Source: Micromonospora sp. ALFpr18c
GTDB lineage: Bacteria; Actinomycetota; Actinomycetes; Mycobacteriales; Micromonosporaceae
DNA length: 64,000 nucleotides
Assembly: GCF_008868155.1 (NCBI RefSeq)
Contig: NZ_WBKR01000008.1
Location: 1 to 64,000, forward strand
Direction: 5' to 3'
In this document: piece after piece, positions 1-64,000 of the stretch
Layout of the letters: the number at the start of each line of letters is the position of its first letter
Position numbering within the stretch: position 1 is the stretch's first letter
Position numbers and translations under genes: made by a program
The notes under the pieces: generated by a model
Databases searched by the model: none
Seen by the model: only the letters and a program-made list of their open reading frames with translations
What the model was told of the DNA's origin: nothing

Positions 1-795
1 TGGGCGCCGACCCCACCGGCCCACCAGTGGACGCCCCATCCGCCCGCGACGTCCTGGTCGGCGGAGCCGTCGGCGACCCCGTGGATGCCACCCCCACCCG
101 AAGCCCAGGGTCCACCGCCACCCGGCGAGCCGACACCCGCAGGCTGGCCGGTACCCGTCGGCCAGGCACCGCCGGCGGGCTGGCCACCAGCAGCCGGGTG
201 GCCGCCGCCCGGCTTTCCACCGCCCTACGCCCATCCCGGGTACCCACCGGCCGGCGGCGCCCCCGCCGGCACCGGTCGGGTCGTCGGGATCGTGATCGCG
301 GTCGTCGTGACGCTGGTGTTGATCGTCTGCGGCTGCGTCTGCGGGGCCGGCCTGCTGCTCGAAGCGTCCAGCCCGGATCCGGTCGCCGGAGAGCCGTACC
401 CCGTCCCCGACGACGGCTGGACCGCCCCCAGCGCCGAGCCGGGCACCGCCGGGCCGACGACCGCGGCACCCATCCCGACCAAGAAGCCGATCACCCGACC
501 GACGTCGGGGCCGGCACCGGTGACGGTGGTCTACGAGGTCACCGGTTCGGGTACGGCGGACATCGCCTACTACGACGCCGAGAGCGACCTCATCCACGTC
601 GACGCCGCGAAGCTGCCCTGGCGCACCACCATCCGGACCGACGGCCAGAGCCGGGTCATGGTGGAGGCCACCTGGCCGGACATCGACTATCACGGGCCGA
701 TCGACTGCACGGTCACGGTCACCGGCACCGACGCCGGCAAGCCGATCGTCGACAAGACGCGGGGGTACTGGCGGACGACCTGCGAGGTCGGATGA
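1..795 (+). CDS. MmpS-like membrane-anchored protein, N-terminus cut by window edge
   Basis: The reading frame is open from base 1, so the true start lies outside the window. The visible N-terminal part is cytoplasmic-looking and very rich in Pro, Gly, Ala and Trp. A single hydrophobic segment follows at about 289-360 (VVGIVIAVVVTLVLIV, then a Cys/Gly-rich stretch). A C-terminal domain of about 90 residues begins near TVVYEVTGSG. That domain resembles MmpS transport-accessory proteins, which lie outside the membrane and in mycobacteria support lipid export with MmpL partners. No mmpL gene is visible. The family call rests on recalled sequence resemblance, so the export role is inference. An ATG at 85 could be an internal start, but the frame is coding-like upstream of it. 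Confidence 0.6.
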   Translation, partial: WAPTPPAHQWTPHPPATSWSAEPSATPWMPPPPEAQGPPPPGEPTPAGWPVPVGQAPPAGWPPAAGWPPPGFPPPYAHPGYPPAGGAPAGTGRVVGIVIAVVVTLVLIVCGCVCGAGLLLEASSPDPVAGEPYPVPDDGWTAPSAEPGTAGPTTAAPIPTKKPITRPTSGPAPVTVVYEVTGSGTADIAYYDAESDLIHVDAAKLPWRTTIRTDGQSRVMVEATWPDIDYHGPIDCTVTVTGTDAGKPIVDKTRGYWRTTCEVG

Positions 796-884
796 GGCCG
801 AGCGCAGCCGGGCGCGGCTCCGTCGACCAAGCACGCGGCGGTGAGGCTGGGGTTCGACCGGCGGGTGCCCGTAGGCTGGCGCAG

Positions 885-2081
885 GTGACGACGAGCACCG
901 ATGTCGACCCGCTGGTGGCCCGGATGCGGCCGTTCGGCACGACGATCTTCGCCGAGATGTCCGCCCTCGCCGTGCGCACCGGCGCGGTCAACCTGGGCCA
1001 GGGCTTCCCCGACACGGACGGCCCTCCGGAGATGCTGGCCGCGGCGGCCGAAGCGCTGCGCGGCGGCCACAACCAGTACCCGCCAGGCCCGGGGATCCCC
1101 GCTCTCCGCGCGGCGGTCGCGGCCCACCAGCGGCGGTTCCACGACCTGGCGTACGACCCGGACGGCGAGATCGTGATCACGGCAGGCGCGACCGAGGCCG
1201 TCGCGGCGAGCATCCTCGCCCTCTGCGAGCCGGGCGACGAGGTGGTCTGCTTCGAGCCGTACTACGACTCGTACGCCGCCTCGATCGCGCTGGCCGGCGC
1301 GGTCCGGCGGCCGGTGACGCTGCGCCCCGCGGCCAACGGCCGGTACGCCTTCGACCCGGCGGCGTTGCGCGCGGCGTTCGGGCCACGCACCCGGCTGGTG
1401 CTGCTCAACTCACCGCACAACCCGACCGGCAAGGTGTTCACCCCGGCCGAGCTGACGCTGGTCGCCGAGTTGTGCCAGGAGTTCGGCGCGTACGCGGTCA
1501 CCGACGAGGTGTACGAGCATCTGGTCTTCACCGACGCGGCGAGCCCGCACGTGTCGTTGGCCAGTCTGCCCGGGATGCGGGAGCGGACGCTGCGCATCTC
1601 CTCGGCCGGCAAGACGTTCTCCTGCACCGGGTGGAAGGTCGGTTGGGCGAGCGGCCCGGCGGCGCTGGTGTCGGCGGTGCTGCGGGTGAAGCAGTTCCTG
1701 ACCTTCGTCAACGCCGGACCGCTGCAACCGGCGGTCGCCGTGGCGCTGGCGCTGCCGGACGACTACTACCTCGGCTTCCGCGACGGGCTCCAGCAGCGCC
1801 GCGACCAGCTCGTCGGCGGTCTCACCGACGCCGGCTTCGACGTGCTCGCCCCGGAGGGGACGTACTTCGTCACCGCCGACATCACGGCCCTCGGCGGCAC
1901 GGACGGGGTGGAGTTCTGCCGCTCCCTGCCGGAGCGGTGCGGGGTGGTGGCGGTGCCCACCCAGGTCTTCTACGACGACGTCGACGCGGGCCGGCGGCTG
2001 GTCCGGTTCGCCTTCTGCAAGCGCCCGGAGGTGCTCGCCGAGGCGGTCACCCGGTTGCGTGCCCTGACCCCGGCCGGCTGA
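885..2081 (+). CDS. dapC: PLP-dependent aminotransferase, N-succinyldiaminopimelate aminotransferase type
   Basis: A 398-residue class I/II aminotransferase starting at a GTG. The frame is open further upstream, but homologous sequence (FAEMSALAVRTGAVNLGQGF) begins just after this GTG. The PLP lysine lies in SSAGKTFSCTGWK (Lys about 243), and NSPHNPTG (near residue 175) is the usual cofactor-contacting loop. RFAFCK near the C-terminus supplies the substrate-carboxylate arginine. The sequence is close to what I recall of mycobacterial DapC, which makes N-succinyl-LL-2,6-diaminopimelate for lysine and peptidoglycan. Related enzymes act on kynurenine or methionine, so the substrate is inferred. 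It stands alone and ends at a strong terminator facing glmM. Confidence 0.8.
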   Translation: MTTSTDVDPLVARMRPFGTTIFAEMSALAVRTGAVNLGQGFPDTDGPPEMLAAAAEALRGGHNQYPPGPGIPALRAAVAAHQRRFHDLAYDPDGEIVITAGATEAVAASILALCEPGDEVVCFEPYYDSYAASIALAGAVRRPVTLRPAANGRYAFDPAALRAAFGPRTRLVLLNSPHNPTGKVFTPAELTLVAELCQEFGAYAVTDEVYEHLVFTDAASPHVSLASLPGMRERTLRISSAGKTFSCTGWKVGWASGPAALVSAVLRVKQFLTFVNAGPLQPAVAVALALPDDYYLGFRDGLQQRRDQLVGGLTDAGFDVLAPEGTYFVTADITALGGTDGVEFCRSLPERCGVVAVPTQVFYDDVDAGRRLVRFAFCKRPEVLAEAVTRLRALTPAG

Positions 2082-2092
2082 TCCCGGCCCTG

Positions 2093-2136
2093 ACGCTGTG
2101 GAGCTGAGTCGGTCCACGACCTCGGCTCCACAGCGT
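2093..2136. terminator. Bidirectional terminator between dapC and glmM
   Basis: A perfect 12-bp inverted repeat (ACGCTGTGGAGC at 2093-2104 and its complement at 2125-2136) sits between two convergent genes, 11 bases after dapC and 6 bases before the end of glmM. Outer bases (CCTGAC and GTCAGG) extend the pairing. Confidence 0.8.
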
Positions 2137-2142
2137 GAACCG

Positions 2143-3501
2143 TCAGGACGCGGTGGGGCTGGCGGTGCGGACCAGCGCGGCGATCCGCTCGGCGACCGCG
2201 CGGGCGGTCGCCTCGGTGGCCGCCTCGACCATCACCCGGACCAGCGGCTCGGTGCCCGAGGGCCGCAGCAGCACCCGCCCGGTCTCGCCCAGCTCGGCCT
2301 CGGCCCGCTCGACCTCGGCGCGGACGGCCGGCGCGGCGGCACCGACGGTGCGGTCCCCCACCGGCACGTTGATCAGCACCTGGGGCAGCTTGGTGACCAC
2401 GGATGCCAGTTCGGCGAGGGACTGGCCGGTGGCCGCCATCCGGGCCATCAGGTGCAGCCCGGTGAGCACCCCGTCGCCGGTGGTGGCGTGGGCGGGCATG
2501 ACGATGTGGCCGCTCTGCTCGCCGCCGAGCGCCAGCCCGGACGCCCGCAGCTCCTCCAGCACGTACCGGTCGCCGACCTTCGTCTCGATCAGCCGGATGC
2601 CCTGTGCGGACATGGCCAGTCGCAGGCCGAGGTTGCTCATCACGGTCGCGACCAGGGTGTCCTGGGTGAGCGTGCCGGCGTCGCGCATGGCCAGCGCGAG
2701 GATCGCCATGACCTGGTCGCCGTCCACCTCGTCGCCGTCGGCGGTGACCGCCACGCAGCGGTCGGCGTCACCGTCGTGGGCGATGCCCAGGTGGGCGCCG
2801 TGCTGCACCACGGCCTCGCGCAGCGCCTCGATGTGGTTGGAGCCGCACTCGTCGTTGATGTTCAGCCCGTCGGGCTCGGCGTGGATCGCCACGACCTCCG
2901 CGCCGGCCTCCCGGTACGCGACGGGGGCCACCTCGGCGGCGGCGCCGTTGGCGCAGTCGACCACGACCTTGATCCCGTCGAGCCGGTGCGGCAGGGTGCC
3001 GACCAGGTGCTGGACGTAGTGGTCGGCGCCGTCGAGCAGGTCGTGCACCCGGCCGACGCCGGCGCCGATCGGCCGGTCCCACGCGGTGGTGGCGTTCGCC
3101 TCGACGGCCGCCTCGATCTGCATCTCGATCTCGTCGGGCAGCTTGTGGCCGCCGGCGGCGAAGAGCTTGATGCCGTTGTCCGGCATCGGGTTGTGTGACG
3201 CGGACAGCATCACCCCGAGGTCGGCCTTCGCCTCGGCGGTGAGGAACGCCACGGCCGGGGTGGGCAGCACGCCGACCCGCACCACGTTCGCGCCGGCGCT
3301 GGTCAGGCCGGCCACGACGGCCGCCTCCAGCATCTCGCCGCTGGCGCGGGTGTCCCGGCCGACGACCGCCAGCGGCGGATGGCTGCGGTCCGTCTCGGCG
3401 AGTGTGTGCGCGGCGGCCACCGCGAGCGCGAGCGCCAATTCGGGTGTGAGATCCGCGTTCGCGCGCCCGCGTACGCCGTCCGTGCCGAACAACCGACCCA
3501 T
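2143..3501 (-). CDS. glmM: Phosphoglucosamine mutase
   Basis: Converts glucosamine-6-phosphate to glucosamine-1-phosphate for UDP-GlcNAc and peptidoglycan synthesis. The 452-residue protein starts with [12 protein letters not shown], the usual start of the family; an in-frame ATG 19 codons upstream was rejected for that reason. The phosphoserine is Ser102 in the SASHNP motif, the metal loop is DGDADRC, and the C-terminal phosphate-binding motif is [12 protein letters not shown]. It follows rpsI on the same strand, the usual actinobacterial order, but a strong hairpin separates the two. Its expression is therefore likely set by attenuation or its own promoter. Confidence 0.95.
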
Positions 3502-3545
3502 ACCCGCCAACCTCCGATGAGCACTGCCGATGAGGAGAAAGCGGA

Positions 3546-3589
3546 ACGGCCGGCCCACCTCCCCGGTCGAGGGGAGGCGGACCGGCCGT
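3546..3589 (-). terminator. Terminator or attenuator between rpsI and glmM
   Basis: Arms of 19 bases (3546-3564 and 3571-3589) pair with two mismatches, both tolerable as G-U in RNA, around a six-base loop. On the minus strand a T-rich run (TTTCTCC) follows. It lies in the gap between the rpsI stop and the glmM start, so it can end or attenuate ribosomal-protein transcripts. Confidence 0.75.
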
Positions 3590-3618
3590 CCGTCAGAAGT
3601 ACAACGCGCTGGTGAAGA

Positions 3619-4086
3619 TCAGCGCTTCGAGTACTGGGGAGCCTTACGGGCCTTCTTGAGGCCGTACTTCTTGCTCTCCTTGACCCGGGCGTCCCGGGTG
3701 AGGAAGCCGGCCTTCTTGAGGGCCGGGCGGTCGTCCGGCTCGTTGACGATCAGCGCACGGGCGATGGCCAGCCGCAGCGCACCGGCCTGGCCGGTGGTGC
3801 CGCCGCCACGCAGGTTGGCGATGACGTCGAACGCCTCGGGCTTCTCGGCAGTGACCAGCGGGTCCTTGATGAGCTGCTGGTGCACCTTGCTCGGGAAGTA
3901 GGCCTCGAGGTCGCGGCCGTTGCAGGTGATCTTGCCGGTGCCCGGAACGATACGGACCCGGACGATTGCCTCCTTGCGCCGACCCACGGTCTGGATCGGG
4001 CGGTCACCACGCGGCGCGCGGGCGACGGGCGCCGGCGCTTCGGTGGCCTCAGGGGCAACCTCGGTCTCGGTGGTGATGTCGGTCAT
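3619..4086 (-). CDS. rpsI: 30S ribosomal protein S9
   Basis: A 155-residue S9. An acidic, Ala/Pro/Glu-rich N-terminal extension of about 35 residues is followed by the S9 core, beginning at [16 protein letters not shown] and ending [12 protein letters not shown]. That basic tail reaches the P-site tRNA in known ribosomes. I chose the ATG at 4086 because GAAGGA lies six bases upstream; an in-frame start 8 codons earlier lacks such a site. The gap to rplM is 20 bases, so the two form the usual L13-S9 unit. Confidence 0.95.
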
Positions 4087-4106
4087 GCTGCTTCCTTCGC
4101 CCGCGC

Positions 4107-4550
4107 TCACTGCGCGATCTGCTTGATCTCGAACGGCACCGGCTGCTGCGCGAGGTGCGGGTGCTCGGCACCGGCGTAGACCTTCAGCTTCTTGATCAGC
4201 TGACGGCCGAGCTTGTTGTGCGGGAGCATCCCCTTCACAGCCAGCTCGATGGCCCGCTCGGGGCGCTTGGTCAGCAGCTCGTCGTAGCCGACCTGCTTGA
4301 GACCACCCGGGTAACCCGAGTGGCGGTAAGCGACCTTGGTCTGGCGCTTGTTGCCGGTCAGCGCAACCTTGCCCGCGTTCACGATGACGACGAAGTCGCC
4401 CGTGTCGACGTGCGGCGCGAAAGTCGGCTTGTGCTTACCACGCAGCAACGTGGCGGCGTGGGTGGCCAGGCGGCCCAGCACGACATCAGAGGCGTCGATG
4501 ACGTGCCACTGACGCTCGATCTCACCCGGCTTCGGGCTGTACGTACGCAC
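4107..4550 (-). CDS. rplM: 50S ribosomal protein L13
   Basis: A 147-residue L13 of normal length, starting at a GTG ([20 protein letters not shown]). The family motifs [28 protein letters not shown] and [10 protein letters not shown] are present. The frame stays open upstream, but nothing there resembles L13. It is first in the rplM-rpsI unit. In many actinobacteria truA sits directly upstream; here the upstream neighbour is narK and truA is about 43.6 kb away. Confidence 0.96.
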
Positions 4551-4759
4551 AGGTCTACCTTGTCTCGTCGTCGGTCTGGGGTCGCGCGCCGAGGTGACCA
4601 GATCTTGCAGGCCGGACCAGCGCGCACGAACGACCAAGCGTACCTGATGGGGCACGCCTCTGGATGTCGTACAACAGCAGGCAACGATACCCGGCGCCCC
4701 ATCGGCAGGTCAAAACGGGGGTCCGGCCTCGCACGCCGACGCGCCGGGCATGGCCCAGC
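4551..4759. other. Intergenic region upstream of rplM and downstream of narK
   Basis: About 210 bases that must hold the rplM-rpsI promoter and the narK 3' end. It is somewhat less GC-rich around 4650-4690 (minus strand GTATCGTTGCC and TTGTACGACATC). I could not identify convincing -35 and -10 boxes or a narK terminator. Confidence 0.4.
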
Positions 4760-6142
4760 TCACACTCCGGCGAGCCGTCCGGCCCTCGGACGACGGTAGA
4801 CGACCCAGGTGGCCACGAAGCACAGCGCGTACCAGCCGATGAACGCCAGGTAGGCGGCGTCGGCGTTGCCCGAGCCGAGGAACGACTGGCGGAAGGCGAT
4901 GTTGACCAGCACCCCGCCGGAGGCCCCCACCGCACCGGCGATGCCGATCAACGCTCCGGTCATCCGCCGCGCCCACCGTGCGGCGGCCTCCGGGTCGCGC
5001 CGGCCGGTGGCCACCGCGTCCGCCGCCCGGGCCCGGAAGATCGCCGGGATCATCTTGTACGTGGAGCCGTTGCCGACGCCGGAGAAGACGAAGAGGGCCA
5101 GGAAACCGGTCAGGTAGAGCCCGAACGAGCGCTCCCGGCCCGCGTACAGGACGACGGCGGCGCCGGCCGCCATCGCCACGAAGTTCCAGAAGGTCACCCG
5201 GGCGCCGCCGAGCCGGTCGGCGAGGTGCCCGCCCAGCGGCCGGATCAGCGAACCCACCAGCGGACCCAGGAAGGTCAACCAGGCGGCGTCGACGGGGGTG
5301 GGGAAGCGCTCGGCGAACTGGAGCTGGAGCACCTGGCCGAACGCGAAGCCGAACCCGATGAACGAGCCGAAGGTGCCGATGTAGAGCAGCGACATGACCC
5401 AGGTGTGCGGATCGCGGGCGGTCTCGCGCAGCGCGCCCGGCTCGTTGCGCGCCCCGGGGACCGTGTCCAACCAGCGGGCCGCCGCCAGCGCGGCCAGCAC
5501 GATGAGCGGCAGGTAGACGGCCGGGACCAGCCGGGGGTACGCGGCACCGGCGGTGGCGAGCACCGCCAGCCCGACCAGTTGCACCGCGGGTACGCCCAGG
5601 TTGCCGCCGCCGGCGTTGAGGCCGAGGGCGCGGCCCTTGAGCCGGGACGGATAGAACAGGTTGATGTTCGCCATCGAGGAGGCGAAGTTGCCGCCGCCGA
5701 CCCCGGTGAGGCACGCGAGCACCATCAGCGTGGAGTAGGACACCCCGGGTTCCAGCAGCACCGTCATCGGCACCGTGGGCACGAGCAGCAGCAGCGCGCT
5801 GATGATCGTCCAGCGCCGCCCGCCGAAGCGGGCCACGGCCAGCGTGTACGGCAGTCGCAGCACCGCGCCCAGTGCGGCCGGCACGGCGGTGAGCAGGAAC
5901 TTGCCGGCCGGGTCGATGCCGTACGCGGGGCCGAGGAAGAGCACGGTCACCGACCAGAGGCTCCACACCGAAAACCCGACGTGCTCGGCGAAGATCGACA
6001 CCCAGAGGTTGCGCCGGGCGATGGGCGCACCGGTCGTCCGCCAGAAGTCGGGGTCCTCGGGACGCCAGTCGTCGAGGGCGCGCGGACGGCCGGTGACGGC
6101 AGGCGGTCCGGCGGTGACTGCGGTGCTGGTGAGCGTGCTCAC
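4760..6142 (-). CDS. narK: Nitrate/nitrite transporter, MFS superfamily
   Basis: A 460-residue polytopic membrane protein with about 12 hydrophobic segments. After a 25-residue polar N-terminus comes DWRPEDPDFWRTTG, then NLWVSIFAEHVGFSVWSLWS. The NarK/NasA nitrate signatures are visible as GVGGGNFASSMANINLFYP and LNAGGGNLGVPAVQL. It imports nitrate or exchanges it for nitrite, feeding the nitrate and nitrite reductases encoded on the opposite strand from 9550. The intervening 3.4 kb is unrelated, so the transporter has been separated from its enzymes. Confidence 0.92.
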   Translation of the reverse strand: MSTLTSTAVTAGPPAVTGRPRALDDWRPEDPDFWRTTGAPIARRNLWVSIFAEHVGFSVWSLWSVTVLFLGPAYGIDPAGKFLLTAVPAALGAVLRLPYTLAVARFGGRRWTIISALLLLVPTVPMTVLLEPGVSYSTLMVLACLTGVGGGNFASSMANINLFYPSRLKGRALGLNAGGGNLGVPAVQLVGLAVLATAGAAYPRLVPAVYLPLIVLAALAAARWLDTVPGARNEPGALRETARDPHTWVMSLLYIGTFGSFIGFGFAFGQVLQLQFAERFPTPVDAAWLTFLGPLVGSLIRPLGGHLADRLGGARVTFWNFVAMAAGAAVVLYAGRERSFGLYLTGFLALFVFSGVGNGSTYKMIPAIFRARAADAVATGRRDPEAAARWARRMTGALIGIAGAVGASGGVLVNIAFRQSFLGSGNADAAYLAFIGWYALCFVATWVVYRRPRAGRLAGV

Positions 6143-6270
6143 GGCGGCTCCTCCTCGTCGATGTGACGAGGGGAAACGCTAGGAACGCGGGGTTACCTGG
6201 CAGTGCCCGTCGCGGGTCGGACGGGAAACGGGGAGCGCACCACGGGCGGGCGGCGGTGGTGAGGTCGGCG
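6143..6270. promoter_or_regulatory. narK upstream region
   Basis: Contains GTTAC (6192-6196) and GAAAC-like pentamers (near 6173 and 6226) of the kind found in actinobacterial GlnR boxes, but their spacing is not the canonical six bases. Regulation of narK by GlnR is only a possibility. Confidence 0.25.
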
Positions 6271-6564
6271 TCAGAGTTGCTGGAGGATGCGCAGCGCGCG
6301 GCCCACCCGGAGCATGGTGTCGGTGTCGGCGACGTCCACGCAGTCGGTGAACCACTTCTTCATCGGCGAGGAGATGCGGTCGGGCATCACCACGTACCGG
6401 CCCATCGACACGGCGAGCGGGGAGTCGCGCAGCAGCGACTCCTCGACGACCTCGACCACGATCACGATGGGTACGTCGGTGGAGTTGTAGACGTCCGAGC
6501 TGATCACGAGACCGAGGCGTTCCCGGGCGCCCTCGATGCGCCAGACCTCACCCCTACGCAGCAC
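6271..6564 (-). CDS. PemK/MazF-family toxin of a type II toxin-antitoxin pair
   Basis: A 97-residue protein beginning MLRRGEVWRIEG, the typical MazF/PemK opening (RGEVW), followed by the SH3-like strand pattern LGLVISSDVYNS and a C-terminal TDTMLRVGRALRIL helix. MazF-type toxins are sequence-specific endoribonucleases that cleave mRNA. The start overlaps the stop of the upstream antitoxin gene by 11 bases, so the two are co-translated, antitoxin first. Cleavage specificity cannot be read from the sequence. Confidence 0.8.
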   Translation of the reverse strand: MLRRGEVWRIEGARERLGLVISSDVYNSTDVPIVIVVEVVEESLLRDSPLAVSMGRYVVMPDRISSPMKKWFTDCVDVADTDTMLRVGRALRILQQL

Positions 6565-6811
6565 GCGGCCGGCCGCCGGAGAGCAGGTCGTTGACCATGC
6601 CCACCTCGCGGGCGTCGGCGAGGGCGGCGGACTCCAGGTCGAGGTTGGCGCGGCCCACGGCGGCGGCGTGCGCGGTGAACACCTCGCGCAGCGCCTTCTC
6701 CCGGGCGGCCTGATCCATCCACGCGGAGAGCGACAGCCCCTCGCGCTTGGCGAACCGCCGCGCCTCCTCGATCGTCTCGTCGGTGAACGACAGAGTCACC
6801 TTGGCAGTCAT
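6554..6811 (-). CDS. Ribbon-helix-helix-like antitoxin partner
   Basis: An 85-residue protein. Its N-terminus (MTAKVTLSFTDETIEEARRFAKREGLS) has the short-strand plus two-helix pattern of ribbon-helix-helix DNA-binding antitoxins. The C-terminal half is Ala/Glu-rich and would be the toxin-binding arm. It precedes and overlaps the PemK/MazF-like toxin gene, the usual order for these pairs. Autoregulation of the operon is expected from the family; I did not identify a clear operator. Confidence 0.7.
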   Translation of the reverse strand: MTAKVTLSFTDETIEEARRFAKREGLSLSAWMDQAAREKALREVFTAHAAAVGRANLDLESAALADAREVGMVNDLLSGGRPRAA

Positions 6812-6901
6812 GTCGAGCAGACTACCCAGCGGTATGACCGTCAGTCATCCACGCGCTCACCGACTCGTCCCCCGCCGACGAAAGGCACATTCCGCCGCTT
6901 C

Positions 6902-7597
6902 TCACCGGGCCTGTCCGCCGAACACCGCGAAGCGCCACTCCTTGAAGTAGCAGTCGACGTCGACCAGGCCGGCCTCGGTGAGCCAGCGGCACTGGTCGGC
7001 CACGGTGGCGGGACGGTCGTGCCGCATCCGCGCCTGGGAACCCGCGATCTCGTCGGGGGACGCGCCCAGCTCGGTGATCCGCGCCAGCCACACCTCGTCG
7101 TAGCGCCGGTCCAGGAAAGGGGTGGGGCCGGCCACCTGCTCGGCGTTGACGAACACGCCACCCGGTGCCAGCGCGGCCGCGGCCCGTCGGTAGAGCGCCC
7201 GCTTGCCGTCGTCGTCCAGGTGGTGGATCGCCAGCGCGCTGACCACCGCGTCGTACCGGCCGGGCGGCAGCTCGTCGGACAGGTCGGCCCGGACGGTCCG
7301 GTGCGGCACGCCCCGGCCGCGCAACTGCTCGGTGGCGCGGGCGAGCATGGCCGGCGCCCCGTCCACCAGGGTCAACCGCACCCCGGGCACGGCGGCGGCG
7401 AGCAGCAGCGAGAGCAGCCCGGTGCCCGCGCCCAGATCCAACACCTCCGGCGTACGACCGGCGGCCAGCGCGGCGCGCAGTGGCGGCGCGGCCACCTGGA
7501 CGGCAGTGCCGTAGAAGGCGTCGAAACAAGGAATCAGCCGGCGTCGCTCCTCGTCGTACGTGCCGGCCACCGCGTCGAACACGTCCGTCACGCTCAT
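6902..7597 (-). CDS. Class I SAM-dependent methyltransferase
   Basis: A 231-residue protein with the Rossmann-type SAM motif I VLDLGAGTGLLSLLLA, motif II acidic end LTLVDGAP, and motif IV-like YDAVVSALAIHHLDDDGK. This places it among small-molecule methyltransferases of the Methyltransf_11/25 kind; the substrate is unknown. I chose the ATG at 7597 because GGGAGGG lies just upstream; an in-frame start 15 codons earlier lacks one. A -10-like TATGAT (7632-7637, minus strand) sits 35 bases upstream. No partner gene suggests a pathway. Confidence 0.75.
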   Translation of the reverse strand: MSVTDVFDAVAGTYDEERRRLIPCFDAFYGTAVQVAAPPLRAALAAGRTPEVLDLGAGTGLLSLLLAAAVPGVRLTLVDGAPAMLARATEQLRGRGVPHRTVRADLSDELPPGRYDAVVSALAIHHLDDDGKRALYRRAAAALAPGGVFVNAEQVAGPTPFLDRRYDEVWLARITELGASPDEIAGSQARMRHDRPATVADQCRWLTEAGLVDVDCYFKEWRFAVFGGQAR

Positions 7598-7867
7598 CGC
7601 ACCCTCCCGGAATTTGAGACACATTTCCCACATCATAAGCACTGGACGACGCTGATGTCGTCAGCGATCCAGCTCCAGAAGGCGACCAACTCATGCCGCC
7701 CGCGACGTCACCGCGGATCCCGCTGCAGCGAAGCCGGGACCGTCACGAACGGTCGACATGGGGAGCGTGGCCGCGCTTGCGCTACCTGCGGGTGGTGACC
7801 CCGGACACGCGAAGGCCCCCGGCGCTTTCCTGGTTTCAGGAGCCGGGGGCCGTCCGCGTCATGCTGG
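7598..7867. promoter_or_regulatory. Methyltransferase promoter region
   Basis: Locally AT-rich near 7610-7645, with a minus-strand TATGAT (7632-7637) and an imperfect palindrome GCTGATGTCGTCAGC at 7651-7665 that could be an operator. The rest of the interval holds the DUF397 terminator and nothing else I recognise. Confidence 0.4.
7814..7851 (-). terminator. Terminator after the DUF397 gene
   Basis: Perfect 10-bp arms (GGCCCCCGGC at 7814-7823 and its complement at 7842-7851) lie 17 bases after the DUF397 stop on the minus strand. Confidence 0.7.
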
Positions 7868-8065
7868 TCAGGCTGGGTCGTGCGCCTTCGCCATAGCAAC
7901 AAACGCCCGCCAGGCCGCTGGCCCGAAGACCAGTTCCGGCCCTGCCGTGTCCTTCGAGTCCCGCACGCCAACGATGCCAGGCAGGTTGTCCGCAACCTCG
8001 ACGCAGTCGCCGCCATTGCCGCTGCTGCGGGTGCTCTTACGCCACTGCGCGCCGGCCAGTTCCAT
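7868..8065 (-). CDS. DUF397 small protein, partner of an XRE/DUF5753 regulator
   Basis: A 65-residue DUF397 protein: WRKSTRSSGNGGDCVEVAD, a central VGVRDSKD, and the C-terminal FGPAAWRAFVA. In streptomycetes such proteins are encoded beside WhiJ-like XRE/DUF5753 regulators and modulate them, in a toxin-antitoxin-like arrangement (Scr1-type). This one looks intact, whereas the regulator gene immediately upstream on the same strand is broken. It may therefore be an orphan, or it may act with a regulator encoded elsewhere. Confidence 0.85.
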   Translation of the reverse strand: MELAGAQWRKSTRSSGNGGDCVEVADNLPGIVGVRDSKDTAGPELVFGPAAWRAFVAMAKAHDPA

Positions 8066-8583
8066 GTCTTCGCCGTCCCCGTAAGTAGATCGACGGATTG
8101 CCAGTAGGACAGCACCTCACCGCGTACGTTCTCCCACGCCGCCAGTATCGCCGCTATGGCCTCGGCACCGGTAACGACGTGGCCCTGGAGCTGATTGTCG
8201 AGATAGCCGGCTATCCGATGCTCGGGCCCCACAGCGATGACGAAGGGACCGTTCAGGCCAGCGTACGCGCCGACGGCAGAGGGGACGATGTGCACGCGGA
8301 CGTGCCGGGCCCGCACGCGGTGATGAGAGCCTGCACCTGCTCACGCATGGTGGCTCGTCCGCATTGGCTCGCGGCGTCTTGAGGTGTCCGGCCAGATGTC
8401 CCCTATGGGCCGTCGGAGCGCACTCGCCGCCGCCTCACGGTGTCGAGGGTGGGGAATGTGGTCGTGGTTCAGCCAACGCGCGACCGTCTTCCGATCGACC
8501 CCGACCAACCCTGCCAGGGACTCGATCGAGCGTCCCGTCTCGGCTAGTGCTGCGCGTAGCGCATCGTTCACGACTTCCCCCAT
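8062..8583 (-). pseudogene. Broken XRE helix-turn-helix regulator with DUF5753-type C-terminus
   Basis: Translation begins at ATG 8583 with an XRE domain (MGEVVNDALRAALAETGRS, then VGVDRKTVARWL and IPHPRHRE), reaches IWPDTSRRREP and stops at TGA 8341-8343. Family members continue from RREP through roughly 100 further residues to a MREQ..LI segment. Here RREP is followed almost at once, in another frame, by TMREQVQALITAC (8351 to about 8312). The frame then shifts again, consistent with loss of one base near 8306-8314, to RARHVRVHIVPSAVGAYAGL and onward to SVDLLTGTAKTW. So there is a large internal deletion and at least one frameshift. The 80-residue N-terminal piece could still bind DNA. Confidence 0.75.
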
Positions 8584-8727
8584 CGGATGCGCGGAATGTC
8601 TCGTGACCATATGGCTACGGGGTGTTCTTGTCCCATCACTGAAAGCAACCTGGGATCGGACGGCGCGGCCGGTAGGGACCACTGGACCGGCGGACGCGTT
8701 CGTACCGAGGTCGCCCTTGAGCTGCCC

Positions 8728-8776
8728 AGATCTTGGACAGTTTCCGTTAGGAGAGAACGGAAACTGTCCAAGATCT
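8728..8776. repeat. 21-bp perfect inverted repeat, probable operator or regulatory hairpin
   Basis: The left arm at 8728-8748 (starting AGATCTTGGACAG and ending TTTCCGTT) and right arm at 8756-8776 are perfect complements around a seven-base loop AGGAGAG. It lies between the divergent broken XRE regulator and the two-gene small-protein cassette, about 58 bases ahead of the first cassette start. It could be an operator or a transcript hairpin; the loop AGGAG also looks like a ribosome-binding sequence. Confidence 0.8.
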
Positions 8777-8834
8777 CCGCGGGCGAGCATTCATGGGGGC
8801 GGCTTCTTCCCGACGTGACGGCCAGGGGGACACC

Positions 8835-9164
8835 GTGCCGGACACGCCACCCGATCGGAGACCCGAGCCGAAGCCCAGACCGCGGAAGCCGCACCCGGGT
8901 GAGGTCGTGCACCTGACCCGCGCCGCGAGCGTGCAGTTCATGCGCCCGATCTTCGTCCGCGTGATTCGCGTTCTCGACTGGCCGACGTACGACGGGTGGC
9001 TGTGGGTCGACGGTTACGAGCTGGCCGCGAATGGGGATGCGGTCGCACGCCGGTCCCTGTTCGTGATGCCCGCCGGCCTGATCTGGCCGGAGACGCCCGC
9101 CCCGGCGGCCCGTCGCCCTACCACCCGCGCTCCCGTCAAGCGCGGTCCGGTGCGGGTCGGATGA
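8835..9164 (+). CDS. Conserved actinomycete small protein of unknown function
   Basis: A 109-residue protein starting at GTG 8835 with AGGGGG six bases upstream; an in-frame ATG at 8793 is possible but has no such site. The first 30 residues are Pro/Arg/Lys-rich. The core runs GEVVHLTRAASVQFMRPIF to VIRVLDWPTYDGWLWVDGYEL, then ARRSLFVMPAGLIWP, and a basic Pro/Ala tail follows. It looks like a compact beta-rich fold with no signal peptide or membrane segment. From memory, similar proteins occur beside XRE regulators in actinomycetes, always uncharacterised. It overlaps the next gene by four bases (ATGA). Confidence 0.65.
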   Translation: MPDTPPDRRPEPKPRPRKPHPGEVVHLTRAASVQFMRPIFVRVIRVLDWPTYDGWLWVDGYELAANGDAVARRSLFVMPAGLIWPETPAPAARRPTTRAPVKRGPVRVG

Positions 9165-9403
9165 CCCGCCGCCCACGTCCGCACCATCCGATGCGCCCGG
9201 CGTGGCGCTGCCGTAACTGCGCTGCTCCCTGGCCGTGCGCGCCGGCTCAGCTTGACCTCGCCGCCGAGTTCTACGGCCATTCGATCGCCCTGGCGTTCTA
9301 TCTGGCAGCGAACATGCAAGACGCGGTTGACGATCTGTACTCCCTGGGCGTTCGTCCTGACCCGCGAGCACTCCACGCCCGTTTCCTGGGTGGCTGTCAG
9401 TGA
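9161..9403 (+). CDS. Small cysteine-motif protein of unknown function
   Basis: An 80-residue protein whose start overlaps the preceding stop as ATGA, so the two are translationally coupled. Near the N-terminus is WRCRNCAAPWPC, a CxxC plus Cys pattern that may bind zinc. A helical region (LDLAAEFYGHSIALAFYLAA) follows, and the protein ends ALHARFLGGCQ. Comparable actinomycete proteins are often labelled flavin reductase in databases, but I see no flavin-binding motif and do not support that name. Confidence 0.6.
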   Translation: MTRRPRPHHPMRPAWRCRNCAAPWPCAPAQLDLAAEFYGHSIALAFYLAANMQDAVDDLYSLGVRPDPRALHARFLGGCQ

Positions 9404-9549
9404 CCCGCCGACCACGCCGCGCCGACGTGCGCTGACCACCGGCGACCATCCGTTCGTCGCCGAACCACGGTGCGGTGTGAGCCCCACTTGACAGGACCGA
9501 AACAGAAGGGACCCGGACCGGAAACCGCCCGGCGGCACGCTTTGCCGAC
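9404..9549. promoter_or_regulatory. Nitrate operon promoter region with candidate GlnR box
   Basis: TTGAC (9488-9492), six bases, then GAAAC (9499-9503) resembles the actinobacterial GlnR half-site pair gTnAC-n6-GaAAC. A second GAAAC is at 9521-9525. The site lies about 50 bases ahead of the nitrate reductase start, where GlnR acts on nitrate genes in other actinomycetes. This is a motif match only. No terminator for the small-gene cassette was found here. Confidence 0.35.
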
Positions 9550-11682
9550 ATGACAGACGGTGCATGGTCGGCCACTCGGCCGGGGCTGGCGCCCCGGGAG
9601 GTGGCGACGCACTGCCCGTACTGCGCCCTTCAGTGCGGCATGACCCTGCGCGCGGACGGTGACGGGGTGACCGTGCACCCCCGCCAGTTCCCCACCAACC
9701 GCGGTGGGCTGTGCCAGAAGGGCTGGACCGCCGCCGACCTGCTCGACCACCCGGACCGGCTGACCACTCCCCTGCTGCGCGACCCGGCCACCGGCGAGCT
9801 GCGCCCGGCGAGCTGGGACGCCGCACTGGACCGGATCGTCGCGGGCATCCGCACCGTGCAGGACGACGCCGGCCGGGACGCGGTCGCCGTCTTCGGCGGC
9901 GGTGGCCTGACCAACGAGAAGGCGTACGCCCTGGGGAAGTTCGCCCGGATCGGGCTGCGCACCCGGCACATCGACTACAACGGACGGTTCTGCATGTCCT
10001 CGGCGGCCGCCGCCGGGATGCGCGCCTTCGGCGTCGACCGGGGGCTGCCGTTCCCGCTCGCCGACCTGGGCCGGGCCGACACGCTGCTGCTGGTCGGCGC
10101 CAATCCGGCGGAGACCATGCCGCCGCTGGTGCGCTGGCTCACCGAGCAACGCCGCGCCGGCGGCCGGCTGATCGTCGTCGACCCCCGCCTCACCGCCACC
10201 GCCCGCCAGGCCGACCTGCACCTGCAACCGCTGCCCGGCACCGACCTCGCGGTGGCCAACGCGCTGCTGCACATCGCGCTCACCGAGGGCTGGGTCGACC
10301 AGGCGTACGTGGCCGAGCGGACCACCGGTTTCGAGGCGGTCCGCCGCAGCGTCGCCGCCTGGTGGCCGGCCCGCGCGGAGCAGCTCTCCGGGGTGCCGGT
10401 CGCCGACCTGGAGGCGACCGCCCGCGCGTTGGGCACCGGCGGACGGGTGATCATCCTGACCGCGCGCGGCGCCGAGCAGCACGCCAAGGGCGTCGACACG
10501 GTCACCGCGTACGTCAATCTGGCTCTCGCCCTCGGCCTGCCCGGCCGCGACGGCTCGGGGTACGGCTGCCTCACCGGCCAGGGCAACGGCCAGGGCGGGC
10601 GGGAGCACGGGCAGAAGGCCGACCAGCTCCCCGGCTACCGGAAGATCGACGATCCGGTGGCCCGGGAGCACGTGGCCGGGGTCTGGGGCGTGCCCGCCGA
10701 CGAGCTGCCGGGCCCGGGTGTGCCGGCGTACCAGCTGCTCGATTCGCTCGGCACGCCCGACGGCCCGCGCGCGTTGCTGGTGTTCGGCTCGAACCCGGTG
10801 GTCTCCGCGCCCCGGGCGGCCCGCATCGAGCGCCGGCTGCGCGACCTCGATCTGCTGGTCGTCGCCGACCTGCTGCTGTCCGAGACGGCGGCGCTGGCCG
10901 ACGTGGTGCTGCCCACCGCGCAGTGGGCCGAGGAGGACGGCACGATGACCAATCTGGAGGGTCGGGTGCTGCGCCGGCGTGCGCTGCGCCCGCCGCCGCC
11001 CGGCGTCCGGACCGACCTGGCCATCATCGCCGACCTCGCGGCGAGGCTGGCCCCCGAACAGGCGGCGGCCACCAACGCGGCGGCCCGGTTCCCGACCGAC
11101 CCCGCCGCCGTCTTCGCCGAGCTGCGCCGCGCGTCCGCCGGCGGCACCGCCGACTACGCCGGCATCACCTGGGCGCGGATCGACGCCGCCGACGGCGTCC
11201 ACTGGCCCTGCCCCAGCGAGGACGGGCCGGACACACCCCGACTCTTCGCCGACCGCTTCGCCACCCCGGACGGCCGGGCCCGGTTCCACCCCGTCGACCA
11301 CCGGCCGGCCGCCGAGGAGGTCTGCGACACGTACCCGCTGCACTTCACCACCGGCCGGGTGCTGGCCCAGTACCAGTCCGGCACCCAGACCCGCCGCGTT
11401 GCCGCGCTGCGCCGCGCCGCACCCGAGGCGTTCGTCGAGCTGCACCCCGACCTGGCCGTCCGGCTGGGCATCGACGACGGCGACCCGGTGCTGGTCACGT
11501 CCCGCCGGGGTGAACTGCGCGCTCCGGCCCGCCTCAGCGCGGGCATCCGACCGGACACCGTCTTCGCGCCGTTCCACTGGGCCGGGGCCGGCCGGGCCAA
11601 CTCGGTGACCAACGACGCGGTGGACCCGATCTCCGGGATGCCCGAATTCAAGATCTGCGCGGTACGGGTGGAGAAGGCATGA
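9550..11682 (+). CDS. nasC: Assimilatory nitrate reductase, catalytic molybdopterin subunit
   Basis: A 710-residue molybdopterin oxidoreductase that reduces nitrate to nitrite in the cytoplasm. Cys22, Cys25, Cys29 and Cys55 (CPYCALQC then GGLCQKG) bind a [4Fe-4S] cluster. The molybdopterin region includes FGGGGLTNEKAYALGKFAR, YNGRFCMSSAAAA, GANPAETMPPL and the dinucleotide-binding HFTTGRVLAQYQSGTQTRR. There is no Tat signal, in keeping with the assimilatory type, and no built-in BFD or flavin domain, so electrons probably come from the flavoprotein encoded next with a four-base overlap. The symbol follows common usage; nasA is also used for this family. Confidence 0.92.
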   Translation: MTDGAWSATRPGLAPREVATHCPYCALQCGMTLRADGDGVTVHPRQFPTNRGGLCQKGWTAADLLDHPDRLTTPLLRDPATGELRPASWDAALDRIVAGIRTVQDDAGRDAVAVFGGGGLTNEKAYALGKFARIGLRTRHIDYNGRFCMSSAAAAGMRAFGVDRGLPFPLADLGRADTLLLVGANPAETMPPLVRWLTEQRRAGGRLIVVDPRLTATARQADLHLQPLPGTDLAVANALLHIALTEGWVDQAYVAERTTGFEAVRRSVAAWWPARAEQLSGVPVADLEATARALGTGGRVIILTARGAEQHAKGVDTVTAYVNLALALGLPGRDGSGYGCLTGQGNGQGGREHGQKADQLPGYRKIDDPVAREHVAGVWGVPADELPGPGVPAYQLLDSLGTPDGPRALLVFGSNPVVSAPRAARIERRLRDLDLLVVADLLLSETAALADVVLPTAQWAEEDGTMTNLEGRVLRRRALRPPPPGVRTDLAIIADLAARLAPEQAAATNAAARFPTDPAAVFAELRRASAGGTADYAGITWARIDAADGVHWPCPSEDGPDTPRLFADRFATPDGRARFHPVDHRPAAEEVCDTYPLHFTTGRVLAQYQSGTQTRRVAALRRAAPEAFVELHPDLAVRLGIDDGDPVLVTSRRGELRAPARLSAGIRPDTVFAPFHWAGAGRANSVTNDAVDPISGMPEFKICAVRVEKA

Positions 11683-13118
11683 CGACCCGGGTGGTGATCG
11701 TCGGCAACGGGATGGCGGGCGCCCGCCTCGCCGGTGAACTGCACGCCCGCGAAGGCGACCGGAAGGTCACCGTCCTCGGGGCCGAGCCGCACCGCGCGTA
11801 CAACCGGATCATGCTCTCCACCCTGCTGGCGGGCCGGATCGGCGAGCCGGACGTGGAGCTGACCGAGGCCGCCGGGCACGGCATCGACAGGCGCACCGGC
11901 GTACCGGTGACGACGGTGGACCGCTCCGCCCGGGAGGTCCGCACCGCCGACGGCGAACGGATCGGATACGACCACCTGGTGCTGGCCACCGGCGCCCGGG
12001 CGGTGGTGCCGCCGCTACCCGGCCTCGACCCGGCCGACCTCCCGCCGCGGGTGGTGTCGTTCCGGACCCTGGACGACTGCCGGCGGATCATCGCGGCGGC
12101 CCACGGCGCGCGCAGCGCGCTCGTGCTCGGCGGCGGGCTGCTCGGCCTGGAGGCCGCCCGAGGGCTCGCCACCCGAGGGCTGGCCACCACCGTGGTGCAC
12201 CACACCGGGCACCTGATGGAACGGCAGCTCGACCCGGCGGCCAGCGCGGTGCTCGCCGGCACCCTCACCGGCCTCGGCGTCACCATCCAACTCGCCGTGC
12301 CGGCGACCGGCGTGGTCGCGGACGACACGGGTGTACGCCTCGACCTGGCCGACGGTCGGTCGCTGCGCGCCGATCTGCTGGTGCTCTCCTGCGGCGTACG
12401 CCCGGACACCGCCCTCGCGCGGGCCGCCGGCCTGACCGTGCGACGTGGTGTGGTGGTGGACGACCGGCTGCGCACCGACGACCGGAGCATCTCGGCGATC
12501 GGCGACTGCGCCGAGCACGACGGCGCGCTCACCGGCCTGGTGGCACCCGCCTGGGCCCAGGCCCGGGTGCTCGCCGACGTGCTGAGCGGCACCGACCCGC
12601 TGGCCCGCTACCGGCCCCGGCCGGTGGTGACCCGACTGAAGGCGGCCGGGATCGACCTGGCCGCCATGGGTGACGCGGTGGGCGGCGAGCCGGGCGAGGA
12701 GCTGACCTTCGCCGACCCGACCCGGGGCACGTACGCCCGGCTGCGGATCCGCGACGAGCGTCTGATCGGCGCGATCCTGCTCGGCGACAACCCGACGGTC
12801 GGCACGGTGATCCAACTGTTCGATCGTGGCCATCCGGTGCCCGCCGACCGGCGGGCGCTGCTGCTGGGCCGAGCGCTCGGCGCGACCGGCGCGGCACCGG
12901 CCGCGTCACCGGCGCTGATGCCGGACGCGGCCATCGTCTGTCAGTGCAACACGGTGACCAAGGGCGCGCTGGTGCGCTGTTGGCGCTCCGGTGCCCGGAC
13001 GGCCGACGCGGTGGTCGCGGTGACCCGGGCCGGCACCGGATGCGGCGGCTGCCGGGACGCGGTGGGCGGCATCGTCGACTGGTTGTCCGAGGCGGAATCG
13101 GTGGAGGTGACGCGATGA
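11679..13118 (+). CDS. FAD/NAD(P)-dependent oxidoreductase with BFD [2Fe-2S] domain, nitrate reductase electron donor
   Basis: A 479-residue flavoprotein closely similar in layout to the first half of NirB. The FAD motif is VVIVGNGMAGARLAGEL, the NAD motif is ALVLGGGLLGLEAARGL, the second FAD motif is ISAIGDCAEHDG, and an NirB-like rubredoxin-reductase C-terminal region follows. A C-terminal BFD-like domain has the cysteines CQC and CGGC (in GTGCGGCRDAVGG). It probably passes NAD(P)H electrons to the nitrate reductase, as NasB-type proteins do. The start and stop overlap both neighbours as ATGA, so production is coupled to nasC and nirB. Confidence 0.85.
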   Translation: MTTRVVIVGNGMAGARLAGELHAREGDRKVTVLGAEPHRAYNRIMLSTLLAGRIGEPDVELTEAAGHGIDRRTGVPVTTVDRSAREVRTADGERIGYDHLVLATGARAVVPPLPGLDPADLPPRVVSFRTLDDCRRIIAAAHGARSALVLGGGLLGLEAARGLATRGLATTVVHHTGHLMERQLDPAASAVLAGTLTGLGVTIQLAVPATGVVADDTGVRLDLADGRSLRADLLVLSCGVRPDTALARAAGLTVRRGVVVDDRLRTDDRSISAIGDCAEHDGALTGLVAPAWAQARVLADVLSGTDPLARYRPRPVVTRLKAAGIDLAAMGDAVGGEPGEELTFADPTRGTYARLRIRDERLIGAILLGDNPTVGTVIQLFDRGHPVPADRRALLLGRALGATGAAPAASPALMPDAAIVCQCNTVTKGALVRCWRSGARTADAVVAVTRAGTGCGGCRDAVGGIVDWLSEAESVEVTR

Positions 13119-15610
13119 GCGGCGACCTGGTGGTCATCGGCAACGGGATGGTCGGGCAGCGTTTCGTCGACGCGCTGCGCGCCCGGGATCCGCAGGGACG
13201 CTGGCGGGTGACCGTGCTCGGCGAGGAGTCCCGTGCGGCGTACGACCGGGTGCGGCTGTCGGCGTTCTTCGACGGGGTGAGCGAGAGCGACCTGAACCTG
13301 CACACCCCGCACGACGGGGTGCGGGTGCGTCTCGGCGAGCCGGCCACCGCCATCGACCGGGACCGGCGGGTGGTGACCACCGCCGTCGGCGAGTACCACT
13401 ACGACGCGCTGGTACTGGCCACCGGTTCGTACGCGTTCGTGCCACCGGTGCCCGGCGCGGAGCTGCCCGGGGTCTTCGTCTACCGGACCCTGGACGACCT
13501 GGCGGCGATCCGGGCGTACGCGGACGGCCGCCGGGTCGGCGCGGTGATCGGCGGCGGGCTGCTCGGGCTGGAGGCGGCGAACGCCCTGCGGCTGCTGGGC
13601 CTGAGCACCGACGTGGTCGAGTTCGCGCCCCGGTTGATGCCGGTGCAGGTGGACCAGGCCGGCGGCGCGATGCTGCGGCGCTACGTCGAGGAGCTGGGTG
13701 TGCGTACCCACCTCGGGGTTGCCACCACCGCGATCCGTCCCGGCCCGGACGGTGCGGTCGCCGCCCTGGAACTCTCCGACGGCAGCGCGGTCGACGCCGA
13801 GCTGGTGGTGGTGGCCGCCGGCATCCGACCGCGCGACGAGCTGGCCCGTACCGCCGGTCTGCCGACGGGGCCGCGCGGTGGGGTGCTGGTCGACGGGACG
13901 TGCCGCACCGCCGACGAACGGATCTGGGCGGTCGGCGAGTGCGCGGCGGTCGACGGCACCTGCCACGGCCTGGTCGCGCCGGGCTACGCGACGGCCGAGG
14001 TGGTGGCCGACCGGTTGGTCGGCGGCGCGGCGACGTTCCCGGGAGCGGACACCGCCACCAAGCTGAAGCTGCTCGGCGTCGACGTGGCCTCGTTCGGCGA
14101 CGCGCACGGCACCACGCCGGGCTGCCTGGACGTCACGTTCACCGATCCGGCGACCCGGGCGTACGCGAAGCTGGTCCTCTCCGACGACGCGCACACGCTG
14201 CTCGGCGGGGTGCTGGTCGGCGACGCCAGCGCGTACCCGACGTTGCGGGCCAGTGTGGGCGGCCCGCTGCCGGCCGCGCCGCTGGCACTGCTCGCCCCCG
14301 ACGGCGGCGGCGCGGACGCGGGCGCGTTGCCCGCCACCGCGCAGGTCTGCTCCTGCAACGCGGTCACCCGTGGCGACGTGGACGCCGCCATCGCCGACGG
14401 CTGCGCGGACGTGCCGGCGTTGAAGGCGTGCACCAGGGCCGGCACCAGCTGCGGCTCCTGCGTGCCGATGCTCAAGCAGCTGCTGGACGCGGCGGGGGTG
14501 GCGCAGTCCACGGCCCTGTGCGAGCACTTCGACGTGAGCCGGCGGGAGCTGTTCGAGATCGTCCAGGTGCGCGGCATCCGCACCTTCTCCCGACTGGTGG
14601 CCGAGCACGGTCGGGGCCGTGGCTGCGACATCTGCAAGCCGGTGGTGGCGTCGATCCTCGCCTCGCTGGGCAGCGGGCACGTGCTCGACGGGGAGCAGGC
14701 GTCGTTGCAGGACACCAACGACCACTTCCTGGCCAACCTGCAACGCGACGGCAGCTACTCGGTGGTGCCCCGGATCCCGGGTGGCGAGATCACCCCGGAG
14801 AAGCTGATCGTGATCGGTGAGGTCGCCCGGGACTTCCAGCTCTACACGAAGATCACCGGTGGGCAGCGGATCGACCTGTTCGGGGCACGGGTGGAGCAGT
14901 TGCCGCTGATCTGGCGACGACTGGTGGACGCCGGGTTCGAGTCCGGTCACGCGTACGGCAAGGCGCTGCGCACGGTGAAGTCCTGCGTCGGCGAGACCTG
15001 GTGCCGCTACGGCGTACAGGACTCGGTGGGGTTGGCGGTGGCGCTGGAACTGCGCTACCGGGGGCTGCGCGCTCCCCACAAAATCAAGTCGGCGGTGTCG
15101 GGGTGTGCCCGGGAGTGCGCCGAGGCCCGCAGCAAGGACTTCGGCATCATCGCCACGGAGACCGGCTGGAACCTGTACGTCGGTGGCAACGGCGGCTTCC
15201 GGCCCCGGCACGCCGACCTGTTCGCCACTGATTTGTCGACAGAAGTGCTGATTCGACTAATCGATAGATTTTTGATGTATTACATCCGTACCGCCGACCG
15301 GCTGCAACGCACCGCCGGCTGGATCGAGGCGATGGACGGCGGCCTGGACCACCTGCGCGCCGTGATCGTGGACGACTCGCTGGGCCTCTGCGCCGACCTC
15401 GACGCGGCGATGGCCCGGCACGTGTCGTCGTACTCCGACGAGTGGCGCGACGTGCTCGACGACCCGGACCGGCTGCGCCGCTACACCTCGTTCGTCAACG
15501 CACCCGACGTGCCCGACCCGTCGATCACCTTCGCGCTGGAACGCGGCCAGCCGGTGCCGGTGCGGGACCGGCAGCCGGTCGCACTGGGCCTACCGGAGGT
15601 ACGGCGATGA
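13115..15610 (+). CDS. nirB: Assimilatory nitrite reductase, large subunit
   Basis: Reduces nitrite to ammonia with NAD(P)H. The 831-residue protein has FAD and NAD domains (VVIGNGMVGQRFVDAL; GAVIGGGLLGLEAANAL), a BFD [2Fe-2S] domain (Cys412, Cys414 and the CGSC pair near 450), a ferredoxin-like sulfite/nitrite reductase half-domain, and a siroheme/[4Fe-4S] site of SCVGETWC (Cys624, Cys630) and SGCARECAEA (Cys664, Cys668). The start overlaps the previous stop as ATGA; the frame is open further upstream but within the preceding gene. Bases 15228-15287 encode the conserved STEVLIRLIDRFLMYYI with AT-rich codons unlike the rest of the gene. Confidence 0.95.
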   Translation: MSGDLVVIGNGMVGQRFVDALRARDPQGRWRVTVLGEESRAAYDRVRLSAFFDGVSESDLNLHTPHDGVRVRLGEPATAIDRDRRVVTTAVGEYHYDALVLATGSYAFVPPVPGAELPGVFVYRTLDDLAAIRAYADGRRVGAVIGGGLLGLEAANALRLLGLSTDVVEFAPRLMPVQVDQAGGAMLRRYVEELGVRTHLGVATTAIRPGPDGAVAALELSDGSAVDAELVVVAAGIRPRDELARTAGLPTGPRGGVLVDGTCRTADERIWAVGECAAVDGTCHGLVAPGYATAEVVADRLVGGAATFPGADTATKLKLLGVDVASFGDAHGTTPGCLDVTFTDPATRAYAKLVLSDDAHTLLGGVLVGDASAYPTLRASVGGPLPAAPLALLAPDGGGADAGALPATAQVCSCNAVTRGDVDAAIADGCADVPALKACTRAGTSCGSCVPMLKQLLDAAGVAQSTALCEHFDVSRRELFEIVQVRGIRTFSRLVAEHGRGRGCDICKPVVASILASLGSGHVLDGEQASLQDTNDHFLANLQRDGSYSVVPRIPGGEITPEKLIVIGEVARDFQLYTKITGGQRIDLFGARVEQLPLIWRRLVDAGFESGHAYGKALRTVKSCVGETWCRYGVQDSVGLAVALELRYRGLRAPHKIKSAVSGCARECAEARSKDFGIIATETGWNLYVGGNGGFRPRHADLFATDLSTEVLIRLIDRFLMYYIRTADRLQRTAGWIEAMDGGLDHLRAVIVDDSLGLCADLDAAMARHVSSYSDEWRDVLDDPDRLRRYTSFVNAPDVPDPSITFALERGQPVPVRDRQPVALGLPEVRR

Positions 15611-15954
15611 ACTCCACCACCACACTGGACTGGACCACGATCTGCCCCCTCGACCGGCTCGAACCCGATCGGGGGGTCGCCGCCCTGGTCGACGGCGTGC
15701 AGGTCGCTCTCTTCCGCACCGCGGACGGGCTGTTCGCGATCGACAACCGCGATCCCGTCTCCGGCGCCTACGTGTTGTCCCGGGGCATCGTGGGCAGCCG
15801 CGGCGGGGTGCCGACCGTCGCCTCGCCGCTGCACAAGCAGGTGTACGACCTGCACACCGGGCGGTGCCTCGACCTGCCCGGCGTCGCCGTGGCCCGACAC
15901 GACGCGCGTTGCCGCGACGGGCTGGTCGAAGTGCGGCTGCGACGGGAGGGTTGA
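15607..15954 (+). CDS. nirD: Assimilatory nitrite reductase, small subunit
   Basis: A 115-residue NirD with a Rieske-like fold: WTTICPLDRLEPDRGVAALVDG, then FRTADGLFAIDNRDP, a central SRGIVGSRGGVPTVASPLHKQVYDL, and GVAVARHDARCRDGLVEVRL. The Rieske CxH/CxxH cluster ligands are absent, as in other NirD proteins, so it is a structural partner of NirB rather than an electron carrier. The start overlaps the nirB stop as ATGA. Confidence 0.93.
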   Translation: MNSTTTLDWTTICPLDRLEPDRGVAALVDGVQVALFRTADGLFAIDNRDPVSGAYVLSRGIVGSRGGVPTVASPLHKQVYDLHTGRCLDLPGVAVARHDARCRDGLVEVRLRREG

Positions 15955-17042
15955 TGCGGGAAGAACTGGCCGGCTTCACCATCGGGGTGACTGCCGACCG
16001 GCGGCGCGACGAGCTGGCCGCGCTGCTGGAGCGGCGGGGTGCCCGGGTGGTGCTCGCCCCGGCACTGCGGATCGTGCCGCTGTCCGACGACACCGAACTG
16101 CGCGAGGCGACCCGCGCCTGCCTGGACCAACCGCCGGACATCCTGATGGCCAACACCGGCATCGGCATGCGCGGGTGGCTGGAAGCGGCCGAGGGCTGGG
16201 GGCTCGCCGAGCCGCTGCGTTCGGTGCTGGCCGGGTCGTACGTGGTGGCCCGAGGACCCAAGGCACGCGGCGCGATCCGAGCGGCGGGACTGCACGACCA
16301 GTGGTCGCCCGCCTCGGAGAGCTGCGACGAGGTGGTCGACCACCTGCGTCGGCGCGGCGTGGCCGGGCAGGTCATCGCCATGCAGCTGCACGGCGAACGG
16401 CAACCGGAGTGCACGCTCGCACTGGAGGCGGCCGGCGCGACGGTCATCGAGGTACCGGTCTACCGGTGGGCACCGCCGACCGACCCGGCACCGTTGCACC
16501 GACTCATCGACCTGATCGCCGGCCGGCTGGTCGACGCGGTGACGTTCACCTCGGCGCCGGCGGCCGAGGCCCTGCTGCGCGCCGCCTGGGACCGCAGCGA
16601 GGCGGTGCTGTCCGCGTTCCGCACCGACGTGCTCGCCAGTTGCGTGGGCGCGGTCACCGCCGAACCGCTGCTGCGGCACGGGATACCGGTCAGCGCCCCG
16701 GGTCGGGCCCGGCTGGGGGCGCTCGTACGGACCATCGTCGACGAGTTGCCCCGCCGGACCATGACGTTCAAGGCCGCCGGGCATCTGCTCACCCTGCGCG
16801 GTCACGCCGCGGTGATCGACGGCGAACTGCGACCGCTCGCTCCCGCGCCGATGGCGGTGCTGCGGGCGCTGGCCCAGTCCCCCGGCCGGGTTCTGTCGCG
16901 GACCGCCCTGCTGCGCACGCTGCCCCGCGGCGCGGACGAGCACGCGGTGGAGATGGCCGTCGCCCGCCTCCGGGCCGGCCTGCGCGCCCCGCGCGTGGTG
17001 CAGACCGTGGTCAAGCGCGGCTACCGGCTCCGGGTGGACTGA
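15954..17042 (+). CDS. HemD-like uroporphyrinogen-III synthase fused to an OmpR-type winged helix
   Basis: A 362-residue two-part protein. Residues 1 to about 255 resemble uroporphyrinogen-III synthase (GFTIGVTADRRRDELAALLERRG; ANTGIGMRGW; VTFTSAPAAEALL). The last 90 or so residues form a winged-helix domain ending AVARLRAGLRAPRVVQTVVKRGYRLRVD, the wing pattern of OmpR/PhoB regulators. It starts within the nirD stop (TGATG) behind GGGAGGG. Similar fused proteins lie next to nirBD in mycobacteria. It may supply uroporphyrinogen III for siroheme, regulate nitrate genes, or both; the sequence does not decide this. Confidence 0.8.
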   Translation: MREELAGFTIGVTADRRRDELAALLERRGARVVLAPALRIVPLSDDTELREATRACLDQPPDILMANTGIGMRGWLEAAEGWGLAEPLRSVLAGSYVVARGPKARGAIRAAGLHDQWSPASESCDEVVDHLRRRGVAGQVIAMQLHGERQPECTLALEAAGATVIEVPVYRWAPPTDPAPLHRLIDLIAGRLVDAVTFTSAPAAEALLRAAWDRSEAVLSAFRTDVLASCVGAVTAEPLLRHGIPVSAPGRARLGALVRTIVDELPRRTMTFKAAGHLLTLRGHAAVIDGELRPLAPAPMAVLRALAQSPGRVLSRTALLRTLPRGADEHAVEMAVARLRAGLRAPRVVQTVVKRGYRLRVD

Positions 17043-17044
17043 CG

Positions 17045-17082
17045 CGTCGCGGTCGGCCGGTGCGGACCGGCCGACCGCGACG
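17045..17082. terminator. Bidirectional terminator between nitrate operon and conservon
   Basis: A perfect 17-bp inverted repeat (17045-17061 and 17066-17082, arm beginning CGTCGCGGTCGG) with a four-base loop, between two convergent operons whose stops are only 43 bases apart. Confidence 0.85.
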
Positions 17083-17085
17083 GGA

Positions 17086-17709
17086 TCAGCCGACGGGCGT
17101 GGGGAAACCCCGGCCGTGCTCGGCCTGGAGCCGGAGCATGGCGTGCTCGACCACCGTCACCAGCACCTGCTTGACCGAATCCCGGTGCCGGGCGTCGGTC
17201 ATCACCAGCGGCACCTGCGGCGAGATGGCCAGCGCTTCGCGGACCTCCTCCGCCTCGTACTCGGGAGCACCGTCGAACCGGTTCAGCGCCACCACGTACG
17301 GCAGATTGCGGTTCTCGAAGTAGTCCAGCGGGGCGAACGCGTCGGTGATCCGGCGGGTGTCCACCAGCACGGCGGCGCCCACCGCACCCCGGATGATCTC
17401 GTCCCACATGAACCAGAACCGGGTCTGACCCGGCGTACCGAACAGGTACAGGATCAGGTCCTGGGCCATCGTGATCCGGCCGAAGTCCATGGCGACCGTG
17501 GTGGTCTCCTTGCCCGGCACCTTGGACGGGTCGTCGATGCCGACACCGGCCGCGGTCATCACCGCCTCGGTCCTCAGCGGCGTGATCTCGGAGATCGCGC
17601 CGACCAGCGTCGTCTTACCGACGCCGAAGCCGCCCGCGACGACAATCTTCGCGGAGACGATTCCCCGGCCCGGCCGCCCCCCAGCGGGGTCATAGCCTGC
17701 GAAGTCCAC
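17086..17709 (-). CDS. cvnD: Conservon small GTPase, CvnD type
   Basis: A 207-residue Ras/MglA-like GTP-binding protein. The P-loop is GGFGVGKTTLV, the switch region contains GKETTTVAMDFGRI, the G3 equivalent is LFGTPGQTRF (the usual DxxG aspartate replaced) and the G4 equivalent is ALNRFD. CvnD proteins sit on the inner membrane face with the CvnA sensor and behave like a eukaryotic-type G-protein switch. It is last in the cvnA-B-C-D operon and overlaps cvnC by 20 bases. No cvnE cytochrome P450 follows; the next gene is on the other strand. Confidence 0.9.
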   Translation of the reverse strand: MDFAGYDPAGGRPGRGIVSAKIVVAGGFGVGKTTLVGAISEITPLRTEAVMTAAGVGIDDPSKVPGKETTTVAMDFGRITMAQDLILYLFGTPGQTRFWFMWDEIIRGAVGAAVLVDTRRITDAFAPLDYFENRNLPYVVALNRFDGAPEYEAEEVREALAISPQVPLVMTDARHRDSVKQVLVTVVEHAMLRLQAEHGRGFPTPVG

Positions 17710-18055
17710 TTAGCACCCTTCCAAGCAGTTCCATCCGCTCCTCGAACCCCTCGGCGGGAGCAGCAGTGTGTAACGTCAGCAGGCTCTCGGCCACCATGTC
17801 GGCGACCAACACCCGGGCGACGCCCAGCGGCATCCGGGTGTACGCGGCGATCTCCGCCAGCGACTGTGCACGGCCCTCACAGACCGTGGCGATTCGGTGC
17901 TTGTCGTGCCCGGCGAAGCGGGACTCGGCGACCTGGGTGGGTGAGGCCGTGAGGACCGCCTCGAGAGCGATGTCCTGCCGCGGCTCCGTACGACCACGGG
18001 TGACCGCGTACGGACGCACCAGAGCACCGCGCGGGTCAACGCGCCGTTGGTCCAT
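17690..18055 (-). CDS. cvnC: Conservon DUF742 protein, CvnC type
   Basis: A 121-residue DUF742 protein. It starts with VRPYAVTRGRTEP, a family hallmark, and has a winged-helix-like segment (LAEIAAYTRMPLGVARVLVADM) followed by LLTLH. Its biochemical role within conservons is not firmly known; it interacts with the other Cvn proteins. It lies 89 bases after cvnB and overlaps cvnD. Confidence 0.9.
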   Translation of the reverse strand: MDQRRVDPRGALVRPYAVTRGRTEPRQDIALEAVLTASPTQVAESRFAGHDKHRIATVCEGRAQSLAEIAAYTRMPLGVARVLVADMVAESLLTLHTAAPAEGFEERMELLGRVLSGLRRL

Positions 18056-18144
18056 CCCCGATCACCTCCTCGTCCGGTACGGAGTCGGCGTACACCGCCC
18101 CCCATCCCTGGTCCGGCGCGCGGTCCGCGCGCCGGGTCTCGGTG

Positions 18145-18552
18145 CTACGAACGCACCGCGTCTCGCGGCAGCGGCACCAGCGCGGCACCGACCCGCTCGA
18201 CCAGCAACGCCATCTCGTAGCCCACCTGGCCCACGTCGCAGCTCCGCGCGGCCAGCACGGCCATCGACGAGCCGTCGCTGATCGACATGAGGAAGAGGTA
18301 GCCGCTGTCCATCTCGATGACGGTCTGCAACACCCCGCCCGCGCTGAACATCCGGGCCGCGCCCTCGGTCAGGCTCACCACGCCAGAGGTGATCGCGGCG
18401 AGCTGGTCCGCCCGGTCCCCCGGCAGGTCCCGGGAGGACGCGAGCAGCAGCCCGTCGGCGGACACCGCCACCACGTGGGCGATACCCGCCACGCTGTCGG
18501 CGAAGTTGGTGAGCAGCCAACCCATGTCCTGCATGGCAGCTGGCCTGTTCAT
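18145..18552 (-). CDS. cvnB: Conservon roadblock/LC7 protein, CvnB type
   Basis: A 135-residue roadblock/LC7-fold protein (MGWLLTNFADSVAGIAHVVA, VSADGLLLASS, QLAAITSGVVSLTEGAA, YLFLMSISDGSSMAVLA). Such proteins act as GTPase-activating partners of MglA-like GTPases, so it probably controls CvnD. The start overlaps the cvnA stop by four bases (ATGA), indicating coupled synthesis with the sensor. Confidence 0.92.
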   Translation of the reverse strand: MNRPAAMQDMGWLLTNFADSVAGIAHVVAVSADGLLLASSRDLPGDRADQLAAITSGVVSLTEGAARMFSAGGVLQTVIEMDSGYLFLMSISDGSSMAVLAARSCDVGQVGYEMALLVERVGAALVPLPRDAVRS

Positions 18553-21500
18553 CGGCTCTCCTTGGTCGAGGTGCTGTTCTGGTCCGTCCCGGCCGTCCGG
18601 CCACGCTGCACACCGCGGTGGTAGGCCGACAACAGGCCGCGTACTTCATCGGGGGTCCGCCGGCTGCGGTCCCGGCCACCCTTCGGTTCGATGCCGCCGG
18701 GCACGAGTTGCGCCTGCGGCACCCGCTTGGGCAGGCCCGACCGGGTCGTACCGGCGGGAGCCGGCTCGGCGGCCCGGCTGGCCCGCGACCAGCCTTCGTC
18801 CGCCGCCGTCCGCCAGGCGCTCGAATCCACGGTGGGTGCGCTCGGCGCGGCGGGCTGGACGGGCGCGGCCGGTGCGGCCGGCGCCGTGCGGGGCACCGGC
18901 GGCGGCGTGTACGACGGCGGTGGTGTGGGCGTCGAGGCGCCCCGGCTGCCGCCGCCGTTCCCGTTGCCGAAACCGTCCATGCTTCCCGCGGTCTGCACTC
19001 CGGCGGCCTCACCGGAGCTGCCCGGAGTGCGGGTCGGCAGTGGCGGACGGGCTGGCGCGGCGGCCGGCGCGAACGCGGCGGCCTGCTGACCGCCTCCGTT
19101 CGACCGCAGAGCGGTGTCGGCCGTCCCGGTGGAGGGCGGCGGCCCGTCGAACTGCGGCCGGGTGAAGATCGCGGTCGCGTCGTCGCCGTGCGACCGGAAC
19201 CAGACCGCCTCCATCTCCCGGAAGATCGGCGCCTCGGCCGGGAAGTCCGGACGGGTGCTGACCGGGGCGGCCGGCACCGAGGGCACGGTTGGCGCGGCCG
19301 GCGGCGCGACCGCACCGAGCCCGGCGACCGGCCCGACCGGCAACACCGGCGCGGTACGTCCGTCGGGGGTGTCCGCCCCCGAGCCACGCCGGGGCAGCGG
19401 GTCGATGGTCGGGTACGCCACGGTCGGGCTGCCCACCGAGGGACCGCCGCCGTTGCTGTAGGCGGGCCGGGCCGGCGGAACCGGGGCGGCCGGGGCCGGC
19501 GCGGGCGGCACCGTCTGGTGCGCGCCGGTGAAGCCGCCGGCCTGCACGGACGGGGTGGTGTCGCGGGAGTCCAACGGGGACTGCCACTGCGCCGGCGCGG
19601 GCGTGCTGGTCCGCCACTGGTCGGGCAGCGTCGCCGCCGCGGCCGTGGCACCGGAGTACGACTCGGCGTGACCGATCGGGGTCAGCGGCGTCTGCTCGAC
19701 GGCCATCGGCTGGCGCGGCCGGGTCAGCACCTGCTCGCGGCCCCGGTTGCTGGGCAGGATCACGGTGGCGGCGGGCAGGGTCACCTGAGCGACGGTGCCG
19801 CCCTCGACGTTGCGCCGCAACTCCACCCGGATCCCGTAGCGGGAGGCGAGCCGGCTCACCACGGCCAGACCCATCAGCCGGAACGCGGCGACGTCCACGC
19901 TCGGCGGCGCGGCCAGGCGCCGGTTGAGCGAGTCGAGCTGGTCATCGGTGAGGCCGAGCCCGCGGTCCTCGATCTGGATCAGCACGTAGTCGCGGATCCG
20001 GCGACCGTCGGCGACCACCGTGGTGGTCGGCGGCGAGAACCGGGTCGCGTTGTCGAGCAGCTCGGCGACGAGCCGTACCACGTCGTTGACCGCGTGCGCG
20101 GCCACCGAGATGTCGGTGTCCACGGTGCCGAACTCGATCCGGTTGTACAGCTCCACCTCGGACTGCGCGGCACGCAGCACGTCCACCACCAGCGCGTCGT
20201 CGCGACGCGGCACGGCGGAGTCGGCACCGGCCAGGACCAGCAGGTTCTCGTCGTTGCGGCGCATCCGGGTGGCCAGGTGGTCCAGCTCGAAGAGCTGGGC
20301 CAGCCGCTTCGGGTCCTCCTCGCCACGCTCGATCGCGTCCAGCTCGCCGATCATCCGGTCGACCAGGGTCTGACTGCGGCGGGCCAGGTTGAGGAACATC
20401 GCCGAGACGCTGGTCCGCAGCGCGGCCTGCTCGGCCGCGACCCGGACCGCCTCCCGGTGCACGACGTTGAAGGCCAGAGCCACCTGACCGACCTCGTCGC
20501 GGTTGGTGAGCTGGATCGGATCTCGGACCTGCCGGACGATCTCCTCCACCCCGCCGTCGCCGACGCTGCCCATGTTCTGCAGCCGCTGCACCGCGTCGGG
20601 CAGGTCGTGGTTGGCCACCGACAGGGCACCCTCGCGCAGTCGGCGCAGCGAGTGGTTCAGCGAGCGGGCCAGCACCACGGCCAGCGTCACCGCGATGATC
20701 AGGGTGAGCAGCACCAGCACCGACTCGACCACGGCCTGCCGGATGACGTCCGAGCGGGCCTGGTCGGACTGCTCGAGAAGTCGGTTCTGCAGTTGGACCT
20801 CGGCCCAGCGCATCAGGTCGGTGACCGCGCCGATGGCGGCGGTGGCGTCCTGCGCGTTGACCAGTGAACGCTGCCCGACCGAGCGGGTGAGGTCGGTGGC
20901 CACCCGGTCGGACAGGCCGACCGCGTCACCGGAGACGGTTCTGTCGACCAGGGCGCGCTGCACCGGGTCGGCGGCGAGCGAGAAGGCGACCAGGGCCTCC
21001 TGCTGGCTGGTCAGGGTGGCTACGAAGGAGGAGAACTGCTCCTCGTCGAGCTGGCCGGCGGTGAGCGCGGTGAAGGCCACCGCTTGTTCCTCGGCCACCG
21101 ACGCCTTGGCGCGGGCGAACGCGGCGACGGCCCGGCGGCTGTCCGACAGACTCTCGTCGCCGGGCAGCTGGGCGAGCCCGTCACCGTAGCCGACCAGGTC
21201 GGTGAGAATGACGCCGTACCTCAGCACCGCCTCGGCGACCGCCATCTGACGACGGTCGAGCACCTCCTGCCGGGTGCCGTCCAGGGTGGCCAGGTGACTG
21301 TCGATGGCCGCCAGCCGGTCCCGCAGAGCCGCCGGCACCTCGCCGATCCGGCCCCGCTCGGCCCGGTACTCCTCGACCCGCTGCTGCGTCTGACGGACCC
21401 GCAGGTTGAACGCGTCGGCCGGCTGCTGCGGGGCGGCCAGGTAGGCCGCCGCGGCCATCCGCTCGGACTGGAGATCCTGGGTCAGCGCGCTGACGTCGAT

Positions 21501-21719
21501 GGAGAGCGCGGTGAGCGATCGTGCCTGGGTGGCGTCGAAGGCGCCCTCGCCTACCGAGATCAGCCGGACCGTGGCCAGTGCGATCACCGCCGCCACGGGG
21601 ACGACCAGGATCAGCGCCAACTTGGACCGGATCCGGGCGTCACGCAGCCGCGGCAACCCGCGGCGCGAACGCCGCGTGGAGTCGCCAACTGCGGGCAGGG
21701 TCGTCGGTCCGGTGCTCAC
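18549..21719 (-). CDS. cvnA: Conservon sensor histidine kinase with nitrate/sulfonate-sensing type extracellular domain, CvnA type
   Basis: A 1056-residue sensor. After a 35-residue basic N-terminus comes TM1 (LALILVVPVAAVIALATVRLI), a helical extracytoplasmic NIT-type domain of about 280 residues, TM2 (VVESVLVLLTLIIAVTLAVVLA), a HAMP region and a coiled segment. The dimerisation/phosphoacceptor-like LFELDHLATRMRRNDENLLVLAG follows, then an HATPase with N-box ELLDNATRFSPP and RGLGLTDDQL. The last 370 or so residues are Pro/Ala/Thr-rich and probably disordered. I chose GTG 21719, which has GGAGG seven bases upstream; the frame is open a further 118 codons but that part is not coding-like. Confidence 0.9.
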   Translation of the reverse strand: MSTGPTTLPAVGDSTRRSRRGLPRLRDARIRSKLALILVVPVAAVIALATVRLISVGEGAFDATQARSLTALSIDVSALTQDLQSERMAAAAYLAAPQQPADAFNLRVRQTQQRVEEYRAERGRIGEVPAALRDRLAAIDSHLATLDGTRQEVLDRRQMAVAEAVLRYGVILTDLVGYGDGLAQLPGDESLSDSRRAVAAFARAKASVAEEQAVAFTALTAGQLDEEQFSSFVATLTSQQEALVAFSLAADPVQRALVDRTVSGDAVGLSDRVATDLTRSVGQRSLVNAQDATAAIGAVTDLMRWAEVQLQNRLLEQSDQARSDVIRQAVVESVLVLLTLIIAVTLAVVLARSLNHSLRRLREGALSVANHDLPDAVQRLQNMGSVGDGGVEEIVRQVRDPIQLTNRDEVGQVALAFNVVHREAVRVAAEQAALRTSVSAMFLNLARRSQTLVDRMIGELDAIERGEEDPKRLAQLFELDHLATRMRRNDENLLVLAGADSAVPRRDDALVVDVLRAAQSEVELYNRIEFGTVDTDISVAAHAVNDVVRLVAELLDNATRFSPPTTTVVADGRRIRDYVLIQIEDRGLGLTDDQLDSLNRRLAAPPSVDVAAFRLMGLAVVSRLASRYGIRVELRRNVEGGTVAQVTLPAATVILPSNRGREQVLTRPRQPMAVEQTPLTPIGHAESYSGATAAAATLPDQWRTSTPAPAQWQSPLDSRDTTPSVQAGGFTGAHQTVPPAPAPAAPVPPARPAYSNGGGPSVGSPTVAYPTIDPLPRRGSGADTPDGRTAPVLPVGPVAGLGAVAPPAAPTVPSVPAAPVSTRPDFPAEAPIFREMEAVWFRSHGDDATAIFTRPQFDGPPPSTGTADTALRSNGGGQQAAAFAPAAAPARPPLPTRTPGSSGEAAGVQTAGSMDGFGNGNGGGSRGASTPTPPPSYTPPPVPRTAPAAPAAPVQPAAPSAPTVDSSAWRTAADEGWSRASRAAEPAPAGTTRSGLPKRVPQAQLVPGGIEPKGGRDRSRRTPDEVRGLLSAYHRGVQRGRTAGTDQNSTSTKESR

Positions 21720-22163
21720 GACATCGCCTCCGTCGTTTCTTCCCCGCCTGGCCCGCCGAACCGTGCCGTAGGCGGAGGGGACCACGCGCGGCACGGCCGC
21801 GATTTCATCAGAGAAGATCCTGTTTGGGAAGCCGCAGCGAGGTAGGAAACGGTCCGACGGCGCGGAACCCGTGATCCGGTCAACTGATACCTTCATTTCC
21901 GCAAGCCCCTGAACAGGGGTTGTAACTCCAGAGTGGTCACACGTGTGTGCAAAGTGAGCTTTTGCAAACGTTGCGTTACCCCAGCATGTGGGATGGCCGT
22001 CCCGAAAATGCAACCGGGGTCCGCGCTTGACCACAGCGCCGGCCATTGGCAAGGTTTTGCAGGCTTCGCGCACACCGTACGGCAGAGGAGATCCCGTCCT
22101 CCACTGAGGACGGACTAGCGGCGGTGACCGGGCAGCGCCCGCGCCCGCACCTGGAGGACTGAG
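21720..22163. promoter_or_regulatory. Divergent intergenic region between the conservon and a binding-protein gene
   Basis: 444 bases without a convincing gene, noticeably AT-richer at 21885-22060. It holds a small hairpin CCCCTGAACAGGGG (21906-21919), two direct GTGCAAA/TTGCAAA-like words near 21950-21970, a TTGACC at about 22026 that could be a -35 box, and a seven-base hairpin CGTCCTC-CACT-GAGGACG (22095-22112) in the presumed leader of the downstream gene. Both promoters must lie here; I could not place them firmly. Confidence 0.5.
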
Positions 22164-23345
22164 TTGAGCCCCATCCGCTCCGCGACCATCGCGGCGCTCG
22201 CATCGGCCGTAGTTGCCACCACGCTCACCGGCTGCCAGTTCGGCGGGGCCGACAAGGACACGAGTCCGATCGTGATCGCTGCGGACCTCGAACTCTCCGG
22301 CGCGGCCGCGCCGGTGGGCCGGGCATACCAGAGGGCCCTGGAGCTCAAGGTCGAGCAGTTGAACTCCTCGGGAGCACTGAACGACCGGAAGATCAAGCTG
22401 AAGGTGAAGGACAACCGTTCCGACGCCGCCGAGTCACTGCGCAACATCGCCGACTTCAGCAGCGATTCCCAAGTCAGCGCCATCATCATGGGCGGCTGTA
22501 ACGAATGCGCGGTCGGCGCGGTCGGAACCATCAACGAGAAGCGGATTCCCACCATTGCGCTCGCCGCTTCCGGGGCGATCGCCGCTCCGGTCGCCGATCG
22601 GCGCTACGTGTTCAAGCTGGGCCCGAACGCCGCCGACAGTGCGGCCGCACTCACCACCGAACTGCGTCGCAAGTCGGTCCGCAAGGTGGGCCTGCTCTAC
22701 AGCGACGACGACTACGGCCGGGAGGGCGTGGCCGCCCTGCGCCGCGAGCTGACCAAGGCCAACATCAAGCCCGTCGGCGAGCAGGCGGTGAAGACCACCG
22801 ACACCGAGGTCGGCCAGCAGGTCGGCCAGCTCACTTCGGACAGGCCCGACGCGCTGGTCATCTGGACGCCTCCGGAGCAGGCGGCGCTGGCCGCCACCAG
22901 CGCCCAGCAGGCCGCCTTTCGCGGTTCGCTGTTCTTCGACGCGGGCGCGGCCGGTGACCTCTTCCTCGGCGCGGCGGCCCGCGCCACCGAACGGGCCACG
23001 CTGATCTTCACCCAGACGATGGTGATCGACGACGTGATCGCCACCACGCCGGCGAAGGCGGCCCGGCGGCAGTGGTTCCAGGACTACACGGCGCGCTACG
23101 GCGGCTACAACGGATCGTCGTCGTTCGCCGCCGACGCGGTGCAACTGATCGCCGACGCCGAGCTGCGCGCCGGCGGCGAGGCCGGCACGGTGGACCGCAA
23201 CGGCATCCGCGACGTGCTGGAGACGTCCCAGATGGACGGCCTCTCCGGCCCGATCCGGATGACGCCGGACAACCACTCCGGCCTCATGCCGCAGGCACTC
23301 ACCACGCTGGTCGCCCGCAACGGCCGCTGGCGACTCGCGGGCTGA
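22164..23345 (+). CDS. Periplasmic-binding-fold lipoprotein, branched-chain amino acid (Leu/Ile/Val) type
   Basis: A 393-residue exported protein starting at TTG 22164 with GGAGG eight bases upstream. The signal peptide (MSPIRSATIAALASAVVATT) ends in a lipobox LTGC, so it is a membrane-anchored lipoprotein. The mature part is a Peripla_BP_6 type domain: PIVIAADLELSGAAAPVG, LKVKDNRSDAAESL, IIMGGCNECAVGAV, LLYSDDDYGREG and FAADAVQLI. No permease or ATPase genes follow. It may therefore be a sensor-linked binding protein rather than a transport component; its divergent position next to the conservon supports but does not prove that. Confidence 0.8.
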   Translation: MSPIRSATIAALASAVVATTLTGCQFGGADKDTSPIVIAADLELSGAAAPVGRAYQRALELKVEQLNSSGALNDRKIKLKVKDNRSDAAESLRNIADFSSDSQVSAIIMGGCNECAVGAVGTINEKRIPTIALAASGAIAAPVADRRYVFKLGPNAADSAAALTTELRRKSVRKVGLLYSDDDYGREGVAALRRELTKANIKPVGEQAVKTTDTEVGQQVGQLTSDRPDALVIWTPPEQAALAATSAQQAAFRGSLFFDAGAAGDLFLGAAARATERATLIFTQTMVIDDVIATTPAKAARRQWFQDYTARYGGYNGSSSFAADAVQLIADAELRAGGEAGTVDRNGIRDVLETSQMDGLSGPIRMTPDNHSGLMPQALTTLVARNGRWRLAG

Positions 23346-23373
23346 GCCGCAGCGCGTCGCCCACGAACGGCGA

Positions 23374-23407
23374 AAGGGCCGGTCTCCCGAGCGGGAGGCC
23401 GGCCCTT
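23374..23407. terminator. Terminator after the binding-protein gene
   Basis: Sixteen-base arms (23374-23389 and 23392-23407, arm beginning AAGGGCCGG) with one G-U-type mismatch and a two-base loop. It lies between two convergent genes and so probably serves both. Confidence 0.8.
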
Positions 23408-23429
23408 CGCGTTGTCGGGGATCGAGCGA

Positions 23430-24281
23430 TCAGCGGCTGCTGGTGGTCTCGCGGACCCAGGGCAGGGCGATCCGCTCGATGAGCAGGAGCGCCGAGTAGA
23501 GCAGGATGCTCACCAGCGCCACCAGCATGATCGCCGCCCAGGCGGTGGCGGTGTCGCCGACGCCGGCGTACTGGAGGATGACGTAACCGAGGCCACTCTC
23601 CCCGGCCTGGAACTCGCCGATCACCGCACCGATCGCGGCCAACGGCATGGCCACCTTGAGGCCGACGAAGATCTGCGGCAGCGCGGCCGGGAAGCGCACC
23701 TTGCGGAACGCCTGCCAGCGGGAGGCGTTCCAGGACCGGACCAGCTCCGCCAGGTCGGCCGGCGTGGTGGTCAGCCCGGTCGCGGTGGAGAGCACGATCG
23801 GAAAGAAGCAGAGCAGGAACACCATGGTCAGGATCGGCTTCTGACCCCAGCCCAGCGCCACCACCAGCAGCGGGCCCAGCGTGATCTTCGGCACCGCGTT
23901 CACCGCGACCAGCAGCGGGGTGAACATCCGCTCCACCGTGCGGGAGCTGGCCAGGGAAAGTCCGATCAGGACACCGGCCGCCGCCGACAGGGCGAACCCG
24001 AAAAGGATCTCGAGCAGCGTGTCCCAGGTGTGTTCCAGCATCCGGGCGGGCTTGTCGACGAACGCGGCGAGCACGTCATCCGGCGGCGGCAGGGCGGCCG
24101 GGTGGACCAGCTCCAGCCGGGCGATGAGCCACCACGCCGCCAGGGCGACGAGGATACCGGCCGCGGGCAGCAGCGCCGCCCCGGTCCCGGCGCGCAGGCC
24201 GGCGCCCCGACCCGCGTCGCGGCCGGTGCCCGCCGGCGGGGGCACCGGCACGGCCGGCTCTGCTGAGCGGACGTCGGTCAT
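23430..24281 (-). CDS. ABC transporter permease, NMT1/THI5-SsuC type
   Basis: A 283-residue inner-membrane permease with about six transmembrane segments. It has the EAA-like cytoplasmic loop (LAELVRSWNASRWQAFRKVRFPAALPQIFVGLKVAMPLAAIGAVIGEF) that docks onto an ATPase. The family moves aliphatic sulfonates, taurine, or thiamine/pyrimidine precursors. I chose ATG 24281, which has GAGGAG upstream. It lies 100 bases after the binding-protein gene, and the only nearby ATPase gene is a remnant, so the complex may need an ATPase from elsewhere. Confidence 0.85.
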   Translation of the reverse strand: MTDVRSAEPAVPVPPPAGTGRDAGRGAGLRAGTGAALLPAAGILVALAAWWLIARLELVHPAALPPPDDVLAAFVDKPARMLEHTWDTLLEILFGFALSAAAGVLIGLSLASSRTVERMFTPLLVAVNAVPKITLGPLLVVALGWGQKPILTMVFLLCFFPIVLSTATGLTTTPADLAELVRSWNASRWQAFRKVRFPAALPQIFVGLKVAMPLAAIGAVIGEFQAGESGLGYVILQYAGVGDTATAWAAIMLVALVSILLYSALLLIERIALPWVRETTSSR

Positions 24282-24326
24282 CTTGATCTCCTCGAAATCC
24301 CACGGCCGCGGGGGCCGACGAGCGAC

Positions 24327-24364
24327 GGGGGTACGTCCCACCGGAGCCGGCGGGACGTACCCCC
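24327..24364 (-). terminator. Attenuating hairpin between binding-protein and permease genes
   Basis: Two 18-base arms (24327-24344 and 24347-24364, arm beginning GGGGGTACGTCCC) pair with one mismatch around a two-base loop. It would reduce readthrough from the binding-protein gene into the permease gene, a common way of making more binding protein than permease. Confidence 0.7.
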
Positions 24365-24381
24365 TGGTGACGACCGGACGG

Positions 24382-25416
24382 TCAGGCCTTCGGCGCGAGG
24401 CTGAAGTCGATAATCTGCTCGGGGGTGATGTTCTGCTTGAGCGCGCCGGCACCCCGCAGGACCGCGATGCTCTTGGCGACCCGGCCACTGTCCAGGGTGC
24501 CGATGGCGGCGCCGGCAGAGTTGTCGGAGCGGACGTACGAGGCCATCAGCTCCAGCTCGGCGGCGGCCGACGCCACGACGGTGGCGTCGACGTTCTTTTT
24601 CAGGAGGTCAGCGGCCTCGTTCGGGTTCGCCAGGCTGTACTCCAGGCCCCTGAGCAGCGCCGCAGTGAACCGCTTCACCATCTCGGGCTTCTCCTTGGCG
24701 ATCTGGGAGGAGGTGATCAGCACGTTGCCGTAGAGGTCCTGCATCACGTTGCTGTACGGCAGCATGACGGCCTTCTTCTTCGCCACCGCCTCGATCGTCG
24801 GCTGACCGACGACGAACTGGCCGATGCCATCCACCGAGCCGGCGGCCAGCGTGCCGATCAGAGCCTGCGCCTCACCGTTGACCCAGGTCACCTTGCTGGC
24901 GTCCACGCCGGCGAGCCGGGCGTACGTCGGGAACAGGTTGCGGACCACGGAGCCGGGGGTGTCGGCGAGCTTCTTGCCCTCGAGATCCTTCGGCGAGGCG
25001 ATGTTCTTGCCCTCGAGGGTGGCGATGCCGGCCATCGTGCGCTGCTGGATCGCGGCCACCGCGACGAAGTCCTTCGCCTGGCCGTTCCCGAGCTGGAGCA
25101 GACCGCCGGTGAGGTCGATCGGCCCGAAGTCGGCCTGGCCGCCGACGACCGTCTGGATGACGCCACCGGTGCCCTGACCGGCCTTGATCTCGACGTCGAA
25201 GCCGGCCTCCTCGAAGAAGCCCTTCTCCTTCGCCACCCAGGCGTAGGAGTCACGGCCGAAGTTGCCGAAGGAGGTGAGGTAGGTCACCTTCTCCAGCGCC
25301 CCGCCGTCGCCGCCCTTGGCGTCGTCGGACGAGTCCGACCCGCTGCCGCAGGCGGAGACGAGGGCGAGGGCGAGGGCGAGCGCGGCCGTAGCGACCGTAC
25401 GGGTCAGCCTTCTCAT
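24382..25416 (-). CDS. ABC transporter substrate-binding lipoprotein, NMT1/THI5 (SsuA) type
   Basis: A 344-residue exported binding protein. The signal peptide (MRRLTRTVATAALALALALV) ends in the lipobox VSAC, followed by a Ser/Asp/Gly linker. The mature domain shows YLTSFGNFGRDSYAWVAKEKGFFEEAGF, GGVIQTVVGGQADFGPID and GVDASKVTWVNG, matching the NMT1/THI5 family that binds formylaminopyrimidine or HMP thiamine precursors, sulfonates or similar anions. The substrate cannot be told from the sequence. An LLM oxidoreductase and cupin encoded divergently may process it. Confidence 0.85.
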   Translation of the reverse strand: MRRLTRTVATAALALALALVSACGSGSDSSDDAKGGDGGALEKVTYLTSFGNFGRDSYAWVAKEKGFFEEAGFDVEIKAGQGTGGVIQTVVGGQADFGPIDLTGGLLQLGNGQAKDFVAVAAIQQRTMAGIATLEGKNIASPKDLEGKKLADTPGSVVRNLFPTYARLAGVDASKVTWVNGEAQALIGTLAAGSVDGIGQFVVGQPTIEAVAKKKAVMLPYSNVMQDLYGNVLITSSQIAKEKPEMVKRFTAALLRGLEYSLANPNEAADLLKKNVDATVVASAAAELELMASYVRSDNSAGAAIGTLDSGRVAKSIAVLRGAGALKQNITPEQIIDFSLAPKA

Positions 25417-25685
25417 CAGTGCACCAGGTCCTTTCCGACCGGGGCCGCAGACCACCGGAGGGGTTGTCGCGGCGGGAACCGACGGGAGGGGTGGAAGCCG
25501 GCACCGCCATCGTGAGGGGACTCTTCGCGGGCACAGCGTACGAGAAACCCACAGTTGCGACGCCAGACGCGTCTGGTTACGGAACGGAAACAACCTGACG
25601 ACCACCTCGGACGGTGCGATACACCAACGACCCGGCTAGCCTTTGTCGGATTCTTGACCGTCCACTCAGCGGAGGTCCGCCGGAG
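25417..25685. promoter_or_regulatory. Divergent promoter region with a 14-bp palindrome
   Basis: Lies between the binding-protein gene (minus) and the ATPase remnant/LLM/cupin genes (plus). It contains the perfect palindrome CCAGACGCGTCTGG at 25563-25576, a good candidate operator for both directions. Clear -35/-10 boxes were not identified. Confidence 0.45.
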
Positions 25686-26093
25686 ATGATCCGACTGTCC
25701 GGGGTGTCGCGCACCTTCGAGGGCCGGTCCGGCCGGGTCGAGGCCCTGCGCGGCATCGACCTCGACGTCGCCGAGGGTGAGTTCGTCGCCGTACTCGGCC
25801 GCAAACCCCGCGTGATGCTGATGGACGAGCCGTTCTCCGCGCTGGACACGCCCACCCGCGAGCAACTCTCCGGCGAACTCCAGCGGGTGCACACCGACAC
25901 CAAGTCGACCATCACCTTCGTCACCCACTCGATCGACGAAGCGGTGCTGCTCGCCGCCTGGGTGGTCGTGCTGAGCCCCCGCACCCTGGGCCGCAACGCC
26001 CACCTGGCCGACGTGGCCCAGGTCAGCGCCGACCTGCACGAGCTGTTGATGGAACGCGACCAGCCGGCGGCGGCCGGCGCGGAAGGACGATGA
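25686..26093 (+). pseudogene. ABC transporter ATPase remnant lacking Walker A, Q-loop and signature
   Basis: The 135-codon frame begins like a normal ATPase of the SsuB/TauB type (MIRLSGVSRTFEGRSGRVEAL, then GEFVAVLG). Just where the Walker A loop should follow, it jumps to RKPRVMLMDEPFSALD, which is Walker B plus D-loop. FVTHSIDEAVLLA (H-loop) follows, then an atypical tail. About 110-120 residues, including the P-loop, Q-loop and LSGGQ signature, are missing in frame (junction near 25798-25806). It cannot bind ATP in the usual way. The frame stays open and overlaps the next gene as ATGA, so it may now serve only to couple translation. Confidence 0.8.
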
Positions 26094-27046
26094 ACATGCG
26101 GGTGTCGGTCTTCACCGAGCCGAACCGCGGCGCCACCTACGACACCCAGCTCCGCTTCGCCCGGCTGGTCGAGGCCGGCGGCTACGAGGGATTCCTCCGC
26201 GCCGACCACTACCAGTCGATGGGCAACGACCCGGGCCTGCCCGGCCCCACCGACGCCTGGCTGACCCTCGCCGCCCTCGCCCGGGAAACCGAACGCATCC
26301 GGCTCGGCACCCTGGTGACGTCGGCCACCTTCCGGCTGCCCGGCCCACTCGCGGTGCAGGTCGCGCAGGTCGACCAGATGAGCGGCGGCCGGGTCGACCT
26401 GGGCATCGGCACCGGCTGGTACGAGCGCGAGCACACCTCGTACGGCATCCCGTTCCCGGCCGTCGGTGAACGCTTCGACCGGCTGGCCGAACAGCTTGAG
26501 GTGATCACCGGGCTGTGGCGCACCCCGCTGGGCGAGACGTACAGCTTCACCGGCGACCACTACCGGCTGGTGGACGCGCCCGCCCTGCCCAAGCCGGTGC
26601 AGGTGCCCGGCCCACCGATCATCGTGGGCGGACGCGGTCCCAAGCGCACCCCCGAACTGGCCGCCCGGTACGCCGACGAGTTCAACATGCCGTTCAAGTC
26701 CGTCACGGAGACCGCCACGGCGTACGACCGGGTCCGGGAGGCGTGCGACCGCGCGGGTCGGACGGAGGCCGGGCGTGCACCGCTGGTGCTCTCCGCCGGG
26801 ATCGTGGTGGCCATCGGCCGGACCGACGCGGAGGCACAGCGGCGCGCCGCGCCCCTGCACGAGAAGAGCGCGCTGCCGCCGGAGGACCCGGTGGTCGGTT
26901 CGCCCGCGCAGCTCGTGCAGCGGATCGGTGAGTTCGCCGAGATCGGCACCACGCGGGTGCACCTGCGCATGACCGACCTCGCCGACCTGGACCACCTCGA
27001 GCTGATCGCCGCCGAGGTGCTCCCCCAACTGGACGGAGAACGATGA
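26090..27046 (+). CDS. LLM-class (F420- or flavin-dependent) oxidoreductase
   Basis: A 318-residue luciferase-like monooxygenase-fold protein: MRVSVFTEPNRGATYDTQLRFARLVEAGGYEGF, then RIRLGTLVTSATFRLPGPLAVQVAQVDQMSGGRVDLGIGTGWYEREH, IIVGGRGPKRTPELAARYADEFN and GSPAQLVQRIGEFAEIG. In actinomycetes most such enzymes use F420, some FMN. The start overlaps the ATPase remnant as ATGA; an ATG two codons later is also possible. Beside an NMT1/THI5-type transporter and a cupin it may oxidise the imported compound, by analogy with SsuD or pyrimidine-degrading enzymes; this is inference. Confidence 0.85.
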   Translation: MNMRVSVFTEPNRGATYDTQLRFARLVEAGGYEGFLRADHYQSMGNDPGLPGPTDAWLTLAALARETERIRLGTLVTSATFRLPGPLAVQVAQVDQMSGGRVDLGIGTGWYEREHTSYGIPFPAVGERFDRLAEQLEVITGLWRTPLGETYSFTGDHYRLVDAPALPKPVQVPGPPIIVGGRGPKRTPELAARYADEFNMPFKSVTETATAYDRVREACDRAGRTEAGRAPLVLSAGIVVAIGRTDAEAQRRAAPLHEKSALPPEDPVVGSPAQLVQRIGEFAEIGTTRVHLRMTDLADLDHLELIAAEVLPQLDGER

Positions 27047-27351
27047 GCGACGTGATCGACGGCACCGAGCTCGGGCCGGTGGGCCAGGAGATCGTGTACG
27101 AGAACGACCGGGTCCGGGTCTGGCACATCCGACTCGAACCGGGTGAGCGGCAGCCCCTGCACCGGCACGACCACCCCTACCTCGTGGTGGCGATCGAGGG
27201 CGCGAAGAACGTCGTACAGACCGTCGACGGCACCCGGATCGACGCCGACGAGCCGACCGGTGGAGTGGTCTACCGCGACCCCGGGGCGGTGCACATGCTC
27301 ACCAATGTCGGGGACACGACTTACCTGGCCCGACTGGTCGAACTCAAGTAG
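27043..27351 (+). CDS. Small cupin-fold protein
   Basis: A 102-residue single-domain cupin. Motif 1 is PGERQPLHRHDHPYLVVAIEG, with the metal-ligand pattern HxHxH, and motif 2 is DPGAVHMLTNVGDT, supplying a later His. Such proteins are metal-dependent dioxygenases, isomerases or ligand sensors, so the function is open. It overlaps the LLM oxidoreductase gene as ATGA, so the two probably act on the same compound. Confidence 0.8.
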   Translation: MSDVIDGTELGPVGQEIVYENDRVRVWHIRLEPGERQPLHRHDHPYLVVAIEGAKNVVQTVDGTRIDADEPTGGVVYRDPGAVHMLTNVGDTTYLARLVELK

Positions 27352-27428
27352 ACCCGCCGGGCGCGGGCCGACGCGCCGCGCGGCGCGCCGGTGGCGATCC
27401 GGTGTACCGGGTGCGTAACGTGCCGGAC

Positions 27429-30400
27429 ATGGCCTTTCGGACCTGGGGCAGACTGCTGCTCACGGCGCTCGGGGTGAGCGTGCTGGCCGGGGCCGGTCAG
27501 CTCGGTGTCGCGTACGGCTTCGGCATCGTCCGGCTCACCGGCGCCTTCACCGGCACGACCGTCAACCAGTGGCCGGCCCAGCTCGTCTGGGTGGGCTGGT
27601 TCGCCGCGAACGCCGCCGTCGCCGGCGCCGTCCTGACCGGACGCCTGGCCCGCCGAGACATCCCGGCGGCCAGCACCGGCCGGCAACTGGCCATCGGCGG
27701 TGCCGCCGCGCTCGGCGCCACCGCCGTCGCGCCACTCTGCATGCAGCCCGCGCGAGCCGCCGAGCTGATCTCGGTTGACCCGGTCTGGGCGGTCGGCATC
27801 TGCGCCGTCCTCGGAGCGGTCATCGGGGCGGGCGCGGCCATCGCCGTCCTGCTCCGGCCCGAGCTGGGCTGGAACATGGCGGCCGTGGCCGGCGCCGTCT
27901 GGCTGCTGGCGTTGATCTCCGTCCTGCCGTCGCTCGGTACGGCCGGCCCGCTGCCCACCGTGCGGCTCGGCGTGCTGGAGCCGAGCTGGCTCGACGATGA
28001 CGTCGCACAGCGCCTCGCGCTGCTGCTGCTGCCCATCACGGCGCTGCTCGCCGGCGCGGCGACCGCCGGCCTGGCCCGATGGCGGGGCCAGGTCCCGCTG
28101 ATCAGCGGAGCCACCGGAGTGGCCGGTCCGGTCCTGGTGGCGTTCGCCTACCTGACCGCCGGCCCCGGTGACACGGTGGACCGCTACCAGACCACCCCCT
28201 ACTACGGCGCGCTCATCGCGGTCCTCGCCGGTGCGCTCGGCGCGGCGGCGGCCGCCCTGCTGCGCTGGCCGGTACGCGCCAACCGCACCGATTCGCAGGC
28301 GATCGAGCCGACCACCATCCTGCGTCCGCTGCCCACCGGTCTCGCCCTGCCCAACGCCCGGCCGGCGGGCTCGGCGGACGACAGCACCGACGACAGCACC
28401 GCCGACGACAGCACCACGGGCGAGCCGACCGCCGGCGCGCGTACCGCACTCGGAACCATCGCGGGCGAGCCTTCCGCCATCGAGCGGACCGGCACCGGGC
28501 GCCCCCCGCACGCCGCCGACAGCGGGGTACGCACCGTCCCGGCGCACTGGGACTCGCCGGCGGCCACGGCGGGCGGCCAGCACGGCCCGGTCCCCGCCGA
28601 CCTGACCGGGCCGGACGAGGCCGGCGCTTCCCGACCGGCCGCCGCCCCCTGGGTGACCGCGCCGACCGGCGAGTTCAGCGCCGCACGGCACGAGCCCGCC
28701 GCGGGCCGGGACGAGGCGGCAGCCGTCTCCTCTCCGCTGGCCGGGCTCGACTCGTCGCTCGCAGCCGATCCGACCGACCGCCCGCTGTCGAACGCCGCAG
28801 CGACCGTCGAGGGTGGCACGACCCCACCGACCGAGGCCATCCCGACGGGCGATCGCCGCCCCACCGGCCGGACCGGCACGGACGCCGACAACCCGACCAT
28901 GACCGACCGGGACACGCTCGACCCGACGACCACCGACCCGACCACGCCCGACCGGGACATGACCAGCGCGAGCAGCACCGACCTCGGCGACATGACCACG
29001 ACGGGTGCTGACGCCGCCCCCGGAGCGTCGACGCCGAAGCCACGCCGGTCCCGCAAGCCGAAGTCCACCCCCGTCGCCTCGGCCCGGGACGAGGCCGGCA
29101 CGCTGTCGACCACCGAGGCCGCACCGACCGACCTGGCCGCCGCCGGCACCGCCGCGCCAGTCAGCACGCCGGCCCACGCGCCAGCCAGCACGCCGGCCGA
29201 CGCGCCAGCCAGCACCACTGCCGACGGGCCAGCCAGCACGCCGGCCGACCCGCGCGCCGGAGCGGGCACGCCAGCCGGAGCCAGCACGCCAGCCGGAGCG
29301 GGCACGCCAGCCGGGCCCGGGGCCGTTGCGCCGGGCAGGGCCGAGGCCGACGCATCGGCCAGGGCGGCGACCGACGCGCCAGCCGGGAGCGGCACCACCG
29401 CGACGGCCACGACCGCCGCGACCGCGATGCCCACGACCGCCGCGAGCACCGGGCGAGCCAGGAAGGCCGCCCGGTCCGGCACCGACGGCCCGCAGCCCAC
29501 CGTCGACGTCCCCGCCGCCCCGGCCGCTTCAGCAGTCCCGGCCGCTCCCGCTACCTCGGTCGCTCCGGCAGCCCCGGCTGCTCCCGCTACACCGGCTGCT
29601 CCCGCCACCTCGGTCGCTCCGGCAGCCCCGGCCGCTTCCGCCGCCCGGCCCTCGCCCGACGAGGCCGGGCGAGGAGCGACGACCCCGTCGGCCACCGAGG
29701 CCGCCACGGCCACCCGGAGCACCGGCACCACGCGACGGACCGACCACACCGGCACCGAGCAGACCGGAACCGACCGCTTCATGGCCGGGGACAGCTCGCA
29801 CGCTTCGCTGTTCGGCTCGGAGCCCGCCGGTGGCGCCCAGCCGGACCGGTGGACGCCGGCCCCGCCGGCCTGGCCGGTCACCCCGGGGCGGACCGTGTCC
29901 GCGCCGGCCGAGGACGCCGGGTCGACGGTCCCGGAGGCCCGGAGTACGCCGGATCCGGCCGAGTGGACGCTCCGCCCCCGGCACCGGGCACCGCTGCCGG
30001 ACCTGAGCCGCGCCAGCACCTGGGACGCCTTCAATACCACCCGTCGGGGAGGGTCGACAGACGCGCAGCCCGGTTCGACGGACGACTCCTCGACGGCACC
30101 GACCGGCACGACCGAGCCGAGCGATCCGCCGGCCCCCGCCGAGGCGGCGAGTGCGACGACGCCGGACGAGCGTGGCGAGAGCGCGTTGGACCGGGCGGCC
30201 GCTCGCTGGCGCCGGGCCGTCGGCACATCGGACCGGAACACCGGGTCGGCACCGTCCGGGGCGGACCCGGCGACGGACCCGGTCCCGACCTCGTCGTCCC
30301 CGGTCGTACCGGGGCAGGCGGGAACGCTCACCGACGACGGTCCGGCGAGCGTCGACCCGGCGCCGGTCGTGCCGACGCCCCGGGACGAGCCGGAGCAGCC

Positions 30401-30620
30401 GACCCGGCGCGGACGGCTCGGCGGACTGTTCCGCCGCAACCGGTCCCGCACCGACGAGGAGACCCCGAACGTGTCGAACGGGGAGGAGCCGCTGCCGGCG
30501 CAGGACGAGGAGTTCGTCGACTGGGTCGCCGGCCTGGGCAAGCCGGTGCCGGACAACGAGCCGGAGCAGGAGAGCGGTCGCCGGTCGATGCGCTCCACCG
30601 GACGGCACCACCGCGACTGA
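27429..30620 (+). CDS. Eight-helix membrane protein with a very long disordered Thr/Ala/Pro-rich tail
   Basis: A 1063-residue protein with no recognised function. The first 290 or so residues hold about eight hydrophobic segments (for example LLLTALGVSVLAGAGQLGVA and YGALIAVLAGALGAAAAALL). The next 700 or so residues are low complexity, rich in Thr, Ala, Pro, Ser, Asp and Gly, with degenerate runs such as STPADAPAST, GAGTPAGA and VAPAAPAAPAT. The end is basic (GRLGGLFRRNRSRTDEE), then acidic, with a distinct EEFVDWVAGLGKPVPDNEPE motif. An in-frame GTG at 27402 is an alternative start; neither has a good ribosome-binding site. It runs toward thiC and ends before a palindromic repeat. Confidence 0.75.
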   Translation: MAFRTWGRLLLTALGVSVLAGAGQLGVAYGFGIVRLTGAFTGTTVNQWPAQLVWVGWFAANAAVAGAVLTGRLARRDIPAASTGRQLAIGGAAALGATAVAPLCMQPARAAELISVDPVWAVGICAVLGAVIGAGAAIAVLLRPELGWNMAAVAGAVWLLALISVLPSLGTAGPLPTVRLGVLEPSWLDDDVAQRLALLLLPITALLAGAATAGLARWRGQVPLISGATGVAGPVLVAFAYLTAGPGDTVDRYQTTPYYGALIAVLAGALGAAAAALLRWPVRANRTDSQAIEPTTILRPLPTGLALPNARPAGSADDSTDDSTADDSTTGEPTAGARTALGTIAGEPSAIERTGTGRPPHAADSGVRTVPAHWDSPAATAGGQHGPVPADLTGPDEAGASRPAAAPWVTAPTGEFSAARHEPAAGRDEAAAVSSPLAGLDSSLAADPTDRPLSNAAATVEGGTTPPTEAIPTGDRRPTGRTGTDADNPTMTDRDTLDPTTTDPTTPDRDMTSASSTDLGDMTTTGADAAPGASTPKPRRSRKPKSTPVASARDEAGTLSTTEAAPTDLAAAGTAAPVSTPAHAPASTPADAPASTTADGPASTPADPRAGAGTPAGASTPAGAGTPAGPGAVAPGRAEADASARAATDAPAGSGTTATATTAATAMPTTAASTGRARKAARSGTDGPQPTVDVPAAPAASAVPAAPATSVAPAAPAAPATPAAPATSVAPAAPAASAARPSPDEAGRGATTPSATEAATATRSTGTTRRTDHTGTEQTGTDRFMAGDSSHASLFGSEPAGGAQPDRWTPAPPAWPVTPGRTVSAPAEDAGSTVPEARSTPDPAEWTLRPRHRAPLPDLSRASTWDAFNTTRRGGSTDAQPGSTDDSSTAPTGTTEPSDPPAPAEAASATTPDERGESALDRAAARWRRAVGTSDRNTGSAPSGADPATDPVPTSSSPVVPGQAGTLTDDGPASVDPAPVVPTPRDEPEQPTRRGRLGGLFRRNRSRTDEETPNVSNGEEPLPAQDEEFVDWVAGLGKPVPDNEPEQESGRRSMRSTGRHHRD

Positions 30621-30660
30621 CCGTCCCCCGCCGACACGTCGACGGATCAACCCACCTGCC

Positions 30661-30737
30661 TGATCGACTCGGGTTCACTGATACCGGGCTGTCCCGCCCA
30701 CGTGGACACCGCGACATCAATGAACCCGAGTCGATCA
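30661..30737. repeat. 77-bp palindromic repeat element, copy 1
   Basis: Arms TGATCGACTCGGGTTCACTG.. (30661-30682) and ..TGAACCCGAGTCGATCA (30716-30737) pair over 22 bases with one mismatch around a 33-base centre containing GTGGACA. Without gaps it matches the 77-bp element at 53233-53309 at 52 of 77 positions. It lies between two convergent genes and could also end transcription from both sides. Confidence 0.8.
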
Positions 30738-30801
30738 TCGCCTCACACCGGCCGGCCGGCACACTCGCCAGCCGCAGACCGGCCGGCAACGGTCAGGCGG
30801 A

Positions 30802-34828
<4,027 letters not shown>

Positions 34829-34838
<10 letters not shown>

Positions 34839-35989
34839 TGGTCGCCCTCCATCGTCCGATCGGGTCCACCGCCGGTCGCCGCGCCGACGAACCGGTCGGG
34901 CCGGAACGCGGCGAGCAGCGGGTCGGGCACGCCGGTGACCACCAGGTCGGCGATCAGGTCGGCGGTGACCGGGGTGAGCACGATGCCGTGCCGGTGGTGC
35001 CCGGTGGCGGCCAGCACGTCCGGTCGGCCGGGCAGCGGCCCGAGGATGGGCGCGTTGTCCGGGGTGCCGGGGCGGAGCCCGGCGACCGCCTCGACCAGGT
35101 CGTACTCGGCCAGTTCGGGCAGCAGGTCGACCCCGGCGCGGAGCAGCCGCTGCACGGCGCCGGCGGTGACCGTGGTGTCCGAGCGTTCCTCGACCGTCGC
35201 GCCGAGCACGACCTCACCGTCGGCGCGGGGCACCAGGTAGACGTGCTCGCCGTCGGCGTACCCCCGGATCACGTGCCGGAAGCCCGGCGCGACGCCGCCG
35301 GGCGCGCGCAGCCGCAGGATCTGGCCCTTCACCGGCCGCACCGGCAGCCCGGTGAGGGCGGCGGCCCCGCAGCCGGCGGCGACCACGGTGACCCTCGCCT
35401 CCACATCGGACAGGTGTCGGACCGCCTGCGGCACGAACGCCGCGCCGGCCCGCTGCGCGGCCGTGCGCAGCGCCGGCACCAGCAGCCGCGGGTCGACCTG
35501 GTGGTCGGTGGGCGCGAGCGCGCCGCCGCGCACCCGCGGCGCGAGCGCCGGTTCGCGGTCGCGCAGCCCGCTGGGCAGCAGCGGGGTCACCGGCAGACCC
35601 AACCCCTGCTGGTACGCCCAGAGCCGGCGCGCCTCGGCCAGGTCGTCACCGGTCAGCCCGACCATCAGGGTGCCCTCGGTGCGGTAACCGATCGCGACGC
35701 CGGTCGTCTCGGTCAGCTCGGCGGCGAACGCCGGCCAGCGGGCCGCGGACGCCAGCAGCAGCTCGGTCAGCCGCCGCTCACCGAAGTACGCCTCGGCGAC
35801 CGGGGAGAGCATGCCGGCGGCCACCGCCGACGCCCCCGACCCGGGTGCCGCGTCGTGCACCGCCACCCGCAACCCGCGCGCGGAGCAGCGCCAGGCGATC
35901 GCCAGCCCGACCGGGCCCGCCCCCACCACCGCCACGTCCAGCCGGGCCCGGTCGCTCGATCGCGGTGCCGGGGACCGGCCGGTCAGCAC
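34829..35989 (-). CDS. thiO: Glycine oxidase ThiO
   Basis: A 386-residue FAD enzyme that oxidises glycine to dehydroglycine for thiazole formation. The FAD motif is DVAVVGAGPVGLAIAWRCSARG; other parts are GASAVAAGMLSPVAEAYFGE, RPVKGQILRLRAPGG and AATGHHRHGIVLTPVTADLIADLV, the C-terminal FAD contact. The GTG start at 35989 overlaps the thiE stop by seven bases; the longer open frame upstream lies within thiE and was rejected. It is an alternative to the ThiH route, as expected for an aerobic actinomycete. Confidence 0.93.
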
Positions 35990-36609
35990 GTCAGCGCCTC
36001 GATCAGCTCGGCGGTCGCGTGGGCCGGGTCGGTGGCGGCGGAGATCGCGCCGACCACCGCCACCCCGTACGCCCCGGCGGCCCGCAGCGCCGGTACCCGG
36101 TCGGCGGTCACCGCGCCGATCGCGATGACCGGTACGTCGACGGCGTCGACGACGGCGCGTACCCCGGCGGGGCCGATGGGGTCCGGCAACCCGGGCTTGG
36201 TGGTGGTGGCGTGACACGGTCCGACGCCCAGGTAGCTGGCTCCCGCCGCGACGGCCGCGCTCGCCGTACCGGGCGCGCGGGCGGTGGCGCCCAGCACGGC
36301 GGTGGGGCCGAGCACCCGGCGGGCGGCGGCGACCGGCAGGTCGTCGGCGCCGATGTGCCCGCCGGCGGCGCCCACCGCCAGCGCCACGTGCAACCGGTCG
36401 TTGACCAGGCAGGTCGCCCCGTACGGCCGGCAGAGCGCCAGCACCTGCCGGGCCAGTTCGTACGTCTCGCGGTCGGTGGCCGAGTCCTCGACGCGGACCT
36501 GCACCACCAGGTCGGCGCGGGCCACCGTGAGGGCGGCGCGGACCACGGCGAGCGGGTCCCGACCGGGTCGGGTGTCGGTGATGAGATGCAGTCGTCCAAG
36601 GGACGGCAC
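35983..36609 (-). CDS. thiE: Thiamine-phosphate synthase
   Basis: A 208-residue TIM-barrel enzyme joining HMP pyrophosphate and thiazole phosphate. It has RLHLITDTRPGRDPL, LVNDRLHVALAVGAAGGHIGADDLPV, YLGVGPCHATTTKPGLPDPIG and VPVIAIGAVTADRVPALRAAGAYGVAVVGAI. The start is a GTG about seven bases from the riboswitch-associated Shine-Dalgarno (GGGAGGAG). It is first in the operon and therefore directly controlled by the TPP riboswitch. Confidence 0.93.
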   Translation of the reverse strand: MPSLGRLHLITDTRPGRDPLAVVRAALTVARADLVVQVRVEDSATDRETYELARQVLALCRPYGATCLVNDRLHVALAVGAAGGHIGADDLPVAAARRVLGPTAVLGATARAPGTASAAVAAGASYLGVGPCHATTTKPGLPDPIGPAGVRAVVDAVDVPVIAIGAVTADRVPALRAAGAYGVAVVGAISAATDPAHATAELIEALTC

Positions 36610-36616
36610 GGCAACG

Positions 36617-36706
36617 CTCCTCCCTGCGCCGGCATTACCCGGATCAGGTTCGACGGTCGGGGGCTGTCAGCCCCCCTCTCAGCCCGGTACACCGGGCTCC
36701 CGTGGG
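36617..36706 (-). promoter_or_regulatory. TPP riboswitch (THI element) of the thiamine operon
   Basis: On the minus strand the conserved parts read in order: CGGGAGCCCGGT, GGGCTGAGAGG, a variable P3 stem (GGGGGCTGACAGCCCCC), CGTCGAACCTGATCCGGGTAATGCC and GGCGCAGGGAGG. These match the THI-box that binds thiamine pyrophosphate. The 3' end includes the GGGAGGAG ribosome-binding sequence of thiE, which suggests translational control by hiding that site when TPP is bound. I saw no separate terminator stem. Confidence 0.95.
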
Positions 36707-36720
36707 TTACTTGCGTGTCA

Positions 36721-37006
36721 CAGTACGACGGATCCGTCGGCCTGCCAAGGGAGGGGTCGACGGGCCCGGAAGGCCGAATCAGTTGGGGTGCTTCATCCCG
36801 GTCCTGTTCGGAATGTCGCCCCCCGTTGCAGAACCGTTACCCGCCGGCATCTTGCCCGACATTGAGCGAGCCGAATTAATTTGTTCAGCGATTCGACAAA
36901 ATGCCGGCGTGGACGCCCTGGCACGGTGTCCCCACCGGCTCCATCTGGGACGGTCTTCGGCGAGCCGGCCCCCGCGATTCCTGTCCACTGCGACATTGGA
37001 GGCGGC
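36721..37006. promoter_or_regulatory. Upstream region of the large ThuA/PQQ-propeller gene
   Basis: 286 bases. The stretch 36866-36902 is sharply AT-rich and holds TTTGT (36880-36884) and ACAAA (36896-36900) as an inverted repeat separated by 11 bases, beside GAATTAAT. This resembles operators of ROK/LacI-type sugar regulators in actinomycetes; that assignment is inference. The region also holds the promoter of the riboswitch-led thi operon on the other strand. Confidence 0.4.
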
Positions 37007-40000
37007 GTGTCCCGTTCTCGTCGTGCCCGAAAACCCATCACCGCGACCCTCATCTCCCTGGCCCTCGCTTCGACGACCCTGCTCGGGTCGCCGGCGCAGG
37101 CGGCTCCCGCCGCCCAGGTCCCCCCGAAAGACGCGCAGGCCGCGGCCCCGGTGACCCAGGTGGTGCCGAAGGCGCCCAAGGCCGCCGCCGATCCCTTCTC
37201 CGTCCTGGTCTTCTCCAAGACCGCCGGCTTCCGGCACGACTCCATCCCCACCGGCATCGCCGCCATCCAGCAACTCGGCGCGGCCAACGGATTCACCGTG
37301 GACAACTCGGAGGACGGCGCGGTATTCACCGACGCCAACCTGGCCAAGTACAAGGCCGTGATCTGGCTCTCCACCACCGGCGACGTCCTCAACGCCGACC
37401 AGCAGGCGGCGTTCGAGCGCTACGTGAAGGCGGGCGGTGGCTACGTCGGCATCCACGCCGCGTCGGACACCGAGTACAGCTGGGCCTGGTACGGCGACCT
37501 GGTCGGCGCGTACTTCGCCAACCACCCGGCGAACCAGCAGGCCACGGTCAAGGTGGAGGACCACGCACACCCGTCCACCGCCGAGCTTCCGGACCGCTGG
37601 TCCCGCTTCGACGAGTGGTACAACTTCCAGACCAACCCCCGGCCGGACGTGCACGTGCTGGCCAGCCTGGACGAGAAGAGCTACACCCCGGGCGCCGGTG
37701 CGATGGGCGCCGACCACCCGACCGCCTGGTGTCAGGACTTCGACGGTGGTCGATCATGGTACACCGGCGGCGGGCACACCCGGGAGTCGTACGCCGAACC
37801 GGAGTTCCTCAAGCACCTGCTCGGCGGCATCCAGACCGCCGCCGGTGTGGTGGACGCCGACTGTGGCGCCTCGAAGACCTCCAACTTCGAGAAGGTCTCC
37901 CTTGACAGCAACACGAGCAACCCGATGGAACTGGACATCGCCGGAGACGGGCGGGTCTTCTACATCGAACGCGACGGTCGGGTGCAGATCATCAAGCCGG
38001 ACACCGGCAACACCGTCACCGCCGTCGACCTGGACGTCTTCACCGGCAACGAGGACGGCCTGATCGGCATCCGGCTCGACCCGGACTTCGCCACCAACAA
38101 GTGGGTGTACCTGTACTACGCCCCGAACGACGGCGTCACGCGCAACCTGCTGTCCCGGTTCACGGTGACCGGCGACACCATCGACCCGGCCAGCGAGAAG
38201 CAGGTGCTGCGGGTCGACACCCAGCGCAACACCTGCTGCCACGCCGGGGGCAGCATGACCTTCGACGGCGCCGGCAACCTGTACCTGGCCACCGGTGACA
38301 ACACCAACCCGTTCGAGTCGAACTCGTACTCGCCGCTCGACGAGCGGTCGGGCCGCCAGGACTACGACGCGCAGCGCACCTCGGCCAACACCAACGACCT
38401 GCGCGGCAAGGTGATCCGGATCCACCCGGAGGACGACGGGTCGTACACCGTTCCGGCCGGCAACCTCTTCGCTCCGGGCACCGAGAAGACCCGTCCCGAG
38501 ATCTACGCGATGGGCTTCCGCAACCCGTTCCGGATCGGCACCGACCCGAAGACCAACACGCTGTACGTCGCGGACTACGGGCCGGACGCCAACGCGGACA
38601 ACCCCACCCGCGGCCCGCGTGGCCTGGTCGAGTGGAACATCGTGACCCCCGGCAACTACGGCTGGCCGTACTGCACGGGCACGAACGAGGCGTACAACGA
38701 CTACACGTTCCCGTCCGGCCCGAGCGGCGCGAAGTTCGACTGCGCGGCGCCGGTGAACAACTCGCCCAACAACACCGGCCTGACCAACCTCCCGCCGGTC
38801 GTCCCCGCGACCGTCGACTACGGGTACGCCGGTGACGCCCGGTACCCGGAGATCGGCGGCGGTGGCGCCCCGATGGGCGGCCCGGTCTACCGCTACGACG
38901 CGGACCTCAACTCGACCCGCAAGTGGCCGGCCTACTACGACGGCAAGGCGCTGCTCGGCGAGTGGAACCAGAACAAGATGTACACGATGCAGCTGACCCC
39001 CGACGGCAAGTCGTTGGTGGACATCAACCAGCTGCTCACCGGGATGACCATGGTCCGGCCGATGGACTTCGAGTTCGGCCCCGACGGCGCCCTGTACCTG
39101 ATCGAGTGGGGCAGCGGCTTCGGTGGCAACAACGACAACTCGGGTGTCTACCGGATCGACTACACCGCCGGTGACCGCGCGCCGATCGCGGCGGCGTCCG
39201 CCACCCCGACCTCGGGTGCGGCGCCGTTGACCGTCACCTTCTCCAGCGCCGGCTCCCGCGACCCGGACGGTGGCGCGCTCACCTACGCCTGGGCGTTCGG
39301 CGACGGGCAGACCTCGACCGACGCTAACCCGACGCACACCTACGCCACGGCGGGCAACTACACCGCCCAGCTCACCGTCACCAACCCGAAGGGCCGTACC
39401 GCGGTGGCCAACGTGCCGATCACCGTGGGCAACACGTCCCCGACGGTCACCATCGAGTTCCCGCCGGACGGCGGGTTCTTCGACTGGGGTGACCAGGTCC
39501 GCTACACGATCAAGGTGACCGACCCCGAGGACGGGGAGATCGACTGTGCCCGGGTGAACCTCCAGGTGCTGCTGGGTCACGACGAGCACGCCCACCCGCT
39601 GGAGCAGCACACCGGCTGCACCGGCACCGTCCAGACGTCGCTCGCCTCCGGGCACGGCGCCGAGGCGAACGTCTTCGCGGTCTTCGAGGCCACCTACACC
39701 GACGACGGCGGGGCCGGCGGAGCCAGCCCGCTCACCGGTCGGGTCATCGAGGTGCTGCAGCCCAAGCGCAAGCAGGCCGAGTTCTTCACCGCCACCGGTC
39801 GGGCACCGGTGAGCACCGGCGGCGGAGACGCCGGCGTGCAGCGGGAGACCGGCGCCGACACCGCCGGCGGCGGTCAGAACATCGGGTTCATCGAGGACGG
39901 CGACTGGTGGTCGCTCGCCCCGGCGGACCTGACCAACATCAGCGAGATCCGGTTCCGGGCCGCCTCGGCCGCCGCTGGCGGTCGCATCGAGGTCCGGGCG

Positions 40001-42844
40001 GGCGCGGTGGACGGACCGGTGGTCGCCACGGCCACCGTGCCGGCGACCGGCGCGTGGCAGACGTACACGGACGTGAGCGCGCCGGTCACCGGTGCCGCGA
40101 GCGGCTCGCTGTACTTCGTGGCCCGTGACCCGAACGGCGGCTCCGGCTCGCTGTTCAACGTCAACTGGATGGACTTCGTCGGCCGCGGCGTCACCGAGAA
40201 CGCGCCGCCGGTGGTCACCGCCACCGCGACCCCGGCCGCCGGCACCGCGCCGGTCACCGTGGCGTTCGACGGCACGGCCACCGACGCCGAGGGCGACACC
40301 CCGCTGACGTACGCCTGGGACTTCGGTGACGGCGGTACGGCGTCCACGCTGGACGCCAGCCACACCTACGCCAGCCCGGGCACCTTCACGGCCACCCTCA
40401 CGGTGACCGACAGCAAGGGCGCCAAGTCGTACGCCACGGTGCCGGTGCGGGTGGACGCCCCGGACACGTCCTGCTTCGGGGCGCGTTCGGACGCCTTCGA
40501 CGGCACCAGCCTCGACAAGACCCGCTGGTCCAGCGTCATCCGGGAGAACCAGCTCTACTCGGTCAGTGGCGGCGCGCTGCGGCTGCCGACCGGCGTGGGC
40601 GACCTCTACGGCGCCCGCAACGACGCGACCAACCTGGTGCTCCAGCCGGCTCCGACCGGCGCCTGGGAGATCACCACCAAGGTCACCCTCCCGGTCACCG
40701 CCAACTACCAGCAGGCCGGTCTGCTGGTGTACGGCGACGACGACAACTACGCCAAGGTGGACCTGCTGTACAACGGCAGCCGGCGGGTGGAGTTCATCCG
40801 GGAGACGGCCGCGACGCCTCGCAACGAGGGCGCCGACAGCGCCGCCGCACCGGCGGGTGACACCGTGTACCTGCGGATCACCAGCGACGGGACGAACCTG
40901 ACCGCCGCCGCCTCGGGCGACGGGCAGACGTTCACCCCGGTCGGCCGTTCGGCCGCGCTCGCCGGCATCACCAACCCGCGGATCGGGGTCTTCGCACTCA
41001 ACGGCGGCACCGAGGCGCCGGTGGTCGACGCGGCCTTCGATTCGTTCCAGGTGACGCCGGACGCTCCGGCCGGCCCGGTCGACCCGTCGGACGAGTTCAC
41101 CGGCGACACGCTGGACAAGTGCCGCTGGGACGCGATCCTGCGGGAGGACCCGGCCGGTTACCGGGTCACCGGCGGCGCGCTGCGGATCGACGTGCCCAAC
41201 GGTGACATCTACGGCACCGACAACACCGGGCCGAAGAACTTCATCCTCCAGACCGCGCCGTCAGGCGACTGGACCCTGGAGACGAAGGTCGACGGCAGTC
41301 TGCTGAACGAGCAGTACCAGCAGGCCGGTCTGCTCGTGCAGGCCGACGACGACAACTACCTGAAGTTCGACTTCATCGCGGACAACCAGGCCGGCCAGGC
41401 GGTGACGCGGCGGATCGAGTTCCGCAGCGAGATCGGCGGGGCGGTGCAGAACCCGCAGCCGGAGGCGACCAGCCTCACCTCGGCGGTGTGGCACCTGCGA
41501 CTGGCCCGCACCGGCGACACGTTCACCGCGTCGTACTCGGCCGACGGGACGACCTGGACCGCGTTGGAGGCGCTGACCAACAGCGCGGTGGGCGCCACCC
41601 CGAAGGTCGGGTTGTTCACCCTCGGCGCCAACCAGACCGCCTCGAAGACCGCCGCGTTCGACTACTTCCGGTTGAGCACGAAGGTCGCCGACGAGACCGC
41701 GCCGGTCACCACGGCGGCGGTTTCGGGCACCCCGACCGAGGGGTGGTACACCGGTCCGGTGACGGTGACCCTCACCGCCGCCGACGAGGCCGGCGGCAGT
41801 GGGCTGGCCAGCACCGAGTACCAGCTGGACGGGGCCACCACCTGGACGGCGTACACCGCTCCGGTGGCGATCAGTGGGGACGGCGAGCACGAGCTGCGGT
41901 TCCGCTCGACCGATGAGGCGGGCAACGTGGAGTCGACGAAGACCGTCACGGTCAAGATCGACGCCACCGCACCGGTCACGACGGCGACGTTCGCTCCCGC
42001 GAACGACGCCGGCTGGCACAACGGGACGATCCCGGTGGTGCTGACCTCTACCGACGCCGGTTCCGGGGTCAAGACGGTGGAGTGGTCGTTGGACGGTGGC
42101 GCGTGGACGCCGTACACGGCGCCGGTCGAGGTGACCGGCGACGGGCAGCACGAGCTGCTGTTCCGGTCCACCGACAAGGCGGGCAACGCCGAGACGCTCA
42201 AGTCGGCGGTGCTGCGCATCGACGGCACCAAGCCGACGCTGCTGGTGTCCGGGATCGCCGACGGCCAGCTCTACGGCGACAGCCAGGACGTCCGGGTGTC
42301 CTGGCAGGCCGTCGACCCCACCTCGGGCATCGCGTCCGTGGTCGGTCAGCTCGACGGCAGGGCGTACGCCAGCGGCACCCTGCAGGCCATGTACGAGCTG
42401 CCGCTCGGCCTGCACGAGCTGACCGTCACCGCGACCGACAAGGCGGGCAACACGACCACCTCGACGGTCCGGTTCTTCGTCACCACCTCGTTCCGGGACA
42501 TGCAGAACCTGCTGGACCGGTTCAAGGCGACGGGTCGACTCTCGGCCACGGCGCACAAGCAGCTGAAGGCGAAGCTCGACGCGGCCCGCCAGGCCGAGGC
42601 GGCCGGCAACGACAGCAAGGCGATCAAGCAGTTGACGCAGTTCCGGACGCTCGCCGCCGACGCCACCCTGGTGGCCGAGGCGGAGGTCCGGGACGTCCTG
42701 ATCCGGGACGCCGACGCCATGATCGTCCGGCTGGGCGGTACGGCCAGTAAGGCCGGAGTCAAGGCGAACGACGGCGAACCGGTCAAGGGCGCCGGGCGGC
42801 TCGGTGGCGACACCACCCGGCTGGCACCCGGTCGCCAGCTCTGA
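37007..42844 (+). CDS. Secreted multidomain protein: ThuA, PQQ-type sugar dehydrogenase propeller, PKD, CBM6 and lectin-like modules
   Basis: A 1945-residue exported protein. It starts at GTG 37007 behind GGAGG, with a twin-Arg-like basic N-terminus, a hydrophobic core (ATLISLALASTTLL) and cleavage near AQA. Approximate domains: ThuA-like 60-280 (FSVLVFSKTAGFRHDSI); soluble glucose-dehydrogenase-like beta-propeller 293-725 (GDNTNPFE, GFRNPFRIG); PKD 725-808; an Ig/bacterial domain 811-921; CBM6 921-1061; second PKD 1065-1151; two DUF1349-like lectin folds 1155-1351 and 1360-1561; three OmpL47/Big-type repeats 1562-1828; and a helical C-terminus. It probably binds and oxidises an extracellular polysaccharide or sugar. 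There is no sortase signal and no transmembrane anchor. Confidence 0.85.
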   Translation: MSRSRRARKPITATLISLALASTTLLGSPAQAAPAAQVPPKDAQAAAPVTQVVPKAPKAAADPFSVLVFSKTAGFRHDSIPTGIAAIQQLGAANGFTVDNSEDGAVFTDANLAKYKAVIWLSTTGDVLNADQQAAFERYVKAGGGYVGIHAASDTEYSWAWYGDLVGAYFANHPANQQATVKVEDHAHPSTAELPDRWSRFDEWYNFQTNPRPDVHVLASLDEKSYTPGAGAMGADHPTAWCQDFDGGRSWYTGGGHTRESYAEPEFLKHLLGGIQTAAGVVDADCGASKTSNFEKVSLDSNTSNPMELDIAGDGRVFYIERDGRVQIIKPDTGNTVTAVDLDVFTGNEDGLIGIRLDPDFATNKWVYLYYAPNDGVTRNLLSRFTVTGDTIDPASEKQVLRVDTQRNTCCHAGGSMTFDGAGNLYLATGDNTNPFESNSYSPLDERSGRQDYDAQRTSANTNDLRGKVIRIHPEDDGSYTVPAGNLFAPGTEKTRPEIYAMGFRNPFRIGTDPKTNTLYVADYGPDANADNPTRGPRGLVEWNIVTPGNYGWPYCTGTNEAYNDYTFPSGPSGAKFDCAAPVNNSPNNTGLTNLPPVVPATVDYGYAGDARYPEIGGGGAPMGGPVYRYDADLNSTRKWPAYYDGKALLGEWNQNKMYTMQLTPDGKSLVDINQLLTGMTMVRPMDFEFGPDGALYLIEWGSGFGGNNDNSGVYRIDYTAGDRAPIAAASATPTSGAAPLTVTFSSAGSRDPDGGALTYAWAFGDGQTSTDANPTHTYATAGNYTAQLTVTNPKGRTAVANVPITVGNTSPTVTIEFPPDGGFFDWGDQVRYTIKVTDPEDGEIDCARVNLQVLLGHDEHAHPLEQHTGCTGTVQTSLASGHGAEANVFAVFEATYTDDGGAGGASPLTGRVIEVLQPKRKQAEFFTATGRAPVSTGGGDAGVQRETGADTAGGGQNIGFIEDGDWWSLAPADLTNISEIRFRAASAAAGGRIEVRAGAVDGPVVATATVPATGAWQTYTDVSAPVTGAASGSLYFVARDPNGGSGSLFNVNWMDFVGRGVTENAPPVVTATATPAAGTAPVTVAFDGTATDAEGDTPLTYAWDFGDGGTASTLDASHTYASPGTFTATLTVTDSKGAKSYATVPVRVDAPDTSCFGARSDAFDGTSLDKTRWSSVIRENQLYSVSGGALRLPTGVGDLYGARNDATNLVLQPAPTGAWEITTKVTLPVTANYQQAGLLVYGDDDNYAKVDLLYNGSRRVEFIRETAATPRNEGADSAAAPAGDTVYLRITSDGTNLTAAASGDGQTFTPVGRSAALAGITNPRIGVFALNGGTEAPVVDAAFDSFQVTPDAPAGPVDPSDEFTGDTLDKCRWDAILREDPAGYRVTGGALRIDVPNGDIYGTDNTGPKNFILQTAPSGDWTLETKVDGSLLNEQYQQAGLLVQADDDNYLKFDFIADNQAGQAVTRRIEFRSEIGGAVQNPQPEATSLTSAVWHLRLARTGDTFTASYSADGTTWTALEALTNSAVGATPKVGLFTLGANQTASKTAAFDYFRLSTKVADETAPVTTAAVSGTPTEGWYTGPVTVTLTAADEAGGSGLASTEYQLDGATTWTAYTAPVAISGDGEHELRFRSTDEAGNVESTKTVTVKIDATAPVTTATFAPANDAGWHNGTIPVVLTSTDAGSGVKTVEWSLDGGAWTPYTAPVEVTGDGQHELLFRSTDKAGNAETLKSAVLRIDGTKPTLLVSGIADGQLYGDSQDVRVSWQAVDPTSGIASVVGQLDGRAYASGTLQAMYELPLGLHELTVTATDKAGNTTTSTVRFFVTTSFRDMQNLLDRFKATGRLSATAHKQLKAKLDAARQAEAAGNDSKAIKQLTQFRTLAADATLVAEAEVRDVLIRDADAMIVRLGGTASKAGVKANDGEPVKGAGRLGGDTTRLAPGRQL

Positions 42845-42850
42845 TCCGAC

Positions 42851-42890
42851 GAGGCCCCTCCCCGGCGCTGCGGCGTCGGGGAGGGGCCTC
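42851..42890 (+). terminator. Terminator after the large secreted-protein gene
   Basis: Perfect 14-bp arms (42851-42864, GAGGCCCCTCCCCG, and complement at 42877-42890) with a 12-base loop, beginning 7 bases after the stop codon. Confidence 0.85.
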
Positions 42891-42909
42891 CCTCATCGGT
42901 AGTGAGGAG

Positions 42910-43443
42910 ATGTCCGTGACGGGTATCCGCAAGGTGCTGGCCGCCGTGGTCGCCGGACTGGCTCTGACCCTGCTCGCCGCACCCCCGGCGGCGGCGCAGG
43001 CCGACAAACTCAAACTGACGGTGGCCGGCGACGGGGCCGAGGGGGTCACCATCCAGGCCACCTACGCCGACGGTCGTCGGCTGGACAAGCTGGTGCGGTT
43101 GGTCCTCACCGCCACCGGCCCGGACGGGCAGAAGGTCGGCCCGGTGCAACTCGAACCGCAGCCCGAGGGGCAGGGCTTCTACACCAGCGGTCCGCTGCTC
43201 ACGGCCGGCAGTTGGCGGGTGACGGTGAACTCCCCCGCCCCGCTGCAGACCCAGGCCACCGCCACGGTGCAGGCCCGGGCGGCACAGTCACCGCCGGCGC
43301 CCAAGCCGGTCGCGGTCACCGCGGACCGGGCCGACGGACGCGGGGGGAACGCCGGGTGGTGGCCGTTCGCGGCGGCCGGGCTGGTGCTCGTCGCCGCCGC
43401 GATGGGGGTCGCCATGCTGTTCGGCCGCCGCCGCACCGACTGA
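42910..43443 (+). CDS. Small secreted, C-terminally membrane-anchored protein
   Basis: A 177-residue protein starting at ATG 42910 behind GAGGAG. The signal peptide (VLAAVVAGLALTLLAAPPAAAQA) is followed by an all-beta Ig-like domain of about 90 residues (LKLTVAGDGAEGVTIQATYADG to GSWRVTVNSPAP). A Pro/Ala linker, one C-terminal transmembrane segment (WWPFAAAGLVLVAAAMGVAML) and a short basic tail (FGRRRTD) complete it. No function is recognised. It follows the large secreted protein after a terminator, so co-regulation rather than co-transcription is likely. Confidence 0.75.
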   Translation: MSVTGIRKVLAAVVAGLALTLLAAPPAAAQADKLKLTVAGDGAEGVTIQATYADGRRLDKLVRLVLTATGPDGQKVGPVQLEPQPEGQGFYTSGPLLTAGSWRVTVNSPAPLQTQATATVQARAAQSPPAPKPVAVTADRADGRGGNAGWWPFAAAGLVLVAAAMGVAMLFGRRRTD

Positions 43444-43531
43444 CCCAGCGGCGCCCCAGCGCCGCACCGACTGACCCAGCGGCGCTCCGGCGCCATCCAC
43501 TGACCCAGCGGCGCTTCGGCGCCATCCACTG
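43440..43531 (+). repeat. Three tandem copies of a 29-31 bp hairpin-forming unit
   Basis: Each unit begins (C)TGACCCAGCGGCGC, at 43441, 43472 and 43501; the first overlaps the stop codon of the preceding gene. Each contains GGCGC-NNNN-GCGCC, with loop CCCA, TCCG or TTCG, so each forms a short stable hairpin. Copies 2 and 3 are nearly identical. Probably a multiplied terminator or an expanding repeat. Confidence 0.8.
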
Positions 43532-43594
43532 GCCGACCGGGCCGGGCCGCGATGAGCGGCCCGGCCCGCTGTCGTGCGGCCGGCTCCGCCGCGC

Positions 43595-44548
43595 TCAGAG
43601 GATGAAGCGCAGCGCGGCCAGATCGTCGTCGGTGGGCTCCCAGGTGCCGGCGGCCGCGTTGGCGTGCACCTGCTCGGGCGTGGTGGCACCGGCGATCACC
43701 GAGGTCACCGCCGGCTGGGCGGCCAGTCCGCCGATTGCCACCTGGAGCATGGTCAGCCCCCGCTCGGCGGCGTACGCCTCGATGGCCTCGATGGTGTCCC
43801 AGTCGGCCGCGGCGAGCCGCTCCGCGTACCGGCCGCCACCGGAGAGCCGGCTGCCGGCCGGCGGCTGCTCGCTGCGCTTGTACTTGCCGGTGAGCAGGCC
43901 GTTGGCGAGCGGGAAGAACGGCAGCATGCCGAGGCCGAACCGCTCGCAGGCCGGGATCACCTCGGTCTCCACCGACCGCTCCAGCAGGCTGTAGTGGTTC
44001 TGCGCGCTGATGAAGCGGGACCGCCCGTTGGACGAGGCGACCCAGTCGGCGTCGGCGATCTGCCAGCCGGCGAAGTTGGAGTTGCCCAGGTAGCGCACCT
44101 TGCCGTCGCGGACCAGGTCGTCCAGGGCGGCGAGGGTCTCGTCGATCGGAGTGCCCGGGTCGGGCTCGTGCATCTGGTACAGGTCGATGTGGTCGGTGCC
44201 GAGTCGGCGCAGCGACGCCTCGACCGCGCGCGCGATGTACCGCCGCGAACCCCGGGCACCGTGGTCCGGACCGTTGAGGCCGTTCATGTCCATGCCGAAC
44301 TTGGTGGCCACCACCACGTCGTCGCGGCGACCCTTGAGCGCCTGCCCGAGCAGCTCCTCGGAGCCGCCCTGCGGTTCGCCGTAGATGTCGGCGGTGTCGA
44401 ACAGGTTGATTCCGGCGTCCAGGGCGGCGTCCACCACCGCGCGGGTGCCGTCGAGATCCAACTTGCGGCCGAAGTTGTTGCAGCCGATGCCGACCACGGA
44501 CACCACGAGCCCGGAGTCGCCCAGCCGGCGATAGGTCATCTCAGTCAC
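43595..44548 (-). CDS. Aldo/keto reductase
   Basis: A 317-residue TIM-barrel NADP(H) oxidoreductase: YRRLGDSGLVVSVVGIGCNNFG, then AGINLFDTADIYG (catalytic Asp and Tyr), VVVATKFG (catalytic Lys), DLYQMHEPD (catalytic His) and the cofactor site VTSVIAGATTPEQVHANA. It belongs to the group of general aldo/keto reductases such as YghZ/IolS-like enzymes; the substrate is unknown. The start is uncertain: GTG 44557, GTG 44548 (AGGGTGG five bases upstream) and ATG 44539 are all in frame. Confidence 0.88.
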   Translation of the reverse strand: MTEMTYRRLGDSGLVVSVVGIGCNNFGRKLDLDGTRAVVDAALDAGINLFDTADIYGEPQGGSEELLGQALKGRRDDVVVATKFGMDMNGLNGPDHGARGSRRYIARAVEASLRRLGTDHIDLYQMHEPDPGTPIDETLAALDDLVRDGKVRYLGNSNFAGWQIADADWVASSNGRSRFISAQNHYSLLERSVETEVIPACERFGLGMLPFFPLANGLLTGKYKRSEQPPAGSRLSGGGRYAERLAAADWDTIEAIEAYAAERGLTMLQVAIGGLAAQPAVTSVIAGATTPEQVHANAAAGTWEPTDDDLAALRFIL

Positions 44549-44594
44549 GAGATCCACCCTATGCCGGCCGGACGCACCCCTGCCCGGGGACCGA

Positions 44595-46274
44595 TCAGCC
44601 CACGTCCCAGACCGGCTCCGGGGTCTCCACGACCTCGTTGTCGCCCCGGAACAGCACGAACCGGTCGAAGGAGCGGGTGAACCACCGGTCGTGGGTGACC
44701 GCGATCACCGTCCCCTCGAACGCGTTCAGGCCCGCTTCGAGGGCCTCGGCGCTGGCCAGGTCGAGGTTGTCGGTGGGCTCGTCGAGCAGCAGCAGGGTCG
44801 CCCCGGACAGCTCCAGCAGCAGCACCAGGAAACGGGCCTGCTGCCCGCCGGAGAGCGTGCCGAAGCGCTGGTCACCCTGACCGGCCAGCTCGTAGCGGCT
44901 GAGCACCCCCATCGCCGCGTGCCGGTCCATCCCGGTGCGGTGGTCGTCACCCCGCCAGAGGATCTCGACAAGCGTCTTCGACATCAGCTCCGGCCGGTCG
45001 TGGGTCTGGGAGAAGTGCCCGGGGCGGACCCGGGCGCCCAACCGGGCCGTGCCGTCGTGGGCGACCGGGGCGAGCGCACCCGCCCCGTCGACCGGGCCGT
45101 TCGCCGGGTCGGGATCGGTGCCGCCGCGGGCCAGCAGCCGCAGGAAGTGCGACTTGCCGGTGCCGTTGGCACCGAGCACCGCCACCCGGTCGCCATACCA
45201 GATCTCCAGGTCGAAGGGGAAGGTCAGGCCGTCCAGCTCCAGCTGCTCGCAGATGACCGCGCGTTTGCCGGTCCGCCCGCCGCTCAGCCGCATCCGGATG
45301 TCCTGGTCCTTCGGCGGTACGGGCGGCGGCCCGGCCTCCTCGAACTTGCGCAGCCGGGTCTGCGCGGCCTGGTACCGCGAGGCCAACCCATCGTTGTACG
45401 CCGCCTTCTGCTTGTACATCAGCATCAGCTCGCGCAGCTTCTGGTGTTCCTCGTCCCAGCGTCGGCGCAGCTCGTCGAGGCGGGCGTGCCGGGCCACCCG
45501 TGCCGAGTGCCAGCTGGCGAAGCCACCCGGGTGCACCCAGGCGCTGCCACCCTCGACGGCGACCACCCGGTCGGCACTCTGGGCCAGCAACTCGCGGTCG
45601 TGCGACACGTACAGCACCGACTTGGTCGACTCGCGCAGCCGTGCCTCCAACCAGCGCTTGCCGGGCACGTCGAGGAAGTTGTCCGGCTCGTCGAGCAGCA
45701 GCACCTCGTCCGGGCCGCGCAGCAGCAACTCCAGGGCGAACCGCTTCTGCTGGCCACCGGAAAGCGTCCGCACCGGACGGTCCCGGGCGGCGTCCCACGG
45801 CAGGCCGAGCACGATGGTCGCGACGGTGTCGAAGAGCACCTCGGCGTCGTACCCGCCGACCTCGCCCCAGGCGCCGAGGGCGTCGGCGTACGCCAGCTGG
45901 GCCTTGCCGGCGGCGGTGCTGTACTTGCCGCGGACCTCGGCCGCCCGCATGGCCGCCTCGGTCTCGGCGAGCCGGCGGCCGGCGTCGCGCAGCGGCGGCG
46001 GGGCCAGCGACAGCGCCAGGTCGGCGAGCGTCGACTCGTCACCGATCATGCCGATGAACTGGCGCATCACGCCCAGCCCGCCGGCGCGCGCGACGACACC
46101 GGTCCGCACCGGCAGGTCCCCGGCTACCATCCGCAGCAGCGTCGTCTTACCCGCGCCGTTCGGCCCGACCAGGGCGACCTTGGCGCCCTCGCCGACCCGG
46201 AACGACACGTCGGCGAAGAGTTCCCGACCGTCGGGCAGGATGTGCCCGACCCCTGCCACGTCCACGTATCCCAC
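44595..46274 (-). CDS. ABC-F family ATPase
   Basis: A 559-residue soluble protein with two ABC ATPase domains and no membrane segment. Domain 1 has Walker A GPNGAGKTTLL, signature LSGGQQKRFALELLL and Walker B VLLLDEPDNFLDV. A charged helical linker (RRRWDEEHQKLRELMLMYKQKA) follows. Domain 2 has GANGTGKSHFLRLLA, LSGGQQARFLVLLL and LLLLDEPTDNLDL. ABC-F proteins act on the ribosome as translation factors or antibiotic-protection proteins. I cannot tell which from the linker. The GTG start at 46274 gives VGYVDVAGVGHIL; upstream is another gene. It lies 40 bases after the RsmC-like gene. Confidence 0.9.
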   Translation of the reverse strand: MGYVDVAGVGHILPDGRELFADVSFRVGEGAKVALVGPNGAGKTTLLRMVAGDLPVRTGVVARAGGLGVMRQFIGMIGDESTLADLALSLAPPPLRDAGRRLAETEAAMRAAEVRGKYSTAAGKAQLAYADALGAWGEVGGYDAEVLFDTVATIVLGLPWDAARDRPVRTLSGGQQKRFALELLLRGPDEVLLLDEPDNFLDVPGKRWLEARLRESTKSVLYVSHDRELLAQSADRVVAVEGGSAWVHPGGFASWHSARVARHARLDELRRRWDEEHQKLRELMLMYKQKAAYNDGLASRYQAAQTRLRKFEEAGPPPVPPKDQDIRMRLSGGRTGKRAVICEQLELDGLTFPFDLEIWYGDRVAVLGANGTGKSHFLRLLARGGTDPDPANGPVDGAGALAPVAHDGTARLGARVRPGHFSQTHDRPELMSKTLVEILWRGDDHRTGMDRHAAMGVLSRYELAGQGDQRFGTLSGGQQARFLVLLLELSGATLLLLDEPTDNLDLASAEALEAGLNAFEGTVIAVTHDRWFTRSFDRFVLFRGDNEVVETPEPVWDVG

Positions 46275-46314
46275 GCCGGGATCCTGCCCCAGGCGGCGGC
46301 GGGGGGATATCCAA

Positions 46315-46920
46315 TTACCGGGTGACCCGCAGCACCCGGAAGCCCTTCTGGCTGGCGTGCCGCTCGACCTGCCAACCCTGCTCGGTGAGCCAGCGCTGCA
46401 GCGAGTCGCCACCGAGGTGCCGGGCGACCACCAGCCAGCCGACGCCGTCCGGGGCGAGCCGGGGCAGCCAGCGCAGCAGCAGCTCGTGCAGTTCCTCCTT
46501 GCCGATCCGGATCGGCGGGTTGGACCACAGCTCGGCGAACCGCAGGTCCGCCGGCACGTCGTCCGGTGCGCTGACCCGGACCCGGTCACCGGCACCGATC
46601 CGGGCCGCGTTGGCGGCGGTGAGGTCACGGGCGCGGGCGTTGACGTCGACGGCCCAGACCGTGCTCGACGGCGCCACGTCGGCCAGCACGCAGGCGATCG
46701 GCCCGAACCCGCAGCCCAGGTCGAGCAGGTCACCGGTGGTGTCGGCGGTGGGCAGCTCGGCCTTGCGCAGCAGCACCGCGGTGCCCGGGTCGAGTCGGCT
46801 GGCGGAGAAGACCCCGCCGGCGGAGGCGAGCCGGTAGTCGCGGTCGGCGACGGAGAACTCGACCTCGCGCGGCGGGGCGTCGCTGGCGGGTTCAGCGGTG
46901 AAGTAGTGGTCGCCGGTCAC
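46315..46920 (-). CDS. RsmC-like class I methyltransferase
   Basis: A 201-residue SAM methyltransferase with motif I LLDLGCGFGPIACVLADV and the catalytic NPPIRIGK, which fits guanine-N2 methyltransferases of the RsmC/RlmG group (small-domain form, acting on 16S rRNA G1207 in E. coli). The start is uncertain: GTG 46920 (VTGDHYFTAEP) fits the family, while ATG 46974 would add 18 residues. It is followed by the ABC-F gene on the same strand, so the pair may share a ribosome-related role. Confidence 0.78.
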   Translation of the reverse strand: MTGDHYFTAEPASDAPPREVEFSVADRDYRLASAGGVFSASRLDPGTAVLLRKAELPTADTTGDLLDLGCGFGPIACVLADVAPSSTVWAVDVNARARDLTAANAARIGAGDRVRVSAPDDVPADLRFAELWSNPPIRIGKEELHELLLRWLPRLAPDGVGWLVVARHLGGDSLQRWLTEQGWQVERHASQKGFRVLRVTR

Positions 46921-47022
46921 GTCGGCAATTCTCGCACCGGCCGGGACACGTCCCGACACGGCCCACGCACACATTTCCCGTTATTACCCCCTAAAGGGAC
47001 AATGGCTCCTACTCTAGGCGAC

Positions 47023-48072
47023 ATGGTGTATCGGTACGAGTCCGATCAGGACGCTTTCGAGGAGTACCCGGAGCCCGGCTCCGAGGTGGCCGCGTTCGAC
47101 GGCCCGCCCCCGCCGGCCGGGCCCTCTCCGTCGCGCTTCCCCGCGCCGTCGCTGCCCCGGCCGAACCAACTCGTCCTGCCGTCGTCGCAGCCGCCGCCGC
47201 CCGCCCGTGCCGACGTTCCGCTCGCCGCACCCCGCGAACGGGTCTACACCTCCGCGCAGCCGATCGAGCAGACTTCCCGGCGCGGCGGCGGCCGCCTCTG
47301 GCAGGTGCTGGTCGGTGGCGCAGCCGTCCTGGTCCTGCTCGCGCTCTGCGGGCTGGGCGCCGCCGCGCTCCTGTCCGAACGCGGCAAACAGCCGGAGACC
47401 ACCCCGACGTACCAGCCGAACACCGCCGCGTCCGCTCCCGCCGCCGAGCGGCAGGACCTCGACTCCCGGGACACCGACCAGGCCCCCCTCACCGCCAAGG
47501 AGGTCTTCCCCGGCAAGGAACTGAAGCTCTCCGACGGCCAGGCGGCCTACCAGGTGCTCAAGACGCACTCCAGCGGCAGTTGTGCCGTCGCCGCCACCGG
47601 CGAGGTGGCCGACATGCTGGTCCGCCTCGGCTGCAACCAGGTCGTACGGGCCACGCTGCGGACCCCGGACGGCGACCACCTGGTCACCACCGGCCTGTTC
47701 AACCTCACCGACAAGGCCAGCGCCGAGCGCACCCGGGAACGGATCCGCCAGCTCCTCGACGAACGGCAGGGCCGCTTCCGGGGCCTCACCGCCGGCGACG
47801 ACACCGCCGTGCTGGGCACCGCCCCCGCCCGCGTCGGCTGGCAGGTGCGCGGCCACTACCTGGCGTACGCGCTGGTGGTCCGCGCGGACGGTGCGGCCGT
47901 CAAGTCCGGCGACCCGAAGATCCGGGAGATCCTGTTCGACATGATCGAGCTGCATCTCAGCAAGGGCGTGCTGCAACGGCGGGCCGACGGCGGCACGGCC
48001 GGGCAACCGACGGCGGCGCCGACGGAGAGCAGCGGCACCCAGAGCGGCGACGGCGAACTGCCCGGCGACTGA
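47023..48072 (+). CDS. Membrane-anchored extracytoplasmic protein of unknown function
   Basis: A 349-residue protein. A 95-residue acidic then Pro/Ser-rich cytoplasmic N-terminus is followed by one transmembrane segment (LWQVLVGGAAVLVLLALCGLGAAALL), a linker, and an extracytoplasmic domain of about 170 residues (VLKTHSSGSCAVAATGEVADML to ILFDMIELHLSKGVL). A polar tail ends it. I do not recognise the domain. The ATG at 47023 was chosen; an in-frame ATG at 47002 sits too close to AAAGGGA for normal initiation. The upstream 46975-47000 is unusually AT-rich and probably holds promoters for this gene and the divergent methyltransferase. Confidence 0.75.
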   Translation: MVYRYESDQDAFEEYPEPGSEVAAFDGPPPPAGPSPSRFPAPSLPRPNQLVLPSSQPPPPARADVPLAAPRERVYTSAQPIEQTSRRGGGRLWQVLVGGAAVLVLLALCGLGAAALLSERGKQPETTPTYQPNTAASAPAAERQDLDSRDTDQAPLTAKEVFPGKELKLSDGQAAYQVLKTHSSGSCAVAATGEVADMLVRLGCNQVVRATLRTPDGDHLVTTGLFNLTDKASAERTRERIRQLLDERQGRFRGLTAGDDTAVLGTAPARVGWQVRGHYLAYALVVRADGAAVKSGDPKIREILFDMIELHLSKGVLQRRADGGTAGQPTAAPTESSGTQSGDGELPGD

Positions 48073-48150
48073 CCCCGCCCGGCGGCGGTCAGCCCTCCCG
48101 ACGGCGGTCAGCCCTCCCGACGACCGACCCCGCCCGGCGGCGGTCAGCCT
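48068..48150. repeat. Short GC-rich local duplications between convergent genes
   Basis: Contains CCCCGCCCGGCGGCGGTCAG twice and GCGGTCAGCCCTCCCGAC twice, interleaved, in the gap between two convergent genes. It looks like replication slippage; it may contribute to termination. Confidence 0.6.
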
Positions 48151-48974
48151 TCGACGGGGACCCGCAGCCGGCGGGTCAGGTCCGCGCGACGCGCGTACTC
48201 GGCCGGGTCCTGCGGGTAGCCGACCGCGACGAGGGTCAGCCCGTGTGCCGGCGCCACCGTCACCTCGCTGGACCGCTCCCGGTGAGTGAGCAGGCTGCCC
48301 GGCCACTGGACGGGACGACGGCCGTCGCCGGCCACCAGCATGGCCCCCACCAGGCTGCGCACCATGGCCTGACAGAACGCGTCCGCCTGCACGGTGGCGA
48401 CCAGGAGGCCGTCGGGGTTCCGACGCCAGTCCAGCCGCGTCACCTCGCGCAGCGTCGTCGCGTGTTCCTTGCGCCGGCAGTACGCGGCGAAGTCGTGCTC
48501 CCCGACGAGGCCGGCGGCCGCGGCGTTCAACGCGGCCAGATCCAGCGGCCTCGGCCAGGCCAGCACCTCGTGCCGGCGCAGCGGCTCCGCCCCGAAGGGC
48601 GCGTCGGTCACCCGGTACTCGTAGCGCCGAAAGGTGGCCGAGAACCGGGCGTCGAACTCGGCGGGCACCTCGACCATCGCCCGCACCCGCACGTCGGTGG
48701 GGAGCAGACGGGCCAGCCGGCGCAACAACCGCCCCTCGTGCTGGCGCCACACGTCGACGGGCAGGTCCAGGTGGCAGACCTGCCCGGTGGCGTGCACCCC
48801 CGCGTCGGTCCGGCCCGCCACGGTCAACCCGGTGGCCGTACCGTCGCCCAGGACCAGGGCCAGGGTCTCGACGAGCACCCCCGCGACGGTCCGCCGGGTC
48901 GGCTGGGCCGCCCAACCGGAGAAACCCGCCCCGTCGTACGAGACGTCCAGCCGCAGCCGGATCCGCTCGTCCAC
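48144..48974 (-). CDS. truA: tRNA pseudouridine(38-40) synthase
   Basis: A 276-residue enzyme isomerising uridines 38-40 in the tRNA anticodon arm. Catalytic Asp57 is in AGRTDAGVHATGQVCHL. Other family parts are LRLDVSYDGAGFSGWAAQ, FDARFSATFRRYEYRV, FAAYCRRKE and QAMVRSLVGAML. The GTG start at 48974 has AGGAGG six bases upstream. It is downstream of rplQ, as in many bacteria. The usual next genes rplM-rpsI are not here. Confidence 0.94.
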   Translation of the reverse strand: MDERIRLRLDVSYDGAGFSGWAAQPTRRTVAGVLVETLALVLGDGTATGLTVAGRTDAGVHATGQVCHLDLPVDVWRQHEGRLLRRLARLLPTDVRVRAMVEVPAEFDARFSATFRRYEYRVTDAPFGAEPLRRHEVLAWPRPLDLAALNAAAAGLVGEHDFAAYCRRKEHATTLREVTRLDWRRNPDGLLVATVQADAFCQAMVRSLVGAMLVAGDGRRPVQWPGSLLTHRERSSEVTVAPAHGLTLVAVGYPQDPAEYARRADLTRRLRVPVEG

Positions 48975-49041
48975 CTCGTACCTCCTGTTACGGGTCGGGC
49001 CCGGCACCCCGATGGGGTGCCGGGCCCGACGTTGCCCTTGA

Positions 49042-49599
49042 TCAGGCCTTGTTCTCGGTGGCCTCGTCGCTGTCCTCGCGGGCGGCGTCGGTGTCACCGG
49101 ACGCCGACACCGGCGCCTCGGAGTCCTGGTCGGCGTCGGCCGACTTCGGGGCCTCCTCAGCCGGGGCGAGCGCCTCGACCTTGTCCTGCTGCGCGGCCTT
49201 GCGGGCGGCGGTCTTCTTGTTCGCCTTCGGCTCGGCGACCTGAAGCTCCTCCACCAGCTCGATGATCGCCATCGGAGCGGCGTCACCCTTGCGCGGACCG
49301 GTCTTCACGATCCGGGTGTAGCCGCCGGGCCGGTTGGCGTACCGCGGCGCGATCTGGTCGAACAGGGCGTAGACCACGTCCTTGTCCTTGACGACGCCCA
49401 GCACCCGCCGACGCGCGGCGAGGTCACCGCGCTTGGCCTTGGTGATGAGCTGCTCGGCCAGCGGACGCAGCCGTCGGGCCTTCGTCTCGGTGGTCTGGAT
49501 CTTGCCGTGCTGGAACAGCGCGGTCGCCAGGTTGGCGAGCATCAGCCGCTCGTGCGAGGGGCTGCCGCCGAGGCGGGGGCCCTTGGTGGGCGTGGGCAT
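49042..49599 (-). CDS. rplQ: 50S ribosomal protein L17
   Basis: A 185-residue L17. The first 120 or so residues are the conserved core ([70 protein letters not shown]). The remaining 65 residues are an acidic Ala/Glu/Asp-rich extension typical of actinobacterial L17. It is the last ribosomal-protein gene of the alpha-operon segment, 33 bases after rpoA. Confidence 0.95.
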
Positions 49600-49633
49600 T
49601 TTTGGTGCTCCTCAGTTGTGGCGGCAGCGCGGA

Positions 49634-50656
49634 CTAGAGCTGCTCGGTCTCGCGGTAGTCGTCGGTGTCGTAGTCGGCCTCGCCGAAGGTGTCCACGACG
49701 TTCGCCGGGTCGAAGTTCGGGGCAGAGTCCTTCAGCCCCAGACCCATCCCGGCGAGCTTCATCTTGACCTCGTCGATCGACTTCTGACCGAAGTTGCGGA
49801 TGTCGAGGAGGTCGGCCTCGGTACGCCCGATGAGCTCACCAACGGAGTTGATGCCCTCGCGCTTGAGGCAGTTGTAGGAGCGGACGGTGAGGTCCAGCTC
49901 CTCGATCGGCAGGGCGAGGTCCGCCGCCAGCTGGGCGTCCTGCGGGGACGGCCCGATGTCGATGCCCTCGGCGGTCTCGTCCAGCTCCCGTGCCAGACCG
50001 AACAGCTCCACCAGCGTCGAACCGGCCGAGGCCAGCGCGGTACGCGGACCCATCGACGGCTTGGTCTCGACGTCGATGATCAGCCGGTCGAAGTCGGTGC
50101 GCTGCTCGACACGGGTCGCCTCGACGCGGTAGGTCACCTTCAGCACCGGCGAGTAGATCGAGTCGACCGGGATCCGGCCGATCTCGGCGCCGGACTGCTT
50201 GTTCTGCGCAGCCGTCACGTAGCCCCGGCCCCGCTCGACGGTCAGCTCCATGTCGAGCCGGCCCTTGCCGTTGAGGGTCGCGAGCTTCAGGTCCGGGTTG
50301 TGCACGGAGACGCCGGCCGGGGGCTGGATGTCACCCGCGGTCACGTCGCCCGGGCCCTGCTTGCGCAGGTACATGCTGACCGGCTCGTCGTGCTCGGAGC
50401 TGACGCACAGCTCCTTGATGTTCATGACGAGCTCGACCACGTCCTCCTTGACACCGGGGATCGTGGTGAACTCGTGCAGCACGCCGTCGATCTTGATCGA
50501 GGTGACGGCCGCACCCGGGATCGACGACAGCAGCGTGCGCCGCAGCGAGTTGCCCAGGGTGTAACCGAAGCCCGGCTCCAGCGGCTCGATGGCGAACCGC
50601 GACCGGGTCTCGTTGATCGACTCCTCGGAGAGGGAGGGTCGCTGGCTGATGAGCAT
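49634..50656 (-). CDS. rpoA: RNA polymerase subunit alpha
   Basis: A 340-residue alpha subunit. The N-terminal dimerisation/assembly domain runs from [38 protein letters not shown], and the C-terminal domain that contacts DNA and activators includes [42 protein letters not shown]. The length is normal for actinobacteria. It lies about 100 bases after rpsD, with a hairpin in the gap. Confidence 0.97.
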
Positions 50657-50712
50657 GTTTTCTCTTCTCTTCCGGGACGCCCGCTATTTGACGCCCACGA
50701 CACAAACTGTTC

Positions 50713-50742
50713 CGGTGGCCCGCCCCGGAGGGCGGGCCACCG
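50713..50742 (-). terminator. Hairpin between rpsD and rpoA
   Basis: Perfect 13-bp arms (50713-50725 and 50730-50742, arm CGGTGGCCCGCCC) in the rpsD-rpoA gap on the minus strand. It may act as an attenuator or processing site that sets rpoA level relative to ribosomal proteins. Confidence 0.65.
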
Positions 50743-50755
50743 CAACGAGCTCCGA

Positions 50756-51382
50756 CTACTTGGAGTAGAGCTCGACGATCAGCTGCTCCTGGACCTGCGT
50801 GTCGATGACCTGCCGGGCCGGGAGGGAGTGCACGAGCACCTTCATCTGGCTCGGGATGGCCTCAAGCCACGCCGGAACCGTCTTCGAGCCGGCCTGAGCC
50901 TGCGCGACGATGAACGGGGTGAGCTCCTTGCTCTTGCCCCGAACCTCGATGATGTCGTGCTCCTTGACGCGGTACGACGGGATGTCGACCTTCTTGCCGT
51001 TCACCGTGAAGTGACCGTGCTTGACCAGCTGGCGGGCCATGTCCCGCGAGTGGGCGTAGCCGGCCCGGTAAACGACGTTGTCCAGCCGCGACTCGAGGAT
51101 CTGCAGGAGGACCTCACCGGTCTTGGCCTGCTTGCCGACGGCTTCCTCGTAGTAACCGCGGAACTGCTTCTCCAGCACGCCGTAAACCCGGCGGGCCTTC
51201 TGCTTCTCACGGAGCTGGAGCAGGTACTCCGTCTCCTTCGTGCGGCCGCGGCCGTGCTGCCCGGGCGGGAACGGCCGGGACTCGAACGGGCACTTCGGGC
51301 CATCGCACTTGCTGCCCTTGAGGAACAGCTTCATCTTCTCCCGCCGGCAACGGCGGCAGTCAGCACCGGTGTAACGAGCCAT
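50756..51382 (-). CDS. rpsD: 30S ribosomal protein S4
   Basis: A 208-residue S4, a primary 16S rRNA binder and often the autoregulator of the alpha operon. The N-terminus has cysteines in [23 protein letters not shown], so it is the zinc-binding (C+) form. The S4 RNA-binding domain is [34 protein letters not shown]. It follows rpsK by 13 bases. Confidence 0.96.
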
Positions 51383-51395
51383 CTCTCTCTACCTC

Positions 51396-51803
51396 TCAGA
51401 CCCGACGACGCTTAGGCGGACGGCACCCGTTGTGCGGCTGCGGGGTGACGTCGGCGATCTGGCCGACCTCGAGGCCCACGGCCTGCAGCGAACGGATGGC
51501 GGTCTCCCGGCCGGAGCCGGGGCCCTTGACGAACACGTCGACCTTGCGCATGCCGTGCTCCATGGCCCGACGCGCGGCGGCCTCGGCGGCCAGCTGCGCG
51601 GCGAACGGAGTCGACTTGCGGGAGCCCTTGAAGCCAACCTGGCCGGCGGAGGCCCAGGAGATGACCGCACCGGTCGGGTCCGTGATGGACACGATGGTGT
51701 TGTTGAAGGTGCTCTTGATGTGCGCCTGCCCGTGGGCGACGTTCTTGCGTTCCTTGCGCCGGACCTTCTTGACAGCGGCTCCGGCACGAGCCTTCGGTGG
51801 CAT
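51396..51803 (-). CDS. rpsK: 30S ribosomal protein S11
   Basis: A 135-residue S11 with a basic N-terminus and the conserved blocks [44 protein letters not shown] and [23 protein letters not shown], ending [18 protein letters not shown]. It forms the platform of the small subunit. It lies between rpsM and rpsD on the same strand. Confidence 0.97.
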
Positions 51804-51890
51804 AAGTCTGTGCGCTCCTAGTTGACTTTCCGGATCGGGTTGCGGCCTGGCCCACCTCGGCGGCGGCCACCCCCGTCATCCGGTTAAGAA

Positions 51891-52271
51891 CTACTTCTTG
51901 CCGGGCTTCTTCTTGCCGGCGACGGTCCGCTTCGGGCCCTTGCGGGTCCGCGCGTTGGTCTTGGTCCGCTGGCCACGCACGGGCAGGCCCCGGCGGTGCC
52001 GGATGCCGGCGTAGCAGCCGATCTCGACCTTGCGGCGGATGTCAGCGGCGACCTCGCGGCGCAGGTCGCCTTCAACCTTGTAGTTGCCCTCGATGTGGTC
52101 GCGGAGCTGCACGAGCTCCTCGTCCGTGAGGTCCCGAGCGCGCTTGTCCGGCGAGATGCCGGTGGCGGCGAGTGTCTCCAGGGCGCGGGTGCGACCGACC
52201 CCGAAGATGTAGGTGAGCGCGATCTCCATCCGCTTCTCGCGGGGGAGATCCACGCCGACTAGACGTGCCAT
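51891..52271 (-). CDS. rpsM: 30S ribosomal protein S13
   Basis: A 126-residue S13: [30 protein letters not shown], the helix-turn-helix-like middle, and [26 protein letters not shown] before a Lys-rich tail that approaches P-site tRNA. It starts the rpsM-rpsK-rpsD-rpoA-rplQ segment and has a 267-base leader upstream. Confidence 0.97.
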
Positions 52272-52538
52272 GTGCGGGCGTACTCCTCGTAATGTGTGGC
52301 GGAGGTGTGGACCCGTCCCATCCCGCTACCGGCCGTCCCGTCTTTCCGACGCTGTCAGCGCCGGCGACCGGGATCGGTCGCTGCCCGAGCGGGCCCCGGC
52401 CTCCGACCGGGGGTCAGCCACGCAGGAGTACGTCTCGCGTACCGCTCGCGGCTGGGACGAGCATGTGTGATGTGTGTGTCGCTGGGGATCTGCCCGGACC
52501 AACGCCATCCGGCCGGTGTTACGGCCGGATGGGCTGAG
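52272..52538. promoter_or_regulatory. Intergenic leader between rpmJ and rpsM
   Basis: 267 bases without a gene. It contains a hairpin next to rpmJ (52505-52532) and GC-rich sequence in which I recognise no promoter boxes. Its length suggests a separate promoter or control leader for the alpha-operon segment. Confidence 0.45.
52505..52532 (-). terminator. Hairpin directly after rpmJ
   Basis: Ten-base arms (CCATCCGGCC at 52505-52514, complement at 52523-52532) with an eight-base loop, 6 bases beyond the rpmJ stop on the minus strand. It is a likely terminator or attenuator before rpsM. Confidence 0.65.
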
Positions 52539-52652
52539 TCAGCCCTGGCGCTGCTTGTGGCGCGGGTCGCTGCAGATGACCATGACCCGGCCGTGCCGGC
52601 GGATAACCCGGCACTTGTTGCAGATCCTCTTGACGCTCGGCTTGACCTTCAC
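52539..52652 (-). CDS. rpmJ: 50S ribosomal protein L36
   Basis: A 37-residue L36 translated from a GTG at 52652: [20 protein letters not shown], continuing to [10 protein letters not shown]. Three cysteines and one histidine (CNKC, then C and H) form the zinc site, so this is the zinc-binding form. GTAAGG lies upstream of the start. It follows infA by 91 bases. Confidence 0.96.
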
Positions 52653-52743
52653 GGTTGCCTTACTTCCCATCTGGCCCGGCGACGCGGAGTACGCGAGACC
52701 GGACGTCGAAGACGGACACGGGACTTCCCGGCCGTCGTCAGGA

Positions 52744-52965
52744 CTACTTGTAGCGGTAGACGATGCGCCCGCGGGTCAGGTCGTACGGCGAGAGTTCGAC
52801 GACGACCCGGTCCTCCGGCAGGATGCGGATGTAGTGCTGCCGCATCTTGCCGCTGATGTGAGCCAGCACCTTGTGGCCGTTCGCGAGCTCCACCCGGAAC
52901 ATAGCGTTCGGCAGGGGCTCGATGACCCGACCCTCGATCTCAATGGCTCCGTCTTTTTTCGGCAT
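52744..52965 (-). CDS. infA: Translation initiation factor IF-1
   Basis: A 73-residue OB-fold protein ([73 protein letters not shown] in family order), which occupies the ribosomal A site during initiation. The length is exactly normal. A 399-base region separates it from the gene upstream, so it probably has its own promoter. Confidence 0.97.
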
Positions 52966-53364
52966 GTCCTCCGCTGTCCTGACGTCGATTGCTCCGGGCG
53001 GCCCACAACGTCTTACACGGAAACCTGACCTTGATCAGGAGCCCGCGCCAGCCGCGGCTCCAGGACCCACCGAAGCGCAGGGTGGGCATGCCGGAGTGGA
53101 CGCTGTGCGCCGATCTGAAAGTGTACGCCCGCCTGCGGTCCGTCGCCAAACCGGCCACCCACCACGCCGCCGTGTCGGTGCCGGCCCCCCGTCCGGACGC
53201 CCGATGATCTCCGCCCGAGCCCCACCTGCGCGTGATCCACTCGCCTTCCGTGAAACCGCGGCATCCGCGGGTGGTGGACAACACAACTTCAGCGAATCCG
53301 AGTGGATCAAGGCACGAGCTCCGGACGGTGCCGCGGATTGCCCGCCCCAGGCCGCCGCAGATGA
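52966..53364. promoter_or_regulatory. infA upstream region containing a palindromic repeat
   Basis: About 400 bases without a gene. It includes the 77-bp repeat copy at 53233-53309 and, nearer infA, a moderately AT-rich stretch (52995-53040) where the infA promoter probably lies. No clear -10/-35 pair was identified. Confidence 0.5.
53233..53309. repeat. 77-bp palindromic repeat element, copy 2
   Basis: Outer arms TGATCCACTCG (53233-53243) and CGAGTGGATCA (53299-53309) pair perfectly; pairing continues imperfectly inward. A small CCGCGG-CATC-CGCGG-like hairpin and GTGGACA lie in the centre. Same length and ends as the copy at 30661-30737. It is downstream of the DUF1707 gene. Confidence 0.75.
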
Positions 53365-53937
53365 TCAGGCTGGCGCTGGGGGTTCGTCCCGTTCGTTCGC
53401 TTCGTCGGCGCGCAGTTCCCGTCGCCGCTCCCGCTTCGCCCGCTTGCGCTCCCGCTCGACGGCCCGACGCCGGGGCTCTCCCCGACCCAGTCCGGTCACC
53501 GTCTGGATCATCAGCACCGCGCCCCACGGCCCGGCCACCCAGATCGGCCAGAAATAGAGCAGCTCCCCGCTGAGCAGCGAGATCACCGCCCAGATGGTCA
53601 CCACGACGGCGATCACCCTCAGGTACGGCAGCCACACCTCGGCCAACCAGCGGGCCGTGCCGGCACCCGCCGTCGGGGCGGGCTGGTGACCCGCGCCGGC
53701 GCCCGGCGGGGCGGCCGGGATGACCGGCGCCAGCGTCGACCCCCCGGTGGGCGGCACCGGCGGCAGGTCGGTCAGCAGGGCGTCCAACTCCGCGTACGTC
53801 CATGCGGCGTACGCCCGTTGCAACCGCTCGTCGTACTCGTGCAGGTCCAGTCGGCCCTCGCCGAGGGCGACGCGCAACCGGTCGGCCACCGCCTCACGGT
53901 CCGCGTCCGCCGCTCGCATCCCGTCGCGCCCGTCCAT
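53365..53937 (-). CDS. DUF1707 and two-helix membrane protein
   Basis: A 190-residue protein. The N-terminal DUF1707 domain (MRAADADREAVADRLRVALGEGRLDLHEYDERLQRAYAAWTYAELDALLTDLP) is a short helical module common in actinobacterial membrane proteins. A Pro/Ala linker, two hydrophobic segments (YLRVIAVVVTIWAVISLL; LYFWPIWVAGPWGAVLMIQTV) and a strongly charged Arg/Glu tail follow. The function is unknown. The start ATG 53937 fits family starts; ATG 53949 is also in frame. It is inserted between map and infA and is flanked on both sides by copies of the 75-77 bp repeat. Confidence 0.8.
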   Translation of the reverse strand: MDGRDGMRAADADREAVADRLRVALGEGRLDLHEYDERLQRAYAAWTYAELDALLTDLPPVPPTGGSTLAPVIPAAPPGAGAGHQPAPTAGAGTARWLAEVWLPYLRVIAVVVTIWAVISLLSGELLYFWPIWVAGPWGAVLMIQTVTGLGRGEPRRRAVERERKRAKRERRRELRADEANERDEPPAPA

Positions 53938-53992
53938 GCCGGCAAGCATGCCACCGCCACGCCAGTCCCGTCCGACCCCGAGCCGCCCTCCT

Positions 53993-54067
53993 CGATCCAC
54001 CCGGTTCGCCGTCCTGGTTACATCGCATCGGTTGGATACCGCCGGATCGGCGAATCGGAGTCGATCA
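53993..54067. repeat. 75-bp palindromic repeat element, copy 3
   Basis: The left arm (53993-54014, starting CGATCCACCCGGTTCGCCG) and right arm (about 54043-54067, ending CGAATCGGAGTCGATCA) are imperfect complements, and both match the arms of copies 1 and 2. It lies between map and the DUF1707 gene. Confidence 0.7.
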
Positions 54068-54093
54068 ACGTGCCAGGGCGGCGGCTGGAGCGG

Positions 54094-54945
54094 TCAGGGG
54101 GCGGTCGAGGTGGCGGGTTGGCGAGCCGTTACCAGGTCGCCCAGTCGGGCGCGGCCGCCGTCGAAGGCGGTGAGCACCCAGACGCCGTCGGGCAGCAGCG
54201 CCATCGAGTGCTCGACGTGCGCGGCCACCGAACCGTCCCGGGTGACGACCGTCCAGCCGTCGGCCAGCTCGACCGTCCGCGGGGACGCCATCGTGATCAT
54301 CGGTTCGATGGCGAGTGCCATACCGGGAACCAACCGTGGGCCCTTGCCCGGCCGGCCGTGGTTGAGCACGTGCGGGTCCTGGTGCATCTCGGTGCCGATG
54401 CCGTGCCCACCGTAGCCGTCAACGATGCCGTACCGGCCGCCCTTGCGGACGGCGGTCTCCACCGCGTGCGAGATGTCGGTGAGGCGGCCCTTGCCGCTGG
54501 CCGCGCCGCGGGCGGCGGCCGCGATACCGGCCCACATGGCGTCCTCGGCCACCTCGGCCATCTTGAGCAGCGCCGGGTCGACCTCGCCGACCCCGACCGT
54601 GATCGCGGAGTCGCCGTGCCAGCCGTTCAGCACCGCGCCGCAGTCGATCGAGATGAGGTCGCCCTCGGCGAGCACCTGCTTCGGCGAGGGGATGGCGTGC
54701 ACGATCTGCTCGTTGACCGAGGAGCAGATCGACGCCGGGAACCCGTGGTAGCCCTTGAACGACGGGACGGCGCCCGCCTCGCGGATGGTCGACTCGGCGA
54801 TGGCGTCCAGATCGGCGGTGCTCACACCGGGGGCCACGGCCTCGCGCATCCGGCGCAGCGCCTCCGCCACCACCAGCCCGGCGGCCCGCATCTTTTCGAT
54901 CTGGTCAGGGGTCTTCAGCTGGATGTCCAGCTGGGGACGACGCAT
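54094..54945 (-). CDS. map: Methionine aminopeptidase, type I
   Basis: A 283-residue enzyme that removes N-terminal methionine. The five metal ligands are recognisable in LISIDCGAVLNGWHGDSAITVGVG (two Asp), GYGGHGIGTEMHQDPHVLNHG (His), EPMITM (Glu) and VEHSMALLPDG (Glu). There is no SH3-type N-terminal extension (starts MRRPQLDIQLKTPDQIEKMRAAG). It lies 87 bases after adk, the usual order secY-adk-map. Confidence 0.96.
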   Translation of the reverse strand: MRRPQLDIQLKTPDQIEKMRAAGLVVAEALRRMREAVAPGVSTADLDAIAESTIREAGAVPSFKGYHGFPASICSSVNEQIVHAIPSPKQVLAEGDLISIDCGAVLNGWHGDSAITVGVGEVDPALLKMAEVAEDAMWAGIAAAARGAASGKGRLTDISHAVETAVRKGGRYGIVDGYGGHGIGTEMHQDPHVLNHGRPGKGPRLVPGMALAIEPMITMASPRTVELADGWTVVTRDGSVAAHVEHSMALLPDGVWVLTAFDGGRARLGDLVTARQPATSTAP

Positions 54946-55032
54946 GGAGCGATTACCTTTCGTGGCTGTTCAGCGGGGCACGTCTCGCGTACCCCGCTGT
55001 TCGCACTCTATCCGCGTGGACCGGCGAGGACC

Positions 55033-55686
55033 TCAGCCGCCGTACGACCGCAGCGCGTCGATGGCCCGGCTGGTGACGTCCTCCACCGGGCCGGTGGCGT
55101 CGATCCCGACCAGCTTGCCCTGGGCGCCGTAGTAGTCGACCAGGGGCGCGGTCTTCTCGCTGTACTCCCGAAGCCGGGTGGCGATCGTCTCCGGCTTGTC
55201 GTCGTCGCGCTGGAACAGCTCGGCGCCGCACCGGTCACAGATGCCCGGGCGGGTGGTGGCGTCGAACTCGACGTGCCAGATCTTGCCGCAGCCCCGGCAG
55301 GTACGCCGGCCGGAGAGCCGTCGGATCACCTCGTCGTCGTCGACCACCAGCTCCAGGACCAGGTCGAGGGCGGTGCCCAGGTCGGCGAGGAGCTTGTCGA
55401 GAGCGGCGGCCTGCGGAGTGGTCCGCGGGAAACCGTCGAGCAGGAAACCCTCGCTGGCGTCGGGCTCGGCCAGCCGGTCCCGGACCATGTTGATGGTGAC
55501 CTCGTCCGGAACCAGCTCGCCCGCGTCCATGTACCGCTTCGCCTCGACACCCAACGGCGTGCCCTGGGTGACGTTCGACCGGAAGATGTCTCCGGTCGAG
55601 ATCTTCGGCACCGAGAGGTGCGCGGCGATGAACTCGGCCTGAGTGCCCTTGCCCGCACCCGGCGGACCAACCAGAACGAGTCTCAT
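55033..55686 (-). CDS. adk: Adenylate kinase
   Basis: A 217-residue kinase interconverting AMP, ADP and ATP. The P-loop is [12 protein letters not shown], the NMP site is [11 protein letters not shown], and [13 protein letters not shown] is present. The long LID domain carries four cysteines (CRGC and CDRC), so it is the zinc-binding LID form. The ATG follows the secY stop with no gap (TAGATG), so the two are translationally coupled. Confidence 0.97.
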
Positions 55687-57015
55687 CTACCGCAGGAACC
55701 CTTCGTAGTTCCGCTGCATGAGTTGGCTCTCGATCTGCTTCACGGTCTCCAGACCGACGCCGACCATGATGAGCACAGCGGTGCCGCCGAACGGGAAGTT
55801 CTGGTACTGCTGGTTGTCCAGCCAGATGAAGAAGAAGTTCGGCAGGATCGAGATGACGCCGAGGTAGAGCGCGCCCGGCAGGGTGATCCGGCTGAGAATG
55901 AAGTCCAGGTAGTCGGCGGTCGGCTTGCCCGGGCGGATGCCCGGCACGAACCCGCCGTACTTCTTCATGTTGTCCGCGACCTCGGTCGGGTTGAACGTGA
56001 TCGAGACGTAGAAGTACGTGAAGAAGATGATCATCAGGAAGTAGACCGTGATGTAGATCGGGCTACTCGGGTTGACCAGGTTGTTCTGGATCCACGCCTG
56101 GGTCTTGCCCGGGTCGTTCTGGTCGAAGAACTGCAGGGCCAGCTGCGGCAGGTACAGCAGCGACGAACCGAAGATGACCGGGATCACACCCGCCTGGTTG
56201 ACCTTGAGCGGGATGTAGGTCGAGGTGCCACCGTACATCCGCCGGCCGATCATCCGCTTGGCGTACTGCACCGGGATCCGGCGCTGCGCCTGCTCGATGA
56301 AGGTGACCGCGGTGATGACCACCAGGACCAGCGCGATGACCAGGGCGAACATGTCCCAGCCCTTGCTGGTCTTGATCTGCCAACCCTCGCTGGGCAGCCG
56401 GGCCGCGATCGAGGTGAAGATCAGGACGGACATGCCGTTGCCGACGCCCCGGTCGGTGATCAGCTCACCGAGCCACATGACCATGCCGGTGCCGGCGGTC
56501 ATCGTCATCACCAGGATGGTCAGGGTCAGCCAGTCCGGGATACCGGTGCCGGTCGGGATGATCGGGAACTGGTCGCAGCGGTTCTGGAAGAGCTGCCCCG
56601 AGCGGGCCAGGGCGACGAACGCCGAGGCCTGCAGCACACCGAGACCGAGGGTCAGGTACCGCGTGTACTGAGTGATCTTCGCCTGGCCGGCCTGACCCTC
56701 CTTGCGGAGCTGCTCCAGGCGCGGGATCACGACGGTCAGCAGCTGCAGGATGATCGACGCCGTGATGTAGGGCATGATGCCCAGCGCGAAGACCGAGAGC
56801 TGTAGCAGCGCCCCGCCGGAGAAGAGGTTGAGAAGGTTCACCACCCCGGTGGTGTCACCCTGGATGGTGTCGAGGCACTTCTGCACGTTGCCGTACGAGA
56901 CGCCCGGACTGGGCAGCGTGGCACCCAGCCGGTAGACCGCGATGATGCCTACTGTGAACAGCAGCTTCTTGCGCAGGTCAGGCGTACGGAACGCACTGAG
57001 AAAGGCGGACAGCAA
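55687..57015 (-). CDS. secY: Protein translocase subunit SecY
   Basis: A 442-residue membrane channel with ten predicted helices. Signature blocks include FRTPDLRKKLLFTVGIIAVYRLGA, the plug/TM2 region VVNLLNLFSGGALLQLSVFALGIMPYITASI, AKRMIGRRMYGGTSTYIPLKVNQAGVIPVIF and FSFFTYFYVSI-like TM8. It starts the secY-adk-map segment. A 233-base gap with a terminator separates it from rplO, so it has its own promoter in this strain. Confidence 0.97.
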   Translation of the reverse strand: MLSAFLSAFRTPDLRKKLLFTVGIIAVYRLGATLPSPGVSYGNVQKCLDTIQGDTTGVVNLLNLFSGGALLQLSVFALGIMPYITASIILQLLTVVIPRLEQLRKEGQAGQAKITQYTRYLTLGLGVLQASAFVALARSGQLFQNRCDQFPIIPTGTGIPDWLTLTILVMTMTAGTGMVMWLGELITDRGVGNGMSVLIFTSIAARLPSEGWQIKTSKGWDMFALVIALVLVVITAVTFIEQAQRRIPVQYAKRMIGRRMYGGTSTYIPLKVNQAGVIPVIFGSSLLYLPQLALQFFDQNDPGKTQAWIQNNLVNPSSPIYITVYFLMIIFFTYFYVSITFNPTEVADNMKKYGGFVPGIRPGKPTADYLDFILSRITLPGALYLGVISILPNFFFIWLDNQQYQNFPFGGTAVLIMVGVGLETVKQIESQLMQRNYEGFLR

Positions 57016-57248
57016 CTTCTTCCTCCTGCGCGAGGCGGGCCGCCGGTGATCCCTGGCGGGTCGGGGTGGATCCCGGGCGAGCGCCCGGAATCCATGGCTG
57101 GGATGGGACTCTAACAGCCCTATCCCGGTCCGGGCAGATGTGCCCGGCTACATAAACCGATTCCGATATTACCGGGCGCACACGCCCCGGGTAGACCATG
57201 GCGCCCGCCAGTTGCTCACAACTGGACGGGCGCCATGGGTCGTACGCC
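57016..57248. promoter_or_regulatory. rplO-secY intergenic region
   Basis: 233 bases holding the rplO terminator hairpin (57197-57237) and an AT-richer stretch near 57148-57170 (minus strand GGTAATATCGGAATCGG) that is the likely secY promoter region. No gene is visible. Confidence 0.5.
57197..57237 (-). terminator. Terminator after rplO
   Basis: Arms CATGGCGCCCGCCAGTT (57197-57213) and its complement with one bulged base (57220-57237), 11 bases after the rplO stop. It marks the end of the rpsS-to-rplO transcription segment. Confidence 0.75.
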
Positions 57249-57692
57249 TTACAGCTCGGTGACGGAGCCACCGGCGGCGGCGATCTTCTCCTTGGCCGAC
57301 GCGCTGAACGCGTGCGCCGACACCTGGAGCGCCACTCCGCCAAGGTCGCCGGTGCCGAGAACCTTCACCGGGTGGCCCTTGCGGACCGCGCCGGACTCGA
57401 CCAGCTCCAGCGGGCCAACCTGGCCGCCGTTCGGGAACAGCTCGGCGAGTCGGTCCAGGTTGACCACCTGGAAGACCACCTTGAACTTGTTCTTGAAGCC
57501 CTTCATCTTCGGCAGGCGCATGTGGATGGGCATCTGCCCACCCTCGAACGCCGCCGAGATGTTCTTGCGGGCCTTGGAACCCTTGGTACCGCGACCAGCG
57601 GTCTTGCCCTTGGAACCCTCACCGCGACCCACACGGGTCTTCGCGGTCTTGGAACCGGGCGCCGGGCGCAGGTGATGCACCTTGATCGTCAT
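57249..57692 (-). CDS. rplO: 50S ribosomal protein L15
   Basis: A 147-residue L15: [43 protein letters not shown], then [20 protein letters not shown], and [33 protein letters not shown]. The length is normal. The start overlaps the rpmD stop by one base (TAATG). Confidence 0.97.
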
Positions 57693-57874
57693 TACTCGAC
57701 CTCCTCGACCTTCACGAGGTGGCTCACAGTGAAGATCATGCCGCGGATCTCGGGCCGGTCCTCCTTGACCACCACGTCGTTGATCCGCTTGAGACCGAGC
57801 GAACGCAGCGAGTCACGCTGGTTCTGCTTGGTCCCGATACCGGACCGGAGCTGGGTGACCTTCAGACGTGCCAT
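57692..57874 (-). CDS. rpmD: 50S ribosomal protein L30
   Basis: A 60-residue L30 ([60 protein letters not shown] in family order), the short bacterial form. It overlaps rpsE and rplO by one base each. Confidence 0.97.
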
Positions 57875-58488
57875 CAGTGCGCCACCCCCGCACGCGACGC
57901 CAGCATGGCGGCCGGCGCGACGTCCTCCACCGGCAGGCCACGACGCGCCGCGACCTGCTCGGGGGACTCAAGCCCCTTCAGGGCCGCCACGGTGGCGTGC
58001 ACGATGTTGATCGGGTTCGACGAGCCGAGGCTCTTGGAGAGCACGTCGTGGATCCCGGCACACTCCAGCACGGCACGCACCGGACCACCGGCGATGACAC
58101 CCGTACCGGCCGAGGCCGGCTTGAGCAGCACCACGCCAGCGGCGTCCTCACCCGTCACCGGGTGCGGGATCGACTGGCCGATACGCGGAACCTTGAAGAA
58201 GTGCTTCTTGGCCTCCTCGACACCCTTGGCGATGGCCGCGGGCACCTCCTTGGCCTTTCCGTAGCCCACGCCGACCGTGCCGTCGCCGTCGCCCACGATC
58301 ACCAGGGCGGTGAAGCTGAAGCGACGACCGCCCTTCACGACCTTGGCGACGCGGTTGATCGCGACGACCCGCTCAAGGTGCGGGGTCTTCTCGACGGGCG
58401 CGTTTCCGCGGCCGCCCTCACGGCGGTTGTCGCGGCGACCACCCTCGTTGCCACCGGACCCGCCGCCACGGCGCTGTTGACCTGGCAT
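57874..58488 (-). CDS. rpsE: 30S ribosomal protein S5
   Basis: A 204-residue S5. The first 35 or so residues are a Gly/Arg/Asn-rich extension ([20 protein letters not shown]). The core follows: [53 protein letters not shown] and [39 protein letters not shown]5 is where spectinomycin-resistance changes occur in other bacteria; residues here look ordinary. Confidence 0.97.
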
Positions 58489-58521
58489 CAGCAGCCTTCC
58501 TTATCTCTCGTGACGGGGTTG

Positions 58522-58911
58522 TTAGAACTCGAGCCCGGCTTCGCGGGCGGCGTCGGCAAGCGCGGCGACTCGCCCCGCGTACCGGTTGCCACCGCGGTCG
58601 AAGACGACCTTGGAGACGCCGGCGGCCTTGGCCCGCTCGGCGAGCAGCGCGCCCACCTTGCCGGCGAGGGCGCTCTTGTCGCCCTCCGCACCGCGCAGCG
58701 AGGCGTCCAGGGTCGACGCCGACGCCAGGGTGTGGCCCTTGGTGTCGTCGACGATCTGGGCGACCATGTGCCGCAGCGAACGGGTGACGACCAGGCGCGG
58801 ACGCTCGGACGTACCGCTGACGTTCTTGCGGACGCGGAAGTGCCGACGCGCACGCCCAACGGCGCGCTTGGCGGCGACGCCGCGGCGGCGCTTGAGCAGC
58901 GTGGCGCTCAC
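58522..58911 (-). CDS. rplR: 50S ribosomal protein L18
   Basis: A 129-residue L18 that binds 5S r[56 protein letters not shown], and [29 protein letters not shown] at the end. The first four bases overlap rplF. Confidence 0.97.
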
Positions 58912-59450
58912 TTCTTACCTGCCTTTCCGGCCTTGCGGCGGATGACCTCGCCCTGGTACTTCACGCCCTTGCCCTTGTAGGGCTCCGGCGGACGGATCTT
59001 CCGGATGTTGGCGGCGACCTCACCGACCTGCTGCTTGTCGATGCCGGCCACGTGGAACAGGGTCGGCCGCTCCACCGTGAAGGTGATGCCCGCCGGGGCG
59101 GGAACGACCACCGGGTGCGAGAACCCGAGCGCGAACTCGAGGTCCGAACCCTTGGCGGTGACCCGGTAACCGGTGCCGGCGATCTCCAGGCTCTTGCGGT
59201 AGCCCTCGGTGACCCCGACGATCATGTTGGCAACCAGCGTACGGCTCAGGCCGTGGAGTTCCTTGGCCTTGCGCTCGTCGTTCGGCCGGTTGACGCTCAG
59301 CTGCCCATCCTCGGCCCGCTCGATCGTGATCGGCTCGGCGAGGGTGTGCTGGAGCTGGCCCTTGGGGCCCTTGACCTTGACGGTCTGCCCGTCGATCGTG
59401 ATGTCGACGCCGGCTGGCACCGGGATCGACTTACGTCCAATTCGCGACAT
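58908..59450 (-). CDS. rplF: 50S ribosomal protein L6
   Basis: A 180-residue L6: [66 protein letters not shown] and [30 protein letters not shown] chose the ATG at 59450 because it gives the standard family start; an upstream in-frame ATG adds 17 unrelated residues. Confidence 0.97.
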
Positions 59451-59466
59451 TTCTACCTGTCTCCCG

Positions 59467-59874
59467 TTACCAGACGAAGGCGAGGACTTCCCCGCCAACA
59501 CTCCGCTTGCGGGCCTGCCGGTCGGTCAGCAGCCCCTGGGACGTCGAAATGATCGCCACGCCCAGCCCACCGAGCACCCGCGGGAGCCCGTCCGACTTGG
59601 CGTACACCCGGAGACCGGGCTTGGACACGCGCTTGATGCCGGCCAGGCTCCGCTCGCGGTTCTGGCCGTACTTCAGCTCGACGACCAGTCGCTTGCCGAC
59701 GGCGCCCTCCTCGGGCTCCTCGACCGACCAGGTGGCGATGTAACCCTCGGCCTTCAGGACCTCGGCGATGTTCGCCTTGATCTTGGAGTAGGGCATCTTC
59801 ACCTGATCGTGGTACGCCTGGTTGGCGTTACGCAGACGCGTGAGCATGTCTGCGATCGGGTCGGTCATCGTCAT
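59467..59874 (-). CDS. rpsH: 30S ribosomal protein S8
   Basis: A 135-residue S8: [46 protein letters not shown] and [48 protein letters not shown]8 is the translational repressor of the spc operon in E. coli. A second ATG two codons later could be used. A 116-base gap with two hairpins precedes it. Confidence 0.96.
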
Positions 59875-59990
59875 GGATTTCGTCAGCCTTTCTCGCCGGG
59901 GTTCCCGGGGCATCAGCCCCGGGCCTACGGCGAAGAGCAATACCTAATCGGTGCAGGAGTTCCCGGCTGACAGCCGGGACGCGGTCGCCC
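59875..59990 (-). other. rpsZ-rpsH intergenic region with two hairpins
   Basis: Two short perfect hairpins, CCCGGGG-CATCA-GCCCCGGG type at 59904-59923 and TCCCGGCT-GAC-AGCCGGGA at 59961-59979, lie in this unusually long gap. They may tune readthrough or mark an RNA processing or S8-type control site. Confidence 0.5.
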
Positions 59991-60176
59991 TTACCAGGAA
60001 GCCTTGGACACGCCCGGCAGCTCACCGCGGTGGGCCATCTCCCGGATGCAGACCCGGCAGAGCCCGAACTTGCGGTAGACCGCCTTCGGACGCCCGCACC
60101 GCTGGCAGCGGGTGTACGCGCGAACCGAGAACTTCGGCTTCGCGGCCGCCTTGAGGATCAGCGCCTTCTTGGCCAT
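59991..60176 (-). CDS. rpsZ: 30S ribosomal protein S14, type Z
   Basis: A 61-residue short S14 with the zinc motif CQRC...CRVC ([61 protein letters not shown] in family order). This is the zinc-dependent form; many actinobacteria keep a zinc-free paralogue elsewhere for zinc shortage. It lies one base after rplE. Confidence 0.97.
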
Positions 60177-60177
60177 C

Positions 60178-60747
60178 TCAGTTCTCCTTGAACGGGAAGC
60201 CCAGGAGCTTGAGCAGCGCCCGGCCCTCGTCGTCAGTCGTGGCGGTCGTGACCACCGTGATGTCCATGCCCCGCTGGCGATCGATCTTGTCCTGATCGAT
60301 CTCGTGGAACACCGACTGCTCGGTCAGACCGAACGTGTAGTTGCCGTGCCCGTCCAGCTTGCGCCCGTCCAGACCGCGGAAGTCGCGGATACGCGGCAAC
60401 GCGATGGAGAGCAGCCGGTCCAGGAACTCCCACATCCGGTCGCCGCGAAGGGTCACCTTCGCGCCGATCGGCATGCCCTCGCGGAGCTTGAACTGCGCGA
60501 TGGACTTGGTCGCCCGCCGCACCTGCGGCTTCTGGCCGGTGATCGTGGCGAGGTCGCGGACCGCGCCGTCGATCAGCTTGGCGTCGCGAGCAGCCTCGCC
60601 GACACCCATGTTGACGACGATCTTGACCAGCCGCGGCACCTGCATGGGGTTGCCGTAGCTGTGCTGCTCACGCAGCTGGGCCACGATCTCGTTGCGGTAC
60701 CGCTCCTTGAGGCGCGGCATGGTCTTTTCGGTAGCCGTGGTCATCAC
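60178..60747 (-). CDS. rplE: 50S ribosomal protein L5
   Basis: A 189-residue 5S rRNA-binding protein: [85 protein letters not shown] and [31 protein letters not shown]. It overlaps rplX by four bases. Confidence 0.97.
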
Positions 60748-61058
60748 AGGTCCTTACCGGTGCTACGCGCGATGCGGACCTTCTGGCCGTTGTCGTCGAT
60801 CCGGTAACCGACGCGGGTCGGCTTGCCGTCGGAGTCCAGGACCTGCACGTTCGAGACGTGGATCGGGGCCTCCTGGGTGACGATGCCGCCGGTCTTGGCG
60901 CCACGCTGGGTGGTGCTGATGCGGGTGTGCTTCTTGACCCGGTTCACGCCCTCGACCAGGACCTTGTCCTGCCGCGGGTAGGCCGCGATGACCTTGCCCT
61001 TGGCACCCTTGTCCTTGCCGGCGATGACGACGACCGTGTCGCCCTTCTTGACCTTCAC
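60744..61058 (-). CDS. rplX: 50S ribosomal protein L24
   Basis: A 104-residue L24 with a KOW motif ([44 protein letters not shown]). Two GTG starts are possible: 61058, which gives the usual family start, and 61064, which overlaps the rplN stop and adds two residues with GGAGG at better spacing. Placement directly after rplN is the standard order. Confidence 0.95.
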
Positions 61059-61060
61059 GG

Positions 61061-61429
61061 TCACAACACCTCCGGCGCGAGGGAAATAATCTTCATGAAC
61101 CGCTTGTCCCGCAGCTCCCGACCCACCGGGCCGAAGATGCGGGTACCGCGCGGGTCCCCGCCGTCCTTGATGATGACGGCGGCGTTCTCGTCGAAGCGGA
61201 TGTACGAGCCGTCCGGCCGCCGCTTCTCCTTGGCGGTGCGAACGACGACGGCCTTGACGACGTCGCCCTTCTTGACACCGGCACCCGGGATCGCGTCCTT
61301 GACGGTGGCCACGATGACGTCGCCGATGCTCGCGTAGCGCCGACCGGAGCCACCGAGAACCCGGATGCACAGGATCTCCCGAGCACCCGTGTTGTCGGCG
61401 ACGCGCAGTCGCGACTCCTGCTGAATCAC
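61061..61429 (-). CDS. rplN: 50S ribosomal protein L14
   Basis: A 122-residue L14 of exactly normal length: [49 protein letters not shown], and [46 protein letters not shown] gap of about 100 bases with a hairpin separates it from rpsQ. Confidence 0.98.
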
Positions 61430-61453
61430 GTCTATCTCCTATGTCTGCCGGTT

Positions 61454-61477
61454 CTCCGGCCGCCGTAGCGGCCGGAG
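61454..61477 (-). other. Hairpin between rpsQ and rplN
   Basis: Perfect 10-bp arms CTCCGGCCGC (61454-61463) and complement (61468-61477) with loop CGTA, in the gap on the minus strand. It could be an attenuator or RNA-processing site inside the operon. Confidence 0.55.
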
Positions 61478-61526
61478 CCTGGCGGAACCTACGCCCGACG
61501 CAACGCCGGGCGAGCTCGAGCCTTCG

Positions 61527-61805
61527 CTACTTGGCCTTTTCCAGGATCTCCACGATCCGCCAACGCTTGGTGGCGCTCAGCGGCCGGGTCTCCATGATCA
61601 GGACCCGGTCGCCGGTGCCGGCGGCGTTCTGCTCGTCGTGCACCTTCAGCTTGCTCGTACGGCGCATGATCTTGCCGTACAGAGCGTGCCGAACCCGGTC
61701 CTCGACCTCGACCACGACGGTCTTGTCCATCTTGTCGCTGACCACCAGGCCCTCACGGACCTTGCGGCGCGAGCGCTGCGCGCTCGCTGCGGTGTTTTCG
61801 CTCAT
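61527..61805 (-). CDS. rpsQ: 30S ribosomal protein S17
   Basis: A 92-residue S17 with the OB-fold core [74 protein letters not shown]. It lies 31 bases after rpmC. Confidence 0.97.
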
Positions 61806-61836
61806 GCTCGAGCTCCCTTACGCTCGCTTCGCTCGC

Positions 61837-62070
61837 TCACGAAGTCACCTCGGTCGGCGCGGCCGAGAGCCCCAGCTCGCGCTCGCGCATGATCGTGTAG
61901 ATCCGGGCGATCTCCCGACGGATGACCTGCAACCGCCGGTTGTTGTCCAGCTGCCCGGTTGCGGCCTGCACGCGGAGGTTGAACAGCTCCGCCTTGGCCT
62001 CCCGCAGCTTCGTGACCAGCTCCTCCTCGGAGAGCTCACGCAGCTCGGTCGCCTTAACGCCCGCTGCCAT
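61837..62070 (-). CDS. rpmC: 50S ribosomal protein L29
   Basis: A 77-residue L29 with the two-helix pattern [60 protein letters not shown]. It lies next to the exit tunnel. The start overlaps the rplP stop by one base (TGATG). Confidence 0.97.
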
Positions 62071-62495
62071 CAGGATTCACCCACTTCGCGCGTAACAATG
62101 CGGCACTTCATCGGGAGCTTGTGGATCGCGCGACGCATGGCCTCTCGCGCGATCTGCTCGTTGGGGAAGGACATCTCGAAGAGAACCCGCCCCGGCTTGA
62201 CGTTGGCGACCCACCACTCGGGCGAACCCTTACCGGAACCCATCCGGGTCTCGGCAGGCTTCTTGGTGAGGGCCTGGTCCGGGAAGATCGTGATCCAGAC
62301 CTTGCCGCCACGCTTGATGTGACGGGTCATCGCGATACGCGCCGACTCGATCTGGCGGTTGGTCACGTACGCCGGCTCGAGAGCCTGGATCCCGAACTCG
62401 CCGAACACCACCCGGTTACCACCCTTGGACGCGCCACTGCGGTCCGGGTGGTGCGGCTTGCGGAAGCCCTTCGGGGGCTTGCGCGGCATCAGCAT
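62070..62495 (-). CDS. rplP: 50S ribosomal protein L16
   Basis: A 141-residue L16: [68 protein letters not shown], then [57 protein letters not shown]. The length is normal. It lies three bases after rpsC. Confidence 0.97.
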
Positions 62496-62498
62496 CTG

Positions 62499-63368
62499 TC
62501 AGCCCTCCTGCTGCGTTTCTGCCGGAGCAGCCGCGGCCGCGACAGCTGCGCTGTCGACCGGCTCGCCGCTCGGCGTCTCGGCCTGCTGCGCGATGGTGGT
62601 CGCAGCAGCCCGGCCGGCCTCGGTGCCACCGGCCGTCGTGCCGGACGAACCCGACCGGCCACGGCGCGGACGCTCGGGACGGTCGCCACGCTCACCACGA
62701 CGCGGGCGGGACGGACCGGCCTCGGCCGGAGCCTCCCGGCCCGGGACGGCGTCGCCCTTGTAGATCCAGACCTTCACACCGATCCGGCCGAACGTGGTAC
62801 GGGCCTCGAAGAAGCCGTACTCGATGTTGGCCCGCAGCGTGTGCAGCGGAACCCGGCCCTCACGGTAGAACTCGGTCCGGCTCATCTCGGCGCCGCCGAG
62901 GCGACCCGAGACCTGAACCCGGATGCCCTTGCAGACCGGGTTCTTCATCGCCGACTGCATGGCCTTGCGCATCGCCCGACGGAAGCTGACCCGGCTGGAC
63001 AGCTGCTCGGCCACGCCCTGCGCGACGAGCTGAGCGTCCGACTCGGGGTTCTTCACCTCGATGATGTTCAGCTGGACCTGCTTGCCGGTGAGCTTCTCGA
63101 GCTCGCCGCGGATCCGGTCGGCCTCCGCACCCTTACGGCCGATGACGATGCCCGGCCGAGCGGTGTGGATGTCGACGCGGACCCGGTCGCGGGTGCGCTC
63201 GATGTCGACCTTGGAGATGCCGGCGCGCTCGAGGCCCTTGGACATCATCCGGCGGATCTTGACATCCTCGCCGATGTAGTCCTTGTAGAGCTTGTCCGCG
63301 AACCAGCGGGACTTCCAGTCGGTCGAGATGCCGAGCCGGAACCCAGTGGGGTGAACCTTCTGACCCAT
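62499..63368 (-). CDS. rpsC: 30S ribosomal protein S3
   Basis: A 289-residue S3. The KH domain includes [28 protein letters not shown], and the C-terminal core is [32 protein letters not shown] and [12 protein letters not shown]. The last 80 or so residues are a low-complexity Arg/Gly/Pro then Ala/Glu extension ([20 protein letters not shown]), longer than in E. coli and common in actinobacteria. The start overlaps the rplV stop. Confidence 0.97.
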
Positions 63369-63826
63369 TACTCGGCGCCCTCCGTCTTGCTCTGCGCTTC
63401 GGCCGGTGCGGCCTCCGTGGCCGGTGCGGCCTTCTTGGCCGCGGCCTTCCTCGGCGCTGCCGGCGCGACCGCCTCGACCGCCACGGTGATGTGGCAGGTC
63501 CGCTTGCGGATCCGGTACGCCCGACCCTGCGCCCGAGGCTGGAACCGCTTCATCGTCGGGCCCTCGTCAACGAACGCCTCGCTGACGAGCAGCGCGTCGG
63601 GGTCCAGCCGCTCGTTGTTCTCCGCGTTGGCGATCGCGCTAGCGAGCACCTTGTACACCTGCTCGCTCGCAGCCTGCGGCGCGAACTGCAGCACCGTGAG
63701 CGCCTCCTTCGCGGGCAGGCCGCGGACGAGGTTGACCACCCGGCGCGCCTTCATCGGCGAGATGCGCACGTGCCGCGCAACCGCCCGCGCGCCCGGAAGC
63801 ACCGGAGCGTCGCCCTTTCCTGGCAT
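63368..63826 (-). CDS. rplV: 50S ribosomal protein L22
   Basis: A 152-residue L22: [59 protein letters not shown], and [28 protein letters not shown], the hairpin lining the exit tunnel. An Ala/Lys/Glu-rich C-terminal extension of about 30 residues follows. It lies 41 bases after rpsS. Confidence 0.97.
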
Positions 63827-63867
63827 CGCTGTAACCCCTTGTTCCCTCTATCCGTATGCCCGCGGCG

Positions 63868-64000
63868 TCAGCGCCGACGGCTCTTCCGGTCGTCCTTCTC
63901 GTGACCCTTGAACGTGCGGGTCAGCGCGAACTCGCCGAGCTTGTGCCCGACCATCGCCTCGGTCACGAACACCGGGACGTGCTTGCGTCCGTCATGCACC
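63868..64000 (-). CDS. rpsS: 30S ribosomal protein S19, C-terminal part
   Basis: The visible 44 codons read [20 protein letters not shown] then [22 protein letters not shown] and a stop, which is the C-terminal half of S19. The start lies beyond the right edge of the window. It is the first visible gene of the minus-strand ribosomal block. Confidence 0.95.

Follow-up and report, generated by a model that had tools for sequence, protein, structure and literature searches.

The window analysed here, a 64,000-nucleotide stretch from the start of a contig of Micromonospora sp. ALFpr18c (NZ_WBKR01000008.1), holds a gene for a large ThuA-GSDH fusion protein, whose reading frame is open from a TTG at 36881 to the stop at 42844 and which, from a GTG at 37007 with GGAGG ahead of it, yields exactly 1945 residues (Table 1). 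The original prediction of a secreted 1945-residue ThuA/propeller/PKD/CBM6 protein is confirmed by this reading frame, by a signal peptide recognised on reading the translation, and by profile matches. Residues 346-613 align with positions 2-236 of the 332-position GSDH profile PF07995 and score 139.7 bits (cut-off 25), and a cytochrome domain was not found in the 1945-residue protein by Pfam profile search. The accessory modules number nine, but only three are of carbohydrate-binding types, namely the CBM6 and two GH43-type lectin domains whose top Foldseek matches are GH43 beta-xylosidases, so the earlier figure of at least eight binding modules has to be lowered. The ThuA-GSDH fusion is an ordinary architecture among Micromonosporaceae, and the same genome contains 11 ThuA and 11 GSDH matches.

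Thiamine genes with a TPP riboswitch lie to the left of the gene; the riboswitch was rejected as its regulator, being on the opposite strand and serving the thiamine genes. To the right follow a small anchored protein, an aldo/keto reductase, and an ABC-ATPase. The small protein, a probable operon partner, usually adjoins homologues, even where thiE is absent, and matches no Pfam family above the cut-off; its homologue at locus L033 weakly resembles YtkA, with an E-value of 0.0032 that misses the cut-off. The flanking ORFs read agree with the earlier statement that no transporter or glycoside hydrolase accompanies the gene.

Table 1. Features of the ThuA-GSDH locus, in window positions. Residue numbers run from 36881; numbering from the GTG start is lower by 42.
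Feature	Position	Strand	Basis or remark
CGTTACC block upstream of promoter	36835..36841	+	conserved in most Micromonospora upstreams
-35-like TTGCCC (TTGCC/TTGAC conserved)	36852..36857	+	19 nt ahead of TAATTT; upstream conservation; xylA promoter likeness
-10-like TAATTT, overlapped by operator	36877..36882	+	sequence reading; alignment of upstreams
Predicted XylR(ROK)-type operator TTTGTTCAGCGATTCGACAAA (TTTGT-n11-ACAAA)	36880..36900	+	genome-wide match; conservation upstream of homologues
Secreted ThuA-GSDH-PKD-CBM6-PKD-lectin-lectin-OmpL47-FIMAH protein, 1945 aa	37007..42844	+	ORF; profile searches
Signal peptide	37007..37102	+	reading of translation: basic start, hydrophobic core, AQA/A cleavage
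ThuA domain, residues 108-318	37202..37834	+	PF06283, 277.5 bits (cut-off 33.4); fold match 4jqs
GSDH six-bladed propeller	37916..39160	+	PF07995; structure alignment to 3a9g
Cys-Cys-His: catalytic-base His (sGDH His144 equivalent), vicinal Cys pair	38234..38242	+	74/74
Arg-Asn pair (sGDH Arg228-Asn229 equivalents)	38519..38524	+	74/74
Gly-Pro calcium loop (sGDH Gly247-Pro248 equivalents)	38612..38617	+	74/74
Trp-Asn at sGDH Lys377 position, like AA12 Trp563-Asn564	38963..38968	+	74/74; alignment weak there
Arg-Pro-Met: first Arg, Met for Arg408 equivalent	39056..39064	+	71/74 and 73/74; alignment of 74
PKD domain 1 (PKD_4), residues 767-848	39179..39424	+	PF18911
CBM6, residues 983-1100	39827..40180	+	PF03422, 78.5 bits (cut-off 28.9)
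PKD domain 2, ends approximate	40190..40456	+	second PF18911 stretch; strands in structure model
Lectin-like domain 1 (GH43_C2), residues 1203-1391	40487..41053	+	PF17851; Foldseek
Lectin-like domain 2 (DUF1349), residues 1424-1599	41150..41677	+	PF07081; Foldseek
OmpL47-type domains, three	41747..42484	+	NF047446
FIMAH domain, residues 1872-1948	42494..42724	+	PF22888
Small secreted/membrane-anchored protein, probable operon partner	42910..43443	+	65-nt gap; usual neighbour in homologous loci

A candidate xylose operator at the promoter

The element TTTGTTCAGCGATTCGACAAA is the sole exact TTTGT-n11-ACAAA match in the window, and none of 100 shuffles contained one; this test is weak taken alone because the motif was picked after being seen, but the conservation tests upstream of homologues support the element as real. 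A chance origin of the inverted repeat was rejected on homologue conservation, the match elsewhere in the same genome, and the matrix test. A consensus promoter scanner called nothing at the -35-like/-10-like region, and the xylA promoter has a TTGACA at a place similar to that of TTGCCC here.

In the 6.7 Mb genome, the symmetrised motif TTTGTTCA-n5-TGAACAAA with at most three mismatches occurs at only two distinct places (the backward control gave one match): at 36880 and in the gap between a ROK repressor gene and the xylose isomerase gene xylA, next to which xylB follows. The two sites have 14 consecutive bases in common, and the AT-rich inverted repeat, earlier likened to sugar-regulator operators, thereby gains a counterpart at a ROK repressor/xylA locus. 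Apart from the window site, a looser search with TTAATTTGTTCA returned a single match, the unremarkable C233. Other two-mismatch sites were rejected as regulon members, as none resembled a sugar-gene promoter by coding-frame reading, a quick look that left some sites unsettled. No xylanase or xylosidase of the genome was seen with the operator under the strict patterns. The operator is likewise absent from the ThuA paralogues of the genome (0/7) and from tandem paralogues (0/8, one with just 133 nt upstream).

A matrix built from 12 distinct xylA sites only (G019 left out) scores 64 of 73 ThuA homologue upstreams above the 99% background level (2392 windows), the 73 including the window's own and L027 being dropped for want of upstream DNA; because the homologues are related, these are not 64 independent events. 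The homologous promoters, to which the original prediction had pointed as a check, therefore mostly carry the operator, with nine lacking it at this level. The window operator scores 16.9 bits, exceeded by one of the 2392 background windows, and the Catellatospora sites reach 33 bits, where no background window scores above 20. The operator is missing or unconvincing at three Asanoa loci (L042, L051, and L076), at L036, L080, and L053, and at three outgroup loci (L075, L079, and L081); the matrix scores of L072 (Asanoa) and L070 fall at unrelated places, and several other loci are weak. The upstream conservation alignment comprised the 58 upstreams with at least 14/21 matches and full flanks.

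Conservation extends to the xylose locus itself. For 30 of the 73 homologue loci, xylA was looked for in the genome and was present in every case (30/30), and, with the window genome included, 30 of 31 genomes have the operator at xylA and 30 of 31 have a close ROK gene running divergently from xylA. Within the genus, 38 of 41 genomes have a strict operator site. A ROK gene beside xylA and an inverted-repeat operator at the xylA promoter are also features of the ROK-family XylR systems of Firmicutes and of the Streptomyces xyl operon (PMC2873477 and PMC6149001, in excerpt), from which the present case differs in its operator letters, TTTGTTCA-n5-TGAAYWAW, and in an extra target, the secreted ThuA-GSDH protein. 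The inverted repeat at 36880 is most likely an operator of a ROK (XylR-type) xylose repressor, as judged from sequence comparison.

The propeller active site and PQQ supply

The propeller model, whose overall pLDDT is 70.8 and whose active-site loops are of low confidence, superposes on the PQQ sugar dehydrogenase 3a9g with a Z of 37.6 and an rmsd of 2.4 over 323 aligned residues. The PF07995 structures sGDH 1CQ1, Asd 2G8S, and 3A9G resemble it in their six blades (Z 34-38), and the catalytic His, the Arg-Asn pair, and the Gly-Pro calcium loop, whose roles are described in the available part of PMC6881810, are common to the bacterial sGDH/Asd enzymes and the window propeller. Structure alignments A1 and A2 drew on 44 and 42, respectively, of the 74 available sequences, and the paralogue comparison took in the GSDH loci of the genome other than L082 and L088. 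Unlike sGDH/Asd, the window protein has a vicinal Cys pair before the His, is fused to ThuA and binding modules, and has the Lys377 and Arg408 equivalents replaced, the former by Asn in 74/74, so that two PQQ-carboxylate contacts of bacterial sGDH (PMC6881789, available text) are lost. The possible loss of propeller active-site residues, raised by the original prediction, is thus real for these two contacts but not for the catalytic core.

The lost Lys/Arg pair was considered as a disproof of PQQ binding, and this argument was withdrawn since fungal AA12 is likewise without Lys377 and has Trp563-Asn564 (PMC6881789, same text). The fungal AA12 enzymes CcPDH and TrAA12 share with the window protein the His and two Arg, and their Trp-Asn may correspond to the one at the Lys377 place, an equivalence of sequence position only in a weakly aligned stretch; they also have a CBM on the same chain and a similar fold (Z ~30). 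The window protein differs from them in being bacterial, in its 14-15% identity, in its fusion to ThuA, and in being without a cytochrome domain. A profile search did not find pqqC in the genome; of the 198 genomes in a phylum sample, 6 have a match above cut-off with the same model. The pqqE search gave sub-cut-off matches only, the same in all 14 control genomes. With no pqqC found in the genome, PQQ would have to be scavenged. The proposed polysaccharide-targeted oxidation outside the cell is plausible. Its PQQ dependence is putative, and the genome has no recognisable pqqC.

Proposed role and rival readings

The architecture, the operator match, the operator conservation, and the retained catalytic residues are sequence evidence. 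Because an xylA-type operator lies at its promoter, is conserved in homologues, and is missing from paralogues, the ThuA-GSDH gene most likely belongs to the XylR regulon and would target xylan, which gives a xylose/xylan hint where the substrate had been left open. The ROK repressor encoded beside xylA would bind the promoter-overlapping operator at 36880, and xylose would relieve the repression. The CBM6 and the two GH43-xylosidase-type lectin domains may then hold the secreted protein on xylan, where the GSDH propeller could oxidise xylose-containing sugars with a quinone-type cofactor and calcium in an AA12-like site, and the fused ThuA domain might act on the oxidised sugar. As a whole, this account of a xylose-regulon, xylan-held protein combining sugar oxidation with a ThuA step is slightly favoured over its negation. 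A bolder and less probable form of it would make the protein a bacterial AA12 counterpart, an oxidoreductase that is tethered to xylan, depends on a quinone, and has Cys-Cys-His and Trp-Asn in its active site; ThuA would process the keto-sugar product on the same chain, PQQ would be scavenged from neighbours, and XylR would switch expression on with xylose, adding oxidative xylan use beside hydrolysis.

Secreted ThuA-GSDH proteins are plentiful in soil actinobacteria, and a literature search on ThuA and sorbosone dehydrogenase found no study of the ThuA-GSDH fusion and, in the literature examined, no proven ThuA activity. The xylose-operator link gives one member of this group a substrate lead, a named regulator, and a testable role. 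If the propeller is active, an oxidative PQQ-type step would be added to bacterial xylan use, and if ThuA acts on the propeller's product, ThuA would gain a chemistry.

An unlikely alternative keeps the xylose regulon but takes ThuA and the propeller to be catalytically idle, with the protein serving as a xylan-binding surface or matrix adhesin on a scaffold like that of human hedgehog-interacting protein (HHIP). HHIP has the same fold as the propeller (Z 32.2), the rest of the chain consists of binding and spacer modules, and the two lost contacts and the missing pqqC fit this reading, but the invariance of the His, Arg-Asn, and Gly-Pro residues in 74/74 sequences down to ~57% identity would be surprising for an idle site, and ThuA stands far over its profile cut-off.

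It is quite improbable that a different regulator binds the inverted repeat and that the repeat resembles the xylA operator by coincidence or through a common promoter geometry. The spacing between an AT-rich TAATT and a TTGnC box is indeed similar in the two promoters, the right half of the window site (TCGACAAA) is imperfect, and further ROK or LacI proteins may exist. However, the likeness beyond TAATT covers an eight-base half-site, the spacer, and the right half, and Catellatospora has near-perfect sites at both the ThuA-GSDH gene and xylA. In addition, strict sites in the genus stand at xyl genes in 27 of the 29 places read: 25 at xylA, one at xylB (L172), and one at a contig end, where a ROK gene has a promoter of the xylA type (L176).

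Least probable is a propeller acting as an AA12-like extracellular electron source for LPMOs on xylan or cellulose with ThuA as an accessory, for although the Trp-Asn motif, the AA12 fold matches, the driving of LPMOs by fungal CcPDH (PMC5960967, in part), and CBM-bearing GSDH proteins in a shipworm symbiont secretome (PMC12055684, in part) speak for it, CcPDH requires its cytochrome (PMC5960967, same part), a domain that this protein is without.

For the favoured reading, in which a sugar is oxidised and then passed to ThuA, the distant Cellulosimicrobium homologue (L081) offers a comparison, as it sits between two Gfo/Idh/MocA oxidoreductases and also adjoins sugar-transporter genes and a TIM barrel resembling xylose isomerase. 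Such a Gfo/Idh/MocA and TIM-barrel gene set denotes oxidation-elimination-hydration-reduction pathways, and the same partners occur in 3-keto-glycoside operons (Agrobacterium AtOGE/AtHYD/Gfo and BT2157-type DUF1080; PMC10628242, excerpted). The window gene differs from these operons in that no Gfo/Idh/MocA or TIM-barrel enzyme is among the flanking window genes read and no DUF1080 domain was matched in its protein by Pfam profile search, the oxidase candidate here being the secreted GSDH propeller.

The operator and its probable link to the xylose repressor

The 21-mer operator of the window occurs in identical form upstream of the ThuA-GSDH gene in many relatives; homologue operators that are not identical retain the left half TTTGTTCA and vary in the right half, which reads TCGACATA in many Micromonospora and TGAACTAT in Catellatospora, and Phytohabitans carries TTCGTTAA on the left and ATAACAAA on the right. 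Over 58 alignable upstream regions, mean majority-base agreement is 0.894 in the operator columns, while the flanking 60-base stretches reach 0.727 and 0.591. The operator overlaps a TAATTT element that lies 19 nt behind a TTGCC/TTGAC box, a placement that, judged from sequence, would suit a repressor site. A simple promoter scan, whose rules exclude this 19-nt spacing, found no promoter at the operator.

A search of the window's genome with the symmetrised motif TTTGTTCA-n5-TGAACAAA (≤3 mismatches) returned two distinct sites, against one for the backward motif used as control. The second site, TTTGTTCAGCGATTGAATTAT, lies between a ROK-family repressor gene and xylose isomerase (xylA; TIGR02631, 714 bits), with the xylulokinase gene (xylB) next after xylA. 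All 30 homologue-bearing genomes tried possess xylA, and with the window's genome included, 30 of 31 carry the operator in the xylA promoter and 30 of 31 a close ROK gene divergent from xylA, Virgisporangium lacking both. A matrix built from 12 distinct xylA sites with the spacer masked placed 64 of the 73 available ThuA upstream regions above the 99% level of 2392 background windows from the same loci, and four of these, all Catellatospora, scored above every background window. Two of the 64 (L070 and L072) passed solely at spots unrelated to the conserved operator position, and nine fell below the level (L036, L080, L051, L076, L053, L079, L042, L075, and L081). Neither the eight shorter tandem paralogues nor the seven paralogues of the window's own genome have the operator upstream; for one of the tandem copies, the upstream DNA covered just 133 nt. 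A stricter operator pattern was present in 38 of 41 genomes of the genus, and the 29 strict-pattern loci read included xylA at 25, xylB at one and, at one, a ROK gene whose xylA-type promoter is truncated by the contig end. The xylose link is the strong result and the operator is real and informative; we conclude with caution, the homologues counted being related, that the ThuA-GSDH gene is a predicted target of the xylose ROK repressor. In another Micromonospora (L164, 1480-1545), TTGGTTCACGGCGTGAAT has a second ROK-like gene on one side and a secreted binding protein on the other, and similar sites occur in two more genomes (G049 and G056).

Architecture, propeller, and binding modules

The reading frame is open from 36881, and the protein begins with a clear signal peptide followed by ThuA, the GSDH propeller, PKD, CBM6, PKD, GH43_C2, DUF1349, three OmpL47 stretches, and FIMAH. 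The genome belongs to Micromonospora (nearest named relatives M. orduensis, 97%, and M. parastrephiae, 96%). The architecture is ordinary because the 80 matches kept from a scan of named genomes comprise 73 homologue loci, almost all in Micromonosporaceae and the majority aligned across most of the protein, and because the window's genome itself holds 11 ThuA and 11 GSDH matches. In eight of the 73 loci, the shorter tandem paralogue stands directly upstream (L020, L023, L025, L037, L050, L054, L060, and L063).

The propeller model (pLDDT 70.8, pTM 0.76) most resembles PQQ sugar dehydrogenases (Z 34-38), followed by HHIP and the fungal pyranose dehydrogenases of AA12 (Z about 30). Numbered from 36881, His454, Arg547, Asn548, Gly578, and Pro579 are invariant in 74/74 sequences and align with His144, Arg228, Asn229, Gly247, and Pro248 of bacterial soluble glucose dehydrogenase (sGDH), whose roles are given in PMC6881810. 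Unlike sGDH, the propeller has no equivalent of Lys377, replaced by Asn696 after Trp695 (both invariant), or of Arg408, which is Met in 73/74. The fungal CcPDH likewise lacks Lys377 and uses Trp563-Asn564 there, according to PMC6881789. At the Trp695-Asn696 position, the recovered ThuA-type paralogues of the window's genome have different letters. Two invariant cysteines immediately ahead of His454 are missing in C165, the recovered non-ThuA GSDH of the same genome. The active site is, on alignment, partly changed. A model search recognised no pqqC in the window's genome; the same model exceeded its cut-off in 6 of 198 phylum-sample genomes. The chemistry of the propeller and ThuA is offered as a proposal.

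The model of the binding part (pLDDT 84.5) has its top matches among GH43 β-xylosidases and xyloglucan GH43 enzymes; in these enzymes, PF17851 (named by profile match) forms the C-terminal sandwich. These GH43-type lectin matches, together with CBM6, are in keeping with xylan as target, short of proof.

Gene surroundings and the proposed role of ThuA

Features in and around the ThuA-GSDH gene (window coordinates)
Feature	Position	Strand	Remarks
TPP riboswitch RF00059	36604-36713	-	64.1 bits; ahead of divergent thiamine genes
CGTTACC block	36835-36841		conserved upstream of promoter in Micromonospora; may be an activator site
Operator (inverted repeat)	36880-36900
ThuA-GSDH gene	37007-42844	+	GTG start with GGAGG ribosome site; 1945 residues
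Small protein	42910-43443	+	read as having a signal peptide plus a single membrane segment; 65 nt past ThuA-GSDH stop

What reads as a thiamine operon lies to the left on the opposite strand. The small anchored protein gene follows closely in the majority of loci, among them those of Asanoa, which lack thiE, and at greater distance in Phytohabitans and a few others; it was not found downstream in the Catellatospora loci. A family search placed the small protein in no family above cut-off, and one homologue showed weak YtkA-like similarity. In M. pattaloongensis (L032, 11807-12490), an unrelated, secreted-looking protein of 228 residues with no Pfam match separates the two genes.

In Cellulosimicrobium, the genes flanking the homologue (L081) encode two Gfo/Idh/MocA oxidoreductases, sugar transporters, and a xylose-isomerase-like TIM barrel; this TIM barrel shares 77% identity with one that neighbours paralogue C46 in the window's genome. 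Operons for oxidation, elimination, hydration, and reduction consist of Gfo plus TIM-barrel enzymes, as described in PMC10628242; because the L081 surroundings match this gene set, ThuA would act after the sugar oxidation step, although these partners are absent in the window. A further ThuA-type protein of the window's genome (C48) lies in a cluster (L144, 2302-18860) read as ABC sugar transporters, an SDR, a zinc ADH, an enolase-type dehydratase, an amidohydrolase, and a TIM-barrel protein, which looks like an oxidative sugar pathway.
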